From: Actinomyces respiraculi
GTDB lineage: Bacteria > Actinomycetota > Actinomycetes > Actinomycetales > Actinomycetaceae
Reading direction: 5' to 3'
Length of the DNA: 64,000 bases
NCBI RefSeq assembly: GCF_014595995.2
Contig: NZ_CP063989.1
Span: forward strand, 1,302,001-1,366,000
Shown here: positions 1-64,000 of the stretch, one piece after another
Layout of the letters: each line of letters opens with the position of its first letter
Position numbering within the stretch: position 1 is the stretch's first letter
The notes under the pieces: model-generated
Seen by the model: only the letters and a program-made list of their open reading frames with translations
Database searches by the model: none
What the model was told of the DNA's origin: nothing
Program-made: the position numbers and the translations under genes

Positions 1-835
1 GCCCGCGCTCATCCTTCTTCTCCTCTTCATGGGGATCCCGATTCTCCTGACCTTCGGGCTGTCCTTCACCAACACTCGACTCATCTCGCCCAACCCTCCG
101 GCCTTCATCGGCCTGGACAACTTCGTGCGCGCCTTCGCACACGACCCGACCTTCATCCGCTCCCTGCTCAACACCGCCTTCTTCGCCGTCGTCGTCGTGC
201 CCTGCCAGTCCCTGCTGGCGCTGGCGCTGGCGGTTCTGGTCAACCAGAAGGTCACGGGAGTCACGGTCTTCCGCACGATGATCTTCATGCCGGTGGTCAC
301 GTCGATGGTCGTCGTGTCGATCCTGTGGAGCTTCTTCTACGAGGACGACGGACTGTTCAACTCCGTGCTCAACACCCTGACCGGCGGGGGATGGACCGCC
401 GTGGCCTGGCTCAACGACCCCGGCACCGCCATGCCCGCCATCATCATCCTGTCGGTCTGGCAGGGGGTCGGCCTGCACATGATCATCTGGCTCTCAGGCC
501 TGCAGGGTATCGACCCCGCCCTGTACGAGGCCGCGGACCTCGATGGTGTCAACGGCTGGCAGCGCTTCCGGTACGTCACCTGGCCGGGACTGCACTCGAC
601 GATGGTCTTCATCCTCGTGACGATCACGATCGCGGCACTGGGACTGTTCGTCCAGGTCGACGTCATGACCTCCGGCGGCCCCCAGGACGCCACCTCGACC
701 CTCGTCTACCACGCGGTGCGCAAAGGCTATCGGGAGCAGGACATGGGCTACGGAAGCGCGATCTCCCTCATCTTCTTCCTCGCCGTCCTCACCATCAGCC
801 TCATCCAGCGCCGACTCACACGGGACAAGGACTGA
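1..835 (+). CDS. Sugar ABC transporter permease, MalF type (5' end outside window)
   Basis: Inner-membrane subunit of a carbohydrate importer. The reading frame is open from base 2 and hydrophobic from the first codons, so the gene begins upstream and the Met at base 29 is probably internal. The protein is strongly hydrophobic and carries the EAA loop that contacts the ATPase (YEAADLDGVNGWQRFRYVTW, about residues 165-185 counted from base 29). It ends at 835, and the next permease starts at 837, so the two are co-transcribed and probably translationally coupled. The binding protein should lie upstream, outside the window. The substrate cannot be read from the sequence. The adjoining GH32-like glycosidase suggests a fructose-containing or related oligosaccharide. 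Confidence 0.93.
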   Translation, partial: PALILLLLFMGIPILLTFGLSFTNTRLISPNPPAFIGLDNFVRAFAHDPTFIRSLLNTAFFAVVVVPCQSLLALALAVLVNQKVTGVTVFRTMIFMPVVTSMVVVSILWSFFYEDDGLFNSVLNTLTGGGWTAVAWLNDPGTAMPAIIILSVWQGVGLHMIIWLSGLQGIDPALYEAADLDGVNGWQRFRYVTWPGLHSTMVFILVTITIAALGLFVQVDVMTSGGPQDATSTLVYHAVRKGYREQDMGYGSAISLIFFLAVLTISLIQRRLTRDKD

Positions 836-836
836 C

Positions 837-1796
837 ATGACTCCTGACACCTCCACAACCCTCGGCGCCCCGCCCGAGACCGCCCCCACCGACCGCCGCG
901 CGGGCCGCCGCCGTGGCCGCGCCGCCACGCGACGCCGCCGCGTGGTGCTGACCTACATCGGTCTGACAGTGGCCGCCGCGGCAGCGGTCTTCCCCCTGCT
1001 GTTCATGATCTTCTCGTCCTTCAAGCCCGACCGGCAGATCTTCGCCGACCTGGGGTCGCTGCGCGCCTTCCTGCCCGTGGGCGACCTGACCATCGACAAC
1101 TACGTGGGCGTCTTCAACCGGGTCCCGGCCGCCCAGTTCCTGACCAACAGCATCATCGTCACGGTGTGCATCGTCCTTCTCGGGCTCATCGTCAACTCGA
1201 TGATCGGCTTCGCGATCTCCCGGATGCGGTGGAAGGGCAAGAACGTCGTCCTGTCACTGGTGCTCGCCACGCTCATGGTGCCCTTCGAGACCATCGCCGT
1301 GCCGCTGGTCTTCTGGGTCGCGAAGATGCCCTCCATCCAGTGGGTGGTCGACGGCTTCCTCGTCAAGCAGGGCATGCTCAACACCTACCAGGTGCAGATC
1401 CTGCCCTACGTGGCCAACGCCCTGGCGATCTTCCTCTTCGCCCAGCACTTCGGTGACATCCCCAAGGAGATCGACGAGGCCGCCCGCGTCGACGGCGCAG
1501 GCTGGTTCACGATCTACCGCCGGATCATCGTGCCGCTGTCCGGGCCGACCTTCGCGACGGTGGCGATCATCATGATGCTGCCCGCCTGGAACTCCTACCT
1601 GTGGCCCCTCATGGTCGTGCAGGAGGAGAGCCTGCGCCCGGTGTCCGTCGGCATGCAGTACTTCTTCCAGCTCAACCCCGTGTGGGGCCAGATCATGGCC
1701 TACGGGACCCTCATCACCCTGCCGATGCTCATCCTGTTCATCATCTTCCAACGCTCCTTCGTGCAGTCTCTGGCGGGCACGGCGGTCAAGGGCTGA
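837..1796 (+). CDS. Sugar ABC transporter permease, MalG type
   Basis: Second membrane subunit of the carbohydrate importer (319 aa). An arginine-rich cytoplasmic N-terminus (about residues 18-35) precedes the first membrane helix (about 38-60). The EAA loop is EIDEAARVDGAGWFTIYRRI (about residues 212-231), the usual contact with the MsmK/MalK-type ATPase. The C-terminus, with a short positively charged tail ending in AVKG, is typical of the MalG family. The start lies 1 nt after the stop of the preceding permease. A glycosidase gene follows after 13 nt. No ATPase gene is present, which is common for actinobacterial sugar importers that share one ATPase. Confidence 0.95.
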   Translation: MTPDTSTTLGAPPETAPTDRRAGRRRGRAATRRRRVVLTYIGLTVAAAAAVFPLLFMIFSSFKPDRQIFADLGSLRAFLPVGDLTIDNYVGVFNRVPAAQFLTNSIIVTVCIVLLGLIVNSMIGFAISRMRWKGKNVVLSLVLATLMVPFETIAVPLVFWVAKMPSIQWVVDGFLVKQGMLNTYQVQILPYVANALAIFLFAQHFGDIPKEIDEAARVDGAGWFTIYRRIIVPLSGPTFATVAIIMMLPAWNSYLWPLMVVQEESLRPVSVGMQYFFQLNPVWGQIMAYGTLITLPMLILFIIFQRSFVQSLAGTAVKG

Positions 1797-1809
1797 GAAA
1801 GGATCAACC

Positions 1810-2724
1810 ATGGCGTTCTCCATGCCCGATCACTGGCTGTGGGATCACTGGCTCGTCGACGACGGCTCGCGATACCACCTGTTCTTCCTGCGGGCCTCGC
1901 GAGCCTTACATGACCCGGACCTGCGTCACTGGCGCGCCTCGATGGGCCACGCCATCTCCGACGACGCCCGCACGTGGACCCTGCTTCCTGACGCCCTCGT
2001 GCACTCGGACGGTCCCTCGTGGGATGACAAGGCGATCTGGACCGGCTCAACCGTGATCAAGCCCGATGGCACGATGCGGGTCTTCTACACCGGCATCAGC
2101 CATGGCGACCGGGGCCAGGTCCAGCGCATCGGATGGGCCGACTCCGAGGACGGCATCACCTTCAGGCGCATGTGCCCGCGGCCGCTTCAGGCCGATCCCC
2201 GCTGGTACGCCACGCTCGGTTCCGACGGCGCCGACGACGAGCACTGGCGTGATCCCTTCGTCTTCGAGCACGAGGGCCGTTGGCACATGCTCATCACCGC
2301 GCGCGCTCGCGGCGTGGACAGGCTGCACGCCGGGGTTATCGGCCACGCCGTGTCCGACGATCTCGACCACTGGCAGGTGTGCGAGCCGTTGACTGCCCCC
2401 GGCCCCTTCGGGCACCTGGAGGTGAGCCAGTCACGTACCGTGGGTGGGCGTCACGTCCTGGTCTTCTCGTGCGGGCAGGACATGCAGGCCGATCCGTGCC
2501 CGGGAACGGTGTGGGTGGCCGAGGGGGAGGGGCCGTTGGGCCCCTGGGACATCGACGGCGCCCGTTACGTCGAGCCCACGCACCTGTACGCCGGCCAGAT
2601 CGTGCAGCTGCGGGACGGCCAGTGGGTCCTCAGTGCCTTCGACGACGGTGCCGACGGCGTCTTCAGGGGGATCGCTCCTGACCCGATCCCCTGGGAGGAG
2701 GTCGTCCTGACGGGGCAGGGTTGA
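1810..2724 (+). CDS. GH32-like (clan GH-J) five-bladed propeller glycosidase
   Basis: 304 aa without a signal peptide, so probably a cytoplasmic enzyme acting on sugar brought in by the adjoining ABC transporter. Repeated blade-like segments (YHLFFL, WTGSTVIKPDG, RVFYTGIS, WHMLITAR) indicate a beta-propeller. Candidate clan GH-J catalytic residues are Asp12 in WLWDHW (nucleophile position), Asp148 in the RDP motif (transition-state stabiliser) and Glu204 in HLEVSQ (acid/base position). The last would be EC in classical invertases, so the family match is not exact. It is shorter than usual GH32 enzymes and lacks their C-terminal beta-sandwich. The preceding ribosome site is AGAAAGGAT. It could instead be a related GH43/GH68-type propeller protein. 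Substrate is unassigned. Confidence 0.72.
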   Translation: MAFSMPDHWLWDHWLVDDGSRYHLFFLRASRALHDPDLRHWRASMGHAISDDARTWTLLPDALVHSDGPSWDDKAIWTGSTVIKPDGTMRVFYTGISHGDRGQVQRIGWADSEDGITFRRMCPRPLQADPRWYATLGSDGADDEHWRDPFVFEHEGRWHMLITARARGVDRLHAGVIGHAVSDDLDHWQVCEPLTAPGPFGHLEVSQSRTVGGRHVLVFSCGQDMQADPCPGTVWVAEGEGPLGPWDIDGARYVEPTHLYAGQIVQLRDGQWVLSAFDDGADGVFRGIAPDPIPWEEVVLTGQG

Positions 2725-2753
2725 TCGCCGTCGTAGTGCCCTGTCCAGGGCGC

Positions 2754-2787
2754 GGGTGGGCCTGACGCGTCGACGTCGGGCCCACCC
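2754..2787 (+). terminator. Terminator-like hairpin after the glycosidase
   Basis: A 14-bp stem (arm 2754-2767, loop CGTCGA at 2768-2773, arm 2774-2787, with one G-T pair) lies 30 bp after the glycosidase stop. There is no U-tract, as is usual in high-GC actinobacteria. It separates the sugar operon from the suf operon. Confidence 0.6.
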
Positions 2788-2853
2788 ACGCGTCTGGGCG
2801 GTCCGCTGGTGCCTGGGCGCCCGGACCATCTCAACTGGTAGGACGCTCCTGCA

Positions 2854-2878
2854 TGAGACTCACTTGCCATAAGTCTCA
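2854..2878. promoter_or_regulatory. Inverted repeat in the sufR leader region, candidate operator
   Basis: TGAGACT (2854-2860) and AGTCTCA (2872-2878) form a perfect 7-bp inverted repeat with an 11-bp spacer, in the 313-bp non-coding stretch 2725-3037. The same stretch holds a second, weaker repeat, CACTT (2953-2957) / AAGTG (2966-2970), overlapping the -10-like TAAAGT (2965-2970), about 70 bp before sufR. Either could be the site through which SufR represses its own operon. Symmetry and position are the only evidence. Confidence 0.35.
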
Positions 2879-3037
2879 CCTGTTGCTGGTAAGCGTGCTG
2901 GACACCACGTCACTTTCTGTCTCGGAACGTGCCCTCACTGAATATCGGAAGACACTTCTTGGCTAAAGTGGATTCCGCTAGTGGGCGTCCGCGACCGGCC
3001 GCCCGGGCACCGCACGTGACACCAGGGAGGAGCGGCC

Positions 3038-3775
3038 ATGAGGCAGATCGATGACGAGCCCACCCGGGCCAAGGTCCTCGACCTCATCGTCGAAAGGGGG
3101 CCGGTCTCCGCCGCCCAGCTCGCCAAGGTCCTCACCCTCACGCCCGCCGCCGTGCGTCGGCACATCACCGCCCTCGAGGACAGCGGCGACATCCAGGTCC
3201 GCGCCCCCGCAGCCCTGGGCAAGCGCGGACGTGGACGCCCCGCGCGCCACTACGTCGCCACCCCGGGCGCCCACACCTCCTTCGCCGAGGGCTACTCCGA
3301 CATCGCCAACCGCGCCCTGTCCTACCTCGAGCAGGTCGCCGGCCAGAAGGCCGTCGACTCCTTCGCCGCCGTGCGCGGACGAGACCTCGAGCGCCGCTAC
3401 ATGCCCGTCGTCGAGGCCGCGGGCAAGGACCCCTCCGACCGCGCCAAGGCACTGGCCGACGCCCTCACCCTCGACGGTTACGCCGCCTCCATCCGCGATG
3501 TCGGCGACGGCTCCTTCGCCGTCCAGCTCTGCCAGGGGCACTGCCCCGTGCGCGAGGTCGCCGGCCAGTTCACCGCCCTGTGCGACGCCGAGACCCAGGC
3601 CTTCGCCCGGCTGCTCGGTGTGCCCGTCCAGCGCCTGGCCACCCTGGCCGGCGGCGCGCACGTGTGCACCACCCACGTCCCCATTGCCATGCCCGCACTG
3701 CGCAAGCGCGCCGTGAGGGCGGCCGCATCTGACACGCGGGGCCGCCGGCCCCAGCGAACGGAAGGAACCCGATGA
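3038..3775 (+). CDS. sufR: SufR-type Fe-S sensing transcriptional regulator
   Basis: 245 aa. It probably represses the suf operon when carrying an Fe-S cluster. The N-terminal winged helix (about residues 8-75) has a clear helix-turn-helix ([20 protein letters not shown]) followed by a basic wing ([12 protein letters not shown]). The C-terminal half has four cysteines, C165, C169, C182 and C210. The spacing CX3C-X12-C-X27-C, with CQGHCPV, matches the cluster-ligand region of actinobacterial SufR-like proteins. It is the first gene of the operon, and its stop overlaps the sufB start (ATGA at 3772-3775). The start follows GGGAGGAGCGGCC. Identification is strong from the cysteines plus the downstream genes. 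The operator is not known. Confidence 0.9.
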
Positions 3776-5211
3776 CCGCACCCACGACCGAGAAGCCGCG
3801 TCCCACCGACGACGAGATCATCGACTCGATCTCGACGCAGTACGACTTCGGCTGGCACGACTCCGACGAGGCCGGCGCCAACGCCAAGCGCGGGCTGGAC
3901 GAGCAGGTCGTCAGGGAGATCTCCGCCATCAAGGGTGAGCCCGAGTGGATGCTCGCCAAGCGCCTCAAGGCCTACGAGATCTTCGAGCGCAAGCCCATGC
4001 CCTCCTGGGGCGTGGACCTGTCCGACCTCGACATGGACTCGGTCAAGTACTACGTGCGCGCCACGGACCGCCCCGCCACCTCCTGGGACGACCTGCCCGA
4101 GGACATCAAGAACACCTACGACCGCATCGGCATCCCCGAGGCCGAGCGCGAGCGGCTCGTCGCCGGCGTCGCCGCCCAGTACGAGTCCGAGGTCGTCTAC
4201 CACCAGATCCGCGAGGACCTGGAGCAGCAGGGCGTCATCTTCGTTGACACCGACACCGCGGTCAAGGAGTACCCCGAGCTCGTCAAGGAGTACTTCGGCA
4301 CCATCGTGCCCGCCGGCGACAACAAGTTCGCCGCCCTCAACACGGCCGTGTGGTCCGGAGGCTCCTTCATCTACGTCCCCAAGGGCGTCCACGTCGAGAT
4401 CCCGCTCCAGGCCTACTTCCGCATCAACACGGAGAACATGGGCCAGTTCGAGCGCACCCTCATCATCGCCGACGAGGACTCCTACGTGCACTACGTCGAG
4501 GGGTGCACGGCGCCGATCTACTCCTCGGACTCCCTGCACTCGGCCATCGTCGAGATCATCGTCAAGAAGAACGCCCGCGTGCGCTACACGACGATCCAGA
4601 ACTGGTCCACCAACGTGTGGAACCTCGTCACCCAGCGCGCCACCTGCGCCGAGGGCGCCACCATGGAGTGGATCGACGGCAACATGGGCTCCAAGCGCAA
4701 CATGAAGTACCCGGCCGTCTTCCTCATGGGACCCCACTCGCGTGGCGAGGCCCTGTCCATCGCCTTCGCCGGTGCCGGCCAGCACCAGGACACCGGCGCC
4801 AAGATGGTTCACATGGCCCCCCACACCTCAAGCCACATCGTCTCGAAGTCCGTGGCCCGCCACGGGGGACGCTCTGGCTACCGAGGCCTGGTCCAGGTGA
4901 TGAAGAACGCCCGCCACTCCAAGTCCAACGTCCTGTGCGACGCCCTGCTCGTGGACGAGATCTCCCGCTCCGACACCTACCCCTACGTCGACGTGCGTAC
5001 CGACGACGTCGAGATGGGCCACGAAGCCACCGTGTCCAAGGTGAGTGCGGACCAGCTCTTCTACCTCATGCAGCGCGGCCTGACCGAGACCGAAGCCATG
5101 GCCACCATCGTGCGCGGCTTCGTCGAGCCGATCGCCCGAGAGCTGCCCATGGAGTACGCCCTTGAGCTCAACCGGCTCATCGAGCTCCAGATGGAGAACT
5201 CGGTCGGCTGA
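3772..5211 (+). CDS. sufB: Fe-S cluster assembly scaffold SufB
   Basis: 479 aa, the usual SufB length. It forms the SufBC2D scaffold on which Fe-S clusters are built in the cytoplasm. The beta-helix core is recognisable from [40 protein letters not shown], the segment around [20 protein letters not shown] and the C-terminal [20 protein letters not shown]. The cysteine in EGCTAP and the Glu/His residues of the C-terminal core, thought to take part in cluster formation, are kept. It overlaps sufR by 4 nt, so translation is coupled to the regulator. sufD follows after 68 nt. Confidence 0.98.
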
Positions 5212-5279
5212 CGCCACCGGACCCTCCCACCGACTTACCCGACCGACCCGCCAGCGATCCTGGCCAAGGAGCACAGTCC

Positions 5280-6518
5280 ATGCCACTGTCCACCGACCAC
5301 TCCCGGGCGGCCCTTGACGGCGCCCACTCCCATGGCGCCCCCGAGGCCCGCTATGCCTCCTCCCGCGCCGAGCGCCCCACCTCCTTCGACCCGGCCGCGA
5401 TCCCTGTCCCGCGCGGGCGCGAGGAGGAGTGGCGTTTCACGCCGATCAAGCGCTTCCGCCCCCTGTTCGACCTCGAGGCCGTCACGTCCGGCACCGCCAC
5501 CGGCTCCGTGAGCGTCGACGTCGACGCCCCCGCCGGCGTCACCGTCGATGAGGTGGACCGCGGCGACGCCCGCCTGGGCACCGTCGGGGCACCCTCCGAC
5601 CGCACCGGCGTCGTCGCCTGGGCGGCCTTCCAGACGGCCACCCGAATCAGCCTCGACGAGGGCGCCGAGCTCGAGCGCGCCGTGCGCGTGATGACCGTCG
5701 GCCATGAGGAGCCCGGCAGCGAGGGCTTCATCCGCCCCGCCGCCTCCCACCTGCTTGTCACCGCCCGCACGGGCTCACGCGGCACCGTCGTGCTGTCCCA
5801 CACCGGCACCGCCGCCCTGACCCAGAGCGTCGAGGTCGTCGTCGAGCCCACGGCCGAGCTCACGCTCGTGACCGTGCAGGACTGGCAGGACGCGGCCGTC
5901 CACGCCTCCAACCACCGTGTGCGCGTGCACGGCGGCGGCACGCTCAAGCACGTCGTCGTCTCCCTGGGCGGCGACGTGCGCATCAGCTCCGACCTGGGCT
6001 TCGACGGCGAGGGCGGGCACATCGAGGCCTTCGGCGTCTACTTCACCGACGCCGGCCAGCACCAGGAGCACCGCCCCTACGTCGCCCACACCGAGCCCCA
6101 CTGCTACTCGCGCGTGACCTACAAGGGGGCGCTCCAGGGCGAGGGCGCCCACGCCGTGTGGGTCGGTGACTGCCTCATCGGCGCCGCCGCCCGCGGGACG
6201 GACACCTACGAGCTCAACCGCAACCTCATCCTCACCGAGGGAGCCAAGGCGGACTCGATCCCCAACCTCGAGATCGAGAACGGCCAGATCGAGGGCGCCG
6301 GCCACGCCAGCGCCACCGGCCGCTTCGACGACGAGCAGCTGTTCTACCTGCGAGCCCGCGGCATCCCCGAGGTCGAGGCCCGTCGCCTCGTCGTCCTGGG
6401 CTTCTTCAACGAGATCGTCACCGAGATCGGCGTGCCCGAGGTTGAGGAGACCCTCATGGCGGCCATCGAGAAGGAGCTCGAGCTCTCCGGCCTCATCGAG
6501 GCCCGCGAGCAGGCCTGA
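5280..6518 (+). CDS. sufD: Fe-S cluster assembly protein SufD
   Basis: 412 aa paralogue of SufB that completes the SufBC2D complex. The N-terminal half is divergent. The C-terminal half shows the shared SufB/D core: GQHQEHRPYVAHTEPHCYSR, VTYKGALQGEGAHAVWVGD, SIPNLEIENGQIEGAGHASA and FDDEQLFYLRARGIPEVEAR. The invariant core histidine lies in GAGHASA. The predicted start follows CCAAGGAGCACAGTCC, where AAGGAG is a good ribosome site with 8-nt spacing. It lies between sufB and sufC in the same operon. Confidence 0.97.
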   Translation: MPLSTDHSRAALDGAHSHGAPEARYASSRAERPTSFDPAAIPVPRGREEEWRFTPIKRFRPLFDLEAVTSGTATGSVSVDVDAPAGVTVDEVDRGDARLGTVGAPSDRTGVVAWAAFQTATRISLDEGAELERAVRVMTVGHEEPGSEGFIRPAASHLLVTARTGSRGTVVLSHTGTAALTQSVEVVVEPTAELTLVTVQDWQDAAVHASNHRVRVHGGGTLKHVVVSLGGDVRISSDLGFDGEGGHIEAFGVYFTDAGQHQEHRPYVAHTEPHCYSRVTYKGALQGEGAHAVWVGDCLIGAAARGTDTYELNRNLILTEGAKADSIPNLEIENGQIEGAGHASATGRFDDEQLFYLRARGIPEVEARRLVVLGFFNEIVTEIGVPEVEETLMAAIEKELELSGLIEAREQA

Positions 6519-6557
6519 GCCCGCACCACCTGACGTCACCCCTCACACCGAAAGCGA

Positions 6558-7310
<753 letters not shown>

Positions 7311-7349
7311 GGTCCGGGCCGGGAGAAGGCCGTCCTCCCGGCCCGGACC
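7311..7349 (+). terminator. Perfect 15-bp hairpin inside the suf operon (sufC/sufS)
   Basis: Arm 7311-7325 and arm 7335-7349 are perfectly complementary over 15 bp (GGTCCGGGCCGGGAG / CTCCCGGCCCGGACC) with a 9-nt loop. The hairpin starts at the base after the sufC stop. It looks like a partial terminator or an mRNA stabiliser, setting scaffold genes (sufBDC) above sufS-sufU-sufT in expression. No U-tract follows. Confidence 0.6.
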
Positions 7350-7437
7350 ACCTGAGGGGCCCGTCCCTTAACGCCCGGGTCCGGCACCTCCGGTCCCGCG
7401 CACCTTCGGCCCGACCACCAGTGGAGGCACCACGTCC

Positions 7438-8778
7438 ATGAGCCAGCCAAGCGCAGCTAAACCCCTGACCGAGGCCGAGGTCGCCGCCGTGCGCGCCGAC
7501 TTCCCCTATCTCACCCGCCCCGCGCGCGGGGGGCTCGAGCTCGCCTACCTCGACTGGGGCGCCACCAGCCAGAAACCGGCCTGCGTCATCGAGCGCGAGG
7601 CCGAGTTCTACCGGATGAGCAACGGTGCCGCGGGCCGCTCCACCTACCAGATCGCCGACGAGGCGACGGCCGCCTGGGATGACGCCCACGAGGACGTCGC
7701 CGCCCTCGTGGGGGCGCGCGCGAGCCAGATCGTCTTCACCAAGAACGCCACCGAGGCCGTCAACCTCGTGTCCCTGGCCATCGCCCACGCCAGTGCGGGG
7801 CGTCCCGCCGCCCGCGGCGGCGCCGGAGCCGACGCCGGGGACCCCGCGCGCAGCCTGATCCTGGGCGAGGGCGACGAGGTGGTGGTCTCGCGCGCTGAGC
7901 ACCACGCCAACCTCGTGCCCTGGCAGGAGCTGTGCGCTCGCACCGGCGCGCGCCTGCGCTGGCTCGACCTCACCCCGGACGGGCGCGTCGATGCCAGCGT
8001 CGAGGCGGTGTCCCGCGTGGTCACCGAGCGCACCCGCGTCATCGCGCTCACACATGCCTCCAACGTCACCGGCGCGCTCACCCCCCTGGATGACGTCCTC
8101 GCGGCCGCGCGGGCCGTCAGCGCCCTGGTCCTGCTGGACACCTGCCAGTCCGGCGCGCATGTGCCCCTCGACTTCGCCGCGCTCAGCGCCGCCGGAGTCG
8201 ACGCCATGGTCCTGTCCAGCCACAAGATGCTCGGTCCCACCGGCATCGGTGCCCTCGTGGCCACCGAGGAGCTGCTCGAGGCCATGCCCCCGGTCCTCAC
8301 CGGCGGCTCCATGATCGAGGCCGTCACCATGGAGTCCTCGACCTACATGTCGGGCCCCGCCCGCTTCGAGGCCGGCTCCCAGCCCCTGGCTCAGGCCGCC
8401 GGCTGGTCCACCGCCGTCGGCTACCTCGCCTCGCTGGGGCTGGAGCGCCTGCACGCGGGGGAGCAGCTCCTGACGCAGCGGGTCCTGGACGGGCTCGCCA
8501 CCGTCACGGGGGTGCGGGTCCTGGGTCCCACGGACACCACTGACCGGCTGGGTGTTGTCGCCTTCGCCGTCGACGGCGTCCACCCGCACGACGTCGGGCA
8601 GGTGCTCGACGCCGCGGGCGTGGCGGTGCGCACCGGGCACCACTGCGCCCAGCCGATCCACGCCGCCTTCGGGGTGCACGCCTCCTCGCGCGTATCCTTC
8701 GGGCCGACGACGACCCCCGGGGAGATCGACCGTTTCCTCCAGGCCGTTGACTCCGTCCGCTCCTACTTCGGAAGGTGA
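7438..8778 (+). CDS. sufS: Cysteine desulfurase SufS (group II)
   Basis: 446 aa PLP enzyme that removes sulfur from cysteine and passes it as persulfide to SufU. The PLP-binding lysine is K263 in SSHKMLGP. The persulfide-forming cysteine is C403 in RTGHHCAQP. The substrate-site histidine is in SRAEHHANLVPW. Length is above the usual 405-420 because of an Ala/Gly-rich insertion (about residues 121-138, SAGRPAARGGAGADAGDPAR) before the EGDEVV motif. The stop overlaps the beginning of sufU, so the two are translationally coupled, as expected for partners. Confidence 0.97.
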   Translation: MSQPSAAKPLTEAEVAAVRADFPYLTRPARGGLELAYLDWGATSQKPACVIEREAEFYRMSNGAAGRSTYQIADEATAAWDDAHEDVAALVGARASQIVFTKNATEAVNLVSLAIAHASAGRPAARGGAGADAGDPARSLILGEGDEVVVSRAEHHANLVPWQELCARTGARLRWLDLTPDGRVDASVEAVSRVVTERTRVIALTHASNVTGALTPLDDVLAAARAVSALVLLDTCQSGAHVPLDFAALSAAGVDAMVLSSHKMLGPTGIGALVATEELLEAMPPVLTGGSMIEAVTMESSTYMSGPARFEAGSQPLAQAAGWSTAVGYLASLGLERLHAGEQLLTQRVLDGLATVTGVRVLGPTDTTDRLGVVAFAVDGVHPHDVGQVLDAAGVAVRTGHHCAQPIHAAFGVHASSRVSFGPTTTPGEIDRFLQAVDSVRSYFGR

Positions 8779-8780
8779 GC

Positions 8781-9248
8781 ATGAACGACCTCGATCAGCT
8801 CTACCAGCAGGTCATCCTCGACCACTCACGCGAGCGCCACGGCGCCGGCGCGCTCACCGACCCGCACGCCCAGTCCCACCAGGTCAACCCCACCTGCGGG
8901 GACGAGGTCACCCTCGGTATCAGGATCGTGGACGGGCGCGTCGAGGCCGTCGGCTGGGAGGGGGACGGCTGCTCCATCTCCCAGGCCTCGATCTCGATCA
9001 TGCACGACCTCGTTGACGGTGCGGACCTTGAGACGGTCGCCCGCCTGGAGCGGGAGTTCAACACGCTCATGCACTCGCGCGGCAGGGGCGTGGACGAGGC
9101 AATCCTCGACGACCTGGAGGACGCCGCCGCCTTCGAGGGGACCGCGAAGTACCCCAACCGCGTCAAGTGCGCCCTGCTGGGGTGGATGGCGCTCAAGGAC
9201 GCCCTCGCCCAGGCCGGTGCCGCCCTGCCGGAGGCCGACGGCGCGTGA
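8781..9248 (+). CDS. sufU: Sulfur-transfer protein SufU
   Basis: 155 aa, IscU-like fold with the SufU-specific insertion. It accepts persulfide sulfur from SufS through a zinc site and delivers it to SufBCD. The zinc/sulfur ligands are C39 (PTCGD), C64 (GDGCSIS) and C130 (KCALL). Start choice: ATG at 8781 has GGAAGG 5 nt upstream. A GTG at 8775, in frame and overlapping the sufS stop, would add only two residues and has a poorer ribosome site. It is followed by sufT after 66 nt. Confidence 0.95.
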   Translation: MNDLDQLYQQVILDHSRERHGAGALTDPHAQSHQVNPTCGDEVTLGIRIVDGRVEAVGWEGDGCSISQASISIMHDLVDGADLETVARLEREFNTLMHSRGRGVDEAILDDLEDAAAFEGTAKYPNRVKCALLGWMALKDALAQAGAALPEADGA

Positions 9249-9254
9249 GCGCCC

Positions 9255-9284
9255 CTGACCGTTCGGGTTGGCCTGCGCCATACT
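9255..9284 (+). promoter_or_regulatory. Possible internal promoter before sufT
   Basis: CTGACC (9255-9260) and CATACT (9279-9284) are separated by 18 bp, in the 66-bp gap between sufU and sufT. This resembles a weak housekeeping promoter that could give sufT expression independent of the operon. Confidence 0.25.
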
Positions 9285-9314
9285 GCCCATAGACCACCAC
9301 CGTGAGGAGAACCC

Positions 9315-9701
9315 ATGAGTGAGACCACCGCCCCGGGACCCGTCGGGACCGACAACCCGATGGCCGCCCAGCACGTGCCCGCCGCCCCCGCTGAGGTCGA
9401 CGTCGCCGCTATCGAGGAGGCGCTGCGCGACGTCATCGACCCCGAGCTCGGCATCAACGTCGTCGACCTCGGCCTGCTCTACGGCGTCAACATCGAGCCG
9501 GACGGCACCGTCGTGCTCGACATGACGCTGACGACGGCGGCCTGCCCGCTGACCGACGTCATCGAGGAGCAGGCCGCCCAGGCTCTGGCTCTCATTGCGG
9601 ACGACGTGCGCATCCAGTGGGTGTGGCTGCCGCCGTGGGGCCCGGACAAGATCACCCCCGAGGGTCGCGAGCAGCTGCGGGCGCTGGGCTTCAACGTCTA
9701 G
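9315..9701 (+). CDS. sufT: SufT-like metal-sulfur cluster assembly factor (DUF59/MIP18)
   Basis: 128 aa. The DUF59 domain covers about residues 25-125, with the signature EEALRDVIDPELGINVVDLG (residues 35-54) and TLTTAACPLTDVIEEQ with its single conserved cysteine. Family members take part in Fe-S cluster maturation or carriage. Being last in the suf operon supports that role. The N-terminal 20 residues are low complexity. The start follows GTGAGGAGAACCC, a good ribosome site. It is convergent with the flavodoxin remnant, leaving only 15 bp between stops and no terminator that I can see. Confidence 0.92.
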   Translation: MSETTAPGPVGTDNPMAAQHVPAAPAEVDVAAIEEALRDVIDPELGINVVDLGLLYGVNIEPDGTVVLDMTLTTAACPLTDVIEEQAAQALALIADDVRIQWVWLPPWGPDKITPEGREQLRALGFNV

Positions 9702-9716
9702 GCGGGGTGCAGTGCC

Positions 9717-10145
9717 TCAGCGCGCGTCCTGGCCGGGCAGCCCCTGGACCAGGGTGCGCCCCCAGGCGCGCACCGCCGCCTGCTCGCCGTCGGCCAGGGG
9801 CCCCTGGAACGAGGAGACGAGGAAGCTGTGGCAGGCCACGTCCACCCGGCCGTGCACCCGGTGGAGCCGCTTGGCGGCGTCCTTGGCGGCTGACCCGCTC
9901 AACCAGCTGCGCCCGGTGACGGTGTCGGCGGCCGCGAGGCGCGCCGCAGGTGGGATCGTTGCCGCGTCCAGCCACTCGCGGATCCCGGTCGAGGGGGGCG
10001 TCGGGGCGCCACGCTTGGCCGCCTGGGCCCGGCTGACGGCCGAGGGCAGGCGCCGGTTGTGAGTGGGGGCGGCCAGCACCAGCAGATCGAGGTCCTCGGG
10101 CAGCGTGCGGGGCGCGTCCGGGACCTCAAGGACCCGGGTACTCAC
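9717..10145 (-). pseudogene. Flavodoxin-like protein lacking the FMN-binding N-terminus
   Basis: The 142 codons match the middle and end of actinobacterial flavodoxins: VLEVPDAPRTLPEDLDLLVL, then APTHN, GIREWLDA and SGSAAKDAAKRL. The normal first 30-35 residues, which hold beta-1 and the phosphate-binding loop (usually like ESMFGNT), are missing. The frame is closed by a stop 6 codons upstream, and the start region lies inside the 3' end of the merR gene in another frame. The likely explanation is a deletion that removed the end of merR and the start of the flavodoxin gene. A small functional protein from GTG 10145 cannot be excluded, but it could not bind FMN in the usual way. Confidence 0.65.
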
Positions 10146-10536
10146 CCCCGCGCTGTCGCGTCACCTCGGCCAGGTGTTCCCGGGCCCGGGCCAGGGCAGT
10201 ACTCAGGTCGTCGACGACGGCGCCCTGGCAGGCGCCCTCAGGGGAGAGGGACGACGAGGTGCCCGGGTCAGTGCCTGTGTCAGTGCCTGTGTCAGTGCCC
10301 GTGCCCGCCTCAGCACCGGTGGGAGGGGCTGTGCCGTCAAGCACGCGGCCGACGGCCTCCAGCGGGACGCCGGCCTGCGCCAGCCAGCGGATCCGCGAGA
10401 GCCGGGCCACGTGGCTGAGGTCGTAGTCCCGCCAGCCAGCCCGCTGGGCCGGCACCGGCAGCAGACCCAGGTGATGGTAGTAGCGGACGGCGCGGACGGT
10501 GGTGCCGGTCAGGGCGGCAAGCTCGGCGACGCGCAT
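10126..10536 (-). CDS. MerR-family regulator, probably truncated at the C-terminus
   Basis: 136 aa. The N-terminal MerR helix-turn-helix is complete (MRVAELAALTGTTVRAVRYY, then HHLGLLPVP and DLSHVARLSRIRWL). The remainder is a Gly/Thr/Asp repeat tract (about residues 79-92) and a short helix (DLSTALARAREHLAEV). MerR proteins of this kind often run to 200-250 aa with an effector domain, which is absent here. The 3' end overlaps the start of the decayed flavodoxin by 20 nt. A related complete gene probably controlled the flavodoxin before a deletion. DNA binding may survive, but ligand sensing is doubtful. Confidence 0.7.
   Translation of the reverse strand: MRVAELAALTGTTVRAVRYYHHLGLLPVPAQRAGWRDYDLSHVARLSRIRWLAQAGVPLEAVGRVLDGTAPPTGAEAGTGTDTGTDTGTDPGTSSSLSPEGACQGAVVDDLSTALARAREHLAEVTRQRGGEYPGP
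10267..10302. repeat. 12-bp tandem repeat inside the merR gene (3 units)
   Basis: GTCAGTGCCTGT is repeated at 10267-10278 and 10279-10290, with a one-base variant at 10291-10302. On the coding (minus) strand it gives the GTDTGTDTGTD tract. The unit keeps the frame, so copy-number change would only lengthen the linker. Confidence 0.85.
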
Positions 10537-10566
10537 GGGTTGAGGACAGGGCGTGGTCGGGCGGGC

Positions 10567-11487
10567 TCACAGGTCGGTGTCGGCCACCGCGAAGGTGTCA
10601 CAGGCCTGCACCGAGCCCTGCTGCATGCCGACGGTGAACCAGCGCACGCGCTGCTCGGAGGCACCGTGGGTCCAGGAGTCCGCGTTGACCCCGACGCCTG
10701 AACGCTCCTGGATGTGGTCGTCGCCCACGGCCTCGGCGGCGTCAATGGCGCTATGCACCTGCGCCTGGGTGGGCTCGACGAGGAAGGGCACCCCGGTGTC
10801 GGGGTCCACGGTGGAGGACGCATAGTGCACCCACAGCCCGGCGTAGCAGTCGGCCTGCAGCTCCAGGCGCACCGAATCGCTCGTCGCACCGGTCCCGGAG
10901 CGGTCGGCGCTGCGCATCGTGCCCAGGAGGTTCTGGATGTGGTGGCCGAACTCGTGGGCCACGATGTACTCCTCCGCCAGCGGTGTGTCGGCGGCACCCA
11001 GCGTCGAGGTCATCTGGCTGAAGAAGCTCATGTCGAGGTAGACGGTGGAGTCGCCCGGGCAGTAGAAGGGCCCAGCGGCGGAGGAGGCTGTCCCGCAGGC
11101 CGTGCTGATCTGGGCGCCGTCCCACAGGTGGAAGTCCGGCTTGGCGTAAGCGGTGCCGGTCTGTGCGGCGAGCTGCTCGCCCCACACGGCGTCCAGTGAC
11201 TCCGCTGTCGAGACCATCCGGCACTGGGTGTAGGAGTTGGCGGCCTCGCCGGAGGTGCACATCGAGACGTCAATGGGTGAGACGGCCGAGTTGCCCGGAG
11301 CTGACTGCCCGGCACCTGAGGAGGTGTCGAGCAGTCCGGTGAGGTCGATACCTGTGAGTTGGGAGAGCAGCAGGACGGCGACCACGGTGATGACCGAGCC
11401 GCCGCCGACGAGCGCGCCCCGTCGGCCGGAGCCTGCGGAGGTCGACACCCGGTTCGGGTCGGTCTTGATATCGCGATTGAAGGACAT
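10567..11487 (-). CDS. Neutral zinc metallopeptidase, YpfJ family
   Basis: 306 aa membrane-anchored protease of the PF04228 family. Residues 1-25 are cytoplasmic, one membrane helix follows (about 27-46, GGGSVITVVAVLLLSQL), then the extracellular domain. The zinc site is HEFGHH, with a downstream acidic ligand region (RLELQADCYAGLW). Paired cysteines (SMCTSG, YTQCRM, STACGT, FYCPGD) suggest disulfides. The start is the ATG at 11487, because the open frame farther upstream is antisense to pyrD. It is divergent from pyrD with overlapping promoters (-10-like TACGCT on this strand at 11540-11545). The physiological substrate is unknown. Confidence 0.92.
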   Translation of the reverse strand: MSFNRDIKTDPNRVSTSAGSGRRGALVGGGSVITVVAVLLLSQLTGIDLTGLLDTSSGAGQSAPGNSAVSPIDVSMCTSGEAANSYTQCRMVSTAESLDAVWGEQLAAQTGTAYAKPDFHLWDGAQISTACGTASSAAGPFYCPGDSTVYLDMSFFSQMTSTLGAADTPLAEEYIVAHEFGHHIQNLLGTMRSADRSGTGATSDSVRLELQADCYAGLWVHYASSTVDPDTGVPFLVEPTQAQVHSAIDAAEAVGDDHIQERSGVGVNADSWTHGASEQRVRWFTVGMQQGSVQACDTFAVADTDL

Positions 11488-11539
11488 GAGAGCCTCGAGT
11501 CGTCGCGGAGGGATGGCGTTTGACGCGCCGGTCCCTCTC

Positions 11540-11559
11540 AGCGTAACCGTGGGTACCCT
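11540..11559. promoter_or_regulatory. Divergent -10 elements for ypfJ-like gene and pyrD
   Basis: On the minus strand TACGCT (11540-11545) should give a leader of about 46 nt for the metallopeptidase. On the plus strand TACCCT (11554-11559) lies 6 nt before the pyrD GTG. The -10 elements are only 8 bp apart, so the two polymerases cannot occupy both promoters at once. Confidence 0.5.
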
Positions 11560-11565
11560 GGTGCC

Positions 11566-12612
11566 GTGCTCTACCACCTGCTGTACTCGACCGTGCTTAC
11601 TCGCATCGACCCCGAGGTCATTCACGACGTCGTCGTGCGTGGCCTGAGTGTTGCTCAGCGGGTTCCCTTCGCCCGCGACGTCATCCGTCAGGCCTTCGGA
11701 CGCCGCCCGGCCTTCCCGGTCCCCAGTGCCAACCAGGGAGGTCCGTTCGCCCGGCCCGTGCCCGGGGTCCTGGGTCTGGCCGCAGGCATGGACAAGGAGG
11801 GTGAGGTCGTCGAGGCCATGGACATGCTCGGCTTCGGCTTCGTCGAGGTCGGCACCTTCACCGCCCAGCCGCAGCCCGGCAACGACAAGCCACGCATGTG
11901 GCGCTACCCGCAGATGCTCGCCATCCGCAACCGCATGGGCTTCAACAACCACGGTGCGGATGCCGCCGCCCGCCGCCTGCGCGAGCTGCGCTCGAGTGTG
12001 CGTGGCCGCAGCATCGTCGTCGGAGCCAACATCGGCAAGACTAAGGCCGTTGACCTGGCCGACGCGGTCGAGGACTACCGTTACTCGGCCTCCCGCGTGG
12101 CTCGCTGGGCGGACTACCTCGTGGTCAACGTCTCCAGCCCCAACACTCCGGGGCTGCGCACCCTGCAGAATGTCGAGACGCTGCGCCCCATCCTCGTCGC
12201 CGTGCGCGAGGCCGCGGACGCCGCGGCCGGCCGCCACGTGCCGCTGCTGGTCAAGATCGCCCCGGACCTCGCCGACGAGGACGTCGACGCCGTCGCCGAC
12301 CTCGTACTCGACATGGGCCTGGACGGTGTGGTCGCCACGAACACGACCATCGACCACGACCTCGGTGAGGGAGGGCTCTCCGGCGCCCCGCTGCTGCCGC
12401 GCTCCCTCGAGGTTGTGCGCCGCCTGCGCTCCCGGCTGGGCGAGGAGCCGACCATCATCGGCGTCGGCGGCATCTCCTCGCTCATGGACGCCGAGCTCAT
12501 GCTCGACGCCGGAGCCGACCTACTCCAGGCCTACACGGCCTTCATCTACAACGGCCCTGCCTGGCCGGGCCGCATCAACCGCGTCCTGTCCACCACCCGC
12601 CGCGCCCGGTGA
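11566..12612 (+). CDS. pyrD: Dihydroorotate dehydrogenase (quinone), class 2
   Basis: 348 aa flavoenzyme of pyrimidine synthesis that oxidises dihydroorotate to orotate, passing electrons to membrane quinone. The N-terminal helical segment LYHLLYSTVLTRIDPEVIHD is the membrane-associating extension of class 2 enzymes. FMN and substrate motifs: LAAGMDKEGE, VEVGTFTAQPQPGNDKPRMW, NRMGFNNHGAD, VVNVSSPNTPGL (catalytic Ser), LVKIAPDL, ATNTTI, GGLSGAPL and IIGVGGISS. It starts with GTG, and the -10-like TACCCT is 6 nt upstream, so the mRNA is probably leaderless. It is a stand-alone gene. Confidence 0.97.
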   Translation: MLYHLLYSTVLTRIDPEVIHDVVVRGLSVAQRVPFARDVIRQAFGRRPAFPVPSANQGGPFARPVPGVLGLAAGMDKEGEVVEAMDMLGFGFVEVGTFTAQPQPGNDKPRMWRYPQMLAIRNRMGFNNHGADAAARRLRELRSSVRGRSIVVGANIGKTKAVDLADAVEDYRYSASRVARWADYLVVNVSSPNTPGLRTLQNVETLRPILVAVREAADAAAGRHVPLLVKIAPDLADEDVDAVADLVLDMGLDGVVATNTTIDHDLGEGGLSGAPLLPRSLEVVRRLRSRLGEEPTIIGVGGISSLMDAELMLDAGADLLQAYTAFIYNGPAWPGRINRVLSTTRRAR

Positions 12613-12645
12613 GGGGCCGGTGAGGACCCGGGGCCGCCCTGGTGC

Positions 12646-13674
12646 TCAGGCGCGGTTCGCGGCCTCCTGCTCCGCCCTGCGCGACGGCGAGCGGGTGAGC
12701 CCCGGGTCGCGCTCAACGACCTCGCCGAGCACCGAGTCGATGGCGTCCATGACGTCCTGACCCAGCACAACGCCCGAGGCCTTGACGTTCTCCACCAGCT
12801 GCTCCGGGCGCGAGGCACCCACGAGCGCCGCCGACACGTTGGGGTTCTGCAGCACCCACGCCACCGCCAGCTGGGCCATGGTGAGCCCCGCCTCCTGGGC
12901 GACCGGACGCAGCCCCTGCACCGCCGTGAGTACGGGCTCGGCCATCCAGTGGGCGATCATCTGCCTGCCGCCCTTGTCGTCCGTCGCGCGCGAGCCCGCC
13001 GGAGGCTGGGCGCCCGGCAGGTACTTGCCTGAGAGCACGCCCTCGGCCATCGGCGACCACACGACCTGGCCCATGCCCAGCTCAGCACAGGTCGGCACCA
13101 CCTCGGCCTCGATGACGCGCCACAGCATTGAGTACTGCGGCTGGTTCGACACCAGGCGCACGCCCATCTGCGTCGCCAGCTCCTGGCCCGCACGGATCTG
13201 CTCCGCCGTCCACTCCGAGACCCCCACGTACAGGGCCTTGCCCTGGTGCACCACGTCCGCGAAGGCACCGATCGTCTCCTCCAGCGGGGTGGAGTCGTCG
13301 AAGCGGTGGGCCTGGAGCAGGTCCACGTAGTCCGTGCCCAGACGGCGCAGGGAGCCCTCCAGGCCCCGCAGGATGTGCTTGCGTGAGAGTCCCGAGTCGT
13401 TGGCGCCCTTGGCGTCGATCGGGAAGTACACCTTGGTGAAGATCTCCAGGCCGTCGCGCCGCTCTCCCTTGAGCGCCCGCCCCAGAACCTCTTCCGCCTT
13501 GGTGTTGGCGTAGGTGTCCGCCGTGTCGAAACTCGTGATGCCCAGGTCCAGGGCTGTGCGCACACACTCAACAGCGGTGTCCGCCTCCACCTGGGAGCCG
13601 TGAGTGAGCCAATTGCCGTAGGTGATCTCCGTGACGCGCAGTCCGGAGCTGCCGAGATTGCGGTAAGCGACCAT
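12646..13674 (-). CDS. Aldo/keto reductase (KCNAB/YghZ-like)
   Basis: 342 aa NADPH-dependent oxidoreductase with the TIM-barrel tetrad visible: Asp in SFDTADTYAN, Tyr in the same segment, Lys in EIFTKVYFP, and His in LLQAHRFDDSTPLEET. The NADPH-binding C-terminal part is VGASRPEQLVENVKAS. The sequence is closest to voltage-gated potassium channel beta-subunit-like reductases. Substrate is unknown. The start is ATG 13674, with TAAAGT (minus strand, 13681-13686) 6 nt upstream, so transcription is probably leaderless. It is convergent with pyrD without an obvious terminator. Confidence 0.93.
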   Translation of the reverse strand: MVAYRNLGSSGLRVTEITYGNWLTHGSQVEADTAVECVRTALDLGITSFDTADTYANTKAEEVLGRALKGERRDGLEIFTKVYFPIDAKGANDSGLSRKHILRGLEGSLRRLGTDYVDLLQAHRFDDSTPLEETIGAFADVVHQGKALYVGVSEWTAEQIRAGQELATQMGVRLVSNQPQYSMLWRVIEAEVVPTCAELGMGQVVWSPMAEGVLSGKYLPGAQPPAGSRATDDKGGRQMIAHWMAEPVLTAVQGLRPVAQEAGLTMAQLAVAWVLQNPNVSAALVGASRPEQLVENVKASGVVLGQDVMDAIDSVLGEVVERDPGLTRSPSRRAEQEAANRA

Positions 13675-13741
13675 GTCCCCACTTTACGTGTACTGACGAC
13701 GGACGTGAGGCACGCCGGCCCCACATTCCGTCGGCCTCGAC

Positions 13742-13803
13742 CTCTTCGTTTTGCTCTCGAAGGTCCGGCAAAGCCCCGGGGTGTTCGAGAGCGAAGCGAG
13801 GAG
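13742..13803. repeat. Minimal copy of the intergenic inverted-repeat family (element A)
   Basis: CTCTTCGTTTTGCTCTCGAA (13742-13761) and TTCGAGAGCGAAGCGAGGAG (13784-13803) are inverted copies, matching at 17 of 20 positions and separated by 22 bp. The same ends bound the larger elements at 19245-20037 and 57976-58509. It lies in the 389-bp non-coding gap 13675-14063, which otherwise holds the TTGTCCACA pair and a GGT-rich tract (about 13917-13955). I see no gene in the gap. Confidence 0.75.
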
Positions 13804-13849
13804 TTGGGCCGACGGCGGGTGGGTCGCTGCGTGGGTCCTTGGGGTTGGG

Positions 13850-13917
13850 TTGTCCACAGGTGGCTGGCCAGGGACACAATCGGTCCCGACCCGCCGCGAC
13901 GTAGCAGGTTGTCCACA
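13850..13917 (+). other. Two TTGTCCACA (DnaA-box-like) sites
   Basis: TTGTCCACA occurs at 13850-13858 and 13909-13917, both followed by GGTGG, 59 bp apart. It matches the actinobacterial DnaA-box consensus. Two sites without dnaA, dnaN or parAB nearby do not make an origin. They could titrate DnaA or be part of a local duplication. Confidence 0.4.
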
Positions 13918-14063
13918 GGTGGTGGGTTTGTGGTGGTGGTTGTGGTGGTGGCGTGGTTAGGCTCGGGGTGTTCCTGGCCCGGGGGCAGGGGCGATGGTGC
14001 CTTCCTTGTGTCCCCCGGGTGTCCCTCTTTCTCTTTGACGCTCCCCCCTGGTGGTGATCCCTG

Positions 14064-14924
14064 ATGAGCCTTCGTTTCCTGCGGCCCGACCCGCACGGTA
14101 GGACCGACGAGCCCGGCCAGGCCGGCCAGGCTGGCGTGGCCGACTCGCCTGGCCTGGCCGGCTTGGCCGGCTCGTGCGGTCTGGTCGTTGACGTGCGTGG
14201 TGGGCAGGCCGACGACGTCGAGGCCGTTGCTCAGGCGCGGCGTGCGTGGCGGCGGTTCCTGGTGCTCATGGTCGTGCTCGTGGTGGTGTGTGCTGCTGCT
14301 GGGGCCGGGGCGGCGCGCTGGTGGAGCAGCCACCGGCCGCGCGATCCCTACCCGTGGGAGACGTCGGTGGCCTCCAACTACCGGCCACCCACCACCACAC
14401 CCACGCCTGAGCTCACGCCTGAGCCGACGCCGACGTCGACGTCGACATCGTCAAGCCTGCTGTCGGCTGAGGAGCAGGCCCTGCGCGAGGCGGCCCTGGC
14501 CACGCCCGCACCCGAGCGGCCCGCCACCATCGACCAGTTCACCCCCGAGGGCGCCATCGCCGCCGCCGAGTACTTCATGGCGCTCTACCCCTACGTCCAC
14601 GCCACAGGCGACTTGAGCGCCTGGCAGGCCATGAGTACCCAGGACTGCCAGTACTGCAGCAACATCAGCGACAGGGTCACCCGCCTGCACCAGGGCGGGG
14701 GATGGTGGGACCCCTGGCAGCACGAGCTCACCGTCACCGAGTACGGCACCTCCCAAGATGACGACACCATCTGGGTCGTGGCTGTGACCATCTCCTACCC
14801 GGCGAGCATGAAACATGACGGCGTAGGCGGGAGCACAGCGACATCGCCCGACACGGCGTCTCTGTACATCCAGGTGCACTGGACAGGGCAGTCATGGCTC
14901 GTCGAGGAAGGACAGGCGGCATGA
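14064..14924 (+). CDS. DUF6318 family membrane-anchored protein
   Basis: 286 aa. A cytoplasmic segment rich in Gly/Ala (about 12-45, encoded by a large inverted repeat) is followed by one membrane helix (about residues 67-87, FLVLMVVLVVVCAAAGAGAA). Next comes a Pro/Thr/Ser linker (about 105-132) and the extracellular DUF6318 domain (about 150-286). The domain has the family hallmark TPEGAIAAAEYFMALYPYVH followed by a CQYC pair. The function of the family is unknown; it is common in Actinomyces. The start is uncertain: the first 45 codons may be non-native, and translation could begin nearer the membrane helix. The stop overlaps the next gene (ATGA), so they form a unit. Confidence 0.78.
   Translation: MSLRFLRPDPHGRTDEPGQAGQAGVADSPGLAGLAGSCGLVVDVRGGQADDVEAVAQARRAWRRFLVLMVVLVVVCAAAGAGAARWWSSHRPRDPYPWETSVASNYRPPTTTPTPELTPEPTPTSTSTSSSLLSAEEQALREAALATPAPERPATIDQFTPEGAIAAAEYFMALYPYVHATGDLSAWQAMSTQDCQYCSNISDRVTRLHQGGGWWDPWQHELTVTEYGTSQDDDTIWVVAVTISYPASMKHDGVGGSTATSPDTASLYIQVHWTGQSWLVEEGQAA
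14105..14174. repeat. Long GC-rich inverted repeat at the 5' end of the DUF6318 gene
   Basis: Arms 14105-14131 and 14147-14174 are near-complementary (GAGCC-GGCC-AGGCCGGCC pattern on the left, its complement with small gaps on the right) around a 15-nt centre. The RNA would fold into a strong hairpin over codons 15-37, encoding only Gly/Ala/Gln/Leu-rich residues. This casts doubt on the annotated start or implies translational control. Confidence 0.65.
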
Positions 14925-15739
14925 ACATCTCGGAAATCCTCATGACACGTGTCCTGATCACTGGTATGGCGGCCCTCCTTCTCCTGCTGAGCGCACCGGC
15001 GGCTGCCGAGGAGGACGGCAACGGCGACAGTCTCGAATACACGGCCAACGCCGCTAACAACAGGGTCGTGGTCGAGCTGCATTCTCTGACGAACACGCCC
15101 GCGTCGGCGACGCACTACGAGCCAGAGTCCGACTCCCCGTCCTCTGCTGTGGCGGCTGTCAGAGTCTGGAGCACGTGCACGCCGACCACGCACGAGGTCA
15201 GGGTCGTCGGTCTCACCAAGAACCACGGCCGGGTCTGCGAGCCCGCGCCCGCCGTCCCGCTGGCCGACGAGGGCGCGCCCGTAAGCCTGACCGCCTCGGA
15301 CGTGTCCACCCTGCTGGTCGGCGGCTCGGGCCTGGTGCGCCAGCCACCCGGGGACCAGGTGATCGTGACCATGGACCTGATCGTCTACACCGACCCCTCA
15401 CCCCGGACCCTGACCACCACCATCGCCGGCACGACGGTCACGGTGGTGGCCACGCCCATCTCCTACACCTGGAGCTGGGGCGACGGCACCAGCACCACCA
15501 CCACCGACCCGGGCCGACCCTACCCCCACCAGAGCGTCGTCCACCGCTACCACAAACGCGACAACAACGTCGTCGTCAGCCTGACCACCACCTGGGCCGC
15601 CACCTACACCATCGACGGCCAGAGCACCACCAGACCCGTGACCGGCACCATCACCACCACCGAGACCTCCACCCCCTTCACCCTCATCCGCCTGACCTCC
15701 ATCCTGACCGACGACGCCGAAGAAGCCATGGGCCACTAA
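14921..15739 (+). CDS. Secreted PKD-domain protein
   Basis: 272 aa exported protein. The signal peptide has hydrophobic core VLITGMAALLLLLSAPAAAE and probable cleavage near residue 30. After about 120 residues without recognisable domain, including two cysteines (WSTC, RVCEP), a PKD-like beta-sandwich follows: the WSWGDGTSTTTTDPG segment, VVHRYHKRDNNVVVSLTTTW and YTIDG. PKD domains usually mediate surface protein or carbohydrate contacts. The start at 14921 overlaps the DUF6318 stop by 4 nt (ATGA). An alternative start at 14894 is less likely. The two genes form a two-gene operon of surface proteins of unknown role. Confidence 0.8.
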   Translation: MNISEILMTRVLITGMAALLLLLSAPAAAEEDGNGDSLEYTANAANNRVVVELHSLTNTPASATHYEPESDSPSSAVAAVRVWSTCTPTTHEVRVVGLTKNHGRVCEPAPAVPLADEGAPVSLTASDVSTLLVGGSGLVRQPPGDQVIVTMDLIVYTDPSPRTLTTTIAGTTVTVVATPISYTWSWGDGTSTTTTDPGRPYPHQSVVHRYHKRDNNVVVSLTTTWAATYTIDGQSTTRPVTGTITTTETSTPFTLIRLTSILTDDAEEAMGH

Positions 15740-15791
15740 CCCCACCAACCCCGCACGACCCAACGCCGGCCCCAAGACAACGTGCCACTCC

Positions 15792-15845
15792 CAGGACAAC
15801 GTGCTTGAGCGATTTCGGTGATCCATCGGCACGCACGTTGTCCTG
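15792..15845. repeat. 13-bp perfect inverted repeat after the PKD gene
   Basis: CAGGACAACGTGC (15792-15804) and GCACGTTGTCCTG (15833-15845) are perfectly inverted around 28 bp. A further partial direct copy (AGACAACGTGC) lies just upstream, near 15775. This looks more like the remains of a mobile element end or a binding site than a terminator. Confidence 0.55.
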
Positions 15846-15906
15846 CTGTATGCAGGTTGTCGATCGGCGCGATGGTGGGCCCGCGCCAGGACAGCGCCGT
15901 CACAGC

Positions 15907-15940
15907 GGTGGGCCCGCCCACCGGGGTGGACGGGCCCACA
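15907..15940. terminator. Bidirectional terminator between PKD gene and DUF3043 gene
   Basis: GTGGGCCCG (15908-15916) and CGGGCCCAC (15931-15939) pair perfectly, and the inner CCACC/GGTGG extends the stem. It lies between convergent genes. Confidence 0.6.
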
Positions 15941-15959
15941 AGCCAGACGGGCGGGCTGA

Positions 15960-16574
15960 TCAGGAGGGGAACTGACCCCGCCCGACCTGAGGCTTGGGCT
16001 GGCGCCAGCGCCGGGTCGTGAAGCAGCGGCCCAGGACGTACCAGGCGATCATGCCCTTGGCCCGCACCTCCTCACGCCCGAACTTCTTGTACAGCTGGCC
16101 GCGCACGCGGTACCAGCACCACACCGCGTCCACCAGCGCCAGGGCCAACAGACCGTAGATCGCGGTGAGCACCCAGAAGGAGATCACCGCCATCATCGTC
16201 GTCGAACGGATCGACAGGCCCACGATGATGAGCAGCATGAGCAGCGAGGCCGGCAGGAAGAGCTCGCCCACGGACCAGCGCGCGTCAATGTAGTCACGGA
16301 TGTAGCGACGCACCGGCCCCTTGTCACGCACCGGCAGGTAGCGGTCGTCACCGGTGATCATGGCCATGCGCTGACGCTCCCAGGCGGCGTCCTCCCGGGC
16401 ACGCTGCTCACGCTTGGCGGCCTTGCGGTCCGCGGGCACCACCGGGTGCAGGCCCCGGGCCTGCGCCTCCTTGCGCTTGGGCGTCGGGCGCCCCTTGCCG
16501 ACACTCTTCGTGCTCTCGACGGCTGCAGGCGACGGTGCGGGCTCCTGGCCCTTGTCCTTCTTGAACAGGTTCAC
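15960..16574 (-). CDS. DUF3043 family membrane protein
   Basis: 204 aa from the chosen GTG. The N-terminal third is hydrophilic and Lys/Arg-rich (RPTPKRKEAQARGLHPVVPA), then DRYLPVRDKGPVRRYIRDYI, the recognisable DUF3043 core. Two membrane helices follow (about residues 105-125 and 130-155), then a basic tail. The family is restricted to actinobacteria and its function is unknown. Start choice: a GTG at 16580 directly abuts the minus-strand TAGCCT (16581-16586), whereas the in-frame GTG at 16574 lies exactly 6 nt from it, the spacing seen at other leaderless genes here. It is divergent from the dipeptidase gene. Confidence 0.88.
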   Translation of the reverse strand: MNLFKKDKGQEPAPSPAAVESTKSVGKGRPTPKRKEAQARGLHPVVPADRKAAKREQRAREDAAWERQRMAMITGDDRYLPVRDKGPVRRYIRDYIDARWSVGELFLPASLLMLLIIVGLSIRSTTMMAVISFWVLTAIYGLLALALVDAVWCWYRVRGQLYKKFGREEVRAKGMIAWYVLGRCFTTRRWRQPKPQVGRGQFPS

Positions 16575-16580
16575 CCGCAC

Positions 16581-16607
16581 AGGCTACCGGCTCGGGGGCG
16601 CTACCCT
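16581..16607. promoter_or_regulatory. Back-to-back -10 elements, DUF3043 gene and dipeptidase
   Basis: TAGCCT on the minus strand (16581-16586) and TACCCT on the plus strand (16602-16607) lie 15 bp apart. Each is 6-7 nt from the start codon it serves, so both mRNAs would be leaderless and the -35 regions would overlap the opposite promoter. Confidence 0.55.
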
Positions 16608-16614
16608 GCACACC

Positions 16615-18030
16615 ATGCTGACCGTTGACGCCGTGCGCTCCCTCGTCCACTCCTCCTTTGAGGACATCGTCCGCGACCTCACCGAGCTCGTCGCCATCCC
16701 CTCCGTCTCCGCCTCCTCCCACGACCAGACCCAGGTGCGCCGCAGCGCCGAGCATGTGGCCGACCTGCTGCGCGGCGCCGGCCTGGAGGCCGAGGTCCTG
16801 AGCGTCCCCGGTCCCGACGGCGTGCCCGGCCGCCCGGCCGTCCTGGCCCACCGCGAGGGTCCCGACGGCGCCCCCCGCGTGCTGCTCTACGCCCACCACG
16901 ACGTCCAGCCCGTCGGCGACCCCACCCAGTGGCAGCAGGCGGACCCCTTCGCCGCCGAGGTCCGCGGTCAGCGCCTCTTCGGGCGTGGGACCGCCGACGA
17001 CGGCGCCGGCGTCATCACCCACGTTCACGCCCTGCGCCTGCTGGACGAGCTGGGTAACGGCACCCTGCCCTGCACCGTCACCGTCTTCATCGAGGGTGAG
17101 GAGGAGATCGGCTCGCCCTCCTTCGAGAACTTCCTCGCCACCTACCGCGAGCGGCTCGAGGCCGATGTCATCGTCGTCGCCGACTCCTCCAACTGGAAGG
17201 TCGGCGTGCCCGCCCTCACCACGTCCCTGCGCGGCGTCGTGGGCGTGGACGTGCGCCTGGACGTGCTCGACCACGCCTTGCACTCGGGCCAGTACGGCGG
17301 CCCCGTTCTCGACGCCGTCACCAGCATGTGCCGTCTCGTGGCGAGCCTGCACGACGAGTCCGGAGACGTCGCCGTCGCGGGCCTCGTCTCGCGCCCCCAG
17401 GCGGCCGACTGCTTCCCCGACTACCCGGAGGGGGACTTCCGTGCCGACGCCGGTGTGCTCGACGGCGTGGAGCTGTCCGGCACCGGGGACCTCACCGCCC
17501 GCCTGTGGACCAAGCCGGCCCTGAGCGTCATCGGCATGGATGTCACGCCCCTGAGCGTGGCCGGCAACGTCCTGGCCCCCTCATGCACCGCTCGGCTGTC
17601 GATGCGCATCGCCCCCGGACAGGACCCGCAGGCCGCCCTGGAGGCCCTGAGCGCGCACCTTGAGGCGCATGTGCCCTTCGGCGCCCGCCTGACCCTGTCC
17701 TCCGGTGAGGCCGGGCCGGCCTTCGACGGCTCCTCCGACAGCCCCGCAGGCCAGGCCGCCCGTTGGGCGCTGACTGAGGCCTTCGGCGAGGATTGCGTCG
17801 ACATCGGCCAGGGCGGTTCCATCCCCTTCATCGCCACCCTCCAGGAGACCTTCCCGCAGGCGCAGGTCCTTGTCACCGGCATCGAGGACCCCGACACGCG
17901 CGCCCACAGCGAGGACGAGTCCATGCACCTGGGCGACCTCGAGCGCGTCGTGGCCGCCGAGACCCTGCTGCTGGCGCGTCTGGGTGGCGCCCTGGAGGCC
18001 GCGGACACCCCGGACGGCCTGGGGGCCTGA
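16615..18030 (+). CDS. M20 family dipeptidase
   Basis: 471 aa cytoplasmic metallopeptidase. Motifs: LLYAHHDVQPVGDPTQW (first metal-binding His and catalytic Asp), FGRGTADDGAGV (bridging Asp), IEGEEEIGSPSF (catalytic Glu, metal Glu), and a C-terminal DPDTRAHSEDESMHLGD with the last metal His. A lid/dimerisation domain is inserted in the middle (about 210-340). Length fits the dipeptidase/CNDP subgroup. Start at ATG 16615, with TACCCT 7 nt upstream. The longer open frame upstream is antisense to DUF3043. The glycerate-kinase-like gene follows after 3 nt, so the two are co-transcribed. Confidence 0.95.
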   Translation: MLTVDAVRSLVHSSFEDIVRDLTELVAIPSVSASSHDQTQVRRSAEHVADLLRGAGLEAEVLSVPGPDGVPGRPAVLAHREGPDGAPRVLLYAHHDVQPVGDPTQWQQADPFAAEVRGQRLFGRGTADDGAGVITHVHALRLLDELGNGTLPCTVTVFIEGEEEIGSPSFENFLATYRERLEADVIVVADSSNWKVGVPALTTSLRGVVGVDVRLDVLDHALHSGQYGGPVLDAVTSMCRLVASLHDESGDVAVAGLVSRPQAADCFPDYPEGDFRADAGVLDGVELSGTGDLTARLWTKPALSVIGMDVTPLSVAGNVLAPSCTARLSMRIAPGQDPQAALEALSAHLEAHVPFGARLTLSSGEAGPAFDGSSDSPAGQAARWALTEAFGEDCVDIGQGGSIPFIATLQETFPQAQVLVTGIEDPDTRAHSEDESMHLGDLERVVAAETLLLARLGGALEAADTPDGLGA

Positions 18031-18033
18031 GCG

Positions 18034-19224
18034 ATGCGGGTCCTGCTCGCCTGCGGGCCCATGCACCCCGAGCCGCGGGGCGTTGCCCTGCCCGGCCTCG
18101 GGCTCGGGGCCGGTGACGTCACCCGGGCTCTGGCCGCCGGCTGGTCCCGCGCGCGCCCGGCAGACCTGCTGACCCTCCTGCCGCTGCCCGACGGCGGCCC
18201 CGGCAGCGCCCGGGCCGTGGCAGCGGGACGAGTGCGATCACGCCAGGTCCTCGCCGCGCCCGGCCCCCTGGGAGAGCCGCGCGAGGCCGACCTCATCCTC
18301 CTTGAGCCTGAGGCGGGCTCACGCCCCCTCGACAGCGAGCCCGTCGCCCGCACCTGGTTCTTCGACGCCGCCGGCATCGCCCCCCTGCCTGAGGATGGGG
18401 CCGTGGCCGCCCGTGAGGCGTTGGAGGGCAGCACCAGCGGGCTCGGCCTCGCCGTCGCCCGGGCGCTGCGGTGCACGAGTCCGGGGGACTCTCTCGTCAT
18501 TGGGTTGGCCCGCAGTGCTGTTCACGACGGCGGAGCCGGGCTTCTCGACGCCCTGGGTGGCGCCGCGGCCGCGCGCGGTCTCATGGATAGGCGCGACGTC
18601 GTCCTTGCGCTTGCGGACGGCACTGCCCTTGGCGGCTTGTCCGGCGCGGGGCAGGGTCTGAGTGGCCTTGCGGATATGACGCCTGAGCAGGCGCAGGAGC
18701 GTGACCGCGCCGCCTGCACCACCGCCTCGCGGCTGATTGCCGGGCTCACTGCCGGGCAGGGCTCGGGGGCGCTGGTGCCCCGTGCCGACGAGCAGCCGCA
18801 GGAGCGCACGCTCACGGTCTCCTCCTGGGGGACCGGCGCAGGCGGGGGAGCGGCAATGGTGCTGCGGGCCCTGGGCGCCCGCGGCCTTCCCGGTGCCCGG
18901 GTGATGGCCCGTCTCCTGGGGCTTGAGGCCGAGGCTGGTGGACAGGAGCTGCTGGTGACGGCCCAGGGGGAGGCCTACGACGTGCTCGCGGACAGCGTGC
19001 CGGCCGTCGTTGGACAGGCCGCCGTGCACAGTGCCCTGCCCGCCGTGCTCGTCACCGGCCGGTCCCTCATCCCGCGCGGTGAGCTGGCTGAGGCCGGCCT
19101 CGTCTCCCTCGCTGCGCTGCAGCCGACAGCGGCGGAGCCTGCCTGGGACGAGGGCGGGTCGTCGGCGATCGTCGGACGGCTGGAGGCAATGGGCCAGCGC
19201 CTGGCCCGCACCTGGTCACGCTAA
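18034..19224 (+). CDS. Glycerate-kinase-like protein (GK type I fold), divergent
   Basis: 396 aa. The family (PF02595) phosphorylates glycerate. Recognisable segments are LGLAVARAL, GLARSAVHDGGAGLLDALGG (glycine-rich motif, about residues 158-177) and ALADGTALGG. Several conserved stretches are weak: the usual NPL near the N-terminus is not visible and the C-terminal TGEG motif is replaced by VTGRSLIPRGE. It may therefore have lost or changed activity. It is encoded right after the dipeptidase (3-nt gap), and the non-coding element at 19245 begins 21 bp after the stop. Codon use is less GC-biased in its second half than in the dipeptidase. Confidence 0.72.
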   Translation: MRVLLACGPMHPEPRGVALPGLGLGAGDVTRALAAGWSRARPADLLTLLPLPDGGPGSARAVAAGRVRSRQVLAAPGPLGEPREADLILLEPEAGSRPLDSEPVARTWFFDAAGIAPLPEDGAVAAREALEGSTSGLGLAVARALRCTSPGDSLVIGLARSAVHDGGAGLLDALGGAAAARGLMDRRDVVLALADGTALGGLSGAGQGLSGLADMTPEQAQERDRAACTTASRLIAGLTAGQGSGALVPRADEQPQERTLTVSSWGTGAGGGAAMVLRALGARGLPGARVMARLLGLEAEAGGQELLVTAQGEAYDVLADSVPAVVGQAAVHSALPAVLVTGRSLIPRGELAEAGLVSLAALQPTAAEPAWDEGGSSAIVGRLEAMGQRLARTWSR

Positions 19225-19244
19225 ATCCCCCGCGGCCCCCGAAC

Positions 19245-20037
19245 TTTTCGGTTTGCTCTGGTGAGTGCGGTGTTGTGCTGTTGTGGTGTCTTGGGGCATT
19301 GGTGGCGGTTCTGCCTCAAGGGCATCGGTGACAGTTCTGGGGGTTTGTGGGAGTGGGGTTTCTGGCTGGTCGTGGTGGCGGTGTGCTCCGGCACGCCCCG
19401 CCGTGCTGAGCCCGTGACGGTTTGAGCCTGGCGCCGGCATCCGTCGGCGGCCGGCTGCTGGCGGGGCTTGGGGCGTGCCCCGCAGGGTGGCGGCAGGGGG
19501 GCTCGCACGCTCATGTGACGGTTGTTAACGGTTGCACTGGGGTTTGCGGTGGTGGCCCGGGCTCCCATGTGCGTGGGCGGCCTTCGTGCACATGGGAGTC
19601 GGCGTGCTGGAGGGCACCGGTCGACAAACCCTAGGAATGGCGCCGTTGTCGACGAGTGTCGAAAAGTGTGAGCGTGCAAGCCCCACCCCCGGGCCCCGCG
19701 GCGCCCGCGTGCACCGTGCTGGTGTGATCACCGGGATTCTCCTCCAGGGCGCTCTGACTGCGTCGCCCGCCTGCGCCGTGCTGGTGTGCGTGCGGCGGGC
19801 GCCAGCCGTGGCCGGTGCCGGTCGCCGACGTCCGGGCTCCCGCGATCATGCCGTGTTCCTCCTGGCGGGATGAGCGTCGAGGCCGGTCGTGTGCGTCGTG
19901 TGGGGCACGTGCCTGCCTGGCACCCGGCCCCGCCAGGGGGCGGAACTGGACACACACAGCAACAACCCCCAAACGCCACCAATGTCCTGAGACATCACAA
20001 CAGTGAATCGCCGTACGTTCGAGAGCAAACCGAGGAG
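19245..20037. mobile_element. Non-coding intergenic element B with nested inverted ends
   Basis: The 859-bp gene-free gap 19225-20083 is almost wholly one element. Outer ends: TTTTCGGTTTGCTCTGG (19245-19261) and TTCGAGAGCAAACCGAGGAG (20018-20037), inverted. Inner ends: TGTGGTGTCTTGGGGCATTG on the left and, inverted, TGTGATGTCTCAGGACATTG on the right, the same termini as the 43292-45023 element. From 19245 to about 19800 it is a diverged, reverse-oriented copy of 57976-58509. A perfect 11-bp hairpin lies at 19562-19598. A duplicated GTGCTGGTGTG segment and a module shared with the 43 kb element (around 19847) fill the right part. There is no coding frame with protein-like composition. Confidence 0.75.
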
Positions 20038-20083
20038 ATGGGCGGGAGTGTGGGGCCGGGCGCTGAGGTGGCGCTGAAGAGTC

Positions 20084-21100
20084 TCAGCAGTCGGCTGGGG
20101 CGGGGCCGGCGGAGCCGCGCACGATGAGGTCAGGAAGAAAGAGCATCTCCGTGTCGGGCACCTCCTCGCCGGCGATGGCGTTGAGCAGGCTGGTGACCGC
20201 TGCCCGGCTGATGGCCGTCACCGGCTGGCGCACGGTGGTCAGCGGCGGGTCCGTCATGGGGATGAGTGGGGAGTCGTCGTAGCCGATGATCGACAGGTCT
20301 CGCGGCACCTGAAGACCCGCGGCGCGCGCCCCCTGGATGGCTCCCAGCGCGATGAGATCCGAGCCGCAGACCACGGCGGTGCACCCGCGATCCAGCAGTG
20401 CCCTGACCGCACTTGCCCCGCCCTCATAGGTGTAGAGACGCTCGACCACACGCAGCGGCTCCTCGGGCAGGTGGGCGCGCATGGCGTCCTGGTAGCCGGC
20501 GCGCTTGCGCTGGGCCGGCACCATACGGGTGGGGCCCGTCGCCAGGCCGATACGCCGGTGCCCCAGGCTCACGAGGTGTTCCACGGCTATACGTGAGGCA
20601 GCACGGTCATCGGTGGTGAAGCCCGGCGCCTTGATGGTCGGGGCGTTGCCGTTGATGGTCACCAGAGGCATGCCGCGCTCACGCAGCCGCTGGTAGCGCG
20701 AGACGTCACCGGTGGTGTCGGAGTGTCGTCCGGATACGAAGATGACCCCGGCCACGCCCCGGTCCACGAGCATCTCGATGTACTCGTCCTCGCTGGTGCC
20801 GCCCGGCGTCTGCGTACACAGCAGGGGGATGTGGCCGCTTGCGGCAAGCAGCTGTTCGATCTCCTGGGCGTACATGGGGAAAATCGGGTTGCTCAGCTCA
20901 GGCACGACGAGGCCGACCAGGCCGCGAGAGGCCTGGTGCACGGTCTCAGGACGCTCGTAGCCCAGCAGGTCGAGCGCCACGAGCACCTGTCTGCGTGTGA
21001 CGTCGGCGACGTTCGCCTTGCCGTTGAGGACCCGGGAGACGGTCGCCGTCGAGACACCGGCCTGGTCGGCGATGTCGCTCAGGGTGATGCGCTGGGCCAC
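20084..21100 (-). CDS. LacI-family regulator of the maltodextrin locus
   Basis: 338 aa. The N-terminal LacI helix-turn-helix is ITLSDIADQAGVSTATVSRV, with the hinge LNGKANVADVTRR. A periplasmic-binding-protein-like effector domain follows (about residues 60-330), with VGLVVPELSNPIFP, VIFVSGRH, VSLGHRRIGLATGP and DLSIIGYDDSPLIPMTDPPL. It is the last gene of the minus-strand maltodextrin cluster, 14 bp after the GH13 gene. By position it is the MalR-type repressor, inferred to bind the CTTGCA repeats before malE. Start is GTG 21100 with GAGAAGGGAG upstream. Confidence 0.92.
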   Translation of the reverse strand: MAQRITLSDIADQAGVSTATVSRVLNGKANVADVTRRQVLVALDLLGYERPETVHQASRGLVGLVVPELSNPIFPMYAQEIEQLLAASGHIPLLCTQTPGGTSEDEYIEMLVDRGVAGVIFVSGRHSDTTGDVSRYQRLRERGMPLVTINGNAPTIKAPGFTTDDRAASRIAVEHLVSLGHRRIGLATGPTRMVPAQRKRAGYQDAMRAHLPEEPLRVVERLYTYEGGASAVRALLDRGCTAVVCGSDLIALGAIQGARAAGLQVPRDLSIIGYDDSPLIPMTDPPLTTVRQPVTAISRAAVTSLLNAIAGEEVPDTEMLFLPDLIVRGSAGPAPADC

Positions 21101-21114
21101 GTCAGTCTCCCTTC

Positions 21115-23103
21115 TCAGTGAATAGGGCCGCGTTCTGGCACGGCCGGCGTGAGTGCAATGATTGCGGAGCCGGGGCCTAGGACGGACAGGTTGAGAGTAC
21201 CGGCTTCACCGTAGACGATCTCGATGTCGTCGAAGCATGTCTGCGCGGTTGTGCCGCAGGCGTGCAGCGTGGCCAGCGGCAGGCGCAGAGGCGCTGCGGC
21301 ACCACGGGCCAGGACGACGAGGACATCTCCGGCCGGGTGGGTGCGCACCCAGGCGACGACGTCGTCACCGGCGTGGACCCAGCGCAGGCCGCCCCGGCGC
21401 AGGGCGGGCAGCGCACGGCGCAGGGCGGAGAGCTGCTGGTAGCGCTCCAGGACGGCGCGGTCCACCGGTCCCCACGAGCCGTGGTCCGCCAGCTCCGTGT
21501 GGTGCTGGGTTCCGTCGGGTGCCAGTGCCCACGGGATGGTGGTGCGCGAGTGCTCACCGGTGCGCCCGGTGGCCCCCAGCTCGTCCCCGGCGAAGACGGT
21601 GGGCACCCCCGGGGCGGTGAACAGGGCCGTGGCGGCCACCAGGTGGGCGTCGCGGGAGCCGACGACGGTGCGCGTACGCGGGGTGTCGTGCGAGGACAGC
21701 AGGTTCATGGAGCGGGCCACCGAGGTGGCGGGCATATGTGCGTGGTAGGAGCGCACTCCACGCACCACCGCGCTGCCGGGCCGGTGGGGGATGGCGGTGG
21801 GGATGCCGAGCCAGGTCAGGGCGTCGGCAGGGTCGGGGTCGGACAGCCAGGACCACAGGGGGCGGGTGAAGCCGGCGTAACTCATGGTGCCGTGCCAGCC
21901 GGTGCCCTCCAGGTCACGGCTGGCGTCGTGTCCGTGCTCGGCGACCAGCCACAGCGGGCGCCCTGTGCTCGCCTCGACCTCGGCCATGGTGGCGCGCATG
22001 TCCGCCGCCACCTGGTGGTTGAGGTCGACCTGCCCGAAGCGGCCTGTCATGTTGGCCACGTCGGTGCGCCAGCCGTCGGCGTTGACAGGCTCGGTGAGCC
22101 AGCGCGCGGTGACGGAGCCCGGGCCACGCAGGAGCCGGTCGCGCAGCAGCGAGGAGCGGTGGTCGAGCTTGGGCAGGCTGGGCACATCCAGCCATGCGGC
22201 GTAGTCGTCGGGGTGCTTGCGAAAGGCGTAGAAGGAGGCCTCGGGGGAGTGCGGATCGGCCACGGCGCTGCGGAACCACTCGTGGGCGTCACCGGTGTGG
22301 TTGGTGGTCAGGTCCAGCAGCAGGCGCATGCCGCGCTCGTGCAGGGCACGGGATAGACGTTCCAGCGCCTCATCGCCGCCCAGCAGGGGGTCGACGTGCT
22401 CGAAGGTCACCGAGTCGTAGCGGTGCACGGAGCGGGCCTGGAAGATGGGGGTGAGGTAGACGGTGTTGACGCCGAGACCCTGGAGGTAGTCGAGGTGGTC
22501 GATGACACCGTCCAGGTCACCGCCGTACCAGGCGGCGGCGGTCGCGTCGCCTGCGACGGGTGGCTCGTCGAGCCAGTTGTGGGGCACTGCCCAGGCAGGA
22601 GCCTGACGTGTGCTGGGGTCGGTGTGCCGGGCGAAGCGGTCGGGGAAGACCTGGTACATCACGGCATCGAGCACCCAGTCGGGGCCGGTGTCCTCAGACA
22701 GGACGGAGAAGTCGGTGGCGTCGGCGGGATCGTGGTTCACCGTGCCTGCGGCTGTGAGCCACAGGTAGGGTTCGTCCGCCCCGGGCTCGAGCAGCAGGAA
22801 GCGATAGCGGTTGAGCGGGTTGACCAGGCGGACCGGGCCGTGCCACCAGGAACCGTCCTCATGATGGGAGACCCTCTTCATGAGGGTGATGGCGGGCTCG
22901 CCGTCGACGACCTGACGCAGGACCACCTGCTCGGGCGCCATCCCTGCCGGGACCCACAGGCGGGCGGTGAGTACGGCACCGGGTACCCGATGGCCCACCA
23001 GGTAGGAGGGGCCGGTGTCATGATGCGGCTCGGCCAGGCACGATCCGACCACCGCTCCCGAGGGAACGGCGCCGGGACGTGCCTGGCCGAGCCTGCTGGC
23101 CAC
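21115..23103 (-). CDS. GH13 alpha-amylase family enzyme (maltodextrin-degrading)
   Basis: 662 aa without signal peptide, so a cytoplasmic enzyme for imported maltodextrins. An N-terminal beta-domain (about residues 30-125) precedes the catalytic barrel, which starts at DAVMYQVFPDRFARH. Catalytic residues: nucleophile D348 in NADGWRTDVAN, acid/base E389 in WLVAEHGHD, and stabiliser D473 in SSHDTPR. Other conserved regions are DLTTNHTGD and TVFAGDELGATG. A C-terminal beta-domain ends in LGPGSAIIALTP. Likely specificity is alpha-glucosidase, cyclomaltodextrinase or neopullulanase type. The start lies 6 bp past the malG stop, so it belongs to the mal operon. Confidence 0.93.
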   Translation of the reverse strand: MASRLGQARPGAVPSGAVVGSCLAEPHHDTGPSYLVGHRVPGAVLTARLWVPAGMAPEQVVLRQVVDGEPAITLMKRVSHHEDGSWWHGPVRLVNPLNRYRFLLLEPGADEPYLWLTAAGTVNHDPADATDFSVLSEDTGPDWVLDAVMYQVFPDRFARHTDPSTRQAPAWAVPHNWLDEPPVAGDATAAAWYGGDLDGVIDHLDYLQGLGVNTVYLTPIFQARSVHRYDSVTFEHVDPLLGGDEALERLSRALHERGMRLLLDLTTNHTGDAHEWFRSAVADPHSPEASFYAFRKHPDDYAAWLDVPSLPKLDHRSSLLRDRLLRGPGSVTARWLTEPVNADGWRTDVANMTGRFGQVDLNHQVAADMRATMAEVEASTGRPLWLVAEHGHDASRDLEGTGWHGTMSYAGFTRPLWSWLSDPDPADALTWLGIPTAIPHRPGSAVVRGVRSYHAHMPATSVARSMNLLSSHDTPRTRTVVGSRDAHLVAATALFTAPGVPTVFAGDELGATGRTGEHSRTTIPWALAPDGTQHHTELADHGSWGPVDRAVLERYQQLSALRRALPALRRGGLRWVHAGDDVVAWVRTHPAGDVLVVLARGAAAPLRLPLATLHACGTTAQTCFDDIEIVYGEAGTLNLSVLGPGSAIIALTPAVPERGPIH

Positions 23104-23109
23104 GAGGGC

Positions 23110-24039
23110 TCAGCCCTTGACGGCACCGGCGGTGGCGCCGCCGACAATGTACTTCTGCAGGTACTGGAACAGGGCGATGACCGGGATCATCGTCATGACG
23201 GCACCGGCGGCGAACACGCCCAGGTTGTTGGAGCGGTCGCCCGAGAGCATGCCGTACAGGCCCACGGCGAGAGTCTTCTTGGAGTCATCGGTCAGGAAGA
23301 TCGAACCCAAGAGGAACTCGGAGATGATGCCGACGAAGGCCAGCAGGAAGGTCGTGGCCAGGATCGGCTTGAGCGAGGGCAGCAGGATCTTGGAGAAGAC
23401 CTGCCAGTGGGTGCAGCCGTCGAGGATGGCGGCCTCGTCCAGGGACTTCGGGATGGTGTCGAAGGTTCCTTTAATGAGCCACACCTGGCCCAGCGCCCCA
23501 CCCATGAGGGCCAGGCAGTAGCCGGTGAGGGTGTTGAGCCCGATGGCTGGGATGATCGAGCCGATGTCGGAGATCATGTTGTAGATGGCGATCATCGACA
23601 GGGTCGCCGGGAACATCATGATGAGCAGCAGGCTCAGCAGGCCGCCGCGACGGCCCTTGAAGCGGAAGCGGCTGAAGGCGTAGGCGGCAAGCACCGACAG
23701 GAAGATCTGCACGGCCGCCACGACAGCACACACCACGAGGGTGTTGATGTACCAGCGGACGAAGGGGCCCTTGGCCCCCGACAGCAGGGTCTCGTAGTGC
23801 ACCAGGGAGATCCGCGTGGGGATGAGGCTCGTCGAGGCGACGGTGCCCACGGGGTTGAGCGAGGCGCTGATGACGTACAGCACCGGGAAGGCAGCGAAGA
23901 CCAGGGCAATGACACCCACCAGGTGGCGCCAGCCGATCTCCGCGAACCACCGTCCGAAGGACATGTGGTTCTGAATGGGCTTGTCGGCCTTCGTCACGGC
24001 GGACGACGGGTGCCCGGTCGTGTTCTGAGTAGTAGTCAT
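23110..24039 (-). CDS. malG: Maltodextrin ABC transporter permease MalG
   Basis: 309 aa with six predicted membrane helices. The first is at about residues 38-60 (VGVIALVFAAFPVLYVISAS). The EAA loop is IPKSLDEAAILDGCTHWQVF, and the C-terminus ends in AVKG as in other MalG proteins. It pairs with MalF and MalE encoded just upstream. The malF stop lies 21 bp before the malG start. The cluster has no ATPase gene, so a shared MsmK-like ATPase elsewhere is implied. Confidence 0.95.
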   Translation of the reverse strand: MTTTQNTTGHPSSAVTKADKPIQNHMSFGRWFAEIGWRHLVGVIALVFAAFPVLYVISASLNPVGTVASTSLIPTRISLVHYETLLSGAKGPFVRWYINTLVVCAVVAAVQIFLSVLAAYAFSRFRFKGRRGGLLSLLLIMMFPATLSMIAIYNMISDIGSIIPAIGLNTLTGYCLALMGGALGQVWLIKGTFDTIPKSLDEAAILDGCTHWQVFSKILLPSLKPILATTFLLAFVGIISEFLLGSIFLTDDSKKTLAVGLYGMLSGDRSNNLGVFAAGAVMTMIPVIALFQYLQKYIVGGATAGAVKG

Positions 24040-24060
24040 GGTCGTACTTCCTTCCGGGCC

Positions 24061-25644
24061 TCAGTTGACGTCCTCGAGCGCACGCGTCGCCCGGAACTGG
24101 ATGGCGGCGAGCGCGCCGGTGATGACGAACAGGATGACGGAGACCGCTGAGGCGAAGCCGTAGTCGGCGCCGCTGCCGCCGAAGGCGATGCGGTAGACCA
24201 CGGAGATGAGGATGTCCGTGCCACCGCGGATGTACTCGCCCTCACCGAAGGGGCCACCACGCGTGAGCAGCTGGATGGCGTTGAAGTTGTTGAAGTTGAA
24301 GGCGAAGGTGCTCACCAGCAGCGGGGCGACGGAGACCAGCAGCAGCGGGGTGGTGATCCTCGTGGTGGTCTGCCAGCCGTTGGCACCGTCGATCCTGGCC
24401 GCCTCTTTGAGGTCCCCGGAGATCGACTGCAGGGCACCGGTGCACACGATGAACATGTAGGGGAAGCCCATCCAGGTGTTGGTGAGCAGCACGGCCACCT
24501 TCGCCCAGGTCGGGTCGCCCAGCCAGTTGATGCTCAGGTGCAGGGCGTTGTTAATGAGGCCGAAGTCCCGGTTGTAGAAGTTCGACCAGATGAGCAGGGA
24601 GATGAAGCCGGGCACCGCGTAGGGCAGCAGCAGGAAGGAGCGGTAGAATTTCTTGCCGCGCACCCGGTCGTCGTTGAGGGTCAGCGCCAGGAAGTAGCCG
24701 ACCAGGAAGGTCAGGAGCATCGAGCCGCCGGCGAAGACGAGGGTCCACGTGAAGGCGCCGCCGAGCTGCTTGAGCAGGGACGTGTTGGTGAACAGCTCCT
24801 TGAAGTTGGCCAGCCCGACGTTCTGCAGCCAGGACTGGGCGAGCCGGTTGCCGTTGGCGTCGACGAAGTACTCGGACTTGCCGATCTTCTGCACGGTGTA
24901 GGTGTTGCCCGTGGCCGTGTCGGTGATGGTGTCGGTGGCCTCGTCGTAGACCATCGTCTTGGTGCCCTCGAAGGCGTTGCGCACGCCCTGGACCTTGATG
25001 GCCGAGTTCTCCGAGACGGACAGGGTCAGGGCACTGATCGCCTCGTAGTTGCTGTTGACTTCCTGGGGCGTGAGGATGCTGTAGCCCTCGGCGGCGGTGA
25101 CGAAGCCGTCCGTGACGGTGACGTCGCCGGGCTTGGCCTTGCGCACCGTCTCCCCGTCGGCCCCGTAGAGTACCTCGTTGGTCTCCGGGTTGACGAGGAA
25201 CAGCGAGTAGGGGCCCTCGTCAGGGCTGCCGGTGGTGGCCACGGTGAGGTTGTAGATGGGGGAGTCCGCCGTCTGCTGGACCGAGTTGTTGGTGATCGCG
25301 GTGATCGCCTCCTCCTTGGTCCCGCGGAAGCCGTCACCGAAGTTCGTGAAGGCGGTCTGCACTGTGAGCACGATGGGGATGATGAGGAAGACGGCCAGGA
25401 AGAAGGTTCCCGGGAAGACGTACTTGGCGGGGACGAACCGCTTGGTGGAGTACAGGGCGAAGATCGCCAGGGTGGCCAGGACGACGACTGCGAGCCACAT
25501 CCACATCTGGAACTGGATGAGCAGGGGGACGAGATAGATCGCCACGGACAGAGCGGCCCCGAGGACGAGGACGCGACCGAGCAGCGAACGAATCGTCGAG
25601 GTCCTCTCCGTAGGGCCGCTCACGTTGGTAAGGGCGGACGACAT
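24061..25644 (-). CDS. malF: Maltodextrin ABC transporter permease MalF
   Basis: 527 aa, the long MalF type. Two or three N-terminal helices precede a large extracytoplasmic domain between helices (about residues 98-265, including FTNFGDGFRGTKEEAITAIT and YFVDANGNRLAQSW). This matches the P2 loop that contacts the binding protein in E. coli MalF. The transmembrane core then carries the EAA loop ISGDLKEAARIDGANGWQTT. The start follows AAAGGAATAGACA. It is separated from malE by 173 bp containing a strong hairpin. Confidence 0.96.
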   Translation of the reverse strand: MSSALTNVSGPTERTSTIRSLLGRVLVLGAALSVAIYLVPLLIQFQMWMWLAVVVLATLAIFALYSTKRFVPAKYVFPGTFFLAVFLIIPIVLTVQTAFTNFGDGFRGTKEEAITAITNNSVQQTADSPIYNLTVATTGSPDEGPYSLFLVNPETNEVLYGADGETVRKAKPGDVTVTDGFVTAAEGYSILTPQEVNSNYEAISALTLSVSENSAIKVQGVRNAFEGTKTMVYDEATDTITDTATGNTYTVQKIGKSEYFVDANGNRLAQSWLQNVGLANFKELFTNTSLLKQLGGAFTWTLVFAGGSMLLTFLVGYFLALTLNDDRVRGKKFYRSFLLLPYAVPGFISLLIWSNFYNRDFGLINNALHLSINWLGDPTWAKVAVLLTNTWMGFPYMFIVCTGALQSISGDLKEAARIDGANGWQTTTRITTPLLLVSVAPLLVSTFAFNFNNFNAIQLLTRGGPFGEGEYIRGGTDILISVVYRIAFGGSGADYGFASAVSVILFVITGALAAIQFRATRALEDVN

Positions 25645-25768
25645 TGTCTATTCCTTTCCATGCCGTCGGCACAGGCACGCGGCGGCATCGATGGGCAGGG
25701 AGGGGGTATCCGTTACGGGCACGTGGGAGAGACCGGACCACTGGTGCGGCTCGGTTGAGGTGGAAGGG

Positions 25769-25808
25769 GGCTGGGGGCCGGCACGCCCAAACGCGCCGGC
25801 CCCCAGCC
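25769..25808 (-). terminator. Perfect 14-bp hairpin between malE and malF
   Basis: GGCTGGGGGCCGGC (25769-25782) and GCCGGCCCCCAGCC (25795-25808) pair perfectly around a 12-nt loop. It lies directly after the malE stop inside the operon. It would stabilise malE mRNA and reduce read-through to malF, giving more binding protein than permease, as known for the REP region at this place in E. coli. Confidence 0.65.
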
Positions 25809-25817
25809 GGGCGGGAC

Positions 25818-27101
25818 TCAGCCCGCGATGGCCGACTTGATCTCGTCGCCGGCGCTGGTCATGGTGGTCGCGGGGTCAGACCCGCCCACGATGTTGGCCT
25901 CAGCCTTGCCCAGCGGGCCCCAGATCTCCGACATCTCGGGGATGGAGGGCATCGGGTCGGCGTGCTCGCTGGCGAGGGTGGCAAAGGTAACCATGTCCGG
26001 GTAGTCCGCCTTGAGCTCCTCGGTCAGGTCCTTCTGGACCGGCGGGAGCTGGTTGAGGTCGAACATGGCACGGGTGATGGTCGTGTCCTTGACGACGTCG
26101 GTGACGAAGGTCTGCGCGAAGGCGGCGTTCTTGCCCTTCGAGGCGACGTAGAAGGCGTTGACACCGGCGAAGGGACGAGCCGTGTTCAGCCCCTCGAAGC
26201 CGGGGATCTGGGAGACCGTGTAGTCGATGCCGGCGTTGACGATGTCGGCCAGGGCCCAGGGGCCGGACACCAGGTACGGTGCCTTGCCCTCGGTGAACAG
26301 CGAGATCGCGTTGTCGCCGGTGATGGAGGTCCTGAGCACGCCCTGGGTGCCGAGCTCACCGATCTTGGCAGCGGACGCCAGGGAGCCCTCGGCGCCGACG
26401 CCGACGTCCTGCGGGTTGAGGGAGCCGTCAGCGTTCTTGCCGAACAGGTAGCCGCCGCCGGAGGTGTAGAGGGGCTGCATGTGGTAGGCGTCGCCGGACT
26501 CGCCGACCGGCAGGGACAGGACGGCCTCGGTACCGGCGGCCTGGCCGGCGGCCACGAGCTCCTCGATCGTGGTGGGGGCGGTGACGGAGGTCAGGCCCTT
26601 GTTGACGAACAGGGCCAGGGTCTCTACGGCGTAGGGGACACCGTACATCTGGCCGTCGTAGGTGACGGCGTTGATGCCGACCTCGACGATGTTGGACTTG
26701 GCCGCCTCGGACAGCGTGACCGGGGAGACGGAGTTGTTCTGGACCAGGTTACCGATCCAGTCGTGAGCGCCCAGCACGACGTCGGGGCCGTTGCCTGCCT
26801 GGTTGGCGGTGATGAAGGTCGACTGGAGCTCGTTGGCCACGACCTGAACGGCCACGGTGATGCCCTGCGCCTTGCCCCACGTGATGGCGGCCTCCCGAAG
26901 GGAGTTGGCCTTCTTCTCGTCGGCCCAGATGACGAGGTCGGCGTCGGGGTCGCGCATGACCGAGTCGTCGGAGGCCATGGCCTCGGTCGAGTCGGCCGTG
27001 GCGGTCTCGGGGGCGTCGGTGCCGCCAGAGCAGGCGGCAGCCGCGGAGAGGGTGGCGGCGATGGCCGTAAATGACAGGAAGGACCTGCGGTTAAGGGACA
27101 C
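25818..27101 (-). CDS. malE: Maltodextrin-binding lipoprotein MalE, Tat-type signal
   Basis: 427 aa extracellular solute-binding protein. The signal region has a twin-arginine motif (NRRSFLS, residues 4-10), a hydrophobic stretch and a lipobox ending at C24 (SAAAAC), so it is probably exported folded by Tat and lipid-anchored. The mature protein shows the family 1 pattern: DADLVIWADEKKA, WGKAQGITVAVQ, DVVLGAHDWIGNLVQ, GQMYGVPYAVETLALFVNK, ISLFTEGKAPYLVSGPWA, GVNAFYVASKGKN and a C-terminal MPSIPEMSEIWGPLG. Start choice: GTG 27101 has GGAG 7 nt upstream. Earlier Met codons would hide the signal peptide. Confidence 0.95.
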   Translation of the reverse strand: MSLNRRSFLSFTAIAATLSAAAACSGGTDAPETATADSTEAMASDDSVMRDPDADLVIWADEKKANSLREAAITWGKAQGITVAVQVVANELQSTFITANQAGNGPDVVLGAHDWIGNLVQNNSVSPVTLSEAAKSNIVEVGINAVTYDGQMYGVPYAVETLALFVNKGLTSVTAPTTIEELVAAGQAAGTEAVLSLPVGESGDAYHMQPLYTSGGGYLFGKNADGSLNPQDVGVGAEGSLASAAKIGELGTQGVLRTSITGDNAISLFTEGKAPYLVSGPWALADIVNAGIDYTVSQIPGFEGLNTARPFAGVNAFYVASKGKNAAFAQTFVTDVVKDTTITRAMFDLNQLPPVQKDLTEELKADYPDMVTFATLASEHADPMPSIPEMSEIWGPLGKAEANIVGGSDPATTMTSAGDEIKSAIAG

Positions 27102-27140
27102 TGTGATTCTCCTTCGAATCAGAGTAGGGGACATCCGGCG

Positions 27141-27178
27141 GTGCAAGTAATGTAACGCCCCCGTGCAAGACCTGCAAG
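27141..27178 (-). promoter_or_regulatory. Three CTTGCA repeats before malE, candidate MalR operator
   Basis: On the coding strand CTTGCAG/CTTGCAC occurs at 27178-27172, 27169-27163 and 27147-27141. The first two are 9 bp apart and the third 22 bp on, all 40-77 bp before the malE start. CTTGCA repeats are known in promoters of starch and maltose genes of Streptomyces controlled by LacI-type regulators. The lacI-type gene of this cluster is the obvious candidate. Confidence 0.55.
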
Positions 27179-27218
27179 CCAGTGAACAGCGTGCCGCCAA
27201 CAAGGCCGCAACATGCGC

Positions 27219-28442
27219 TCAGGCGACAGTCGCAGCGTGCAGCCACACCGTCGTCGTCGGCGGCACCACGACCCTGCTGTCCGCCTGGCCGAGCCACTGA
27301 GAGGACAACAGCACCTCGGCGTGCTCCGGTAGGAGCACCGGGTCCGCTGTCGTGTTGACCACCACGAGCACGTCACGCACGAGCATCGTGAAGACCTCCT
27401 CGGCGCACCAGTCCAGGCCCGTGACAAAGGCGAGCGGGGCCGAGGCCAGACGGCGCTCCTGACGCAGCCACGTCGCGTGGCGCACCGTCGCCAACGGCGA
27501 ATCGAACTGGGCGCCCTGCGCGGCCGCGTGCGCGTTGACAAGGTCCTGGACCTGTCGGGGCGAGGCGGGCCTGAGCACATCAGGCAACGAGACCTCATCA
27601 CCCTGCCGCAGGTACACCGACCCCGGCAGCGCCAGCAGCAGCGCCTGAAGCGCCAGGCTGCGCTGCTCACGCTCCTCGGGCTGGGTGAACCAGCGCCGAC
27701 CGTCCCCGGGGTCCGTGGCGGTGCCAAGAATGTGCCCGGGCAGGTGGCGCCACACGGGCGGGGCACCGAAACGGTCGTGCTCGGCCAGGGAACGGGTGAG
27801 GTGACGCGTCATGGACCCCGCGTCCCAGCGCACGAGCATGAGCGCGTCGTCACGCAGGTGGTGCAGCCAGTCCTCCTGGAAGTGGCGCCGCCACGTCTCG
27901 GGGTAGTCCGCGGAGACGTCCGCCCCCAGCACCCCGTCCTCCGCGTAGGAGGCCAGCAGCCCGTGCAGGACGTTGAGGTAGTCGGTCAGCTGGAGCAGGT
28001 CCGTGGCCTCAGTCACCTCCGGGGGGATGATGAGGCCCAGGTCGATCCCGTCCGCGCCCGCCGCGAGGAAGGCCTCCGCCCGCTCGAGCAGGCCGTCGCC
28101 CTTGCGCTCACGACCAACGACGATGCGCTGGTCCTCACCCGCGTGCGGTCCTGTCACCGGCCCCAGCGCCCCCGAGATGCGCAGCAGCAGATGCAGCCCG
28201 CGCTCGTGCGCCGCCTGTGCCAGGGCCTCGACCGCCGCAGACTCGGCGGGAACATCAACCAGGCTCGGGCGCATGAGGACAGTGGTGAAGCCCAGGGAGC
28301 ACACGTGGTCAAGCACGCCGTGCATCTGCGCCAGATCCTCAGCGCCGAGCTCGGGGGAGGCAATCTCGTACACGAGGGCCTTGCGCCACCACTGGAGAGG
28401 ACCGTTCTGCACACGGTGCGCGAGAGTCGTCGTGGTCGTCAC
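27219..28442 (-). CDS. GH13-like protein lacking catalytic motifs (probable pseudo-enzyme)
   Basis: 407 aa from GTG 28442 (AAGGGAG 8 nt upstream). It opens like a GH13 glucosidase (LQWWRKALVYEI). Its C-terminal half keeps the alpha-glucosidase landmark ALPGSVYLRQGDEVSLPDVL. In between, active-site motifs are gone. The nucleophile region GFRxD is GADGIDLGLI without the invariant Arg. The NHD motif is RHLPGH. No acid/base Glu segment is evident, and the barrel is shortened. No frameshift is seen and codon use is normal, so it is a kept protein, perhaps regulatory or sugar-binding. It is first of the minus-strand mal genes, 117 bp before malE. Confidence 0.75.
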   Translation of the reverse strand: MTTTTTLAHRVQNGPLQWWRKALVYEIASPELGAEDLAQMHGVLDHVCSLGFTTVLMRPSLVDVPAESAAVEALAQAAHERGLHLLLRISGALGPVTGPHAGEDQRIVVGRERKGDGLLERAEAFLAAGADGIDLGLIIPPEVTEATDLLQLTDYLNVLHGLLASYAEDGVLGADVSADYPETWRRHFQEDWLHHLRDDALMLVRWDAGSMTRHLTRSLAEHDRFGAPPVWRHLPGHILGTATDPGDGRRWFTQPEEREQRSLALQALLLALPGSVYLRQGDEVSLPDVLRPASPRQVQDLVNAHAAAQGAQFDSPLATVRHATWLRQERRLASAPLAFVTGLDWCAEEVFTMLVRDVLVVVNTTADPVLLPEHAEVLLSSQWLGQADSRVVVPPTTTVWLHAATVA

Positions 28443-28587
28443 GCGAGCCGCTCCCTTCTGTCCGGGCCGGAGCCCGCAGCCCGGTTCCCCGGCCGCCGGG
28501 TCCGGACACCGACGGGACCGAGCACCTTCCAGCACCCGGGGGGAACCCCTCCGTCATAGTAGCGTGCCCCTGCGTAGGCTCTATCCC

Positions 28588-29889
28588 ATGTCAAGAACCG
28601 ACGGCGACCCGGCACGCAGCGAGGACACCGGCGACCTCATCGGCTATCGGGGCCACGATGTCGAGCGATACGTCCCCGAGCCCGCCAAGAACCCTCAGCG
28701 CACCCCCTTCGAGCGCGACCGCGCCCGAGTGCTGCACTCCTCGGGGCTGCGTCGTCTGGGTGCCAAGACCCAGGTGCTGGGACCCTCCAGCGACGACTTC
28801 GTGCGCACCCGCCTGACCCACTCCCTCGAGGTGGCCCAGGTGGGCCGCGCGATCGGCCAGGCGCTGGGCTGCGACCCCGACGTCGTCGACACCGCCTGCC
28901 TCGCCCACGACCTGGGCCACCCGCCCTACGGGCACAACGGGGAGCGGGCACTGGACGTCGTTGCCGCTTCCATCGGCGGTTTCGAGGGCAACGCCCAGAC
29001 CATGAGGCTGGTCACCCGCCTCGAGCCCAAGAGCCTCGACGCCGAGGGCCGCAGCGTCGGCCTCAACCTCACCCGGGCCAGCCTCGACGCCATCGCGAAG
29101 TACCCCTGGACCCGGGGCGCCGGCCCCGGTGGGCCCGAGGGCAAGAGCGCCCGCAAGTACGGCTGCTACGACGACGACCTGCCCGTCTTCACCTGGATGC
29201 GTCAGGGCGCGCCCGCCCACCGCCGCTGCCTCGAGGCACAGGTGATGGACCTGTCCGACGACGTCGCCTACTCCGTCCACGACGTCGAGGACGCCATCGC
29301 CCTGGGGCGCATGGACCCCGCCGCCGTCACTGCCGACGCCGAGGCCATCGTTGCCGCGACACTGGACTGGTACGGGCCGGTTACCAGCGCTGACCGTCTG
29401 GGCGCGGCCTGGGAGCGCCTGACCACCTCCGGCTTCTGGATCCACCGCTACACCGGCTCGCCCCGGGACGCAGTGGGGTTGAAGAACCTCACGAGCCAGC
29501 TCATCGGCCGTTTCGTCTCCGACGTCGCCGCGGCCACCCGCGAGGTCTTTGGCGACGGGCCTCTGTCGCGTTACGAGGCCGACCTCGTCATCCCCGAGGA
29601 GACGGCCGATGAGATCCTCGTGCTCAAGGGCGCGGCTGTGCGCTACGTCATGGCGCCACGCGAGCATGAGCCCGTCTACCTGCGCCAGCGCACCGAGCTC
29701 TTCGACCTCGCCGACGCGCTCATCGAGACGGGCGAGCGCCACCTCGAACCCGTCTTCGCCCACGCCTGGCGCGAGGCCGGTGACGATGCCGGGCGGCTGC
29801 GCGCCGTCGTCGACCAGATCGCCTCCCTGACCGACACCTCCGCACGCCAGTGGCACGCCCGCCTGTGCGGAATGCTCTCCGAGGTCTGA
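28588..29889 (+). CDS. dgt: Deoxyguanosinetriphosphate triphosphohydrolase-like protein
   Basis: 433 aa HD-domain nucleotide hydrolase that removes triphosphate from dNTPs. Motifs: FERDRARVLHSSGLRRLGAK, TRLTHSLEVAQVGRAI (first His), ACLAHDLGHPPYGHNGE (HD pair) and DLSDDVAYSVHDVEDAI (last Asp). The start is the ATG at 28588, 7 nt after TAGGCT (28575-28580), giving a leaderless mRNA. The longer open frame upstream is antisense to the mal locus. dnaG follows after 63 bp with its own -10 element. The dgt-dnaG neighbourhood is widely kept in actinobacteria. Confidence 0.95.
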   Translation: MSRTDGDPARSEDTGDLIGYRGHDVERYVPEPAKNPQRTPFERDRARVLHSSGLRRLGAKTQVLGPSSDDFVRTRLTHSLEVAQVGRAIGQALGCDPDVVDTACLAHDLGHPPYGHNGERALDVVAASIGGFEGNAQTMRLVTRLEPKSLDAEGRSVGLNLTRASLDAIAKYPWTRGAGPGGPEGKSARKYGCYDDDLPVFTWMRQGAPAHRRCLEAQVMDLSDDVAYSVHDVEDAIALGRMDPAAVTADAEAIVAATLDWYGPVTSADRLGAAWERLTTSGFWIHRYTGSPRDAVGLKNLTSQLIGRFVSDVAAATREVFGDGPLSRYEADLVIPEETADEILVLKGAAVRYVMAPREHEPVYLRQRTELFDLADALIETGERHLEPVFAHAWREAGDDAGRLRAVVDQIASLTDTSARQWHARLCGMLSEV

Positions 29890-29952
29890 GCGCCATCCAC
29901 AGCCCTCAGGGCCCGACGGCGGCAGCCTCATCCGCCCGTCTAGGATGAGGCC

Positions 29953-31941
29953 ATGGCGGGACTCATCAAGCGCGAGGACATCGAGGCCGTGCGCGAGCGC
30001 GCCAAGATCGAGGATGTTGTCGGCGAGCACGTCACCCTCAAAAGCGCCGGTGTCGGATCCATGAAGGGACTGTGCCCCTTCCACGACGAGCGCACGCCCT
30101 CCTTCAACGTCCGCCCGCAGCTGGGCCTGTGGCACTGCTTCGGTTGTGGCGAGGGAGGCGACGTCATCGCCTTCGTCCAGAAGATCAACCACCTTGGCTT
30201 CACCGAAGCCGTCGAGTACCTGGCCGGACGCGTCGGCGTCCAGCTGCGCTACGAGGAGGGCGGCGGCCAGGTGCGGCGAGGCGTCGAGCCCGGTACCCGC
30301 CAGCGCCTGCTCGAGGCCAACCGCGTCGCCGAGGAGTGGTTCCGCACCCAGCTCAGCCCCTCCAACCCGGCTGCCGCCGGCGCCGGCCGGTTCCTCTTCG
30401 GGCGCGGCTTCGACGCCGCCGCCCTGGCGCACTTCGGGGTCGGTTACGCCCCGCCCGGCTGGGACAACCTCGCCCAGCACCTGCGCTCCAAGGGCTTCAC
30501 CGAGAAGGAGCTCGTCGACTCCGGTCTGTGCGGCCAGGGCGGCGGAGGCGGCCGCCGCGTCTACGACCGCTTTCGCGACCGTGTCATGTGGCCCATCCGC
30601 GACGTCACCGGTGCCACCGTCGGCTTCGGCGGTCGGCGCCTGTCCGACGACGACCCGAGCGTCCCCAAGTACCTCAACACCCCCGAGACCGCCATCTATC
30701 ACAAGAGCCAGGTCCTCTACGGCCTCGACCTGGCCAAGAAGAGCATCGCCCGCGACCGGCGCGTCGTCGTCGTCGAGGGCTACACGGACGTCATGGCCGC
30801 GCACTTGTCCGGCGTCGAGTGCGCCGTCGCCACCTGCGGCACCGCCTTCGGTGAGGACCACGTGCGCATCGTGCGACGCCTGCTGGGCGACGCGGCCGAC
30901 CCCTCGGCGGGGGTCCTCATGGGCAACCGAGTGCGCGGCGGTGAAGTCGTCTTTACTTTCGACGGCGACGCCGCCGGACGCACGGCCGCCCTGCGCGCCT
31001 ACGGCGAGGACCAGCACTTCGCCGCCCAGACCTTCGTCGCCGTCGACCCCAACGGCCTGGACCCCTGCGACCTGCGCCTGCAGGAGGGTGCCGACGGGAT
31101 CCCGCGCCTGCTCGAGCGGCGCAAGCCGCTCTTCGAGTTCGTCATCCGCACCTCGTTGGCCTCCTTCGACCTGGAGACGGCCGAGGGACGCGTACGCGGC
31201 CTGCGCACCGCGGCCCCGGTGGTCGCCGGTATCCGCGACCGGGCGCTGCGCCGCGAGTACACGCGCCGGCTCGCCGGCTGGCTCGCCCTGCCCGAGAGCG
31301 AGGTCCTGGGCGCCGTCCAGGCGGCCGAGCGCCGCAGCGGCGGTGCTCTCGCGTCCCAGGGCGACGAGGCCGTCGCGCGTACCGCCCTGACGCCCGCCCA
31401 GGACAAGGTCACGGCTCTCGAGCGGCAGGTCCTGGCCGTCATGGTCCAGATGCCGCTCATCGCCTCACGCGTCGGTGCAGATTCCATCGAGCCGGCGGCC
31501 TTCATTGACCCGCTCCACCGTGCGGCCTTTGAGGCACTTGAGGCTGCCGGTGGTGTGGACCGCGCCGAGCAGGAGGTGCAGGCGCTGACCGCGGGCGGGG
31601 CGGGTCGCGAGGCCGTCGAGCGCAGGGCCATTGGCCGCTGGGTTGAGCAGGTGCGCCTGGGGGCGGCCCCCGAGGTGGACAACGCCCTGACCGCGCTGGC
31701 CGTTGTCGAGCTGCCCCTGGCACTGCGCCGTGACGCCAACGGCGTGGTGGACGAGACTGCCGTCGAGCGCTACGCGCGGGAGGTCATCACCTCCCTGGCC
31801 CGCATGGGCGTCAACCGGCGCCTGACTGAGCTGCGCGGGCGCCAGCGGCGCATGTCGCCCGAGGACGAGGGCTATCGTGAGGTCTTCGAGGAGATCATCG
31901 GTCTGGAGAACCGGCGCATCCAGCTGGGTCGGCCCGTCTGA
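29953..31941 (+). CDS. dnaG: DNA primase
   Basis: 662 aa. It makes RNA primers at the replication fork. The N-terminal CHC2 zinc finger has C41, H44, C62 and C65 (LCPFHDERTPSFNV, LWHCFGCGEGGD). The catalytic core follows with KSQVLYGLDLAKKSI, the Toprim motif VVVVEGYTDVMAAH and the acidic FTFDGDAAG. A C-terminal helicase-binding region begins at about residue 450. Start is ATG 29953, 6 nt after TAGGAT (29941-29946), so it is probably leaderless. A hairpin at 31995-32021 terminates it. Confidence 0.97.
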   Translation: MAGLIKREDIEAVRERAKIEDVVGEHVTLKSAGVGSMKGLCPFHDERTPSFNVRPQLGLWHCFGCGEGGDVIAFVQKINHLGFTEAVEYLAGRVGVQLRYEEGGGQVRRGVEPGTRQRLLEANRVAEEWFRTQLSPSNPAAAGAGRFLFGRGFDAAALAHFGVGYAPPGWDNLAQHLRSKGFTEKELVDSGLCGQGGGGGRRVYDRFRDRVMWPIRDVTGATVGFGGRRLSDDDPSVPKYLNTPETAIYHKSQVLYGLDLAKKSIARDRRVVVVEGYTDVMAAHLSGVECAVATCGTAFGEDHVRIVRRLLGDAADPSAGVLMGNRVRGGEVVFTFDGDAAGRTAALRAYGEDQHFAAQTFVAVDPNGLDPCDLRLQEGADGIPRLLERRKPLFEFVIRTSLASFDLETAEGRVRGLRTAAPVVAGIRDRALRREYTRRLAGWLALPESEVLGAVQAAERRSGGALASQGDEAVARTALTPAQDKVTALERQVLAVMVQMPLIASRVGADSIEPAAFIDPLHRAAFEALEAAGGVDRAEQEVQALTAGGAGREAVERRAIGRWVEQVRLGAAPEVDNALTALAVVELPLALRRDANGVVDETAVERYAREVITSLARMGVNRRLTELRGRQRRMSPEDEGYREVFEEIIGLENRRIQLGRPV

Positions 31942-31994
31942 GCCGACAGGTCTGGGCCGGGCGGTCCCGGCCGGGCGATCCGGGGGACACGACA

Positions 31995-32021
31995 GAGGCC
32001 CGGTCCTCACGACCGGGCCTC
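31995..32021. terminator. Terminator shared by dnaG and tRNA-Asn
   Basis: GAGGCCCGGTC (31995-32005) and GACCGGGCCTC (32011-32021) form a perfect 11-bp stem with loop CTCAC, between dnaG and the opposite-strand tRNA-Asn gene. Confidence 0.75.
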
Positions 32022-32025
32022 CGAA

Positions 32026-32100
32026 TGGCTCCCGCGGCTGGACTCGAACCAGCAACCGTTCGATTAACAGTCGAGTGCTCTGCCATTGAGCTACGCGGGA
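32026..32100 (-). tRNA. tRNA-Asn (anticodon GUU)
   Basis: The minus strand folds into a full cloverleaf: acceptor TCCCGCG/CGCGGGA, D-arm GCTCAATGGCAGAGC, anticodon loop CTGTTAA with GTT, T-arm CTGGTTCGAGTCCAG, discriminator G and an encoded CCA (32026-32028). It decodes AAC/AAU. Confidence 0.97.
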
Positions 32101-32161
32101 ATGGCGCTAGGCGCGGGTAGAACTCTAGCAACCGCGCCCGAAGGCGTCGAATCGGTCCCGT

Positions 32162-32833
32162 TCAGGGGAATGGTGGAATCCCGCGAGAATCGCTCCGTGT
32201 GGGCAGCCCCACACCGTCGTGGACGCGGCGCAGGAGCGCCTCGACCTCGTCGGGGAACCTCACCACGCCCTCCGAGTGCGCCTCAGGCTCCAGGACGGTG
32301 TACAGCCCGCCGTCGGGCGCCCTGCGCACCGAGGCGGTCAGCCGCACCCCGCTGGGCAGGGTGGTCGAGACGTGGTGAACGATCATGGCCTCCACCCGCT
32401 CGCGCAGGGAGCGCAGGAAGGGCACCTCGTCCACCTCGTGCACCTCCTCCAGGGGGCCGCGGGCGTCCGCGCCGACCTCGTAGCGCAGCACCGCCGGTAC
32501 CTGCACCCGCCTCTCGGCACCCTCTCCAAGCAGCCGGAGGGTGATGACGCGCTCCTCAGCGTCCCAGGACGCCCGGCTCAGGCGGTCCCAGGTCAGGCGC
32601 TCGGGCAGTGGGGGCGCCGTCGTGCCCTCCGCGCCGTCGGCGCTGCCCGTGGCGCTGAGGGTCAGGAGTGCGGCCGGGGTGGACACGAGCCAGCAGACCC
32701 CCTGCGCGTCGACGGGCACCGCCCCCAGCACGCGCGTACCCCGGTCGAGGGTGCGCACAAGAGACTGCGGTGGGACGGCGGTGGCACGGGACCTGCGCGG
32801 GCGCAGCAGCCGGGCCGGACGGGGCAGTGGCAT
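32162..32833 (-). CDS. Conserved hypothetical protein beside def
   Basis: 223 aa, not recognised. It is soluble and basic at the N-terminus ([13 protein letters not shown]), with a beta-rich first half ([20 protein letters not shown]) and a helical segment ([20 protein letters not shown]) ahead of an arginine-rich end. No catalytic motif or membrane segment is evident. The start is well supported: TAGCCT on this strand (32840-32845) lies exactly 6 nt before ATG 32833. It is divergent from the peptide deformylase gene (58-bp gap). Confidence 0.75.
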
Positions 32834-32891
32834 ACCCGCAGGCTACCGGCGCCCCGTCACGAGCCCGGCACGCGCGTGCGAGGATGTGCCC

Positions 32892-33383
32892 ATGGCTTAT
32901 CGCGACATCCGCATCATCGGCGACCCTGTCCTGCGCACGGAGTGTGACTGGATCACCGACATCGATGACTCTGTCAAGCAGCTCGTCGAGGACCTGCTCG
33001 AGAACGTCGACGCCGAGGGCCGTGCGGGCCTGGCCGCCAACCAGATCGGCGTCAGCCTGCGCGCCTTCTCCTGGAACATCGACGGCGAGATCGGCTACGT
33101 CCTCAACCCCCGCATCCAGGAGCTCGACTTCGACGAGTACCAGGACGGTGACGAGGGCTGCCTGTCCGTTCCGGACCTGTGGTACCCCACCAAGCGGGCC
33201 TGGTACGCGCGCGCCGTCGGCATCGACCTGGACGGCAAGGAGGTCGTCGTCGAGGGGGAGGAGCTCATGGGGCGCTGCATCCAGCACGAGTGTGACCACC
33301 TGGACGGCCACCTCTACCTCGACCGCCTCGACCGGCGCACCCGCGCCAAGGCGATGAAGGACCTGCTGGCCAAGGGGCTGTAA
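32892..33383 (+). CDS. def: Peptide deformylase
   Basis: 163 aa metalloenzyme that removes the N-formyl group from new proteins. Motif 1 is GLAANQIGV, motif 2 is EGCLSVPD (metal Cys) and motif 3 is QHECDHLDG (metal His pair and catalytic Glu). Compared with the usual forms, the region after motif 1 is [17 protein letters not shown], typical for actinobacterial enzymes. Start is ATG 32892. GAGGAT (32880-32885) is 6 nt upstream, so it is possibly leaderless. The longer open frame upstream is antisense to the neighbour. Confidence 0.96.
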
Positions 33384-33483
33384 AGGCCGGCAGAAGGCTG
33401 TAGGGGGTAACAGCGCCGCCTGCGCCAGGTGGTGCAACTGCGTGGGGCGGGCGCGTCGGGTGGACCGGCGCGCCCGCCCGCGT

Positions 33484-33512
33484 CATACTGGTGACGCACA
33501 CCGCGTGCGTCA
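33484..33512 (+). promoter_or_regulatory. -10 element and palindrome before the DUF3145 gene
   Basis: CATACT (33484-33489) is followed by TGACGCAC-ACCGC-GTGCGTCA (33492-33512), a perfect 8-bp inverted repeat placed at the expected transcription start. This is a likely operator or 5'-end hairpin for the DUF3145 mRNA. Confidence 0.45.
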
Positions 33513-33529
33513 TGAGGGCCGCTGGGCTC

Positions 33530-33564
33530 GGTTCGAGAACGTTGGGGAAGACGAATCTCGAACC
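33530..33564 (+). promoter_or_regulatory. Leader hairpin next to the DUF3145 ribosome site
   Basis: GGTTCGAGA (33530-33538) pairs with TCTCGAACC (33556-33564), a perfect 9-bp stem with a 17-nt loop, ending 2 nt before AGGAGG (33567-33572). It could control access to the ribosome site. Confidence 0.45.
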
Positions 33565-33581
33565 ACAGGAGGCGATCCGTC

Positions 33582-34082
33582 GTGAACGGTGCTTACACCC
33601 GCGGTGTACTTTTCGTGCACTCTGCGCCGCGTGCGCTGTGCCCGCACATCGAGTGGGCAGCCGCCGAGGCCCTGGGCGCCCGCGTGCACCTGGACTGGAC
33701 CGAGCAGCCCGCGGCCCCCGGCATGATGCGCTCCGAGGTCAGTTGGGTCGGTCAGGTCGGCACCGGCGCGCGCCTGACCAGCGCCCTGCGCGGCTGGGCG
33801 AACCTGCGCTACGAGGTGACTGAGGAGGCCTCGCCCGGCACCGACGGCGGACGCTGGTCCCACACGCCCGACCTCGGCATCTTCCACGCCCAGACGGACG
33901 CGCACGGCAACGTCGTCATCCCCGAGGACCGGGTGCGGGCCGCGCTCCTGCACGCCGACGAGCCCGCAGTCATGCGACGCGAGCTCGACCTCGCCCTCGG
34001 CCAGGCCTGGGACGACGAGCTCGAGCCCTTCCGCTACGCCGGGGCGGGAGCCCCCGTGCGCTGGCTCCACCGGGTCGGCTGA
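33582..34082 (+). CDS. DUF3145 family protein
   Basis: 166 aa soluble protein. The family is restricted to actinobacteria and has no known function. Hallmark segments are TRGVLFVHSAPRALCPHIEW, VHLDWTEQPA, LTSALRGWANLRYEVTEEAS and RWSHTPDLGIFHAQTDAHGN. Start is GTG 33582, with AGGAGG 9 nt upstream and a leader of about 85 nt bearing two inverted repeats. It is convergent with fabF (22-bp gap), and I see no terminator between them. Confidence 0.92.
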   Translation: MNGAYTRGVLFVHSAPRALCPHIEWAAAEALGARVHLDWTEQPAAPGMMRSEVSWVGQVGTGARLTSALRGWANLRYEVTEEASPGTDGGRWSHTPDLGIFHAQTDAHGNVVIPEDRVRAALLHADEPAVMRRELDLALGQAWDDELEPFRYAGAGAPVRWLHRVG

Positions 34083-34104
34083 GCCTCCTCGCAGCCTCGC
34101 TGTC

Positions 34105-35367
34105 TCAGGCCGTGAAGGCCAGAGCCACGTCGTGCCCGCCAAAGCCGAAGGACGTACTCACCGCCACCCGCAGCCCGGGCGCCTCGCGCCCCTCGGGGCC
34201 CACGACGTCCAGACCCGTCGCTGAGACCTCCGCGTCAATCCCGCCCGGCAGCAGCGTCGGCGGCAGCCACCCCTCCACGAGCGCCATGACGGCGAGCACC
34301 GCCTCAAGACCGCCCGCGCCGCCCAGCAGGTGTCCGGTGGAGGACTTCGTGGCTGAGACCGCGGCCGCCGGGACCGTGCGGGCAAGGACCCGCGCTTCGA
34401 CCACGTCACCGGCCGGCGTCGAGGTCGCGTGGGCGTTGACGTGCCCCACCTCGGCCGGGTCGATCCCACCGCGCTCCAGGGCCAGGCGCAGGGCCCGCTC
34501 CTGCTCGGCGCCGCTGGGCTCGGGCCGAGCGACGTCGTAAGCGTCCGCCGTCACCGCGGTGCCCGCCAGCACCGCCAGCACCGTGGCGCCGCGCGCCGCC
34601 GCGTGCTCGGCGGCCTCCAGGACGAGCACCCCCGCACCCTCACCCAGGACAAAGCCGTCGCGGTCCGGGGCGAAGGGCCGTGAGGCCGTCGTCGGATCCT
34701 CGTTCCGCGTGGACAGGGCCCTCATTGCTGCGAAGGCCGCCACCGTCATCGGGTGCAGGGCCGCGTCCGTGCCGCCGGCGACGACGACGTCGGCCCGGCC
34801 AAGGGCGATGAGGTCAGCCGCGTAGGCGATGGCCTCCGCCCCCGAGGCACAGGCCGAGACAGGTGCGTGGATACCGGCCCGGGCCCCCAGCTCAATGCCG
34901 ACCGTGGCTGCGGGGGCGTTGGGCATGAGCGCGGGCACCGCCGTCGGCAGGACCCGCCTGGGGCCCCGTTCCCTCAGGGTGTCCCAGGCCGCCATGACGG
35001 AGAGCACCGGGCCCATGCCGGGGGAGAGCGACACCGCCAGACGCTCACCGGGCACCCGGGCGGCCAGGGCCTCCCCGCCGGCCTGGGCCCAGGCCTCACG
35101 GGCCGCCAACAGCGCACACTGGCTGGCACGGTCCACACGGCGCAGCTCACGCGGCGTGAGCAGCACCGACGGGTCGACGGCGAGCGGCGCGGCGATCCTC
35201 ACGGGCAGGTCGAGCGCCTCGGCCCAGTCCTCGTCAAGGGCGCACACGGCCGTACGAGAGGTGTGCAGCGCCTGCCAGGTCCCGGCGACGTCACCCGCCA
35301 GCGGGTTCGTGGTCCCCAGGCCCGTGACAACCGCGGTGCGCGGCGCAAGCGAGGCGGCGTCGAGCAC
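34105..35367 (-). CDS. fabF: Beta-ketoacyl-ACP synthase II (FabF/KasA type)
   Basis: 420 aa condensing enzyme that elongates fatty acids from malonyl-ACP. The catalytic triad is C173 in PVSACASGAEAIAYA, the His in NAHATSTPAGD and the His in SSTGHLLGGAGG. The C-terminal FGFGGHDVAL loop is present. It is last in the minus-strand fasR-fabD-acpP-fabF cluster, 7 bp after acpP. The same order occurs in mycobacteria (fabD-acpM-kasA). As there, no fabH lies in the cluster. Confidence 0.95.
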   Translation of the reverse strand: MLDAASLAPRTAVVTGLGTTNPLAGDVAGTWQALHTSRTAVCALDEDWAEALDLPVRIAAPLAVDPSVLLTPRELRRVDRASQCALLAAREAWAQAGGEALAARVPGERLAVSLSPGMGPVLSVMAAWDTLRERGPRRVLPTAVPALMPNAPAATVGIELGARAGIHAPVSACASGAEAIAYAADLIALGRADVVVAGGTDAALHPMTVAAFAAMRALSTRNEDPTTASRPFAPDRDGFVLGEGAGVLVLEAAEHAAARGATVLAVLAGTAVTADAYDVARPEPSGAEQERALRLALERGGIDPAEVGHVNAHATSTPAGDVVEARVLARTVPAAAVSATKSSTGHLLGGAGGLEAVLAVMALVEGWLPPTLLPGGIDAEVSATGLDVVGPEGREAPGLRVAVSTSFGFGGHDVALAFTA

Positions 35368-35374
35368 GCGGACC

Positions 35375-35626
35375 TCAGCCCTTCTGGGAGGTCACGAGCT
35401 CGACGAGGGAGCCCACCGTCGGCAGCGTCGGGATGAGGGAGTCGTCCAGCGCGACGCCGAAACGCTCCTCCACCTGGGTGGCGATCGTGAGCAGGCCCAG
35501 CGAGTCGATGTCGAGGTCGTCGGCGAAGCGGGAGGTCTCGCTCACCTCGCTCACGTCCACCCCGGCCTCCTCCGCGGTGATTTCAAGGACGGCGGCGAGG
35601 ACGTCGGTACTGGTCTCATCGGCCAT
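35375..35626 (-). CDS. acpP: Acyl carrier protein
   Basis: 83 aa acidic helical protein that carries growing acyl chains on phosphopantetheine at S42 in DLDIDSLGLL. Length and charge are typical. It lies between fabD (140-bp gap) and fabF (7-bp gap). The start follows GAAGGAGACACC. Of the cluster it has the best ribosome site, fitting the high demand for ACP. Confidence 0.96.
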   Translation of the reverse strand: MADETSTDVLAAVLEITAEEAGVDVSEVSETSRFADDLDIDSLGLLTIATQVEERFGVALDDSLIPTLPTVGSLVELVTSQKG

Positions 35627-35766
35627 GGTGTCTCCTTCGGGTGGTACGGGTCCGCGCGGGCCCGGCAGCGGCTGGTCGCCGTGCCCGGGCCCGGCGTGTC
35701 GGGCGGTGAGCCCGGTCCGGGACGATTGTCCCTCATCGGTGGTGGTGCGCGTGACCAGCGACGGGC

Positions 35767-36732
35767 TCAGCTCAGGCGGGTGAGCCTGACGCCCGGCAGG
35801 CCGCGCCGGGCCAGGCCCGCCAGGACCTGAGCGGGAGCCAGCACCACGGCCTCGTCGGTGCCCAGGGCGACCAGGCGCTCCTGGACCAGGTCCCAGCGCA
35901 CCGGTGCCGTCAGCTTGCCCGCCAGCGCCTCGAGAAGCACGCGCGAGGACGTGCCGACCGGGTGGAGCTCACCGGTCGCGTCATCGACCACGGGGCGCAG
36001 CAGTGGCCGGTCGGGCAGGCAGCGGACTGCCTGCTCCAACGCAGGGGCCGCCCCCGCCAGCAACGGGCAGTGGAAGGGGCCGGCGACGTCGAGGGGCACG
36101 AGCCGGGCCCCGGTGGGAGCACTCAGCCGGGCCAGGGCCTCGAAGGTCCCGGAGGCCACGACCTGCGTGGCGCCGTTGACATTGGCCACGGTCAGCCCCG
36201 CCGCGTGGATCTGTGCGAGCACGTCCTCGCGCTCGCCGCCGACGACAGCGCTCATCCCTCCCAGGCGGGTGCCGTCATCGGCCGTGCAGCACGAGGCCAT
36301 CGCCCGGCCTCGCACCGCCGCCAGCCGCACCGCCTCAAGGGGACTGAGTGCGCCCGCGAGGGCCAGCGCGGTGACGGAGCCCAGTGAGTGGCCTGCGACG
36401 ACGGTGCCCGGCTGCGGGCCGTCAAGGGCCGCCCGCTCGCCCTCGGCCGGGCCGAGCAAGCCGACGCGCAGGGCGCTGAGCAGCGAGATAAGGACCGTGA
36501 GCGGTTGGGCCACATGCGTACCGAGCGGCTCGCCGTCGGGATTCTCAACAGACTGTCTCACCAGCTTCGGCAGGTCCAGGCCGCAGACGGCGGACGCCTC
36601 GCGCACGAGGCGCCGGACGGCCTTGGGGACCGGGGACGAGCCGACGCTCTCCTGCTGCGGGGCACCGTCCTCAACGTCGGGCAGCAGCGCCGTGGGCCGT
36701 GAGCCCTGACCCGGGCACAGGATGGCGCGCAC
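35767..36732 (-). CDS. fabD: Malonyl-CoA:ACP transacylase
   Basis: 321 aa enzyme that loads malonyl units on ACP. The nucleophile is S116 in VVAGHSLGSVTALA, and QPL is seen upstream (THVAQPLTV). Arg and His of the active site lie in AAVRGRAMA and AGPFHCPLLAGAA. The start of the protein, MRAILCPGQGSR, is the family hallmark. It lies 2 bp past the fasR stop, so it is co-transcribed with the regulator. Confidence 0.95.
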   Translation of the reverse strand: MRAILCPGQGSRPTALLPDVEDGAPQQESVGSSPVPKAVRRLVREASAVCGLDLPKLVRQSVENPDGEPLGTHVAQPLTVLISLLSALRVGLLGPAEGERAALDGPQPGTVVAGHSLGSVTALALAGALSPLEAVRLAAVRGRAMASCCTADDGTRLGGMSAVVGGEREDVLAQIHAAGLTVANVNGATQVVASGTFEALARLSAPTGARLVPLDVAGPFHCPLLAGAAPALEQAVRCLPDRPLLRPVVDDATGELHPVGTSSRVLLEALAGKLTAPVRWDLVQERLVALGTDEAVVLAPAQVLAGLARRGLPGVRLTRLS

Positions 36733-36734
36733 CC

Positions 36735-37913
36735 TCAGTCCTCCCGCTCAGCCGCAAGCCGGGCGACGATGACCGCCATATGGAGTATGAAGCCGTCGCG
36801 GGCATCGGTGGCGTCCCACCCGATGTGCTCGGTGACCCGACCCAGGCGGTAGCGCACCGTGTTGGCGTGCACGAACAGGGTCCTCGCCGTCGCCTCAAGG
36901 CTGCGGCCCAGGGCGAGGTAGGTCGCGACCGTCTCCTCGAAGGGCTCGCCCATCGCGTGCAGGGGAGCGGCAACGAGGGCAGAGATCTGCTCGATGGCGA
37001 GCTTGTCGCCGTTGAGCAGCCGCTCGGGCAGGAGGTCGTCGGCGTGAACCGGGTTGGGGGCCTGGGCCCAGCCCGCCCGGGCATGCAGTCCGGCCAGCGC
37101 CGAGCGCAGCGAGCGCCCCGCCTGAGCCACGCCCGCCACGACCGGACCGATGACGGCCGGGCCGTCCAGGCGCTCGGCCACCTGGCCGGCGACACGGTCG
37201 AGGGCCCGCTCGGGCGTCTCCCCGGGGGCCTGGGAGGAGAGCGATCCTCCGAGGATGATGATGACGGAGCCGCTCCGCACGGACACGAGGCAGTCAGCGG
37301 CCACCTGACGGCAGTGGCGGCGCAGGCGCGAGACCGCCAGCGCATCGAGCACCGCCTCGGCTGCGATGGCGACGACGGGCCCGGACCCGGACCACCCGGC
37401 GGAACCGGCACGGGTGGTGGCGTCCTCGGGGGAGTCGTGGAGCATGGCGTCCACCGCCACCGACTCCAGGCGCGCGTCCCAGGCGCCGCGGGCCTCGGCC
37501 ACGCGCGCGTAGACCTCCGCGGCGGCGAAGCCGACGTCGCGCCCGAAGGTGAGCACGAGGATCGTCACCCGGTCGCGCATGTCCTCGGGCACGGCCTGTG
37601 GCGCCTCCTCGACGACGACGTCGAGCACGCTGCGCACGAGCGAGAGCGTCTGCTCCAGCGTGATCGTGCCCGTCAGGGCGGCGGGGGCGACAGAGAAGAT
37701 GCGGGAGGGGGCGACGGCGGTCGTCGGGTTGTCCACCATGTCGACGAACATCGTCACGCCCAGGCGCGCGACCTTCTCGATCTGGCGGCGCGGGGCCTCC
37801 GGCAGGGTGCGGTACCAGGAGTGGGCGGAGCTGATGCGGTCGATGCAGTGCTCAATGATCGTGTCCTGGGCCCGGCGCAGCGCCGCCACCGCGGGCTGGC
37901 TCAACTCGTTCAT
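36735..37913 (-). CDS. fasR: FasR-type (PucR/CdaR HTH) regulator of fatty acid synthesis
   Basis: 392 aa. The C-terminal PucR-type helix-turn-helix is ALGRSLEATARTLFVHANTV, then RYRLGRVTEHIGWD. Upstream is a GGDEF-like/central domain as in mycobacterial FasR, which activates the fas operon. Being directly upstream of fabD supports that role. Start choice: ATG 37913 lies exactly 6 nt after TACGAT (37920-37925 on this strand), the leaderless spacing used elsewhere. A TTG at 37952 would add 13 residues but lacks any signal. aspA is divergent. Confidence 0.88.
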   Translation of the reverse strand: MNELSQPAVAALRRAQDTIIEHCIDRISSAHSWYRTLPEAPRRQIEKVARLGVTMFVDMVDNPTTAVAPSRIFSVAPAALTGTITLEQTLSLVRSVLDVVVEEAPQAVPEDMRDRVTILVLTFGRDVGFAAAEVYARVAEARGAWDARLESVAVDAMLHDSPEDATTRAGSAGWSGSGPVVAIAAEAVLDALAVSRLRRHCRQVAADCLVSVRSGSVIIILGGSLSSQAPGETPERALDRVAGQVAERLDGPAVIGPVVAGVAQAGRSLRSALAGLHARAGWAQAPNPVHADDLLPERLLNGDKLAIEQISALVAAPLHAMGEPFEETVATYLALGRSLEATARTLFVHANTVRYRLGRVTEHIGWDATDARDGFILHMAVIVARLAAERED

Positions 37914-38052
37914 ACCGTCATCGTAAGCGGTGGCCTTGTAGGAATGCGACAACTGCTCGCGGATGGCCGGATCCGGCTAGGCTTGCCGTGCCGCCGCTGC
38001 ACGAGCAGCGCCGAGTTGATCACACGCGCCACAGGCGCGGTCAGGAGGGACG

Positions 38053-39525
38053 ATGATGTCTCAGGCCACTCGTACCGAGGAGGACCTGCTTGGTAAGCGG
38101 GACGTCCCGCTGGAGGCCTACTGGGGGATCCACACGCTACGCGCCTGCGAGAACTACCAGATCTCCGGCAACACGGTCGGTGAGGAGCCCGCCTTCGTGC
38201 GCGGCATGGTCCAGGTCAAGAAGGCCGCGGCACTGGCCAACCAGGAGCTCGGCACCCTCAGCGACGAGATCGCCGAGGCGATCGTGTGGGCCTGCGACCA
38301 GGTGCTTGAGGACGGGCGCTGCATGGACCAGTTCCCCGTCGACGTGTTCCAGGGCGGCGCCGGCACCAGCGTCAACATGAACACCAACGAGGTCATCGCC
38401 AACCTCGCCCTCGAGCACATGGGCTATGCCAAGGGCCGCTACGACGTCGTCAACCCCAACGACCACGTCAACAAGTCACAGTCCACCAACGACGCCTACC
38501 CCACCGGCTTCAGGCTGGGGCTCTACGCGCGCGTCGAGGAGATGGTCGCCGAGCTCGAGCGGCTCATTGACGCCTTCCACTCCAAGGGCCTGCAGTTCAA
38601 GAACGTGCTCAAGATGGGCCGCACCCAGCTCCAGGACGCCGTGCCCATGAGCCTGGGTCAGGAGTTCGAGGCCTTCAGCGTCCTGCTGGGGGAGGAGGTG
38701 CTGCGCCTGCGCAACAACTCGGCGTTGCTGCTGGAGGTCAACCTCGGGGCCACGGCGATCGGCACCGGGCTCAACACCCCTCCCTCCTACCAGCAGACGG
38801 CGGTACGTCACCTGCAGCAGATCACCGATCTGCCCGTGCAGGGCGCCGCCAACCTCATGGAGGCCACGAGCGACACGGGTGCCTACGTGTCCATGCACGC
38901 CGCGATCAAGCGCCTGGCCGTCAAGCTCTCCAAGATCTGCAACGACCTGCGCCTGCTGTCCTCTGGCCCGCGCGCGGGGCTCGGCGAGATCCGCCTGCCC
39001 GAGCGGGCGGCGGGCTCCTCGATCATGCCGGCCAAGGTCAACCCGGTCATCCCCGAGGTCGTCAACCAGGTGTGTTTCAAGGTCATGGGCAACGACGTCG
39101 CCCTCACCTTCGCCGCCGAGGCCGGCCAGCTCCAGCTCAACGTCATGGAGCCCGTCATCGGGCAGACGAGCCTGGAGTCCATCCGGCTGCTGACCAACGC
39201 CATGCGCACACTGCGCGAGCTGTGCGTCATCGGGATCGAGGCCAATGAGGAGGTCTGCCGCGACCACGTGCTGTCCTCCATCGGGATCGTCACCTACCTC
39301 AATGAGGTCATCGGCCACCACAACGGCGACCTCGTGGGGCGCGAGTGCGCCCGCAGCGGTCGTGACGTGCGCGAGGTGGTCCTCGAGATGGGGCTGTTGG
39401 ACGAGCGGACGCTGGATGAGCTGCTGAGCCCGGAGAACCTGCTGCACCCCCACTACCGCGATGCCCGCTTCTACACGGGCTCCGACCCGTCGGTGCCCGC
39501 CACCGAGGACGGGGCTGAGGCGTAG
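38053..39525 (+). CDS. aspA: Aspartate ammonia-lyase
   Basis: 490 aa fumarase/aspartase superfamily enzyme that converts aspartate to fumarate and ammonia. The signature [15 protein letters not shown] carries the catalytic Ser loop. Other motifs are [40 protein letters not shown] and [12 protein letters not shown]. The aspartase form is favoured over fumarase by [10 protein letters not shown] and by [19 protein letters not shown]. The start follows GGAGGGACG. A -10-like TAGGCT is at 37978-37983. In other actinobacteria fasR and aceE are often adjacent. Here aspA sits between them. Confidence 0.93.
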
Positions 39526-39560
39526 CCGGGCCGACGCCGGTGAGGCTCAGGGGCGGATGA

Positions 39561-39603
39561 CGCCGGGGCCCGGACCAGCAGCGAGCTGGTCCGGGCCCCG
39601 GCG
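39561..39603. terminator. Bidirectional terminator between aspA and aceE
   Basis: Arms 39561-39578 and 39586-39603 are perfectly complementary over 18 bp around the 7-nt loop CAGCGAG, between convergent genes. It is the strongest hairpin of the window. Confidence 0.85.
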
Positions 39604-39618
39604 TCGCCAGACTCGCCG

Positions 39619-42375
39619 TCAGGCATCGCCGCCGTCGGAGCCGGAGGTGCCGGCGTTGACGTTGGTCAGGTCGTAGCGAGAGATCGCCTGGGTCGGGGCG
39701 GAGGCGTCCACCTTGCCCTCCTTCGCCAGGGCCTGCAGCGCCTTGGTGACGACGGAGGCCGAGTCGATGAGGTAGTGACGGCGGGCCGCCTTGCGGGTGT
39801 CGGAGAAGCCGAAGCCGTCGGCACCCAGCACGTGGTAGGAGCCGGGCACCCACGGACGGATGAGGTCCTGCACGGCGTGGTCGTAGTCGCTCGTGGCGAT
39901 GAAGGGACCCTGAGCGCCGGAGAGCTTCTGGGTCAGGTACGCCACCCGCTGGTCGTCGGGGTTGAGGAAGTTGTGCCGCTCGACCTCCAGGGCTTCGCGA
40001 CGCAGCTCGCCCCAGGAGGTGACGGACCAGACGCTGGCGCGCACGCCCCAGTGCTCGGCCAGCATGTCGCGGGCCTCCAGGATCCACGGCACCGCGATGC
40101 CCGAGGCCAGGAGCTGGACCTCAGGGCCGTCGCCGGCGGGAGCATTGGCGATCTTGTGGATGCCCTTGATGATGCCCTCGACGTCGACGTCCTCGGGCTC
40201 AGCCGGCTGGTGGATGGGCTCGTTGTACACCGTGAGGTAGTACATGATGTTGCGGTTGCGGGTCTCATCCGGGCCGTACCAGCGCTGGAGACCGTCACGC
40301 ACGATGTGGCGGATCTCGTAGGCGTAGGCCGGGTCGTAGGAGGCGAAGGCCTCGTTGGTCCAGGCGATGAGCGGCGAGTGCCCGTCCATGTGCTGGGTGC
40401 CCTCACCCTGGAGGGTCGTGCGGCCCGCGGTGGCGCCGATGAGGAAGCCGCGCGCGAGCTGGTCACCCGCCGCCCAGAACTGGTCCGCCGTGCGCTGGAA
40501 GCCGAACATCGAGTACAGGATGTAGACCGGGATCATCGGCTCGCCGTGGGTGGCGTAGCTGGTGCCCGCGACCTGGAAGACGGCGGCGGAGCCTGCCTCG
40601 TTGATGCCGGTGTGCATGAGCTGGCCGGAGGTGGACTCGCGGTAGGACAGCATCATGTCGGCGTCCACCGGCGTGTAGTTCTGGCCGAGCGTGTTGTAGA
40701 TCTTCTTCGTCGGGAACAGGGACTCCAGACCGAAGGTGCGCGACTCGTCCGGAACGATCGGCACGATGCGCCGGCCGATGACCTTGTCCTTGACGAGCTC
40801 CTTGAGCAGCTGGACGAAGGCCATCGTCGAGGCGACCTCGCGCTTGCCCGAGCCGCCCTTGAGAACCTCGTAGGCCTTGTCGCCCGGCAGCTCGAGAAGC
40901 GTGCCGTTGTCACGGCGCTCGGGGACGAATCCGCCGAGCTCGCGGCGACGCTGAAGCATGTACATCAACGCCGGGTCGTCGTCGGCCGGACGGTAGTAGG
41001 GCGGCATCTTCGGGTCGGCCTCGAGCTGCTCGTCCGTGATCGGGATGTGGAGCCGGTCGCGCAGGCCCTTGAGGTCCTCCAGCGTCAGCTTCTTCATCTG
41101 GTGGGTGGCGTTGCGACCGGCGAAGTGGGAGCCGAGCAGGTAGCCCTTGATGGTGTGCGCGAGGATGACCGTCGGCTGGCCCTTGTGCTCAGTGGCGGCC
41201 TTGTAGGCGGCGTAGACCTTGCGGTAGTCGTTGCCGCCGCGCTGCAGGGCCCAGATCTCGTCGTCGGTCCAGTCCTTGACGAGCGCGGCGGTGCGCGGGT
41301 CGCGGTTGAAGAAGTGCTCGCGCACATAGGCGCCGTCGTTGGCCTTGAAGGCCTGGAAGTCGCCGTCGAGGGTTTCCATCATGAGGTGCTCGAGGGCGTG
41401 GTCCTTGTCGGCGGCGAAGAGCTGGTCCCAGCCGCGGCCCCACATGACCTTGATGACGTTCCAGCCGGCGCCCCGGAAGAAGGCCTCGAGCTCCTGGACG
41501 ATCTTGCCGTTGCCGCGCACCGGGCCGTCGAGGCGCTGGAGGTTGCAGTTGATGACGAAGGTGAGGTTGTCGAGCTGCTGGTTGGCCGCGAGCTGGAGCA
41601 TGCCGCGGGACTCGGGCTCGTCCATCTCGCCGTCGCCGAGGAAGGCCCAGGTGTGCTGCTGGGAGGTGTCCTTGATGCCTGCGCCCTGCAGGTACTTGTC
41701 GAACCAGGCGTGGTAGATCGCCTCGGCGGGGCCCAGGCCCATGGAGACGGTCGGGTACTCCCAGAAGTCCTCCATGCGGCGCGGGTGCGGGTAGGAGGGC
41801 ATGCCGCGGCCCTCGGAGGCCGCCGGGTGCGAGTACTCCTGGCGGAAGCCGTCGAGGTCCGCCTCGCTCAGGCGGCCCTCAAGGAAGCCTCGGGCGTAGT
41901 TGCCGGGGGAGGCGTGGCCCTGGAAGAAGACGTGGTCGCCGCCGCCCGGGTGATCCTTGCCGCGGAAGAAGTGGTTCATGCCCACCTCGTACAGCGTCGC
42001 CGTCGAGGCGTAGGAGGAGATGTGACCGCCGACGCTGACGCCGGGGCGCTGGGCGCGTGTGACCATGACGGCGGCGTTCCAGCGCAGCCAGCGGCGGTAG
42101 GTGCGCTCGGTGTCCTCGTCGCCCGGGAAGTAGGGCTCGTCAACGACGTTGATGGTGTTGACGTAGGGCGTCGTCGTCTGCGTGGGCAGGTTGACGTTCT
42201 TCCTGCGCGCCTCGGCGAGCATCGACAGGAGGATGAAGCGGGCACGGGGGGCGCCCTTCTCCTCGATGAGCGCATCGAGGGAGTCGCGCCACTCCCTGGT
42301 CTCCTCGGGGTCGTTGTCGTTGACCTTGGTCAGGAGACCGTCGATGAGCGGCGTGGAGTCGCTGGTCGGGCTCAC
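39619..42375 (-). CDS. aceE: Pyruvate dehydrogenase E1 component (homodimeric)
   Basis: 918 aa ThDP enzyme that decarboxylates pyruvate and acetylates the E2 lipoyl domain. Signs: [20 protein letters not shown] near the N-terminus, the ThDP motif from [14 protein letters not shown] to [11 protein letters not shown] (about residues 247-285), [20 protein letters not shown] and the C-terminal [20 protein letters not shown]. Length is that of the large homodimeric E1. No E2 or E3 gene is adjacent, as in other actinobacteria where aceE is solitary. A leader of about 100 nt is expected from TAGATT (42489-42494, minus strand). Confidence 0.97.
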
Positions 42376-42728
42376 GTGTTCCCTCTTTCCTCGCGTCGGT
42401 GCTGAGCGGATCGGGTGGTGGTCGGTTGTCGGTCGTCCCTGGTGGCTCCAGGGGCGACCGGGCGCGGCCGCGATTGACTGTGCCTACTAATCTACGGCCT
42501 GGCGGAGGAAGAAAGACCTCATGGCAGGGCAGAAAGTCCCATGCGGCCTGTGAGGTCAGGCACGCGGGCAATCCTAGGTGATTCCCGGCAGGCCGGTGGT
42601 ACGCGCACATGCTCTCGTCATCACTTGCACAGCGGTGCTCTTGTACCGTGAACTTAGGGCATGCGCCGCGACCGCGACGCGCGCCGCCACGCACCAGGGA
42701 CCCACGGTCCAGAAAACGGAGAGACACA
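42376..42728. promoter_or_regulatory. Divergent control region of aceE and the DUF3052 gene
   Basis: 353 bp without a gene. Minus-strand TAGATT (42489-42494) is a likely -10 for aceE. Plus-strand TACCGT (42644-42649) may serve the DUF3052 gene. A 7-bp inverted repeat GACCTCA (42515-42521) / TGAGGTC (42551-42557) lies between them and could bind a regulator of aceE. No -35 element is convincing. Confidence 0.4.
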
Positions 42729-43133
42729 GTGACGACCAGAGCGGGCGGGGCCTTCGGCTTCGCCTCCGGCCTCATCATCCAGGAGTTCGGGTACGACGAC
42801 GACGTCGACCAGGCCCTGCGTCAGGCCGCCGAGACCGAGACCGGCACTGGACTCGTGGACGAGGACTACGAGGACGTCGCAGACTCCGCCATCGTCTGGT
42901 GGCGTGACGACGACGGCGATGTCGACGACCTCACCGACCTCCTTGTCGACGCCCAGTCGAACCTCGACGGCGACGGCGTCATCTGGGTCCTGACCCCCAA
43001 GGCCCGCACCACCGGTGCCGTCCCCACCGGTGACGTGGAGGAGGCGGCCCGCACGGCGGGCATGCACGCCACCAGCGCCGCCGCCATGGGCGAGCGTTGG
43101 AGCGGCATCCGGGTCTCCAGCCGTAGGCGCTGA
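42729..43133 (+). CDS. DUF3052 family protein
   Basis: 134 aa acidic soluble protein of an actinobacterial family with no known function, usually encoded beside aceE as here. Typical segments are GLIIQEFGYDDDVDQALRQA, IVWWRDDDGDVDDLTDLLVD, GVIWVLTPKA and the C-terminal RWSGIRVSSRR. Start: GTG 42729, giving VTTRAGGAFGFASG, the conserved beginning of the family. The open frame continues upstream, but without homologous sequence. tRNA-Val follows 44 bp after the stop. Confidence 0.9.
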   Translation: MTTRAGGAFGFASGLIIQEFGYDDDVDQALRQAAETETGTGLVDEDYEDVADSAIVWWRDDDGDVDDLTDLLVDAQSNLDGDGVIWVLTPKARTTGAVPTGDVEEAARTAGMHATSAAAMGERWSGIRVSSRRR

Positions 43134-43177
43134 GGTACCGCCCTCGCGGGAGCCGGTCGGCCGGCCCCGCCCCCCCA

Positions 43178-43253
43178 GGACCTGTAGCTCAGCTGGTAGA
43201 GCAACGCGTTTACACCGCGTCGGTCGTCGGTTCGAGTCCGGCCGGGTCCACCA
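43178..43253 (+). tRNA. tRNA-Val (anticodon UAC)
   Basis: 76-nt cloverleaf: acceptor GGACCTG/CGGGTCC, D-arm GCTCAGCTGGTAGAGC, anticodon loop TTTACAC with TAC, T-arm CCGGTTCGAGTCCGGC region, discriminator A and encoded CCA (43251-43253). It reads GUA and other valine codons by wobble. The transposon-like element at 43292 begins 38 bp downstream. Confidence 0.95.
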
Positions 43254-43276
43254 CGATGTCCTTTGTCCTGATACGG

Positions 43277-43291
43277 GCCCCGTGCCTGCCG
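43277..43291 (+). repeat. Left target-site duplication of the 43 kb element
   Basis: GCCCCGTGCCTGCCG here and at 45024-45038 is identical over 15 bp and lies directly outside the two inverted ends of the element. This is the mark of a transposition event. Confidence 0.85.
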
Positions 43292-43483
43292 TGTGATGTC
43301 TCAGGACATTGGTGATAGTTCTGTGTCAGGGCATTGGTGACAGTTCGGGTGTTTGTGGGGTGACACTTCGGGTTGGTGTCGGGGATGGTCTTCTCCGGCC
43401 GGCCGGCCGCCCACCGGGGCCGTGGCAGTTGCCGGCCTTCAGGCCCTGGTGCTGCCGCCAGCTCGTCGTCCCACGGGTGTGGA

Positions 43484-44832
43484 CGGGCCCGGGCCGCCGG
43501 TGGCACGCGCTGTTGGTGTCGACGCGGTGGGCATGGACCGGGGATGGCGTTGACGCCCTGGCCCGGAGGCGCGCGATCATGCCGTACTCCTCCGGGCGGG
43601 TCGGGCGTGTGGGCTGGTCATGTCCGCGCCGTGGGCTCTCCTGGTGCCGGGGCGCGGTCGCGAGCAGGCCATGAGCCCGCCCTGCGCGCCGTGGGCTCTC
43701 CTGGTGCCAGGGGCGCGGTCGCCTCGTGCCCTGCTCCTGTCGCCGTGCGGGTGTGGACGGGCTCGGGCCGCCGGTCGTGCGCGCTGCCCGTGACCACACT
43801 GCGAACACGGGCGTCAGCTCCCCGATGGCACCCACAGGTCATGGCCCGACGTCATGGTCTTCGGGGCAGGGGCCTGGACAGCGCACGCCAAGCCCGTCCA
43901 TCTCGTTCCTCAGCCTTCCATCTCGTCCCTCGGCCTTCCATCTCGTTCGTTCACGCAACGAGATCAACGTGTGCGGAACGAGATCGACGTACGAGAAGCG
44001 AGATCAAGACCTGGACAACGAGATCGACGTGCCAGGAACGAGCCTCAGCCCTCCATCTCGTCCCTCTACCTTCCATCTCGTTCCTCAGCCCTCCATCTCG
44101 TTCGTTCACGCAACGAGATCAACGTGTGAGGAGCGAGGTCGACGTGCGAGGGACGAGAGCAGGACCTGGGCAACGAGGTCGACGCCGGTCCTCGTCGGGT
44201 CCTCCGGGCGCCGCGACCAGACGCGCCCATCCTGGCGCGTGCTCGTGGCCCCTCGGCGGGCGCGCGGCGCGCTGCCACCCTCCAGCTGCTCGGTGACAGT
44301 TCTGTGTCAGGACGTCGGTGACACCTGGGGTGTCTGCGTAGGTGACACGTCCGGGTGGCCTCGGGGGTGGTGTCCTCCGGCTTCCGGCCCACTGGGCCCG
44401 TGGCAGTCGCCGGCCTGGAGGCCCTGGTGCTGCCACCAGCTCGTCGTCCCACCGGGCTCGTACGGGCCCGGGCCGCCGCTCGCGCACCGCCGGTGTCCAC
44501 ACGGCGGACATCAACCGAGGCCGCCGTCGACACCCCAGCCCACAGGCGCGCGATCACGCCGTACTCCTCCCCGCGGGTCGAACACCCAGGCCGGTCATGT
44601 CCGCGCCGTAGACACCCGCGGGGCCGGGGCTCGGCCCCCTCGCGCCCGGACCCGGTCGTCTCGCAGGTGCGCACGGGCCCGGGCCGCCACTCGCGCACCG
44701 CCGGTGTCCACACGGCGGGCATGAACCGGGGATGCCGTTGACACCCCGGCCCACAGGCGCGCGATCACCCCGTTCTCCTCCCGGCGGGTCGAACACCCAG
44801 GCTGGTCATGTCCGCGCCGTGGACACTCCTGG
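43484..44832 (+). repeat. Three copies of a ~160-bp module inside the element
   Basis: Copies are at 43484-43644, 44461-44622 and 44676-44832. Each runs from ACGGGCCCGGGCCGCC through GGTGTC-AC-CGG to GGCGCGCGATCA, then a TACTCCTCC-like box and GGTCATGTCCGCGCCGT. A diverged relative lies in element B around 19847 (CGCGATCATGCCGTGTTCCT). The same stretch also holds a direct repeat of GCCGTGGGCTCTCCTGGTGC near 43629 and 43688. Confidence 0.75.
43900..44180. repeat. Palindromic array of ATCTCGTT / AACGAGAT units
   Basis: ATCTCGT(T/C) occurs at 43900, 43920, 43940, 44055, 44075 and 44095. The inverted unit AACGAGAT (one copy AGCGAGAT) occurs at 43957, 43977, 43997, 44017 and 44112, with AACGAGGT variants to 44179. 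Most are 20 bp apart. The block is itself a tandem duplication offset by 155 bp. Each half is a run of forward units followed by inverted units around GTTCACGC, so each can fold into a large cruciform. Confidence 0.85.
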
Positions 44833-45023
44833 ATCCAGAGCCCCACCTCCTCGCGGCCACCGGCACCCCAGAAGCGTCGAGACTCCGCTCAGACGGCCAA
44901 GGCCCTGACCGAACACACACCCAGCCCGAACCCGTCACCACATACATGTCCACCCACACCCCCAACCCCAAGCGTCACCAATGCCCTGACACAGAACCGT
45001 CACCGATGACCTGAGACACCACA

Positions 45024-45038
45024 GCCCCGTGCCTGCCG
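45024..45038 (+). repeat. Right target-site duplication of the 43 kb element
   Basis: This is the second copy of GCCCCGTGCCTGCCG, identical to 43277-43291 and in the same orientation, immediately outside the right inverted end. It overlaps nothing coding; the aminotransferase stop lies 3 bp further on. Confidence 0.85.
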
Positions 45039-45041
45039 CCC

Positions 45042-46217
45042 TCAGCGCAGCGAGGCCATAAATCCCGCCAGGCGATCCAGGCCCAGCGCGATCTCCTGTC
45101 GGCTTGCCGCATAGGACAGGCGCACGTGGGTGTCCGCCGTCGCCGCCCCGAAGTCGCGCCCCGGGGTCAGGGCCACATGCGCCTCCTCCAGCGCCCGCAC
45201 GCAGAAGTCCCAGGAGCTCAGCCCGCTCGCCGAGACATCGAAGTACACGTAGAAGGCGCCGTCGGGCTCCACCGGGACCTTCAGTCCCAGACGACCCAGC
45301 CCCTCCAGCGCCAGCCGACGGCGCTCGACCAGCTCCACCCTGCGCTCCTCGCAGGCCGCCAGGGCCTCGGGCGTGAAGCAGGCCAGTGCCGCGCGCTGCG
45401 TGTGCGCCGCGGCGCACAGGAAGAAATTCACCGCGAGGTTCTCCGCCGCCTCCACCAGGGACTCGGGCACCACCAGCCAGCCCAGCCGCCAGCCCGTCAT
45501 CGAGAAGAACTTCGAGAAGGAGGACACGACCAGCGCCTCGGGGTCGGTCTCCAGGACCGTGCGCGCGACGCGCCCGTCCTCATCCGGGTCGGCCAGCCCC
45601 AGGTAGATCTCGTCCACCACCCGCCAGGCGCCGCGCTCACGCGCCGAGGCGCAGATCTCCGCCAGCTCCCCGAAGGGGATGGACGTGCCCGTCGGGTTCG
45701 ACGGCGTCGCCATCTGCACGGCCGTGGTCGCAGGTGTCCAGGCCGCCTCCATGAGCGGGCGGCTGAGCTGGTAGCGCGAGGCCGGGTTTGAGGGCGCGAG
45801 CACCACCCGGCCACCGAAGGCCTCAACCAGCTCCCGGTTGCACGGGTAGCACGGGTCCGCCATGACGACGTCGTCACCCTCCTCCACTGTCAGCGCCGTC
45901 GCCAGGACCAGGGCGGCCGAGCCGCCCGCCGTGACAATCACCCGCCTCGGGTCCAGGTCCACGTGGTGACGCTGCCCGTACCAGTGCGCGATCGCCTCCC
46001 GCAGGGCCGGTAGGCCCGGTGCGGGCGTGTACGGCAGCGCCCGGCCGTCCATCACCTCACGCATGGCCTCGTGCACGCCCGGGGGAGCACCGAAGGAGGG
46101 CTCACCCAGGCTCAGCTTCGCCACGTCCCCGCCCGACGCCTCCAGGGCCTGCGCCCGGGCGCCGATAGTCATCGCGTGGAAGGGTTGGGCGGTCACGGCA
46201 CGCCGGGCGAGTTTCAT
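45042..46217 (-). CDS. PLP-dependent aminotransferase, class I/II
   Basis: 391 aa. Fold-type I aminotransferase with the PLP lysine in SSFSKFFSMTGWRLGW, the Asp in RVVDEIYLGL, and the substrate-binding NPTGT (ATPSNPTGTSIP) and final Arg in HVRLSYAAS. The N-terminus (ARRAVTAQPFHAMTIGARAQ) resembles aspartate and aromatic aminotransferases of the Arg-Phe type. The exact substrate is not readable. Start is ATG 46217, with TACGCT (46225-46230, minus strand) 7 nt upstream, so probably leaderless. The 43 kb element inserted within a few bases after the stop, removing any native terminator. Confidence 0.93.
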   Translation of the reverse strand: MKLARRAVTAQPFHAMTIGARAQALEASGGDVAKLSLGEPSFGAPPGVHEAMREVMDGRALPYTPAPGLPALREAIAHWYGQRHHVDLDPRRVIVTAGGSAALVLATALTVEEGDDVVMADPCYPCNRELVEAFGGRVVLAPSNPASRYQLSRPLMEAAWTPATTAVQMATPSNPTGTSIPFGELAEICASARERGAWRVVDEIYLGLADPDEDGRVARTVLETDPEALVVSSFSKFFSMTGWRLGWLVVPESLVEAAENLAVNFFLCAAAHTQRAALACFTPEALAACEERRVELVERRRLALEGLGRLGLKVPVEPDGAFYVYFDVSASGLSSWDFCVRALEEAHVALTPGRDFGAATADTHVRLSYAASRQEIALGLDRLAGFMASLR

Positions 46218-46332
46218 GGCGTGCAGCGTAGGTCGGGCTCCCAGCCCCTGTCCGCAGGGGCCGTCTGGTGGACCCGGGTGCAGCACCCACGCGGTAGTCT
46301 GTGCTGCGCCGACGGCGACCGCCGCCGCACCC

Positions 46333-46423
46333 GCCCCCATAGCTCAGTGGTTAGAGCAGCGAGCTTATACCTCGTCCGTGCCTGATAAGCACATGGTCCT
46401 GGGTTCGAGTCCCAGTGGGGGTA
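46333..46423 (+). tRNA. tRNA-Ile (anticodon UAU) with an 18-nt variable-loop insertion
   Basis: Cloverleaf: acceptor GCCCCCA/TGGGGGT (first pair G-U), D-arm GCTCAGTGGTTAGAGC, anticodon stem GCGAG/CTCGT with loop CTTATAC (TAT at 46366-46368), T-arm CTGGGTTCGAGTCCCAG, discriminator A, no encoded CCA. The variable region is 23 nt (46376-46398). Taking out 46377-46394, which folds as GTGC-CTGATAA-GCAC, leaves a normal 5-nt CGGTC loop and a 73-nt tRNA. The D-arm is class I, so this is not a Ser/Leu/Tyr tRNA. It should read AUA. A TAGTCT element (46295-46300) may be its promoter. Confidence 0.85.
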
Positions 46424-46445
46424 CGAGCCCCCGCTGACCCGGGGT

Positions 46446-46504
46446 CCCAGCCCCTGGTCTTCCGGGGGTGCCCAGCCCCTGGTCTTCTGGGGGTGCCCAG
46501 CCCC
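46446..46504 (+). repeat. 25-bp tandem repeat between tRNA-Ile and tRNA-Leu
   Basis: The units 46446-46470 and 46471-46495 differ at one base. A third partial unit (CCCAGCCCC, 46496-46504) runs into the tRNA-Leu acceptor stem. The unit contains CCCCTGG/CCGGGGG-like arms and may act as a weak terminator or processing spacer. Confidence 0.8.
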
Positions 46505-46584
46505 CGTGGCGAAATCGGTAGACGCAGCGGCCTTAAAAGCCGAGACCTTAGGGTGTACGGGTTCGAGCCCCGTCGGGGGTACCA
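46500..46584 (+). tRNA. tRNA-Leu (anticodon UAA)
   Basis: 85-nt class II tRNA: acceptor GCCCCCG/CGGGGGT, D-arm with TGGCGAAATCGGTAGACGC, anticodon loop CTTAAAA with TAA, a long variable arm (GAGACCTTAGGGTGTA region), T-arm CGGGTTCGAGCCCCG, discriminator A and encoded CCA (46582-46584). It reads UUA/UUG. Confidence 0.96.
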
Positions 46585-46643
46585 CTGGCGGTCAGGCGCG
46601 CCCAGGCGGCCCCCGGGCGCACCGGCCCCGATAGCCTGAGGCC

Positions 46644-47498
46644 ATGAGCACCACCGCCCCCAGTGAGTCGGCACCCCTCACCGTCGCCGCCGTCGTCGAG
46701 ATCCTCCGCCAGGCCGCACCGCCCGAGCTCGCCGAATCCTGGGACTCCAACCAGCTCATCTGCGGCGACCCCGCCGACGTCGTGCACACCGTCCTGCTCG
46801 CCGTCGACCCCCTGCCGGCCGTCATCGACGAGGCCATCAGCACCGGCGTCGAGATGGTCATCACGCACCACCCCCTCTTCCTGCGCGGCACCGACCACGT
46901 CAGCGCCACCACTGCCAAGGGACGCAGCGTCCACCGCCTCATCCGCGCCGGCATCGCGCTGGCCAACGCCCACACCACGTGGGACTGCGCGGCCGGCGGC
47001 AACGCCGACGCCCTGGCCGCAGCCGTCGGCCTGACCAGCACCACCGTCCTGTCCCCGTCCAGCGCCGACCCCTCCCTCGGCATCGGCCGCGTCGGGCACC
47101 TGCCACAGCCCATGACCCTGCGTGCCCTGGCCGAGCGCGTCGCCACAGCCCTGCCCGACTCGGCCCCCGGCCTGCTCGTCGGTGGCGACCCGGAGGCCGA
47201 GGTCAGCTTTGTCGCCGTCTCCGGCGGCTCCGGCGACTCCCTCCTCGACGCCGCCCGCCAGGCGAGGGCCGACGTCTTTCTCACCGCCGACCTGCGCCAC
47301 CACCCGGCCACCGACCACCTGGCCGACGGGCGCCCCTACCTGCTGTGCGGCACCCACTGGGCCACCGAGTGGCTGGGCCTGGACGCCCTGGCCGCCCGGC
47401 TCGAGGCCGGGGCCGCACAGCGGGGACGTACACTCACCACGCGGGTCTCGACGGTCGTCACCGATCCCTGGACCCTGCGCCTGAGCACCGGCTCCTAG
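46644..47498 (+). CDS. Nif3-like dinuclear metal centre protein
   Basis: 284 aa, PF01784 family. Motifs for the two-metal site: VEILRQAAPPELAESWDSNQ, VITHHPLFLRGTDHVSATT (metal His pair), ANAHTTWDCAAGGNADALAA and, near the C-terminus, DVFLTADLRHHPATDHL and LLCGTHWATEW. Its biochemical role is unsettled; it has been suggested to be a hydrolase of GTP or small molecules. Start is ATG 46644, with TAGCCT 6 nt upstream, so leaderless. The zinc-ribbon-type coiled-coil gene follows after 48 bp, the same pair as in mycobacteria. Confidence 0.94.
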   Translation: MSTTAPSESAPLTVAAVVEILRQAAPPELAESWDSNQLICGDPADVVHTVLLAVDPLPAVIDEAISTGVEMVITHHPLFLRGTDHVSATTAKGRSVHRLIRAGIALANAHTTWDCAAGGNADALAAAVGLTSTTVLSPSSADPSLGIGRVGHLPQPMTLRALAERVATALPDSAPGLLVGGDPEAEVSFVAVSGGSGDSLLDAARQARADVFLTADLRHHPATDHLADGRPYLLCGTHWATEWLGLDALAARLEAGAAQRGRTLTTRVSTVVTDPWTLRLSTGS

Positions 47499-47546
47499 GA
47501 CGTCGGCCCGCCCAGACCCTCCCCACCCGTCGACGAAGGACACCCC

Positions 47547-48278
47547 GTGACGAGCGCTTCCCTCAGCGACCAGCGACTGCTCATCGACCTCCAGCAGCTG
47601 GACTCCCAGCTCGCCAGGCTCGTCCACGAGCGCCATGACCTGCCGGTGCTCGCACGCATCGAGGCCACCGTGGGTGAGCTGAAGGCCAACAAGCGTGACG
47701 CCGTCGTCGCCGCAGCCTCCCTCGCTGAGGCCAAGCGTGAGGCCACTCATGCCGATGACGAGGTCGCCAAGGTCGTGCACCGGGCCGCCGCCCTGCGCGA
47801 GCTCCTGTCCTCCGGCGCCGCCGGCGCCCGTGACCTGACCGCCATCCAGGGCGAGATCGACCAGCTCGGACGCCGCCAGGGGGACCTCGAGGAGGCCCAG
47901 TTCGCCGCCATGGAGGCCCTCGAGCGCGCCCAGGCCGAGGTCGACCGGCTCGCCCAGTCCGAGCAGGAGGTGCGTGCCGCCGGGCGCGAGCTCACCGCCG
48001 AGCGCGACGCGGAGTTCGCCCGCATCGACGCCGAGCTCCGGGACACCCAGAGCCGCCGCGACGCCCTGGCCTCCGCCATCCCGGCCGACCTCCTGGCCGA
48101 GTACGACGACGTGCGCCGCGCCACCGGTGGCCTGGGGGCCGTCGCGCTCTACGGGCGCCGCGTGGAGGGCAACGTCGAGATCAGCCCCCAGGAGCACGCC
48201 CGCATCGCCGCCGCCCCCCAGGACCAGGTGATCCACGCCGAGGACAACGACGTCATCCTCGTGCGCATGGAGGACTGA
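47547..48278 (+). CDS. Coiled-coil protein of the C4 zinc-ribbon family without its cysteines
   Basis: 243 aa. Residues 10-175 are almost entirely heptad-patterned helix (DLQQLDSQLARLVHERHDLP to LTAERDAEFARIDAELRDTQ). The C-terminal domain aligns with the zinc-ribbon of relatives by GLGAVALYGRRVEGNVEISP and VIHAEDNDVILVRM. The four zinc cysteines usual at EGC-C and RC-C positions are replaced (Val, Asn, His, Asn), and the protein has no cysteine at all. Family members are encoded next to Nif3 in actinobacteria and have been proposed to act as adaptors. Metal binding is not expected here. The start follows GACGAAGGACACCCC. Confidence 0.85.
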   Translation: MTSASLSDQRLLIDLQQLDSQLARLVHERHDLPVLARIEATVGELKANKRDAVVAAASLAEAKREATHADDEVAKVVHRAAALRELLSSGAAGARDLTAIQGEIDQLGRRQGDLEEAQFAAMEALERAQAEVDRLAQSEQEVRAAGRELTAERDAEFARIDAELRDTQSRRDALASAIPADLLAEYDDVRRATGGLGAVALYGRRVEGNVEISPQEHARIAAAPQDQVIHAEDNDVILVRMED

Positions 48279-48314
48279 GACCGGCCGGCACTGCCGCTCA
48301 GCGCGGAACCCGGC

Positions 48315-49130
48315 TCAGCGTGCGGCCCCGGCCAGCACGAGCACGAGGTCACGTCGGCCCGCCCGGTCCGCCAGCCCCAGCTCCGCACCGCGCACCGCCT
48401 CAAGGCCCCCGGCCACCCGCACGACCGCCTCGACGTCGTCATCCGGTGAGAGTGTGCCCGCAGCCAGCGCCCGCACGAGCGCGCCTGTGAGCAGGCCCCG
48501 CGTGTGCTTGACGTGATGGGAGACCGCCGAGCGGGAGCCGTCCGCGCGCTCGACTACGACCGAGACCCGCAGCAGCGTCGCCGTACGGGCGGGCGTCGGC
48601 TGCCAGGCGGGGGAGTAGGCCCCGGAACGGCAGTCGACGACGATCCCGTCCCCGGCAAGCCCTTCGAGCACCGGGGTGAGCCACGGTCGCCAGAAGGACG
48701 CCAGGCGGCCCGGTCCCTCCAAGGACGTGGCCATGGACAGCCGGTGGTCGGGCACCGAGTCGGTCGCGCGCAGCGCGCCCCACACCCCGGACATGATGAC
48801 GACGTGCCCGCCCAGCACCCGGCGGGTGGCCGGGTCCGCCCCCAGCAGCGCCATACCCGCCGCGTCATAGAGCACACCGGTGAACAGCGCGTGGGCCGGG
48901 GCGCAGGCCGCCTGCTCAAGCACGAGGTTGAGCGCCACGTCACCGGCGCTGCGCGGCCCCAGCCCCAGCAGCGAGGAGGCGTCGCTACGGGCGCTGACGC
49001 GTGCGAGCGCGGACATCACCTCGCGCCTGGGGTCGCTGAGCGCCTCGGCGCCCAGCAGGGAGGCCAGGTCGAGGGTGGGACCTGAGACGGGCGAGGTCTT
49101 GCCCTCTGAGGGCGGCAGGAGGATGAGCAC
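48315..49130 (-). CDS. yaaA: YaaA-family (UPF0246) peroxide-stress protein
   Basis: 271 aa. The family hallmark MLILLPPSEGKTSP opens the protein. FTGVLYDAAGMALL, VVIMSGVWGALRATDSVPDH and HHVKHTRGLLTGAL follow in the expected order. E. coli YaaA limits intracellular iron during peroxide stress, and DNA binding has been reported for the fold. Start is GTG 49130, 6 nt from TAGAGT (49137-49142, minus strand), so leaderless. It is divergent from rnpB, convergent with the coiled-coil gene. Confidence 0.9.
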   Translation of the reverse strand: MLILLPPSEGKTSPVSGPTLDLASLLGAEALSDPRREVMSALARVSARSDASSLLGLGPRSAGDVALNLVLEQAACAPAHALFTGVLYDAAGMALLGADPATRRVLGGHVVIMSGVWGALRATDSVPDHRLSMATSLEGPGRLASFWRPWLTPVLEGLAGDGIVVDCRSGAYSPAWQPTPARTATLLRVSVVVERADGSRSAVSHHVKHTRGLLTGALVRALAAGTLSPDDDVEAVVRVAGGLEAVRGAELGLADRAGRRDLVLVLAGAAR

Positions 49131-49160
49131 GGGGGCACTCTACGGGCCCACGCCGTCGGG

Positions 49161-49166
49161 TACAGT
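49161..49166 (+). promoter_or_regulatory. -10 element of the RNase P RNA gene
   Basis: TACAGT lies 7-8 nt before the start of the P1 helix of the RNA. No clear -35 box is seen, and the region is shared with the divergent yaaA promoter. Confidence 0.5.
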
Positions 49167-49173
49167 TCCTCAC

Positions 49174-49560
49174 GCGGACGAGCCGACCGGGCGGCCGCGG
49201 TACCGGGGTTCGCTCCGGATCGAGGAACGTCCGGGCTCCACAGAGCAGGGCGGTGGCTAACGGCCACCCGGGGTGACCCGCGGGAACAGTGCCACAGAGA
49301 GTAGACAGCCGACGGGGCTACCCGCCGGTGATGGTGAAAGGGTGGGGTAAGAGCCCACCAGCGCCCCGGGTGACTGGGGCGGCTAGGCAAACCCCGCCCG
49401 GAGCAAGACCGCACAGCTGACGCTTGAGGGCTGCTCGTCCGAGTCAGCGGGTAGGTCGCGTGAGCCCACCGGTAACGGTGGGCCAAGATGGATGGTCGCC
49501 ACCGTCGCACCGGTAACGGGCGGCGGCAACAGAACCCGGCGTACAGGTCGGCTCGTTCCG
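49174..49560 (+). ncRNA. rnpB: RNase P RNA (type A)
   Basis: Catalytic RNA that matures tRNA 5' ends. P1 pairs GACGAGCCGACC (49177-49188) with GGTCGGCTCGTT at the 3' end (about 49546-49557). The conserved core is present: GAGGAACGTCCGGGCTCC with ACAGAGCAGGG (P4 and CR-I), then ACGGCCACCCGGGGTGACCC, GTGCCACAGAGAG, TGGTGAAAGGGTGG, GGCAAACCCC and, at the 3' side, ACAGAACCCGGCGTACAGGT. Length of about 385 nt is normal. It is followed by a strong terminator at 49597-49637. Confidence 0.95.
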
Positions 49561-49596
49561 CCTCGCGTCAGTACAACTAGTACAACTCAGTACAAC

Positions 49597-49637
49597 GGGC
49601 GGCGGCCCCCACCCTCAAGGTGTGGGGGCCGCCGCCC
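49597..49637. terminator. Bidirectional terminator after rnpB
   Basis: GGGCGGCGGCCCCCAC (49597-49612) pairs perfectly with GTGGGGGCCGCCGCCC (49622-49637), a 16-bp stem with 9-nt loop. Upstream, GTACAACT is repeated three times (49571-49596), which I cannot explain. Confidence 0.85.
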
Positions 49638-49686
49638 ATGGCGTCAGTGCGCGCTCAGGCGTTCACTGTCACAACTAGTCACACTG

Positions 49687-50952
49687 TCACAGCTCGGCCA
49701 TCCAGTACTCGTCCTTGTAGTTGTACGAGATGGCGAAGGCACCGGAGTTGGCGTACTCAGCCGGGATGATGAAGGTGACGTAACCGCTCACGGAGCCGCC
49801 GTCGTAGGGCGCCGACTGGGAGAGCAGCTCGTCGGAGGGGACGATGAACTCCTGGGTGAAGCTGTTGCCGTCATGCACGTACTTGATGTTCAGCGAGTAC
49901 AGGTTGGCCTGTCCCTCGCCGTGGTAGGTGACCGTCACGGGCAGGCGCATATAGACCTTGCCCTCGCCCGGCTCGACGAAGCCGTGCTGCCAGCCGGCGC
50001 GCACCTGCTCGGTGCCGTCCCACACGACGTCGCCGAAGGCGAGGTCGACCGTGGCGTTCGGGTCGTTGGAGTACTCGGAGGCCTTGAGTGTCAGGGTCTG
50101 GGTGGCCAGGTCACCGGGGCACTTCTGCGAGGTTCCCTGCTGGCAGTTGCCAGAGTTACCGGAGCCGCCGGAGGAACCCGACGTCGCGGAGGGGCGGGCA
50201 TCGTCGGTGGGCTTGGACGCGGGGTCCGAGCCTCCGTTCCCGGAAGGCTGCGGCGCGGGATCGTCCTGCTGGCTCGTCTGGGCCGCAGTGGGCTTGGGGT
50301 CGTCGTCCTTGCCACCGGTCAGTGCCAGGACGAGGCCGCCGACGAGGGCGAGGACGGCCACGACGATGATCGCCCAGAACCACCACTTCTTCGTCACCGG
50401 CGTCGAGCCGGGGCCCTGCTGCTGGTTGATGTCGAGCGGCTGCCAGGACCCGGTCTGAGGCTGAGCGCCGAAGCCCTGCGGGGCCGGACCCGGCTGGTAG
50501 GGCGTGGGGGACTGCGCGTAGTTCATGTTCGCGGCGTAGGGGCTCGACGTCGGCGCGGAGGCCGCCATTGGAGCAGAGCCGCCCGTCACCGGGGGCTGGA
50601 AGCTCGGCTGAACCGCCGCACCCATGGGCGCCGCCGTCGGCTGGAAGCTCGTCTGGTCGGGGCCGGAGGCGGCCATCGGGGCGGAGTAGTCGGCCGCCGA
50701 GGGAGCCGAGACCGGCCGACCGGTCGGGTCAGCCACCGGGGCGCTGCTCGTGGACACGGCCTGGGTCGGTGCCCACGCGGGGTCGCTGGCCGAGGGGACC
50801 GCCGGCGCCGAGGGCACAGAGGCGTCGTCGACCCACAGCTGCCAACCCTCCGGGGCGGGGCCCCAGGCGGGGTCGGGCTGCCACCCTGCCGGGGGCACAA
50901 AGCCCTCCGGAGGAGCGGGCCAGTTCGGCGGGGGGTTGAAGCGCAGGGACAT
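49687..50952 (-). CDS. Membrane-anchored protein with Pro/Trp-rich cytoplasmic domain
   Basis: 421 aa, family not recognised with certainty. Layout: residues 5-38 carry PPxGW/PxxGW-type repeats (PPPNWPAPPEGFVPPAGWQP, GPAPEGWQLW), like DUF2510-type actinobacterial proteins. A long Ala/Pro/Ser-rich region with PSFQP and APM repeats follows (40-180), then one membrane helix (about 188-210, WWFWAIIVVAVLALVGGLVL). After it comes a Ser/Gly/Asp linker (213-260) and an extracellular beta-rich domain (about 275-421) with two cysteines (NCQQ, KCPG). Start choice: the second ATG (50952) has GGAGG with 6-nt spacing, while the first (50958) would abut the ribosome site directly. Confidence 0.8.
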   Translation of the reverse strand: MSLRFNPPPNWPAPPEGFVPPAGWQPDPAWGPAPEGWQLWVDDASVPSAPAVPSASDPAWAPTQAVSTSSAPVADPTGRPVSAPSAADYSAPMAASGPDQTSFQPTAAPMGAAVQPSFQPPVTGGSAPMAASAPTSSPYAANMNYAQSPTPYQPGPAPQGFGAQPQTGSWQPLDINQQQGPGSTPVTKKWWFWAIIVVAVLALVGGLVLALTGGKDDDPKPTAAQTSQQDDPAPQPSGNGGSDPASKPTDDARPSATSGSSGGSGNSGNCQQGTSQKCPGDLATQTLTLKASEYSNDPNATVDLAFGDVVWDGTEQVRAGWQHGFVEPGEGKVYMRLPVTVTYHGEGQANLYSLNIKYVHDGNSFTQEFIVPSDELLSQSAPYDGGSVSGYVTFIIPAEYANSGAFAISYNYKDEYWMAEL

Positions 50953-51097
50953 AGGCATCCTCCGGGTGTGTGAAGGGACGAGGGACGACGCGTGGTCGTG
51001 CTGAGGGCAATCTACATCGGGGCCGGGCGCGGGCGGGAGTCCGACCGGGCCCGGCGGCAGGGGAGTGCTACCCGGCGGCGGTCTGCCGGTGCCTGCG

Positions 51098-51997
51098 TCA
51101 GGGCAGCGTGAGCACCTGCGCGCCGGTCTCGGTGACGACGAGCGTGTGCTCGAACTGGGCGGTGCGGGAGCGGTCCCGGGTCACCACGGTCCAGCCGTCA
51201 TCCCACTGCTCCCAGTCCTGGGAGCCGAGAGTGAGCATCGGCTCAATGGTGAAGACCATGCCCACCTCCATCACCTCGGCGTGCAGGGGCGCGGCGTCGT
51301 AGTGCGGGATGATGAGGCCCGAGTGGAAGGCCTCACCGACGCCGTGGCCGGTGTAGTCGCGCACGACGCCGTAGTCGAAGCGCCTGGCGTAGCGCTCGAT
51401 GACCCGGCCGATGACATTGACCTCGCGCCCCGGGCGCACCGCCTTGATCCCGCGGTTCATGGCCTCGCGGGTGCGCTCGATGAGCAGGAGGGTCTCGGGG
51501 TCCGTCTCGCCTACCGCGTAGGTGGCGTTCGTGTCCCCGTGGACGCCGTCGACATAGGCCGTGACATCAAGGTTGATGAGATCGCCCTCGTTGAGCACGG
51601 TCGAGTCCGGGATGCCGTGGCAGATGACCTCATTGACCGAGGTGCAGATCGACTTCGGGAAGCCCATGTAGCCCAGGCACGAGGGGTAGGCGCCGTGGTC
51701 GCACAGGTACTCGTGGGCAATGCGGTCGAGCTCGTCGGTCGTCACCCCCGGCGCGATGGCGGCGGCGGCCTCAGCCATGGCGCGTGCCGCGATCCTGCCG
51801 GCCACCCGGATGCGCTCGATGGTCTCGGCGTCCTTGACGTCCGGGGCGCTCACGCGCTCGGGGCCGTCGTGGAACATGTACTCGGGGCGGGCGATGGAAC
51901 GGGGCACGTGCCGCTCAGGTGAGAGCTCGCCCTTGGTGAGGGTGCCTCGGGGGGCGCGGTCCGCCAGCGCGGCGGCGCTCAGGATCGGGTTCGTCAT
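51098..51997 (-). CDS. map: Methionine aminopeptidase, type I
   Basis: 299 aa. It removes the initiator methionine. Metal ligands are recognisable: the two Asp in [15 protein letters not shown], the His in [14 protein letters not shown], the Glu in FTIEPML and the Glu in QFEHTLVV. The N-terminal extension of about 45 residues (up to [17 protein letters not shown]) is the actinobacterial/MetAP1c kind, with a [10 protein letters not shown] segment. Start is ATG 51997, with TATGCT (52004-52009, minus strand) 6 nt upstream, so leaderless. Confidence 0.96.
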
Positions 51998-52081
51998 GGC
52001 GACAGCATAGGAGCGTGCCCGTGGACCTCAGCCACCCCGAGCCCGTCGCCTCAGGGGCCGGGCGGGTCTCGTCGTCGGGGC

Positions 52082-53026
52082 TCAGGAGTCGAACCAGTGC
52101 TCGGCCGTCGGGAAGGCGGCGGAGCGCACCGCCTCGCCGTAGTCCTGCGCGGCCTCGCGCAGCGCCTGACCCACCTCGCCGAAGCGGCGGGCGAAGCGCG
52201 GTGTCCAGTCCGTCATCCCCGCCATGTCGGACCACACGAGCACCTGGCCGTCACAGCGCGCCCCCGCACCGATGCCGATGGTCGGCACCGGGGAGGCCTC
52301 GGTCACACGCGCGGCCACCGGCTCCGGCACCATCTCCAGCACGACGGCGACGGCACCCGCCTCGGCCAGCAGGCGCACGTCCTCGATCATCGCCTCTGCG
52401 GCGGCCTCGCCCCGGCCCTGGACCCGGAAGCCGCCGAGCTTGTTGACCGATTGGGGGGTGAAGCCCACGTGGGCGACCACCGGGATCCCGGCCTGCGTCA
52501 GCATCCGCACCGCGTCCGCCCGTTGGCGCCCACCCTCGAGCTTGACGGCGTTCGCCCCGACTTTGACCAGGCGCACCGCCGAGGCCAGCGCCTGCCCGGG
52601 ACCCGCCTCGTAGGAGCCGAAGGGCAGGTCCGCCACCACCAGCGCACGCCTGACCGCCCGTGCCACCGAGCGGGTCGCCACGACCATCTCGTCCAGCTCG
52701 ACCGGCAGGGTCGAGTCATAGCCGAGCACCACGTTGCCCACCGAGTCGCCCACGAGCAGCACGTCCGTGCCGGCCTCGTCCAGGATCCGGGCCGTGAGCG
52801 CGTCGTAGGCGGTGAGCCACACCTGTTGGCGGCCCTCCTGGCGCCACTGGGCCAGGTGGTGCACCCGCACCCGCCGGGGCGGGGCCTGCGTGTCAGTGGC
52901 CGTCGGGGCGGGTGCGGACGACGCCGTCGGACCGCCGGGCACAGCAGAGCCGTAGGGCGCGCCGGCCTCAGCGGCAGCGGAGGAGGACTTCTGGGACTCG
53001 GGGGAGGAACCGGCCGGACACGTCAT
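52082..53026 (-). CDS. panB: 3-methyl-2-oxobutanoate hydroxymethyltransferase
   Basis: 314 aa enzyme of pantothenate synthesis that adds a hydroxymethyl group from methylene-THF to ketoisovalerate. Motifs: MLTAYDALTARILDEAGTDV, LLVGDSVGNVVLGYDSTLPV (metal Asp), VKLEGG, IPVVAHVGFTPQSVNKLGGF, TIGIGAGARCDGQVLVWSDM. The N-terminal 50 residues are extra and low-complexity compared with the usual 265-280 aa, so the true start may be internal. A -10-like CATAAG (53035-53040, minus strand) is 8 nt before ATG 53026, which supports the long form. panC is not in the window. Confidence 0.94.
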   Translation of the reverse strand: MTCPAGSSPESQKSSSAAAEAGAPYGSAVPGGPTASSAPAPTATDTQAPPRRVRVHHLAQWRQEGRQQVWLTAYDALTARILDEAGTDVLLVGDSVGNVVLGYDSTLPVELDEMVVATRSVARAVRRALVVADLPFGSYEAGPGQALASAVRLVKVGANAVKLEGGRQRADAVRMLTQAGIPVVAHVGFTPQSVNKLGGFRVQGRGEAAAEAMIEDVRLLAEAGAVAVVLEMVPEPVAARVTEASPVPTIGIGAGARCDGQVLVWSDMAGMTDWTPRFARRFGEVGQALREAAQDYGEAVRSAAFPTAEHWFDS

Positions 53027-53118
53027 GACCCCACCTTATGCCGCGTACCACGACACCGACACGTGCACGCGCGGCATGATAGAAGCCGGTACCAGTGTCC
53101 CCGCCAGGAAGGCCCACC

Positions 53119-54450
53119 ATGGACAAGCAGCAGGAGTACGTTCTTCGCGCCATTGAGGAGCGTGACATCCGCTTCGTGCGCCTGTGGTTCACCGACGTCC
53201 TCGGCCAGCTCAAGTCCGTGGCCATCGCCCCCGCCGAGGTCGAGAGCGCCTTCGAGGAGGGCATCGGCTTCGACGGCTCCGCCATCGAGGGACTGACCCG
53301 GGTCTACGAGTCCGACATGCTGCTCGCCCCCGACCCCTCCACCTTCCAGATGCTGCCCTGGCGCGAGGGGGAGAACGGCGTCGCCCGCATGTTCTGCGAC
53401 GTGCTCACCCCCGACGGCGAGACCGTGCGCACGGACCCCCGCGCCGTCCTCGAGCGCCAGATCGCCCGTGTCGCCGAGGCCGGCTTCACCTGCTACGTCC
53501 ACCCCGAGATCGAGTTCTACCTCGTCAACCGCGGCACCGACGGACGCATCACCCCCACCGACCACGCCGGCTACTTCGACCACGTCCCGGGTGGGACCGC
53601 CCACGACTTCCGCCGCCACGCCATTCTCATGCTCGAGCAGATGGGCATCAGCGTCGAGTTCTCCCACCATGAGGGCGGGCCCGGCCAGAACGAGATCGAC
53701 CTGCGCTTCGCCGACGCCCTGTCCACCGCCGACAACATCATGACCTTCCGCGCCGTCGTCGAGGAGGTCGCCATGCAGTCCGGCTGCGTGGCCACCTTCA
53801 TGCCCAAGCCCTTCGTCGGCCAGCCCGGCTCCGGCATGCACACGCACTTCTCCCTCTTCGAGGGCGACCGCAACGCCTTCTACGACCCCACCGCCCAGTA
53901 CCAGCTCTCCGCCACCGGCCGCGCCTTCGTCGCCGGGCTGCTGCGCCACGCCAGCGAGATCACAGCCGTCACCAACCAGCACGTCAACTCCTACAAGCGC
54001 CTGTGGGGCGGTGACGAGGCCCCCAGCTACGTCTGCTGGGGCCACGCCAACCGCTCCGCCCTCGTGCGGGTGCCCAACCACAAGCCGGGCAAGGCCCAGT
54101 CCGCCCGCATCGAGTACCGCGGCATCGACTCCGCCGCCAACCCCTACCTCGCCTTCGCCGTCATCCTCGCCGCCGGCCTCAAGGGCATCGAGGAGGGCTA
54201 CGAGCTGCCCCCGGAGGCAGAGGACGACGTCTGGCAGCTGTCCGAGTCCGAGCGCGCCGCGCTGGGGATCGGTGCCCTGCCGACCTCACTCAAGCGTGCT
54301 GTCGGCGCCATGGGCGAGTCCGACCTCGTGGCCGACACCCTCGGTGAGGACGCCTTCGAGTTCTTCATGCGCAACAAGCGCCGCGAGTACCGCGCCTACG
54401 ACGCGCAGGTCACCGACTTCGAGCTCTCCCAGTTCTTCCCACGGATCTGA
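53119..54450 (+). CDS. glnA2: Glutamine synthetase, GlnA2 type
   Basis: 443 aa. Starts at ATG 53119 after CAGGAAGGCCCACC. Active-site motifs are IGFDGSAIEG, VHPEIEFYLV, GGPGQNEIDLRF, HTHFSLFEGDRN, YKRLWGGDEAPSYVCW and RIEYRGIDSAANPYLAFAVI. The loop that holds the adenylylated Tyr in GlnA1 is DDVWQLSESER here, with no Tyr, as in other GlnA2 proteins. It should therefore not be controlled by GlnE, although glnE follows directly (13 bp after the stop). It is somewhat shorter than GlnA1. Confidence 0.95.
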   Translation: MDKQQEYVLRAIEERDIRFVRLWFTDVLGQLKSVAIAPAEVESAFEEGIGFDGSAIEGLTRVYESDMLLAPDPSTFQMLPWREGENGVARMFCDVLTPDGETVRTDPRAVLERQIARVAEAGFTCYVHPEIEFYLVNRGTDGRITPTDHAGYFDHVPGGTAHDFRRHAILMLEQMGISVEFSHHEGGPGQNEIDLRFADALSTADNIMTFRAVVEEVAMQSGCVATFMPKPFVGQPGSGMHTHFSLFEGDRNAFYDPTAQYQLSATGRAFVAGLLRHASEITAVTNQHVNSYKRLWGGDEAPSYVCWGHANRSALVRVPNHKPGKAQSARIEYRGIDSAANPYLAFAVILAAGLKGIEEGYELPPEAEDDVWQLSESERAALGIGALPTSLKRAVGAMGESDLVADTLGEDAFEFFMRNKRREYRAYDAQVTDFELSQFFPRI

Positions 54451-54463
54451 CCCGGGAGGCACG

Positions 54464-57400
54464 GTGGAGGCCGCACACACGCACGCACCGGGGGCTCCGG
54501 CGGGCTCCCTGGGCGGCCCGCGCACGAGGAGCACGCGCTCACGGCTGCTCGCAGCGGGCTTCACGGACACCACCAGGGCCCAGACCTGCCTTGAGGAGCC
54601 GGGGCTTGGTCTCGACGGCGACACCGACGTCCTCATCGAGGCGCTGGGGCGCACCGCGGACCCGGACCTCGCGCTGCTGACCCTCCTGCGGCTGCTCGCG
54701 GCCTGCGACGGGCGCACCCGTGCCGAGCTGCACGGCCTCCTGCACGGGCTCGTGCACAGCGCGGCGGGGCCCGAGCAGAACACGGCCTCCGCCCCCTCCG
54801 GCACACACCTGCAGCGGCTTCTCGCCGTCCTGGGCTCCTCACGCGCCCTGGGCGACTTCCTCGTCTCCCATCCCGAACGCATCCGGTCACTGGGCCCCGC
54901 CTGCGCCCCGGAGGCCGACGACGACGCCTTCACCGCCGCTGTCCACGAGCGGGTCGCCACCGCCACCGCCCGGGCCCTTGAGAACGGGGACCGGCCCGTG
55001 GCCGAGGCGACGAGTGCGCTGCGCGCCGCCTACTACAGCGAGCTGCTCGGTGTCGCCGCGGACGATCTGACGAGCACGGACCCCTTGGCGCACGTGAGCA
55101 CGGCCGCCACCCGCCTGAGCGCACTGGCCGACGCCGCCCTCGACGCCGGGCTCGCCGTCGCCCGCGCCGCCGTCGGGCCGGCCTGCGACGACGTTGCCCT
55201 GGCCGTCATCGCACTGGGTAAGACCGGGGCGCGCGAGCTCAACTACATCTCCGACGTCGACGTCGTCTACGTCGTCGGACCCGCCGACGCGGGCGACGCC
55301 CCGCCGGAGGCCCACCTGCTCGAGGTCGGCACAGCCCTCGCCCTTGAGCTCGCCCGCGTCGTCTCCGGCCCCAGCGACGAGCCGGCGCTGTGGCCGCTCG
55401 ACACGGGCCTGCGGCCCGAGGGCAAGGACGGCGCCCTGGTGCGCACCCTGGACTCCCACGTGGCCTACTACGAGCGCTGGGCCTCCTCCTGGGAGTTCCA
55501 GGCCCTGCTCAAGGCCCGCGCCTGCGCCGGCGACCGGGCTCTCGGAGCCGCCTACGAGCAGGCCGTCGCCCCCTTCGTGTGGAGCGCCAGCCTGCGCGAG
55601 AACTTCGTCGACGACGCCCAGGCGATGCGCCGCAGGGTCGAGCGCGAGTCCTTGCGCCCCGGCACCCCCGACCGTCGCATCAAGCTGGGCCCCGGGGGCC
55701 TGCGGGACGTCGAGTTCACCGTCCAACTCCTCCAGCTCGTCCACGGGCGCGGGGATGAGGCCCTGCGCGTGCCCGGGACCCTCGACGCCCTCGACGCCCT
55801 GACCGCGGGCGGCTACGTCTCCAGGCAGGACTCGGCGGCACTGGCGGACGACTACCGGGTCCTGCGCCTGCTGGAGCACCGCAGCCAGCTCTTCCGCCTG
55901 TGCCGCACCCACGAGCTGCCCGCCCGCGACGAGGACCTGCGGCGCATCGGCAGGGCCCTGCCCCCGCCCGGCGAGGGCACCGTGGCGGGCAGTGACCTGG
56001 CCGTCCACCGGGCGCTGGAGCACAGCAGCCTCGCCGAGCCCGCCACCCTGCGGGCCATGTTCGAGGCCACCCGCAGACGGGTGCGCGACATCCACGAGCA
56101 GATCTACTACCGGCCCTTGCTGGGGGCGGCCGCGCGCCTGACGGCCGACGAGATGACCATGACGGCCCAGGCGGCGCGCGAGCGCCTGACCGCCGGCGGC
56201 TACCTCGACCCCGACGGCGCCCTGCACCACATCCAGGCCCTCACCGAGGGCGTCAGCCGCCGGGCCGCCATCCAGCGCCAGCTCCTGCCCGTCATCATCG
56301 GCTGGCTGGCCGACGGCCCCGACCCGGACTCGGGGCTGCTGTCCTTCAGGCGCCTGTCCGAGGCCATCGGGGGCTCGCACTGGTACCTGGCGACCCTGCG
56401 CGACTCGCCTTCGGCGGCGCGACGCCTGTGCCTCGTGCTCTCCGGAGCGCGCTGGACCACGGACCTGCTGGCTGAGCGCCCCGAGGCCATCGCCTGGCTT
56501 GACGACGACGCCGAGCTGGCTCCACGCGAGCCCGGCGCCCTGGAGGAGGAGGTCTCGCGGCTGCTGCACCGGCGCGTGCTGGACGCCGAGGACGAGCAGG
56601 AGCGTGAGCGGCAGGCTGACGATGCCGTTCACGCCGTCATGTCCCTGCGCTCGCGTGAGCTGCTGCGGGCGGCGCTGGCCGACTCCCTCTTCGGCCTGGA
56701 CCCGCGCCGCACCGCGCGCATGCTCACCGACGCCACCGACGCCGCCATCGCGGGGGTCCTGCACATCGCCCTGGCCCTCGTGCTCTCCGAGCGTGAGGGC
56801 GGTGCGGGTGAGGGTCCCGACGACGACGGCCGGTGGCTCACGGCCCGGGCCCGGCACGCCGTCATCGCCATGGGGCGCCTCGGCGGCCGGGAGACCTCCT
56901 ACTGCTCCGACGCCGACCTGCTCTTCGTGCACGAGGCCGTCGCGGGTGCCGATGAGCACGAGGCCGCCCAGGAGGCGGAGGCCGTTGCCCGCACGGTCCT
57001 CAGGCTGCTCGCCACCGCCCGTCCCCACCCGCTGGAGGCGGATGCGGGTCTGCGTCCCGAGGGCCGGCAGGGTCCGATGAGTCGTTCCCTGGCCTCCTAC
57101 GCCACCTACTACGAGCGTTGGATGAGTGCCTGGGAGCGCCAGGCGCTGCTGCGTGCCCGCCCCTGCGCGGGTGACCGGGCGCTGGGCCAGGCCTTCCTCA
57201 CGCTCGTCGCCCCGCTGCGCTGGTCGGAGGAGGGTGCGGACGAGTCCTGCTTGCGCGAGGTGCGTCGGCTCAAGGCCCGCATGGAGTCCGAGCGCATGCC
57301 TCGCGGTACGGACCCACACCGGCACCTCAAGCTCGGGCCGGGCGGCCTGTCCGACGTCGAGTGGGCCGTCCAAGTCCTCCAGCTCACCCACGCCGGGCGA

Positions 57401-57955
57401 GTGGCGGCCGTGCGCACCACCTCCACGCTTGAGGCGCTTGAGGCGGCGCGCACGGCCGGGTTGCTCAGCGCCGCCGAGGCCCGTGTCCTGAGCGAGGCCT
57501 GGCTGCTGGCCACGCGGGTGCGGGCCGCGAATGTCGTGGGTGCGGGCAGGACCGTGGCGGCCAGGGCGGATGTCCTGCCCTCAGACCCGCGCGACGTGCG
57601 CGTCGTCGGGCGCCTGCTCGGCCTGGAGCCCGGGCATGAGCGTGAGCTGGAGGACCTGTACCGGCGTGCCGCCCGCCACGCCCGTCCGGTGGCCGAGCGC
57701 CTCGTCTTCGGGGCTCGCCAGGCGCTTCCTGACGACCCCGCCTCACCGACCATGGCGACCTCCTCGCTCGTGGGTGGGGCGGACCCGTCGCGGACTCTGC
57801 CGACCACCGCCGCGCGTTCCAGGGCGCGTGAGGTCGGCCGGGGGAGTGCCGCGTCGTCGGCACCGGGCGGCACGACGTCGAACCCGGGCGGCAGGCGGCT
57901 GCCGCCCGGGCAGGGGCGCGTGCGCCGCCGCAACGGCCCTTACCCCTGGTCCTGA
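54464..57955 (+). CDS. glnE: Glutamine synthetase adenylyltransferase/adenylyl-removing enzyme
   Basis: 1163 aa bifunctional regulator of GlnA1 activity. The N-terminal nucleotidyltransferase (deadenylylation) motif is GKTGARELNYISDVDVVYVV at about residue 252. The C-terminal one (adenylylation) is GRLGGRETSYCSDADLLFVH at about 805. Each is followed by its helical region (LRPEGKDGALVRTLDSHVAY, LRPEGRQGPMSRSLASYATY). Start choice: GTG 54464 with GGGAGG 4 nt upstream. The open frame reaching back to 54011 is a shadow of glnA2. The last 75 residues are an unusual Ser/Thr/Gly/Arg-rich tail. Element E starts 21 bp after the stop. Confidence 0.95.
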   Translation: MEAAHTHAPGAPAGSLGGPRTRSTRSRLLAAGFTDTTRAQTCLEEPGLGLDGDTDVLIEALGRTADPDLALLTLLRLLAACDGRTRAELHGLLHGLVHSAAGPEQNTASAPSGTHLQRLLAVLGSSRALGDFLVSHPERIRSLGPACAPEADDDAFTAAVHERVATATARALENGDRPVAEATSALRAAYYSELLGVAADDLTSTDPLAHVSTAATRLSALADAALDAGLAVARAAVGPACDDVALAVIALGKTGARELNYISDVDVVYVVGPADAGDAPPEAHLLEVGTALALELARVVSGPSDEPALWPLDTGLRPEGKDGALVRTLDSHVAYYERWASSWEFQALLKARACAGDRALGAAYEQAVAPFVWSASLRENFVDDAQAMRRRVERESLRPGTPDRRIKLGPGGLRDVEFTVQLLQLVHGRGDEALRVPGTLDALDALTAGGYVSRQDSAALADDYRVLRLLEHRSQLFRLCRTHELPARDEDLRRIGRALPPPGEGTVAGSDLAVHRALEHSSLAEPATLRAMFEATRRRVRDIHEQIYYRPLLGAAARLTADEMTMTAQAARERLTAGGYLDPDGALHHIQALTEGVSRRAAIQRQLLPVIIGWLADGPDPDSGLLSFRRLSEAIGGSHWYLATLRDSPSAARRLCLVLSGARWTTDLLAERPEAIAWLDDDAELAPREPGALEEEVSRLLHRRVLDAEDEQERERQADDAVHAVMSLRSRELLRAALADSLFGLDPRRTARMLTDATDAAIAGVLHIALALVLSEREGGAGEGPDDDGRWLTARARHAVIAMGRLGGRETSYCSDADLLFVHEAVAGADEHEAAQEAEAVARTVLRLLATARPHPLEADAGLRPEGRQGPMSRSLASYATYYERWMSAWERQALLRARPCAGDRALGQAFLTLVAPLRWSEEGADESCLREVRRLKARMESERMPRGTDPHRHLKLGPGGLSDVEWAVQVLQLTHAGRVAAVRTTSTLEALEAARTAGLLSAAEARVLSEAWLLATRVRAANVVGAGRTVAARADVLPSDPRDVRVVGRLLGLEPGHERELEDLYRRAARHARPVAERLVFGARQALPDDPASPTMATSSLVGGADPSRTLPTTAARSRAREVGRGSAASSAPGGTTSNPGGRRLPPGQGRVRRRNGPYPWS

Positions 57956-57975
57956 CGCCCCCGGCCCTCGCCCAA

Positions 57976-58509
57976 CTCCTCGGTCTGCTCTGGAGAGCAC
58001 GGTGTTTGGCAACGGTTGGTGCCCGCCGTACGCACACCAGCGCGGTGCAGGCGGGTGTCGTGGGGCCCGGGGGTGGGGCTTGCACGCTCACGCTTTTCGA
58101 CACTCGTCGGCAACGGCGCCATTGCTAGGGTTTGTCGACTGGTGCTCTCCAGTGCGTCGGCTCCCATGTGCATGGGGGTTGCCCGTGCACATGGGAGCTT
58201 GGGCCACCACCGCAAACCGCAGTGCAACCGTTAACACCTGTCACATGAGCGTGCGAGCCCCCCTGTCGGCAGCCTGCGGGGCACGCCCCGGGCCCCGTCG
58301 GCGGCCGGTCACCGACGGATGCCGGCACCAGGCTCAAACCGTCACGGGCGCGGCGGGGTGTGCTGGAGGAGACCACCACCACGACCAGCCAGAAACCCCA
58401 CCCCCCACAAACCCCGGAACTGTCACCGATGCCCTGGGACAGAACTGCCAGCGACGCCCTAAGACACCACAACAGCACAACACCGCACTCACGAGCGCAA
58501 AACGAGGAG
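57976..58509. mobile_element. Non-coding intergenic element E, inverted copy of element B
   Basis: It fills the 598-bp gene-free gap 57956-58553. Outer ends are CTCCTCGGTCTGCTCTGGAG (57976 on) and GAGCGCAAAACGAGGAG (58493-58509), inverted. The reverse complement aligns throughout with 19245-19800: shared blocks include GGTTTCTGGCTGGTCGTGGT, GACGGTTTGAGCCTGG, GCTCGCACGCTCATGTGACR, GTTAACGGTTGCACTG and CGACGAGTGTCGAAAAG. A perfect 11-bp hairpin lies at 58161-58197. The right side holds the inner end TGTGGTGTCTTAGGGCG (inverted), while the left inner end is missing. No protein-like frame. Confidence 0.78.
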
Positions 58510-58553
58510 GTGGGGGATCAGGGACGGGTGCCGGGGCCTGGCAGGATGGGGGC

Positions 58554-59210
58554 GTGAAGCTCATCCTTGTGCGCCACGGCCGCACCATCGCCAATGTCAT
58601 GGGGGCGCTGGACACCGCCTTCCCCGGCAACGACCTCGACGCCGTGGGCCGCGCCCAGGCCGAGGCCCTGCCCGAGCGCCTGACCACCGGGCTGCTGGGC
58701 ACCGTGGGCTCCCTGTGGGTCTCGCCCATCGAGCGCGCACGGCAGACCATCGCCCCCATTGAGCGGGCCACGGGCCGTGAGGCACACGTTCGCTCCGGTC
58801 TGCGCGAGGTCCTGGCCGGTGACCTGGAGATGCACACGGACCGCGAGTCGGTCCTGTGCTACACCGACACCACACGCGCCTGGATGGTGGGACGGCTCCA
58901 CGCCCGTCTGCCGGGCTCGCCGGAGAACGGGCAGGACACCTTCGAGCGTTTCGACGCCGTGGTGCGCGAGGCCGCCCAGGCAGCCGGGCAGGTGGCCGGG
59001 CAGGAGGAGCAGCGACCTGACGCCCTGCTGGTCGCGCACGGCACGATCCTGCGCCTGTGGGCGGCGCTGGCCGCGGCCCCCGGTGCCGGGGTGGACCCCG
59101 CCTGGATCGCGGACCACCCCATGGCCAACGCGGGTATCTCCGTCGTCGAGGGTGACCCCGGGCGGGGATGGGTGCTGCGCTCCTGGGCCGACGGCACCTG
59201 GAGCGCCTGA
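58554..59210 (+). CDS. Histidine phosphatase family protein
   Basis: 218 aa. The phosphoglycerate-mutase-like fold has its nucleophile His in [10 protein letters not shown] (residue 8). The second Arg is in [11 protein letters not shown], the acidic residue in [10 protein letters not shown] and the second His in [12 protein letters not shown]. Substrate is unknown; relatives act on phosphorylated sugars or small phosphoesters. Start is GTG 58554, 6 nt after CAGGAT (58542-58547), so probably leaderless. The longer open frame upstream runs through element E and is spurious. Confidence 0.9.
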
Positions 59211-59254
59211 GCCCGCTTGTCGCCCGGGCCGTGCCGCACGCCGTCGGAACACGA

Positions 59255-59292
59255 ACCGTCCCGGCCGGGCCGAGACGGCCGACCGGGACGGT
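59255..59292. terminator. Terminator between phosphatase and ABC transporter genes
   Basis: ACCGTCCCGG (59255-59264) pairs with CCGGGACGGT (59283-59292), 10 bp, with extra G/C pairing in the loop. It lies between convergent genes. Confidence 0.65.
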
Positions 59293-59334
59293 CGAGGGAA
59301 GGCCCGGGGAGGGGCCGATGGTGTCGCCGCGTCC

Positions 59335-60131
<797 letters not shown>

Positions 60132-60135
<4 letters not shown>

Positions 60136-61106
60136 GGGGTGACCTCCAGGAAGGGATCGGGTGTGGTGGTGCCGGCGGCGAGGATCGCCTGCTGGCGTGC
60201 GGGCAGGCCGCGAGCCTTCTTGCCGCCGGAGCCTGTGGGGCCGTCGAAGCCCTTGCCGTAGTAGCGCTCGATGTAGTGCTGGCCGACCATGAGGATCGAG
60301 GTGATGATGATGTACCACAGGGCGGCGACGATGAGCAGCGGGATCGTCTGGTAGGTGGTTGAGGCGTAGGCGTTGGTGACGAAGGTCAGATCCAGCGTGT
60401 AGGGCACGGCCAGGACGAGGGAGGTCGTCTTGAGCATGGAGATCGTCTCGTTGCCCGTGGGCGGGACGATGACGCGCATGGCCTGGGGCAGGATGATGCG
60501 CCTGAGGATCTGGCCCTTGCTCATGCCCAGCGCCCCGGCGGCCTCGCTCTGGCCGACGTCGACACTGGCCAGGCCCGAGCGCACGATCTCCGACAGGTAG
60601 GCGCCCTCGTTGATGCCCAGGCCCAGGATCGCGGCGACAAAGGGCGTGAAGACCGTCGTCGTCTTGAAGGTCAGCAGCTCGGGGCCGAAGGGGACGCCGA
60701 GGCTGAGGTTCTGGTAGAGGGCGGACAGGGCGCCCCAGAAGACGAGCTGGGTGTAGATCGGGGTGCCGCGGAAGAGCCACAGGTAGGCCAGAGCCACCCA
60801 CCGCAGCACCGGGTTGGAGGACTGGCGCATGATCGCCGTCGTCACGGCCAGGACGATGCCGATGGCCATGGCGAGGAAGGTCAGCAGCAGGGTGATGCCG
60901 ACGGCCTGGACGACGCGGACCTCACGGAAGAAGAACCAGACGGTTGCCCAGTGGAACTTGTCGTTGGTCAGCAGCGCGTTGACGAGCATGGCGCTCAGGA
61001 CCAGGACGACGGCGGCGCTGATCCAGGTGCCCGGCCGGGGGACGGGTTTGAGGTGGTTGAGCTGGACGGGGGCGTCCTGCTGCTCGGGTTCGGCGACGGT
61101 GCTCAT
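60132..61106 (-). CDS. Polar amino-acid ABC transporter permease
   Basis: 324 aa HisMQ-type permease. The N-terminus is longer than usual (about 25 polar residues, then a helix at 30-50). The core has [20 protein letters not shown], the [11 protein letters not shown] motif, and the conserved loop [20 protein letters not shown] with [18 protein letters not shown] for ATPase contact. A charged C-terminal tail of about 40 residues is extra. The start lies 1 nt from the binding-protein stop; the ribosome site GGAGGAG is inside the end of that gene, so translation is coupled. Confidence 0.95.
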
Positions 61107-61107
61107 G

Positions 61108-62049
61108 TCACTCCTCCACGACGGGGTTGAGGACGGCGGTGCTCAGGGCTGCGTCCTGAACACCCCAGGTGGCGAGGATGTCGGCCCAGATGCCCTCGCC
61201 CATGAGGTACTGGACCGCGGCGAGCACGGCTGCGGTGAACTGGGGGTCGTCCTTGGACAGGACGATGCCCTGGGGCAGGGCGTCCTCGATCTCGCCGACG
61301 GTGTCGACCTGGCCGCCGGTGAGCTCGACGGCGTAGCCCGCGACGGTGGAGTCGGAGTAGACGGCGTCGATGGTGTGGCCGATGAGGGCGGTGGTGGCCT
61401 CGGAGTTGGAGGAGTAGGAGCGGATCTTGATGGCCTCCCGGCCGGCCGTGGTGCAGGCGGCGGAGTCCTTCGTGAGGACCTCCTCCTGGAAGGTGCCGGT
61501 CTGGACGCCGATGGACAGGCCACACAGGTTGAAGTGGTCGCTGGGGTCGACGCCCTCGGGGTTGCCGGCGGCGACGTAGAAGCGCGAGCCGACGTTGGAG
61601 ATTGAGATCATGTCCATCGAGGCGGTGCGCTCGCTGGTGACGGTGAAGGCGGAGACGCCGATGTCGTAGCGCGAGCCGATGGAGGCGATGATCGAGTCGA
61701 ACTCGGCGGTGTGGACCTCGGCCGTCACGCCGAGCACGGCGGCGATGGCGTGGTCAAGGTCAACCTCGTAGCCGATGGCCTCACCGTTGGAGTCGAGGAA
61801 CTCCGCGGGGGCGTAGTCGGTGGAGGCGCCGATGTCGAGGACGCCGTCGGAAAGAGCGCCTTCGGGCAGCATGGCGATGATGTCCGCCTGGGGCTGGATG
61901 CCGGAGACGTCGTAGCCCTGCGCCTGGGCGGAGGCACTGGTGCCGGGCTGGGCGCTCCAGTCCTCGGCGTGGGTGCAGGCGGTGACGGCGGCGGGCAGTG
62001 CCAGGCACAGTCCGACGGCGGCGGCGCGCCTGAGGCGGGAGGTCCGCAT
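61108..62049 (-). CDS. Polar amino-acid ABC transporter binding lipoprotein
   Basis: 313 aa family 3 solute-binding protein. The signal peptide ends in a lipobox with C25 (AAVTAC). The ligand-binding fold shows DIGASTDYAPAEFLDSNGEA, IGYEVDLDHAIAAVLG, FDSIIASIGSRYDIGVSAFT, TSERTASMDMI and GIVLSKDDPQFTAAVLAAVQ. Start: ATG 62049 with AAGGAG 7 nt upstream; an earlier in-frame start at 62079 lacks a ribosome site. It is first in the operon. An AT-rich patch (about 62098-62108), rare for this genome, lies in its promoter region. Confidence 0.94.
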   Translation of the reverse strand: MRTSRLRRAAAVGLCLALPAAVTACTHAEDWSAQPGTSASAQAQGYDVSGIQPQADIIAMLPEGALSDGVLDIGASTDYAPAEFLDSNGEAIGYEVDLDHAIAAVLGVTAEVHTAEFDSIIASIGSRYDIGVSAFTVTSERTASMDMISISNVGSRFYVAAGNPEGVDPSDHFNLCGLSIGVQTGTFQEEVLTKDSAACTTAGREAIKIRSYSSNSEATTALIGHTIDAVYSDSTVAGYAVELTGGQVDTVGEIEDALPQGIVLSKDDPQFTAAVLAAVQYLMGEGIWADILATWGVQDAALSTAVLNPVVEE

Positions 62050-62150
62050 GAGGGGGCTCCTTATGTCGGGAATACCCACACACTATCCGCCGGAAGTCAT
62101 ATATATACACTCCGGTGGGGTTCTCGACCCCGTTGTGAGGGCTTTCACGC

Positions 62151-62167
62151 GCCTGCCGACGGCAGGC
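62151..62167 (-). terminator. Small hairpin after glnA1
   Basis: GCCTGCC (62151-62157) pairs with GGCAGGC (62161-62167) around 3 nt, 39 bp past the glnA1 stop on the minus strand. It is compact and may end the glnA1 transcript. Confidence 0.4.
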
Positions 62168-62205
62168 AGCCGGTCCGGGTCACGAGGGCCCGCACCGGCC
62201 GAGGC

Positions 62206-63630
62206 TCACAGGTCGTAGTACAGCTCGAACTCGTAGGGGTGCGGGCGCTGACGGATCGGCGCCAGCTCGTTCTCACGCTTGTACCGGACCCAGGTCTCAA
62301 GGAGGTCCGGCGTGAATACGTCACCCTCGGCGAGGTAGTCGTTGTCCGCCTCCAGGGCCTCCAGGGCCTCATCGAGGCTGCCGGGCAGCTTCTCGATGTC
62401 GTGGTACTCCTCGGGCGCGAGCTCGTAGAGGTCCTTGTCGATGGGCTCGCGGGGCTCGATCCGGTTGCGGATGCCGTCGATGCCCGCCATGAGCACCGCG
62501 GCGAAGGCCAGGTAGGGGTTGCTTGAGGGGTCCGGCACCCGGTACTCCACCCGCTTGGCCGTGGCGGAGGAGCCGGTGACCGGGATGCGGATGCAGGCCG
62601 AGCGGTTGCGAGCCGAGTAGACGAGGTTGACCGGCGCCTCGAAGCCCGGAACCAGGCGGCGGTAGGAGTTGACCGACGGGTTGGTGAAGGCCAGCAGGCT
62701 CGGGGCGTGCGTGAGGATACCGCCGATGTACCACCGCGCGAGGTCGGAGAGCTGGCCGTAGCCGCGCTCGTCGAAGAACAGGGGCTCCCCGTTCTTCCAC
62801 AGCGAGTGGTGCGTGTGCATACCCGAGCCCGCCTCACCGAAGACAGGCTTGGGCATGAAGGTTGCCGTCTTGCCAGCCTGGTAGGCGACGTTCTTGATGA
62901 CGTACTTGAACGTCATCATGTCGTCACCGGCCGCCAGCAGGGAGTTGAAACGGTAGTTGATCTCCTGCTGGCCCGCGGCGCCGACCTCGTGGTGGGCGCG
63001 CTCGACCGCCAGCCCGACCTCCTGGCACACGCGCACCATCTCGTCGCGCAGGTCCGCGTTCTGGTCCGTGGGGCCGACGGGGAAGTATCCGCCCTGGAAC
63101 GCGGTCTTGTAGCCCTTGTTGCCGCCCTCCTCGACGCGGTCGGTGTTCCACGAGGCCTCGTCGGAGTCGATCTCGTAGAAGGATCCGCGCGGGCTGGAGG
63201 CGAAGCGCACGGAGTCCATGAGGTAGAACTCCGCCTCCGCCCCGATGTAGCAGGTGTCCGCGATCCCGGTCGAGCGCAGGTGGGCCTCGGCCTTGGCGGC
63301 GATGGAGCGTGGGTCGCGCGAGAAGACCTGGTCCGTGAAGGGATCGACGATGGAGGCCGTGACCACCAGGGTCTTCATCGTGCGGAAGGGGTCGATGAAG
63401 GCCGTGGTGACGTCCGGGATGAGCTTCATGTCGGACTCGTGGATCTCGGTGAAGCCCCGGATGGAGGAGCCGTCGAACATGAGCCCCTCGGTCAAGGCCT
63501 CGGGGTTGAAGGCCTCGGCCGGGATCGTGAAGTGCTGCATGACCCCGGGCAAGTCGCAGAAGCGGACGTCGAGGATCCGCACGTCCTCCTTCTCGATGTA
63601 TGCCTGAGCCTCTGCTGCATCCTGGAACAT
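62206..63630 (-). CDS. glnA: Glutamine synthetase, GlnA1 type I-beta
   Basis: 474 aa, the main nitrogen-assimilating enzyme. Motifs: [91 protein letters not shown] and [20 protein letters not shown]. The adenylylation loop has Tyr402 in [11 protein letters not shown], so this enzyme is the GlnE target. Start: ATG 63630 with GGAGGACCC. Regularly spaced half-sites lie 82-130 bp upstream. The amino-acid importer operon follows on the same strand after 156 bp. Confidence 0.97.
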
Positions 63631-63711
63631 GGGTCCTCCGTGTCGGGTGGTCGGCGGGCAGGGTAAGCCGCTCGGGCTCGGCACCGCATGGCGCAACCGT
63701 AGGGCAGGGCG

Positions 63712-63760
63712 GTGTCACCAACGTGCCGCGCATGTGTCCTGAGTGTTTCGTGCGTGTCGT
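63712..63760 (-). promoter_or_regulatory. Half-sites at 11-bp spacing before glnA1, candidate GlnR-like operator
   Basis: On the coding strand GAAAC (63749-63745), GACAC (63738-63734), GGCAC (63727-63723) and GACAC (63716-63712) follow one another, each separated by exactly 6 bp, and are preceded by ACGAC at the same interval. The 5+6 pattern with GAAAC matches the a/b half-site layout of GlnR operators of actinobacteria (GTNAC-N6-GAAAC), though the a-sites are imperfect. Confidence 0.45.
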
Positions 63761-63782
63761 CGCCGGCCTGCCGGCGGACACG

Positions 63783-63818
63783 AGGAGGGCCACCGCCCCT
63801 CGGGGTGGTGGCCCTCCT
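63783..63818. terminator. Terminator-like hairpin upstream of glnA1
   Basis: AGGAGGGCCACC (63783-63794) pairs with GGTGGCCCTCCT (63807-63818), with further pairing inside. It lies 33 bp after the stop of the partial minus-strand gene and insulates glnA1 from it. Confidence 0.7.
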
Positions 63819-63850
63819 GCTCGTATGGGAGCCGGACGCTCCGTGTCCCA

Positions 63851-64000
63851 TCAGTGCCCGCGCATCGCGCGCCGGTCCGGGCGCGCACGCAGCGGGTCGA
63901 TGCCCTTGGGGATCGGCAGCCCCTTCGCGCTGAGCGAGGTCAGTCGCTTGGCGACCTGGGAGATCTCGGCGTCGGTGAGCTTGACCGGCTTGGTGGGTAG
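63851..64000 (-). CDS. C-terminal part of an unidentified protein (5' end outside window)
   Basis: On the minus strand an open frame enters from the right edge and stops at TGA (63853-63851). The last 49 residues end in PIPKGIDPLRARPDRRAMRGH. The segment before it, with KLTDAEISQVAKRLTSLSAK, looks helical. The basic tail and helical repeat suggest a nucleic-acid or cytoplasmic helper protein, but I do not recognise it. Codon bias is normal for the genome and a strong hairpin follows at 63783-63818, both of which support a real gene. Confidence 0.65.
   Translation of the reverse strand, partial: LPTKPVKLTDAEISQVAKRLTSLSAKGLPIPKGIDPLRARPDRRAMRGH

Follow-up and report, generated by a model that had tools for sequence, protein, structure and literature searches.

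Between the tRNA-Val gene at 43178-43253 and a minus-strand frame, putatively an aminotransferase, with its stop at 45042, the chromosome of Actinomyces respiraculi carries some 1.7 kb of DNA with long inverted ends, bordered by a direct repeat. What this stretch is, how it came to lie there and what its repetitive interior consists of are the questions raised by the locus. The window that was analysed is a stretch of 64,000 nucleotides, corresponding to positions 1302001-1366000 of a single contig of 2.91 Mb; five-digit coordinates below are positions of the window, whereas six- and seven-digit ones are positions of the contig. The reading favoured here, with a probability of about 0.9, is that the focal element is a non-autonomous IS481 derivative which was moved in trans by an IS481 transposase.

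Ends and interior of the focal element

The exact 15-bp direct repeat and the inverted ends agreeing at 45 of 50 positions, both described in the first-pass annotation, were found again on recounting: the letters at 43277-43291 equal those at 45024-45038, and the inverted ends agree at 45/50, 51/59 and 63/100 positions counted from the tips (43292-43350 against 44965-45023, 86% complementary over 59 nt). The left terminal inverted repeat contains two 25-bp tandem sub-repeats (43297-43321 and 43322-43346), and the tips of the element read TGTG...CACA. As three end pairs situated at separate places of the genome are bordered by 15/15 duplications, chance offers no reasonable account of the focal structure. 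The features of the element, together with two further copies occurring in the window, are collected in Table 1.

Table 1. Position of the focal element, its component parts and two related copies in the window
Feature	Position	Strand	Basis or remark
Transposase-less IS481-type element	43292..45023	+	1732 bp; ends, duplication and further copies in the same genome
Left 15-bp target-site duplication GCCCCGTGCCTGCCG	43277..43291	+	exact match to 45024-45038
Right 15-bp target-site duplication GCCCCGTGCCTGCCG	45024..45038	+	exact match to 43277-43291
Left terminal inverted repeat, TGTGATGTCTCAGG...	43292..43350	+	shares homology with the left ends at the 18 loci of relatives
Right terminal inverted repeat, ...CTGAGACACCACA	44965..45023	-	inverted match to the left end; homology to the ends of relatives
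Internal copy of the end sequence, left-end orientation	44283..44331	+	self-comparison of the element
Interior segment, recurring at 44377-44858	43399..43670	+	self-comparison
More copies of the interior segment	44377..44858	+	44459-44647 and 44670-44858; also 44377-44455
Array 1: 3 inverted ATCTCGTT-type cores, then 4 AACGAGAT-type cores	43900..44024	.	20-bp steps, 17-bp junction
Array 2: 3 inverted cores, 17-bp junction, 1 intact and 2 degenerate direct cores	44055..44159	.	right arm read from the sequence
Possible relic of a transposase 3' end (reads TTYMSTHTPNP)	44916..44969	+	tblastn with the L294 frame; DNA homology
Second copy in the window	19282..19999	+	different interior, other palindromes, no phased array found; between halves of a family P hairpin
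Third copy in the window, one-ended	57958..58491	-	different interior, other palindromes; between halves of a family P hairpin

The attribution to the IS481 family, which the first-pass annotation had drawn from the TGT ends and the long duplication, is supported by elements of sister Actinomyces. A search of the relatives gave matches in 22 of 39 genomes (own genome included), mostly via the ends and some of them weak, and 18 stretches were taken from nine relatives, chosen for two visible ends. Full-length end pairs of 1.4-1.5 kb make up 16 of them, from seven genomes, and exact duplications border 14 of these 16 elements, all of 15 bp except one of 16 bp; none was found for the other two (L295 and L303). 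The remaining two stretches, from two other species, are short elements that showed no transposase frame, one of 437 bp with a 15/15 duplication (L302) and one of 530 bp with 2 mismatches in 16 (L301). All four transposase frames that were tested have the IS481 model NF033577 of NCBIfam as their best match, at 190, 193.9, 116.6 and 98.6 bits, each below its cut-off of 224, and one transposase protein of the relatives carries rve domains. The transposase-encoding element with matching ends, which it had been proposed to look for, accordingly exists in sister species, where its duplications are as long as here, and this common length makes the two a candidate donor-partner pair for trans-mobilisation. 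Homology of the focal element with the 18 loci runs on the left to element position 63-98 and on the right from 1622-1676; being confined to both ends, it marks the outer parts as IS481 and leaves an interior that is not recognisably IS481.

An excerpt of a published account (PMC10045372) gives the target duplications of the IS481 family as 2-15 bp, the majority of 6 bp and some of about 15. With its TGT...ACA ends, its long inverted repeats, a duplication within this range and ends homologous to those of Actinomyces IS481 elements, the focal element resembles the family, but differs from it by the lack of a transposase gene, by its repeat cargo and by a length exceeding that of the autonomous relatives. 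The end of a Leifsonia IS481 element, as given in an excerpt of another account (PMC2516522), also resembles the focal ends by eye. In several relatives (L059-L062, L051), an IS481-type end lies near an open frame that is similar from locus to locus and was read by eye as a putative DUF559-like nuclease.

Autonomous members of the family carry their own DDE transposase gene, of which the focal element retains at most an 18-residue relic. In a translated search with 16 frames of the relatives, several of them low-complexity frames picked up by a loose motif filter, no transposase signal in the interior rose above shuffles, the best tblastn score being 58.9 bits against up to 63.9 in 20 block-shuffled versions; the IS481-matching frames among the queries (L290, L294, L295, L299) score just 25-35 bits against the element. 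A decayed transposase gene was rejected as the content of the interior on these scores, in agreement with the earlier statement that no transposase lies inside. The related statement, that the cargo consists of internal repeats and not of a decayed gene, holds for the repeats and calls for a reservation at the right end, where 18 residues match the L294 frame at 61% (29.3 bits by tblastn, below the shuffle maxima). These residues are possibly a trace of the transposase C-terminus; the DNA homology, which in 4 of the 18 loci of relatives (69-71%) starts as far in as element position 1622, argues for this candidate relic better than the tblastn score does. No match to Rfam at gathering scores occurs within the focal element. 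The repeats of the interior belong to a separate genome-wide family, which had not been foreseen.

A single protein query found no partner-type IS481 transposase in the own genome and gave 2 weak places (L065 and L066). The first holds an IS481-family transposase of another kind (L065:871-1960), split by an in-frame stop, and no focal-type end, the best site having 14 mismatches of 30; the best result of the same search in L066 was 11 of 30. The split transposase of L065 runs on in frame with a LacI-type regulator.

Copies, target sites and proposed movement

Other loci with the same ends, which the first-pass annotation had suggested searching for, are present in the own genome as well as in the relatives. 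The 1732-bp query gave at least 122 own-genome matches (scores were computed for 40 of 233 initial candidates), the longest among those listed lying at 1106052-1107382 (91%), 868401-869810 (89%) and 2073219-2074458 (87%), and a 96-bp end query gave 29. In 56 own-genome sources, namely 55 match-selected stretches and the window, 50 end-like sites were counted (at most 8 mismatches to a 30-mer) and 29 end pairs were compared, from which about 10 two-ended copies emerge besides the focal one. Direct repeats of 15/15 border the focal copy, 868396-869976 and 598442-599567; weaker ones border 2073036-2074458 (13/15) and 1050454-1051500 (11/15). The remaining 24 of the 29 pairs show at most 10/15 matches, and many of them are mispairings of inner with outer ends; two-ended copies among them are 1106047-1107654, 335609-336455, 1321282-1321999, 178047-178633, 907509-907930 and 284048-284974. 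A further two-ended copy, of uncertain pairing, lies around 597511-599588.

Two of these copies record an insertion. The one at 868396-869976 interrupts an open frame that becomes continuous once the element and one 15-mer are removed, and the left piece of this frame (L032:1365-1898) matches Imm32 under the Pfam cut-off. The copy at 598442-599567 is inserted in the end of another copy, whose 15 bp are duplicated exactly.

At the focal locus itself, the five relatives that were compared (L067-L071) show, where the tRNA-Val is present, other genes or unrelated sequence up to the aminotransferase (L070 ends before the tRNA-Val), and none of them offers a clean empty site. Element-free sites were found at other copies. 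Six or seven two-ended copies, together with the one-ended copy at 57958-58491, are enclosed by the two halves of a hairpin whose arms resemble CTCCTCGGTTTGCTCTCGAACGTACGG, and not by good direct repeats. This REP-like family, whose hairpins have a 7-nt loop (e.g., in L035 around 661120-661190), occurs in 2 of 49 genomes of the genus, the own genome and G024; the latter gave the closest match in the search of relatives, and its match coordinates are the same as those of the genome of L067, Actinomyces sp. AC-20-1. Among 17 stretches of G024 around such hairpins, two align on both sides of an own-genome element and lack the element, L341 at the copy 57958-58491 and L343 at 335609-336455; both hold the hairpin as read by eye, a strict finder (27-bp arms, 7-nt loop) having flagged neither of them and only two places in L334. 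The alignment of L342 with the copy at 178047 covers one side only. On either side of the hairpin-sited copies, the 15-mer approaches the form ACGG-N7-CCGT, the two loops being different or inverted, and these flanks are possibly a target duplication later altered by recombination between inverted copies.

The hairpin sites lend themselves to another explanation, in which one subfamily moves as a larger unit made of an A-arm, an IS481-type end, the interior, a second end and an A'-arm, the IS481 ends being mere passengers. The similar hairpin halves directly outside the ends of 6 or 7 two-ended copies, inverted and not direct, are what such a unit would display. However, five copies, the focal one included, lack such a hairpin and are bordered by direct repeats matching at 11-15 of 15 positions, the hairpins of the closest relative are element-free at two orthologous sites, and the flanking 15-mers close to ACGG-N7-CCGT have just the length of the duplication, all of which make the larger unit quite improbable. 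The suggestion that each copy is an autonomous IS481 element that decayed independently, without any movement of a transposase-less family, agrees with the match of the ends to autonomous elements and with the possible short relic at the right end, but is largely contradicted by the non-coding interior shared by the longest copies at 87-91% identity and by a focal interior without transposase signal above shuffles, and deserves hardly any credence.

The derivation from IS481 with movement in trans, already proposed as the simplest reading of a non-coding element, is supported by the homologous ends, the same duplication length and the multiple copies, to which the insertions into a frame and into another copy and the two element-free sites are added; against it stand the lack of an empty site for the focal copy in the relatives compared, the 6 or 7 two-ended copies set in hairpin halves, the two full-length elements of relatives that showed no duplication, and the fact that both element-free orthologous sites are of the hairpin type, unlike the focal site. 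Along this route, an ancestral IS481 element would have kept its terminal inverted repeats, with 25-bp sub-repeats to which the transposase presumably binds, and perhaps a remnant of the 3' end of the transposase gene, the rest of which would have been replaced by the repeat cargo. An IS481 transposase like those of sister Actinomyces would then have acted in trans on the ends, the insertion beside tRNA-Val would have duplicated 15 bp of target, and copies with the same interior would have reached several loci in the same manner. At 1.7 kb the focal element is longer than the autonomous elements of 1.4-1.5 kb, and is therefore not a simple deletion derivative. The divergence of 9-13% between it and the longest copies hints at a possibly old spread. 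With no partner-type transposase found in the own genome, the copies are probably stranded as long as none is acquired.

Transposase-less IS derivatives are in themselves familiar. Bacterial MITEs, usually a few hundred bp long, are likewise devoid of transposase, multi-copy and bounded by the ends of autonomous IS; the focal element shares these properties, but its 1732 bp enclose a structured cargo, and the other two-ended copies measure 422 to 1608 bp, one of uncertain pairing being longer. Insertion sequences that target REP elements, such as IS1397, offer a parallel to the several copies sitting in a REP-like hairpin family, yet the focal family has IS481-type ends and no transposase, and five two-ended copies, the focal one included, lie outside such hairpins.

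Phased arrays as cargo

The arrays found in the interior consist of head-to-head AACGAGAT cores set at 20-bp steps. Two AACGAGAT-type cores at a distance of 20 bp, searched for with at most 1 mismatch, give 117 + 102 matches in the own genome and 0 in the reversed control, and a stricter exact pattern gives 79 + 71 = 150 matches in the own genome and 0 in 48 other Actinomyces genomes, G024 included. The fetched own-genome stretches, selected for their matches and covering part of the genome, contain 313 units, grouped in 44 clusters over 36 loci. Column conservation averages 96% in the cores and 63% in the spacers, the core figure and the 20-bp step being partly built in by the picking of units with at most 1 mismatch and a neighbour on the same strand some 20 or 40 bp away. 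The minus-to-plus junction, which this rule leaves unaffected, measures exactly 17 bp in 41 of 41 cases, for arms holding 1 to 9 units. Within the 12 two-ended copies lie 8 of the 44 clusters, 4 of these copies being without a cluster, and some other clusters fall in copies of this element family that are one-ended or incomplete.

The arrays also occur on a second type of carrier. A group of them, near 554935, 2575691, 2638518 and 2695595 and inside 1050454-1051500, has flanks in common, which end in CCGCTTGACACACCACATAGGGGC, and the flank query matches 35 of 49 genomes of the genus (own included), in the others nearly always via its last 22-42 bases. The CCGCTTGACACACCACATAGGGGC-type end lies directly 3' of an IS110-family transposase frame in 3 of the 6 loci for which frames were listed (L305, L306, L313), with NF033542 above cut-off in L305 and L306, the two loci tested for family; an IS110 fragment was seen by eye in L310, and none in L308 and L311. 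Judged from its right end, the second carrier is likely of the IS110 type, but the assignment is not exclusive, since a stretch similar to the CCGCTTGACACACCACATAGGGGC end also lies within the split transposase of L065, in its 3' part. An IS110-type right end was noticed on array-bearing units of about 320 bp in L254, L253, L242, L040 and L043.

Three roles are possible for the arrays: a phased binding array, a hairpin, or a neutral minisatellite. There is a slight lean to phased binding sites for a DNA-binding protein, because the cores and the junction are rigid while the spacers drift; this suggestion is weaker than the IS481 reading and is not covered by the probability given for it. That the arrays would rather work as hairpins of RNA or of single-stranded DNA, in the manner of a terminator, an RNA-stability or a REP-like structure, is consistent with the folding of the inverted cores (z between -4.3 and -8.0 for five folds made on four arrays) and with the 39 of 44 clusters that overlap no likely gene by a frame heuristic. 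Such folding is, however, expected of any inverted repeat, and the spacers of the two arms are 46% identical within arrays against 53% between them (38 arrays with at least 2 units per side), which does not point to pairing preserved beyond the cores and gives no support to RNA covariation; a hairpin role is held at distinctly less than even odds. A neutral 20-bp minisatellite, spread by recombination and without function, would explain the runs of near-identical units in some arrays (2709490-2709617), and no binding protein is known for the array cores; the 96% conservation of the cores against 63% in the spacers, even if raised by the selection of units, and the 41 of 41 junctions of 17 bp across arms of such variable length count against it, and this origin too is given distinctly less than even odds.

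Known counterparts of the arrays are the iterons found in plasmid replication origins and partition sites, which combine a conserved core at about two helical turns with head-to-head arms. The present arrays share both properties, but are dispersed over the 36 chromosomal loci of the fetched stretches, partly on transposon derivatives. No phage match was found, plasmid records gave just end matches, in 2 records, and no viral contig held three exactly phased cores, on which grounds a phage or plasmid origin was rejected. In the open-access literature searched, neither an earlier description of such arrays nor a precedent for an element of this size with a rigid iteron-array cargo was found, and it is this cargo that is unexpected, a geometrically rigid array occurring on the focal element, outside it and in a second carrier. 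A tentative proposal, to which we grant distinctly less than even odds, is that the species-specific head-to-head AACGAGAT module is a functional protein-binding array that spread to about 36 loci partly as cargo of transposase-less elements of two unrelated kinds, IS481-ended and IS110-ended. If so, mobile elements would have installed a chromosome-wide set of binding sites, and seeded a new binding network, in one species after its split from the closest sequenced relative.

An even spacing of the array loci was considered and set aside, since the largest gap (479 kb, where the mean is 81 kb) is not clearly unusual by a rough estimate. Clean empty sites were likewise rejected for two small isolated arrays, where the intervals of the relative differ by larger blocks. 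One small array lies here between convergent genes (L246), and the closest relative has at this place about 600 bp of other sequence (L314), which may hold another gene.
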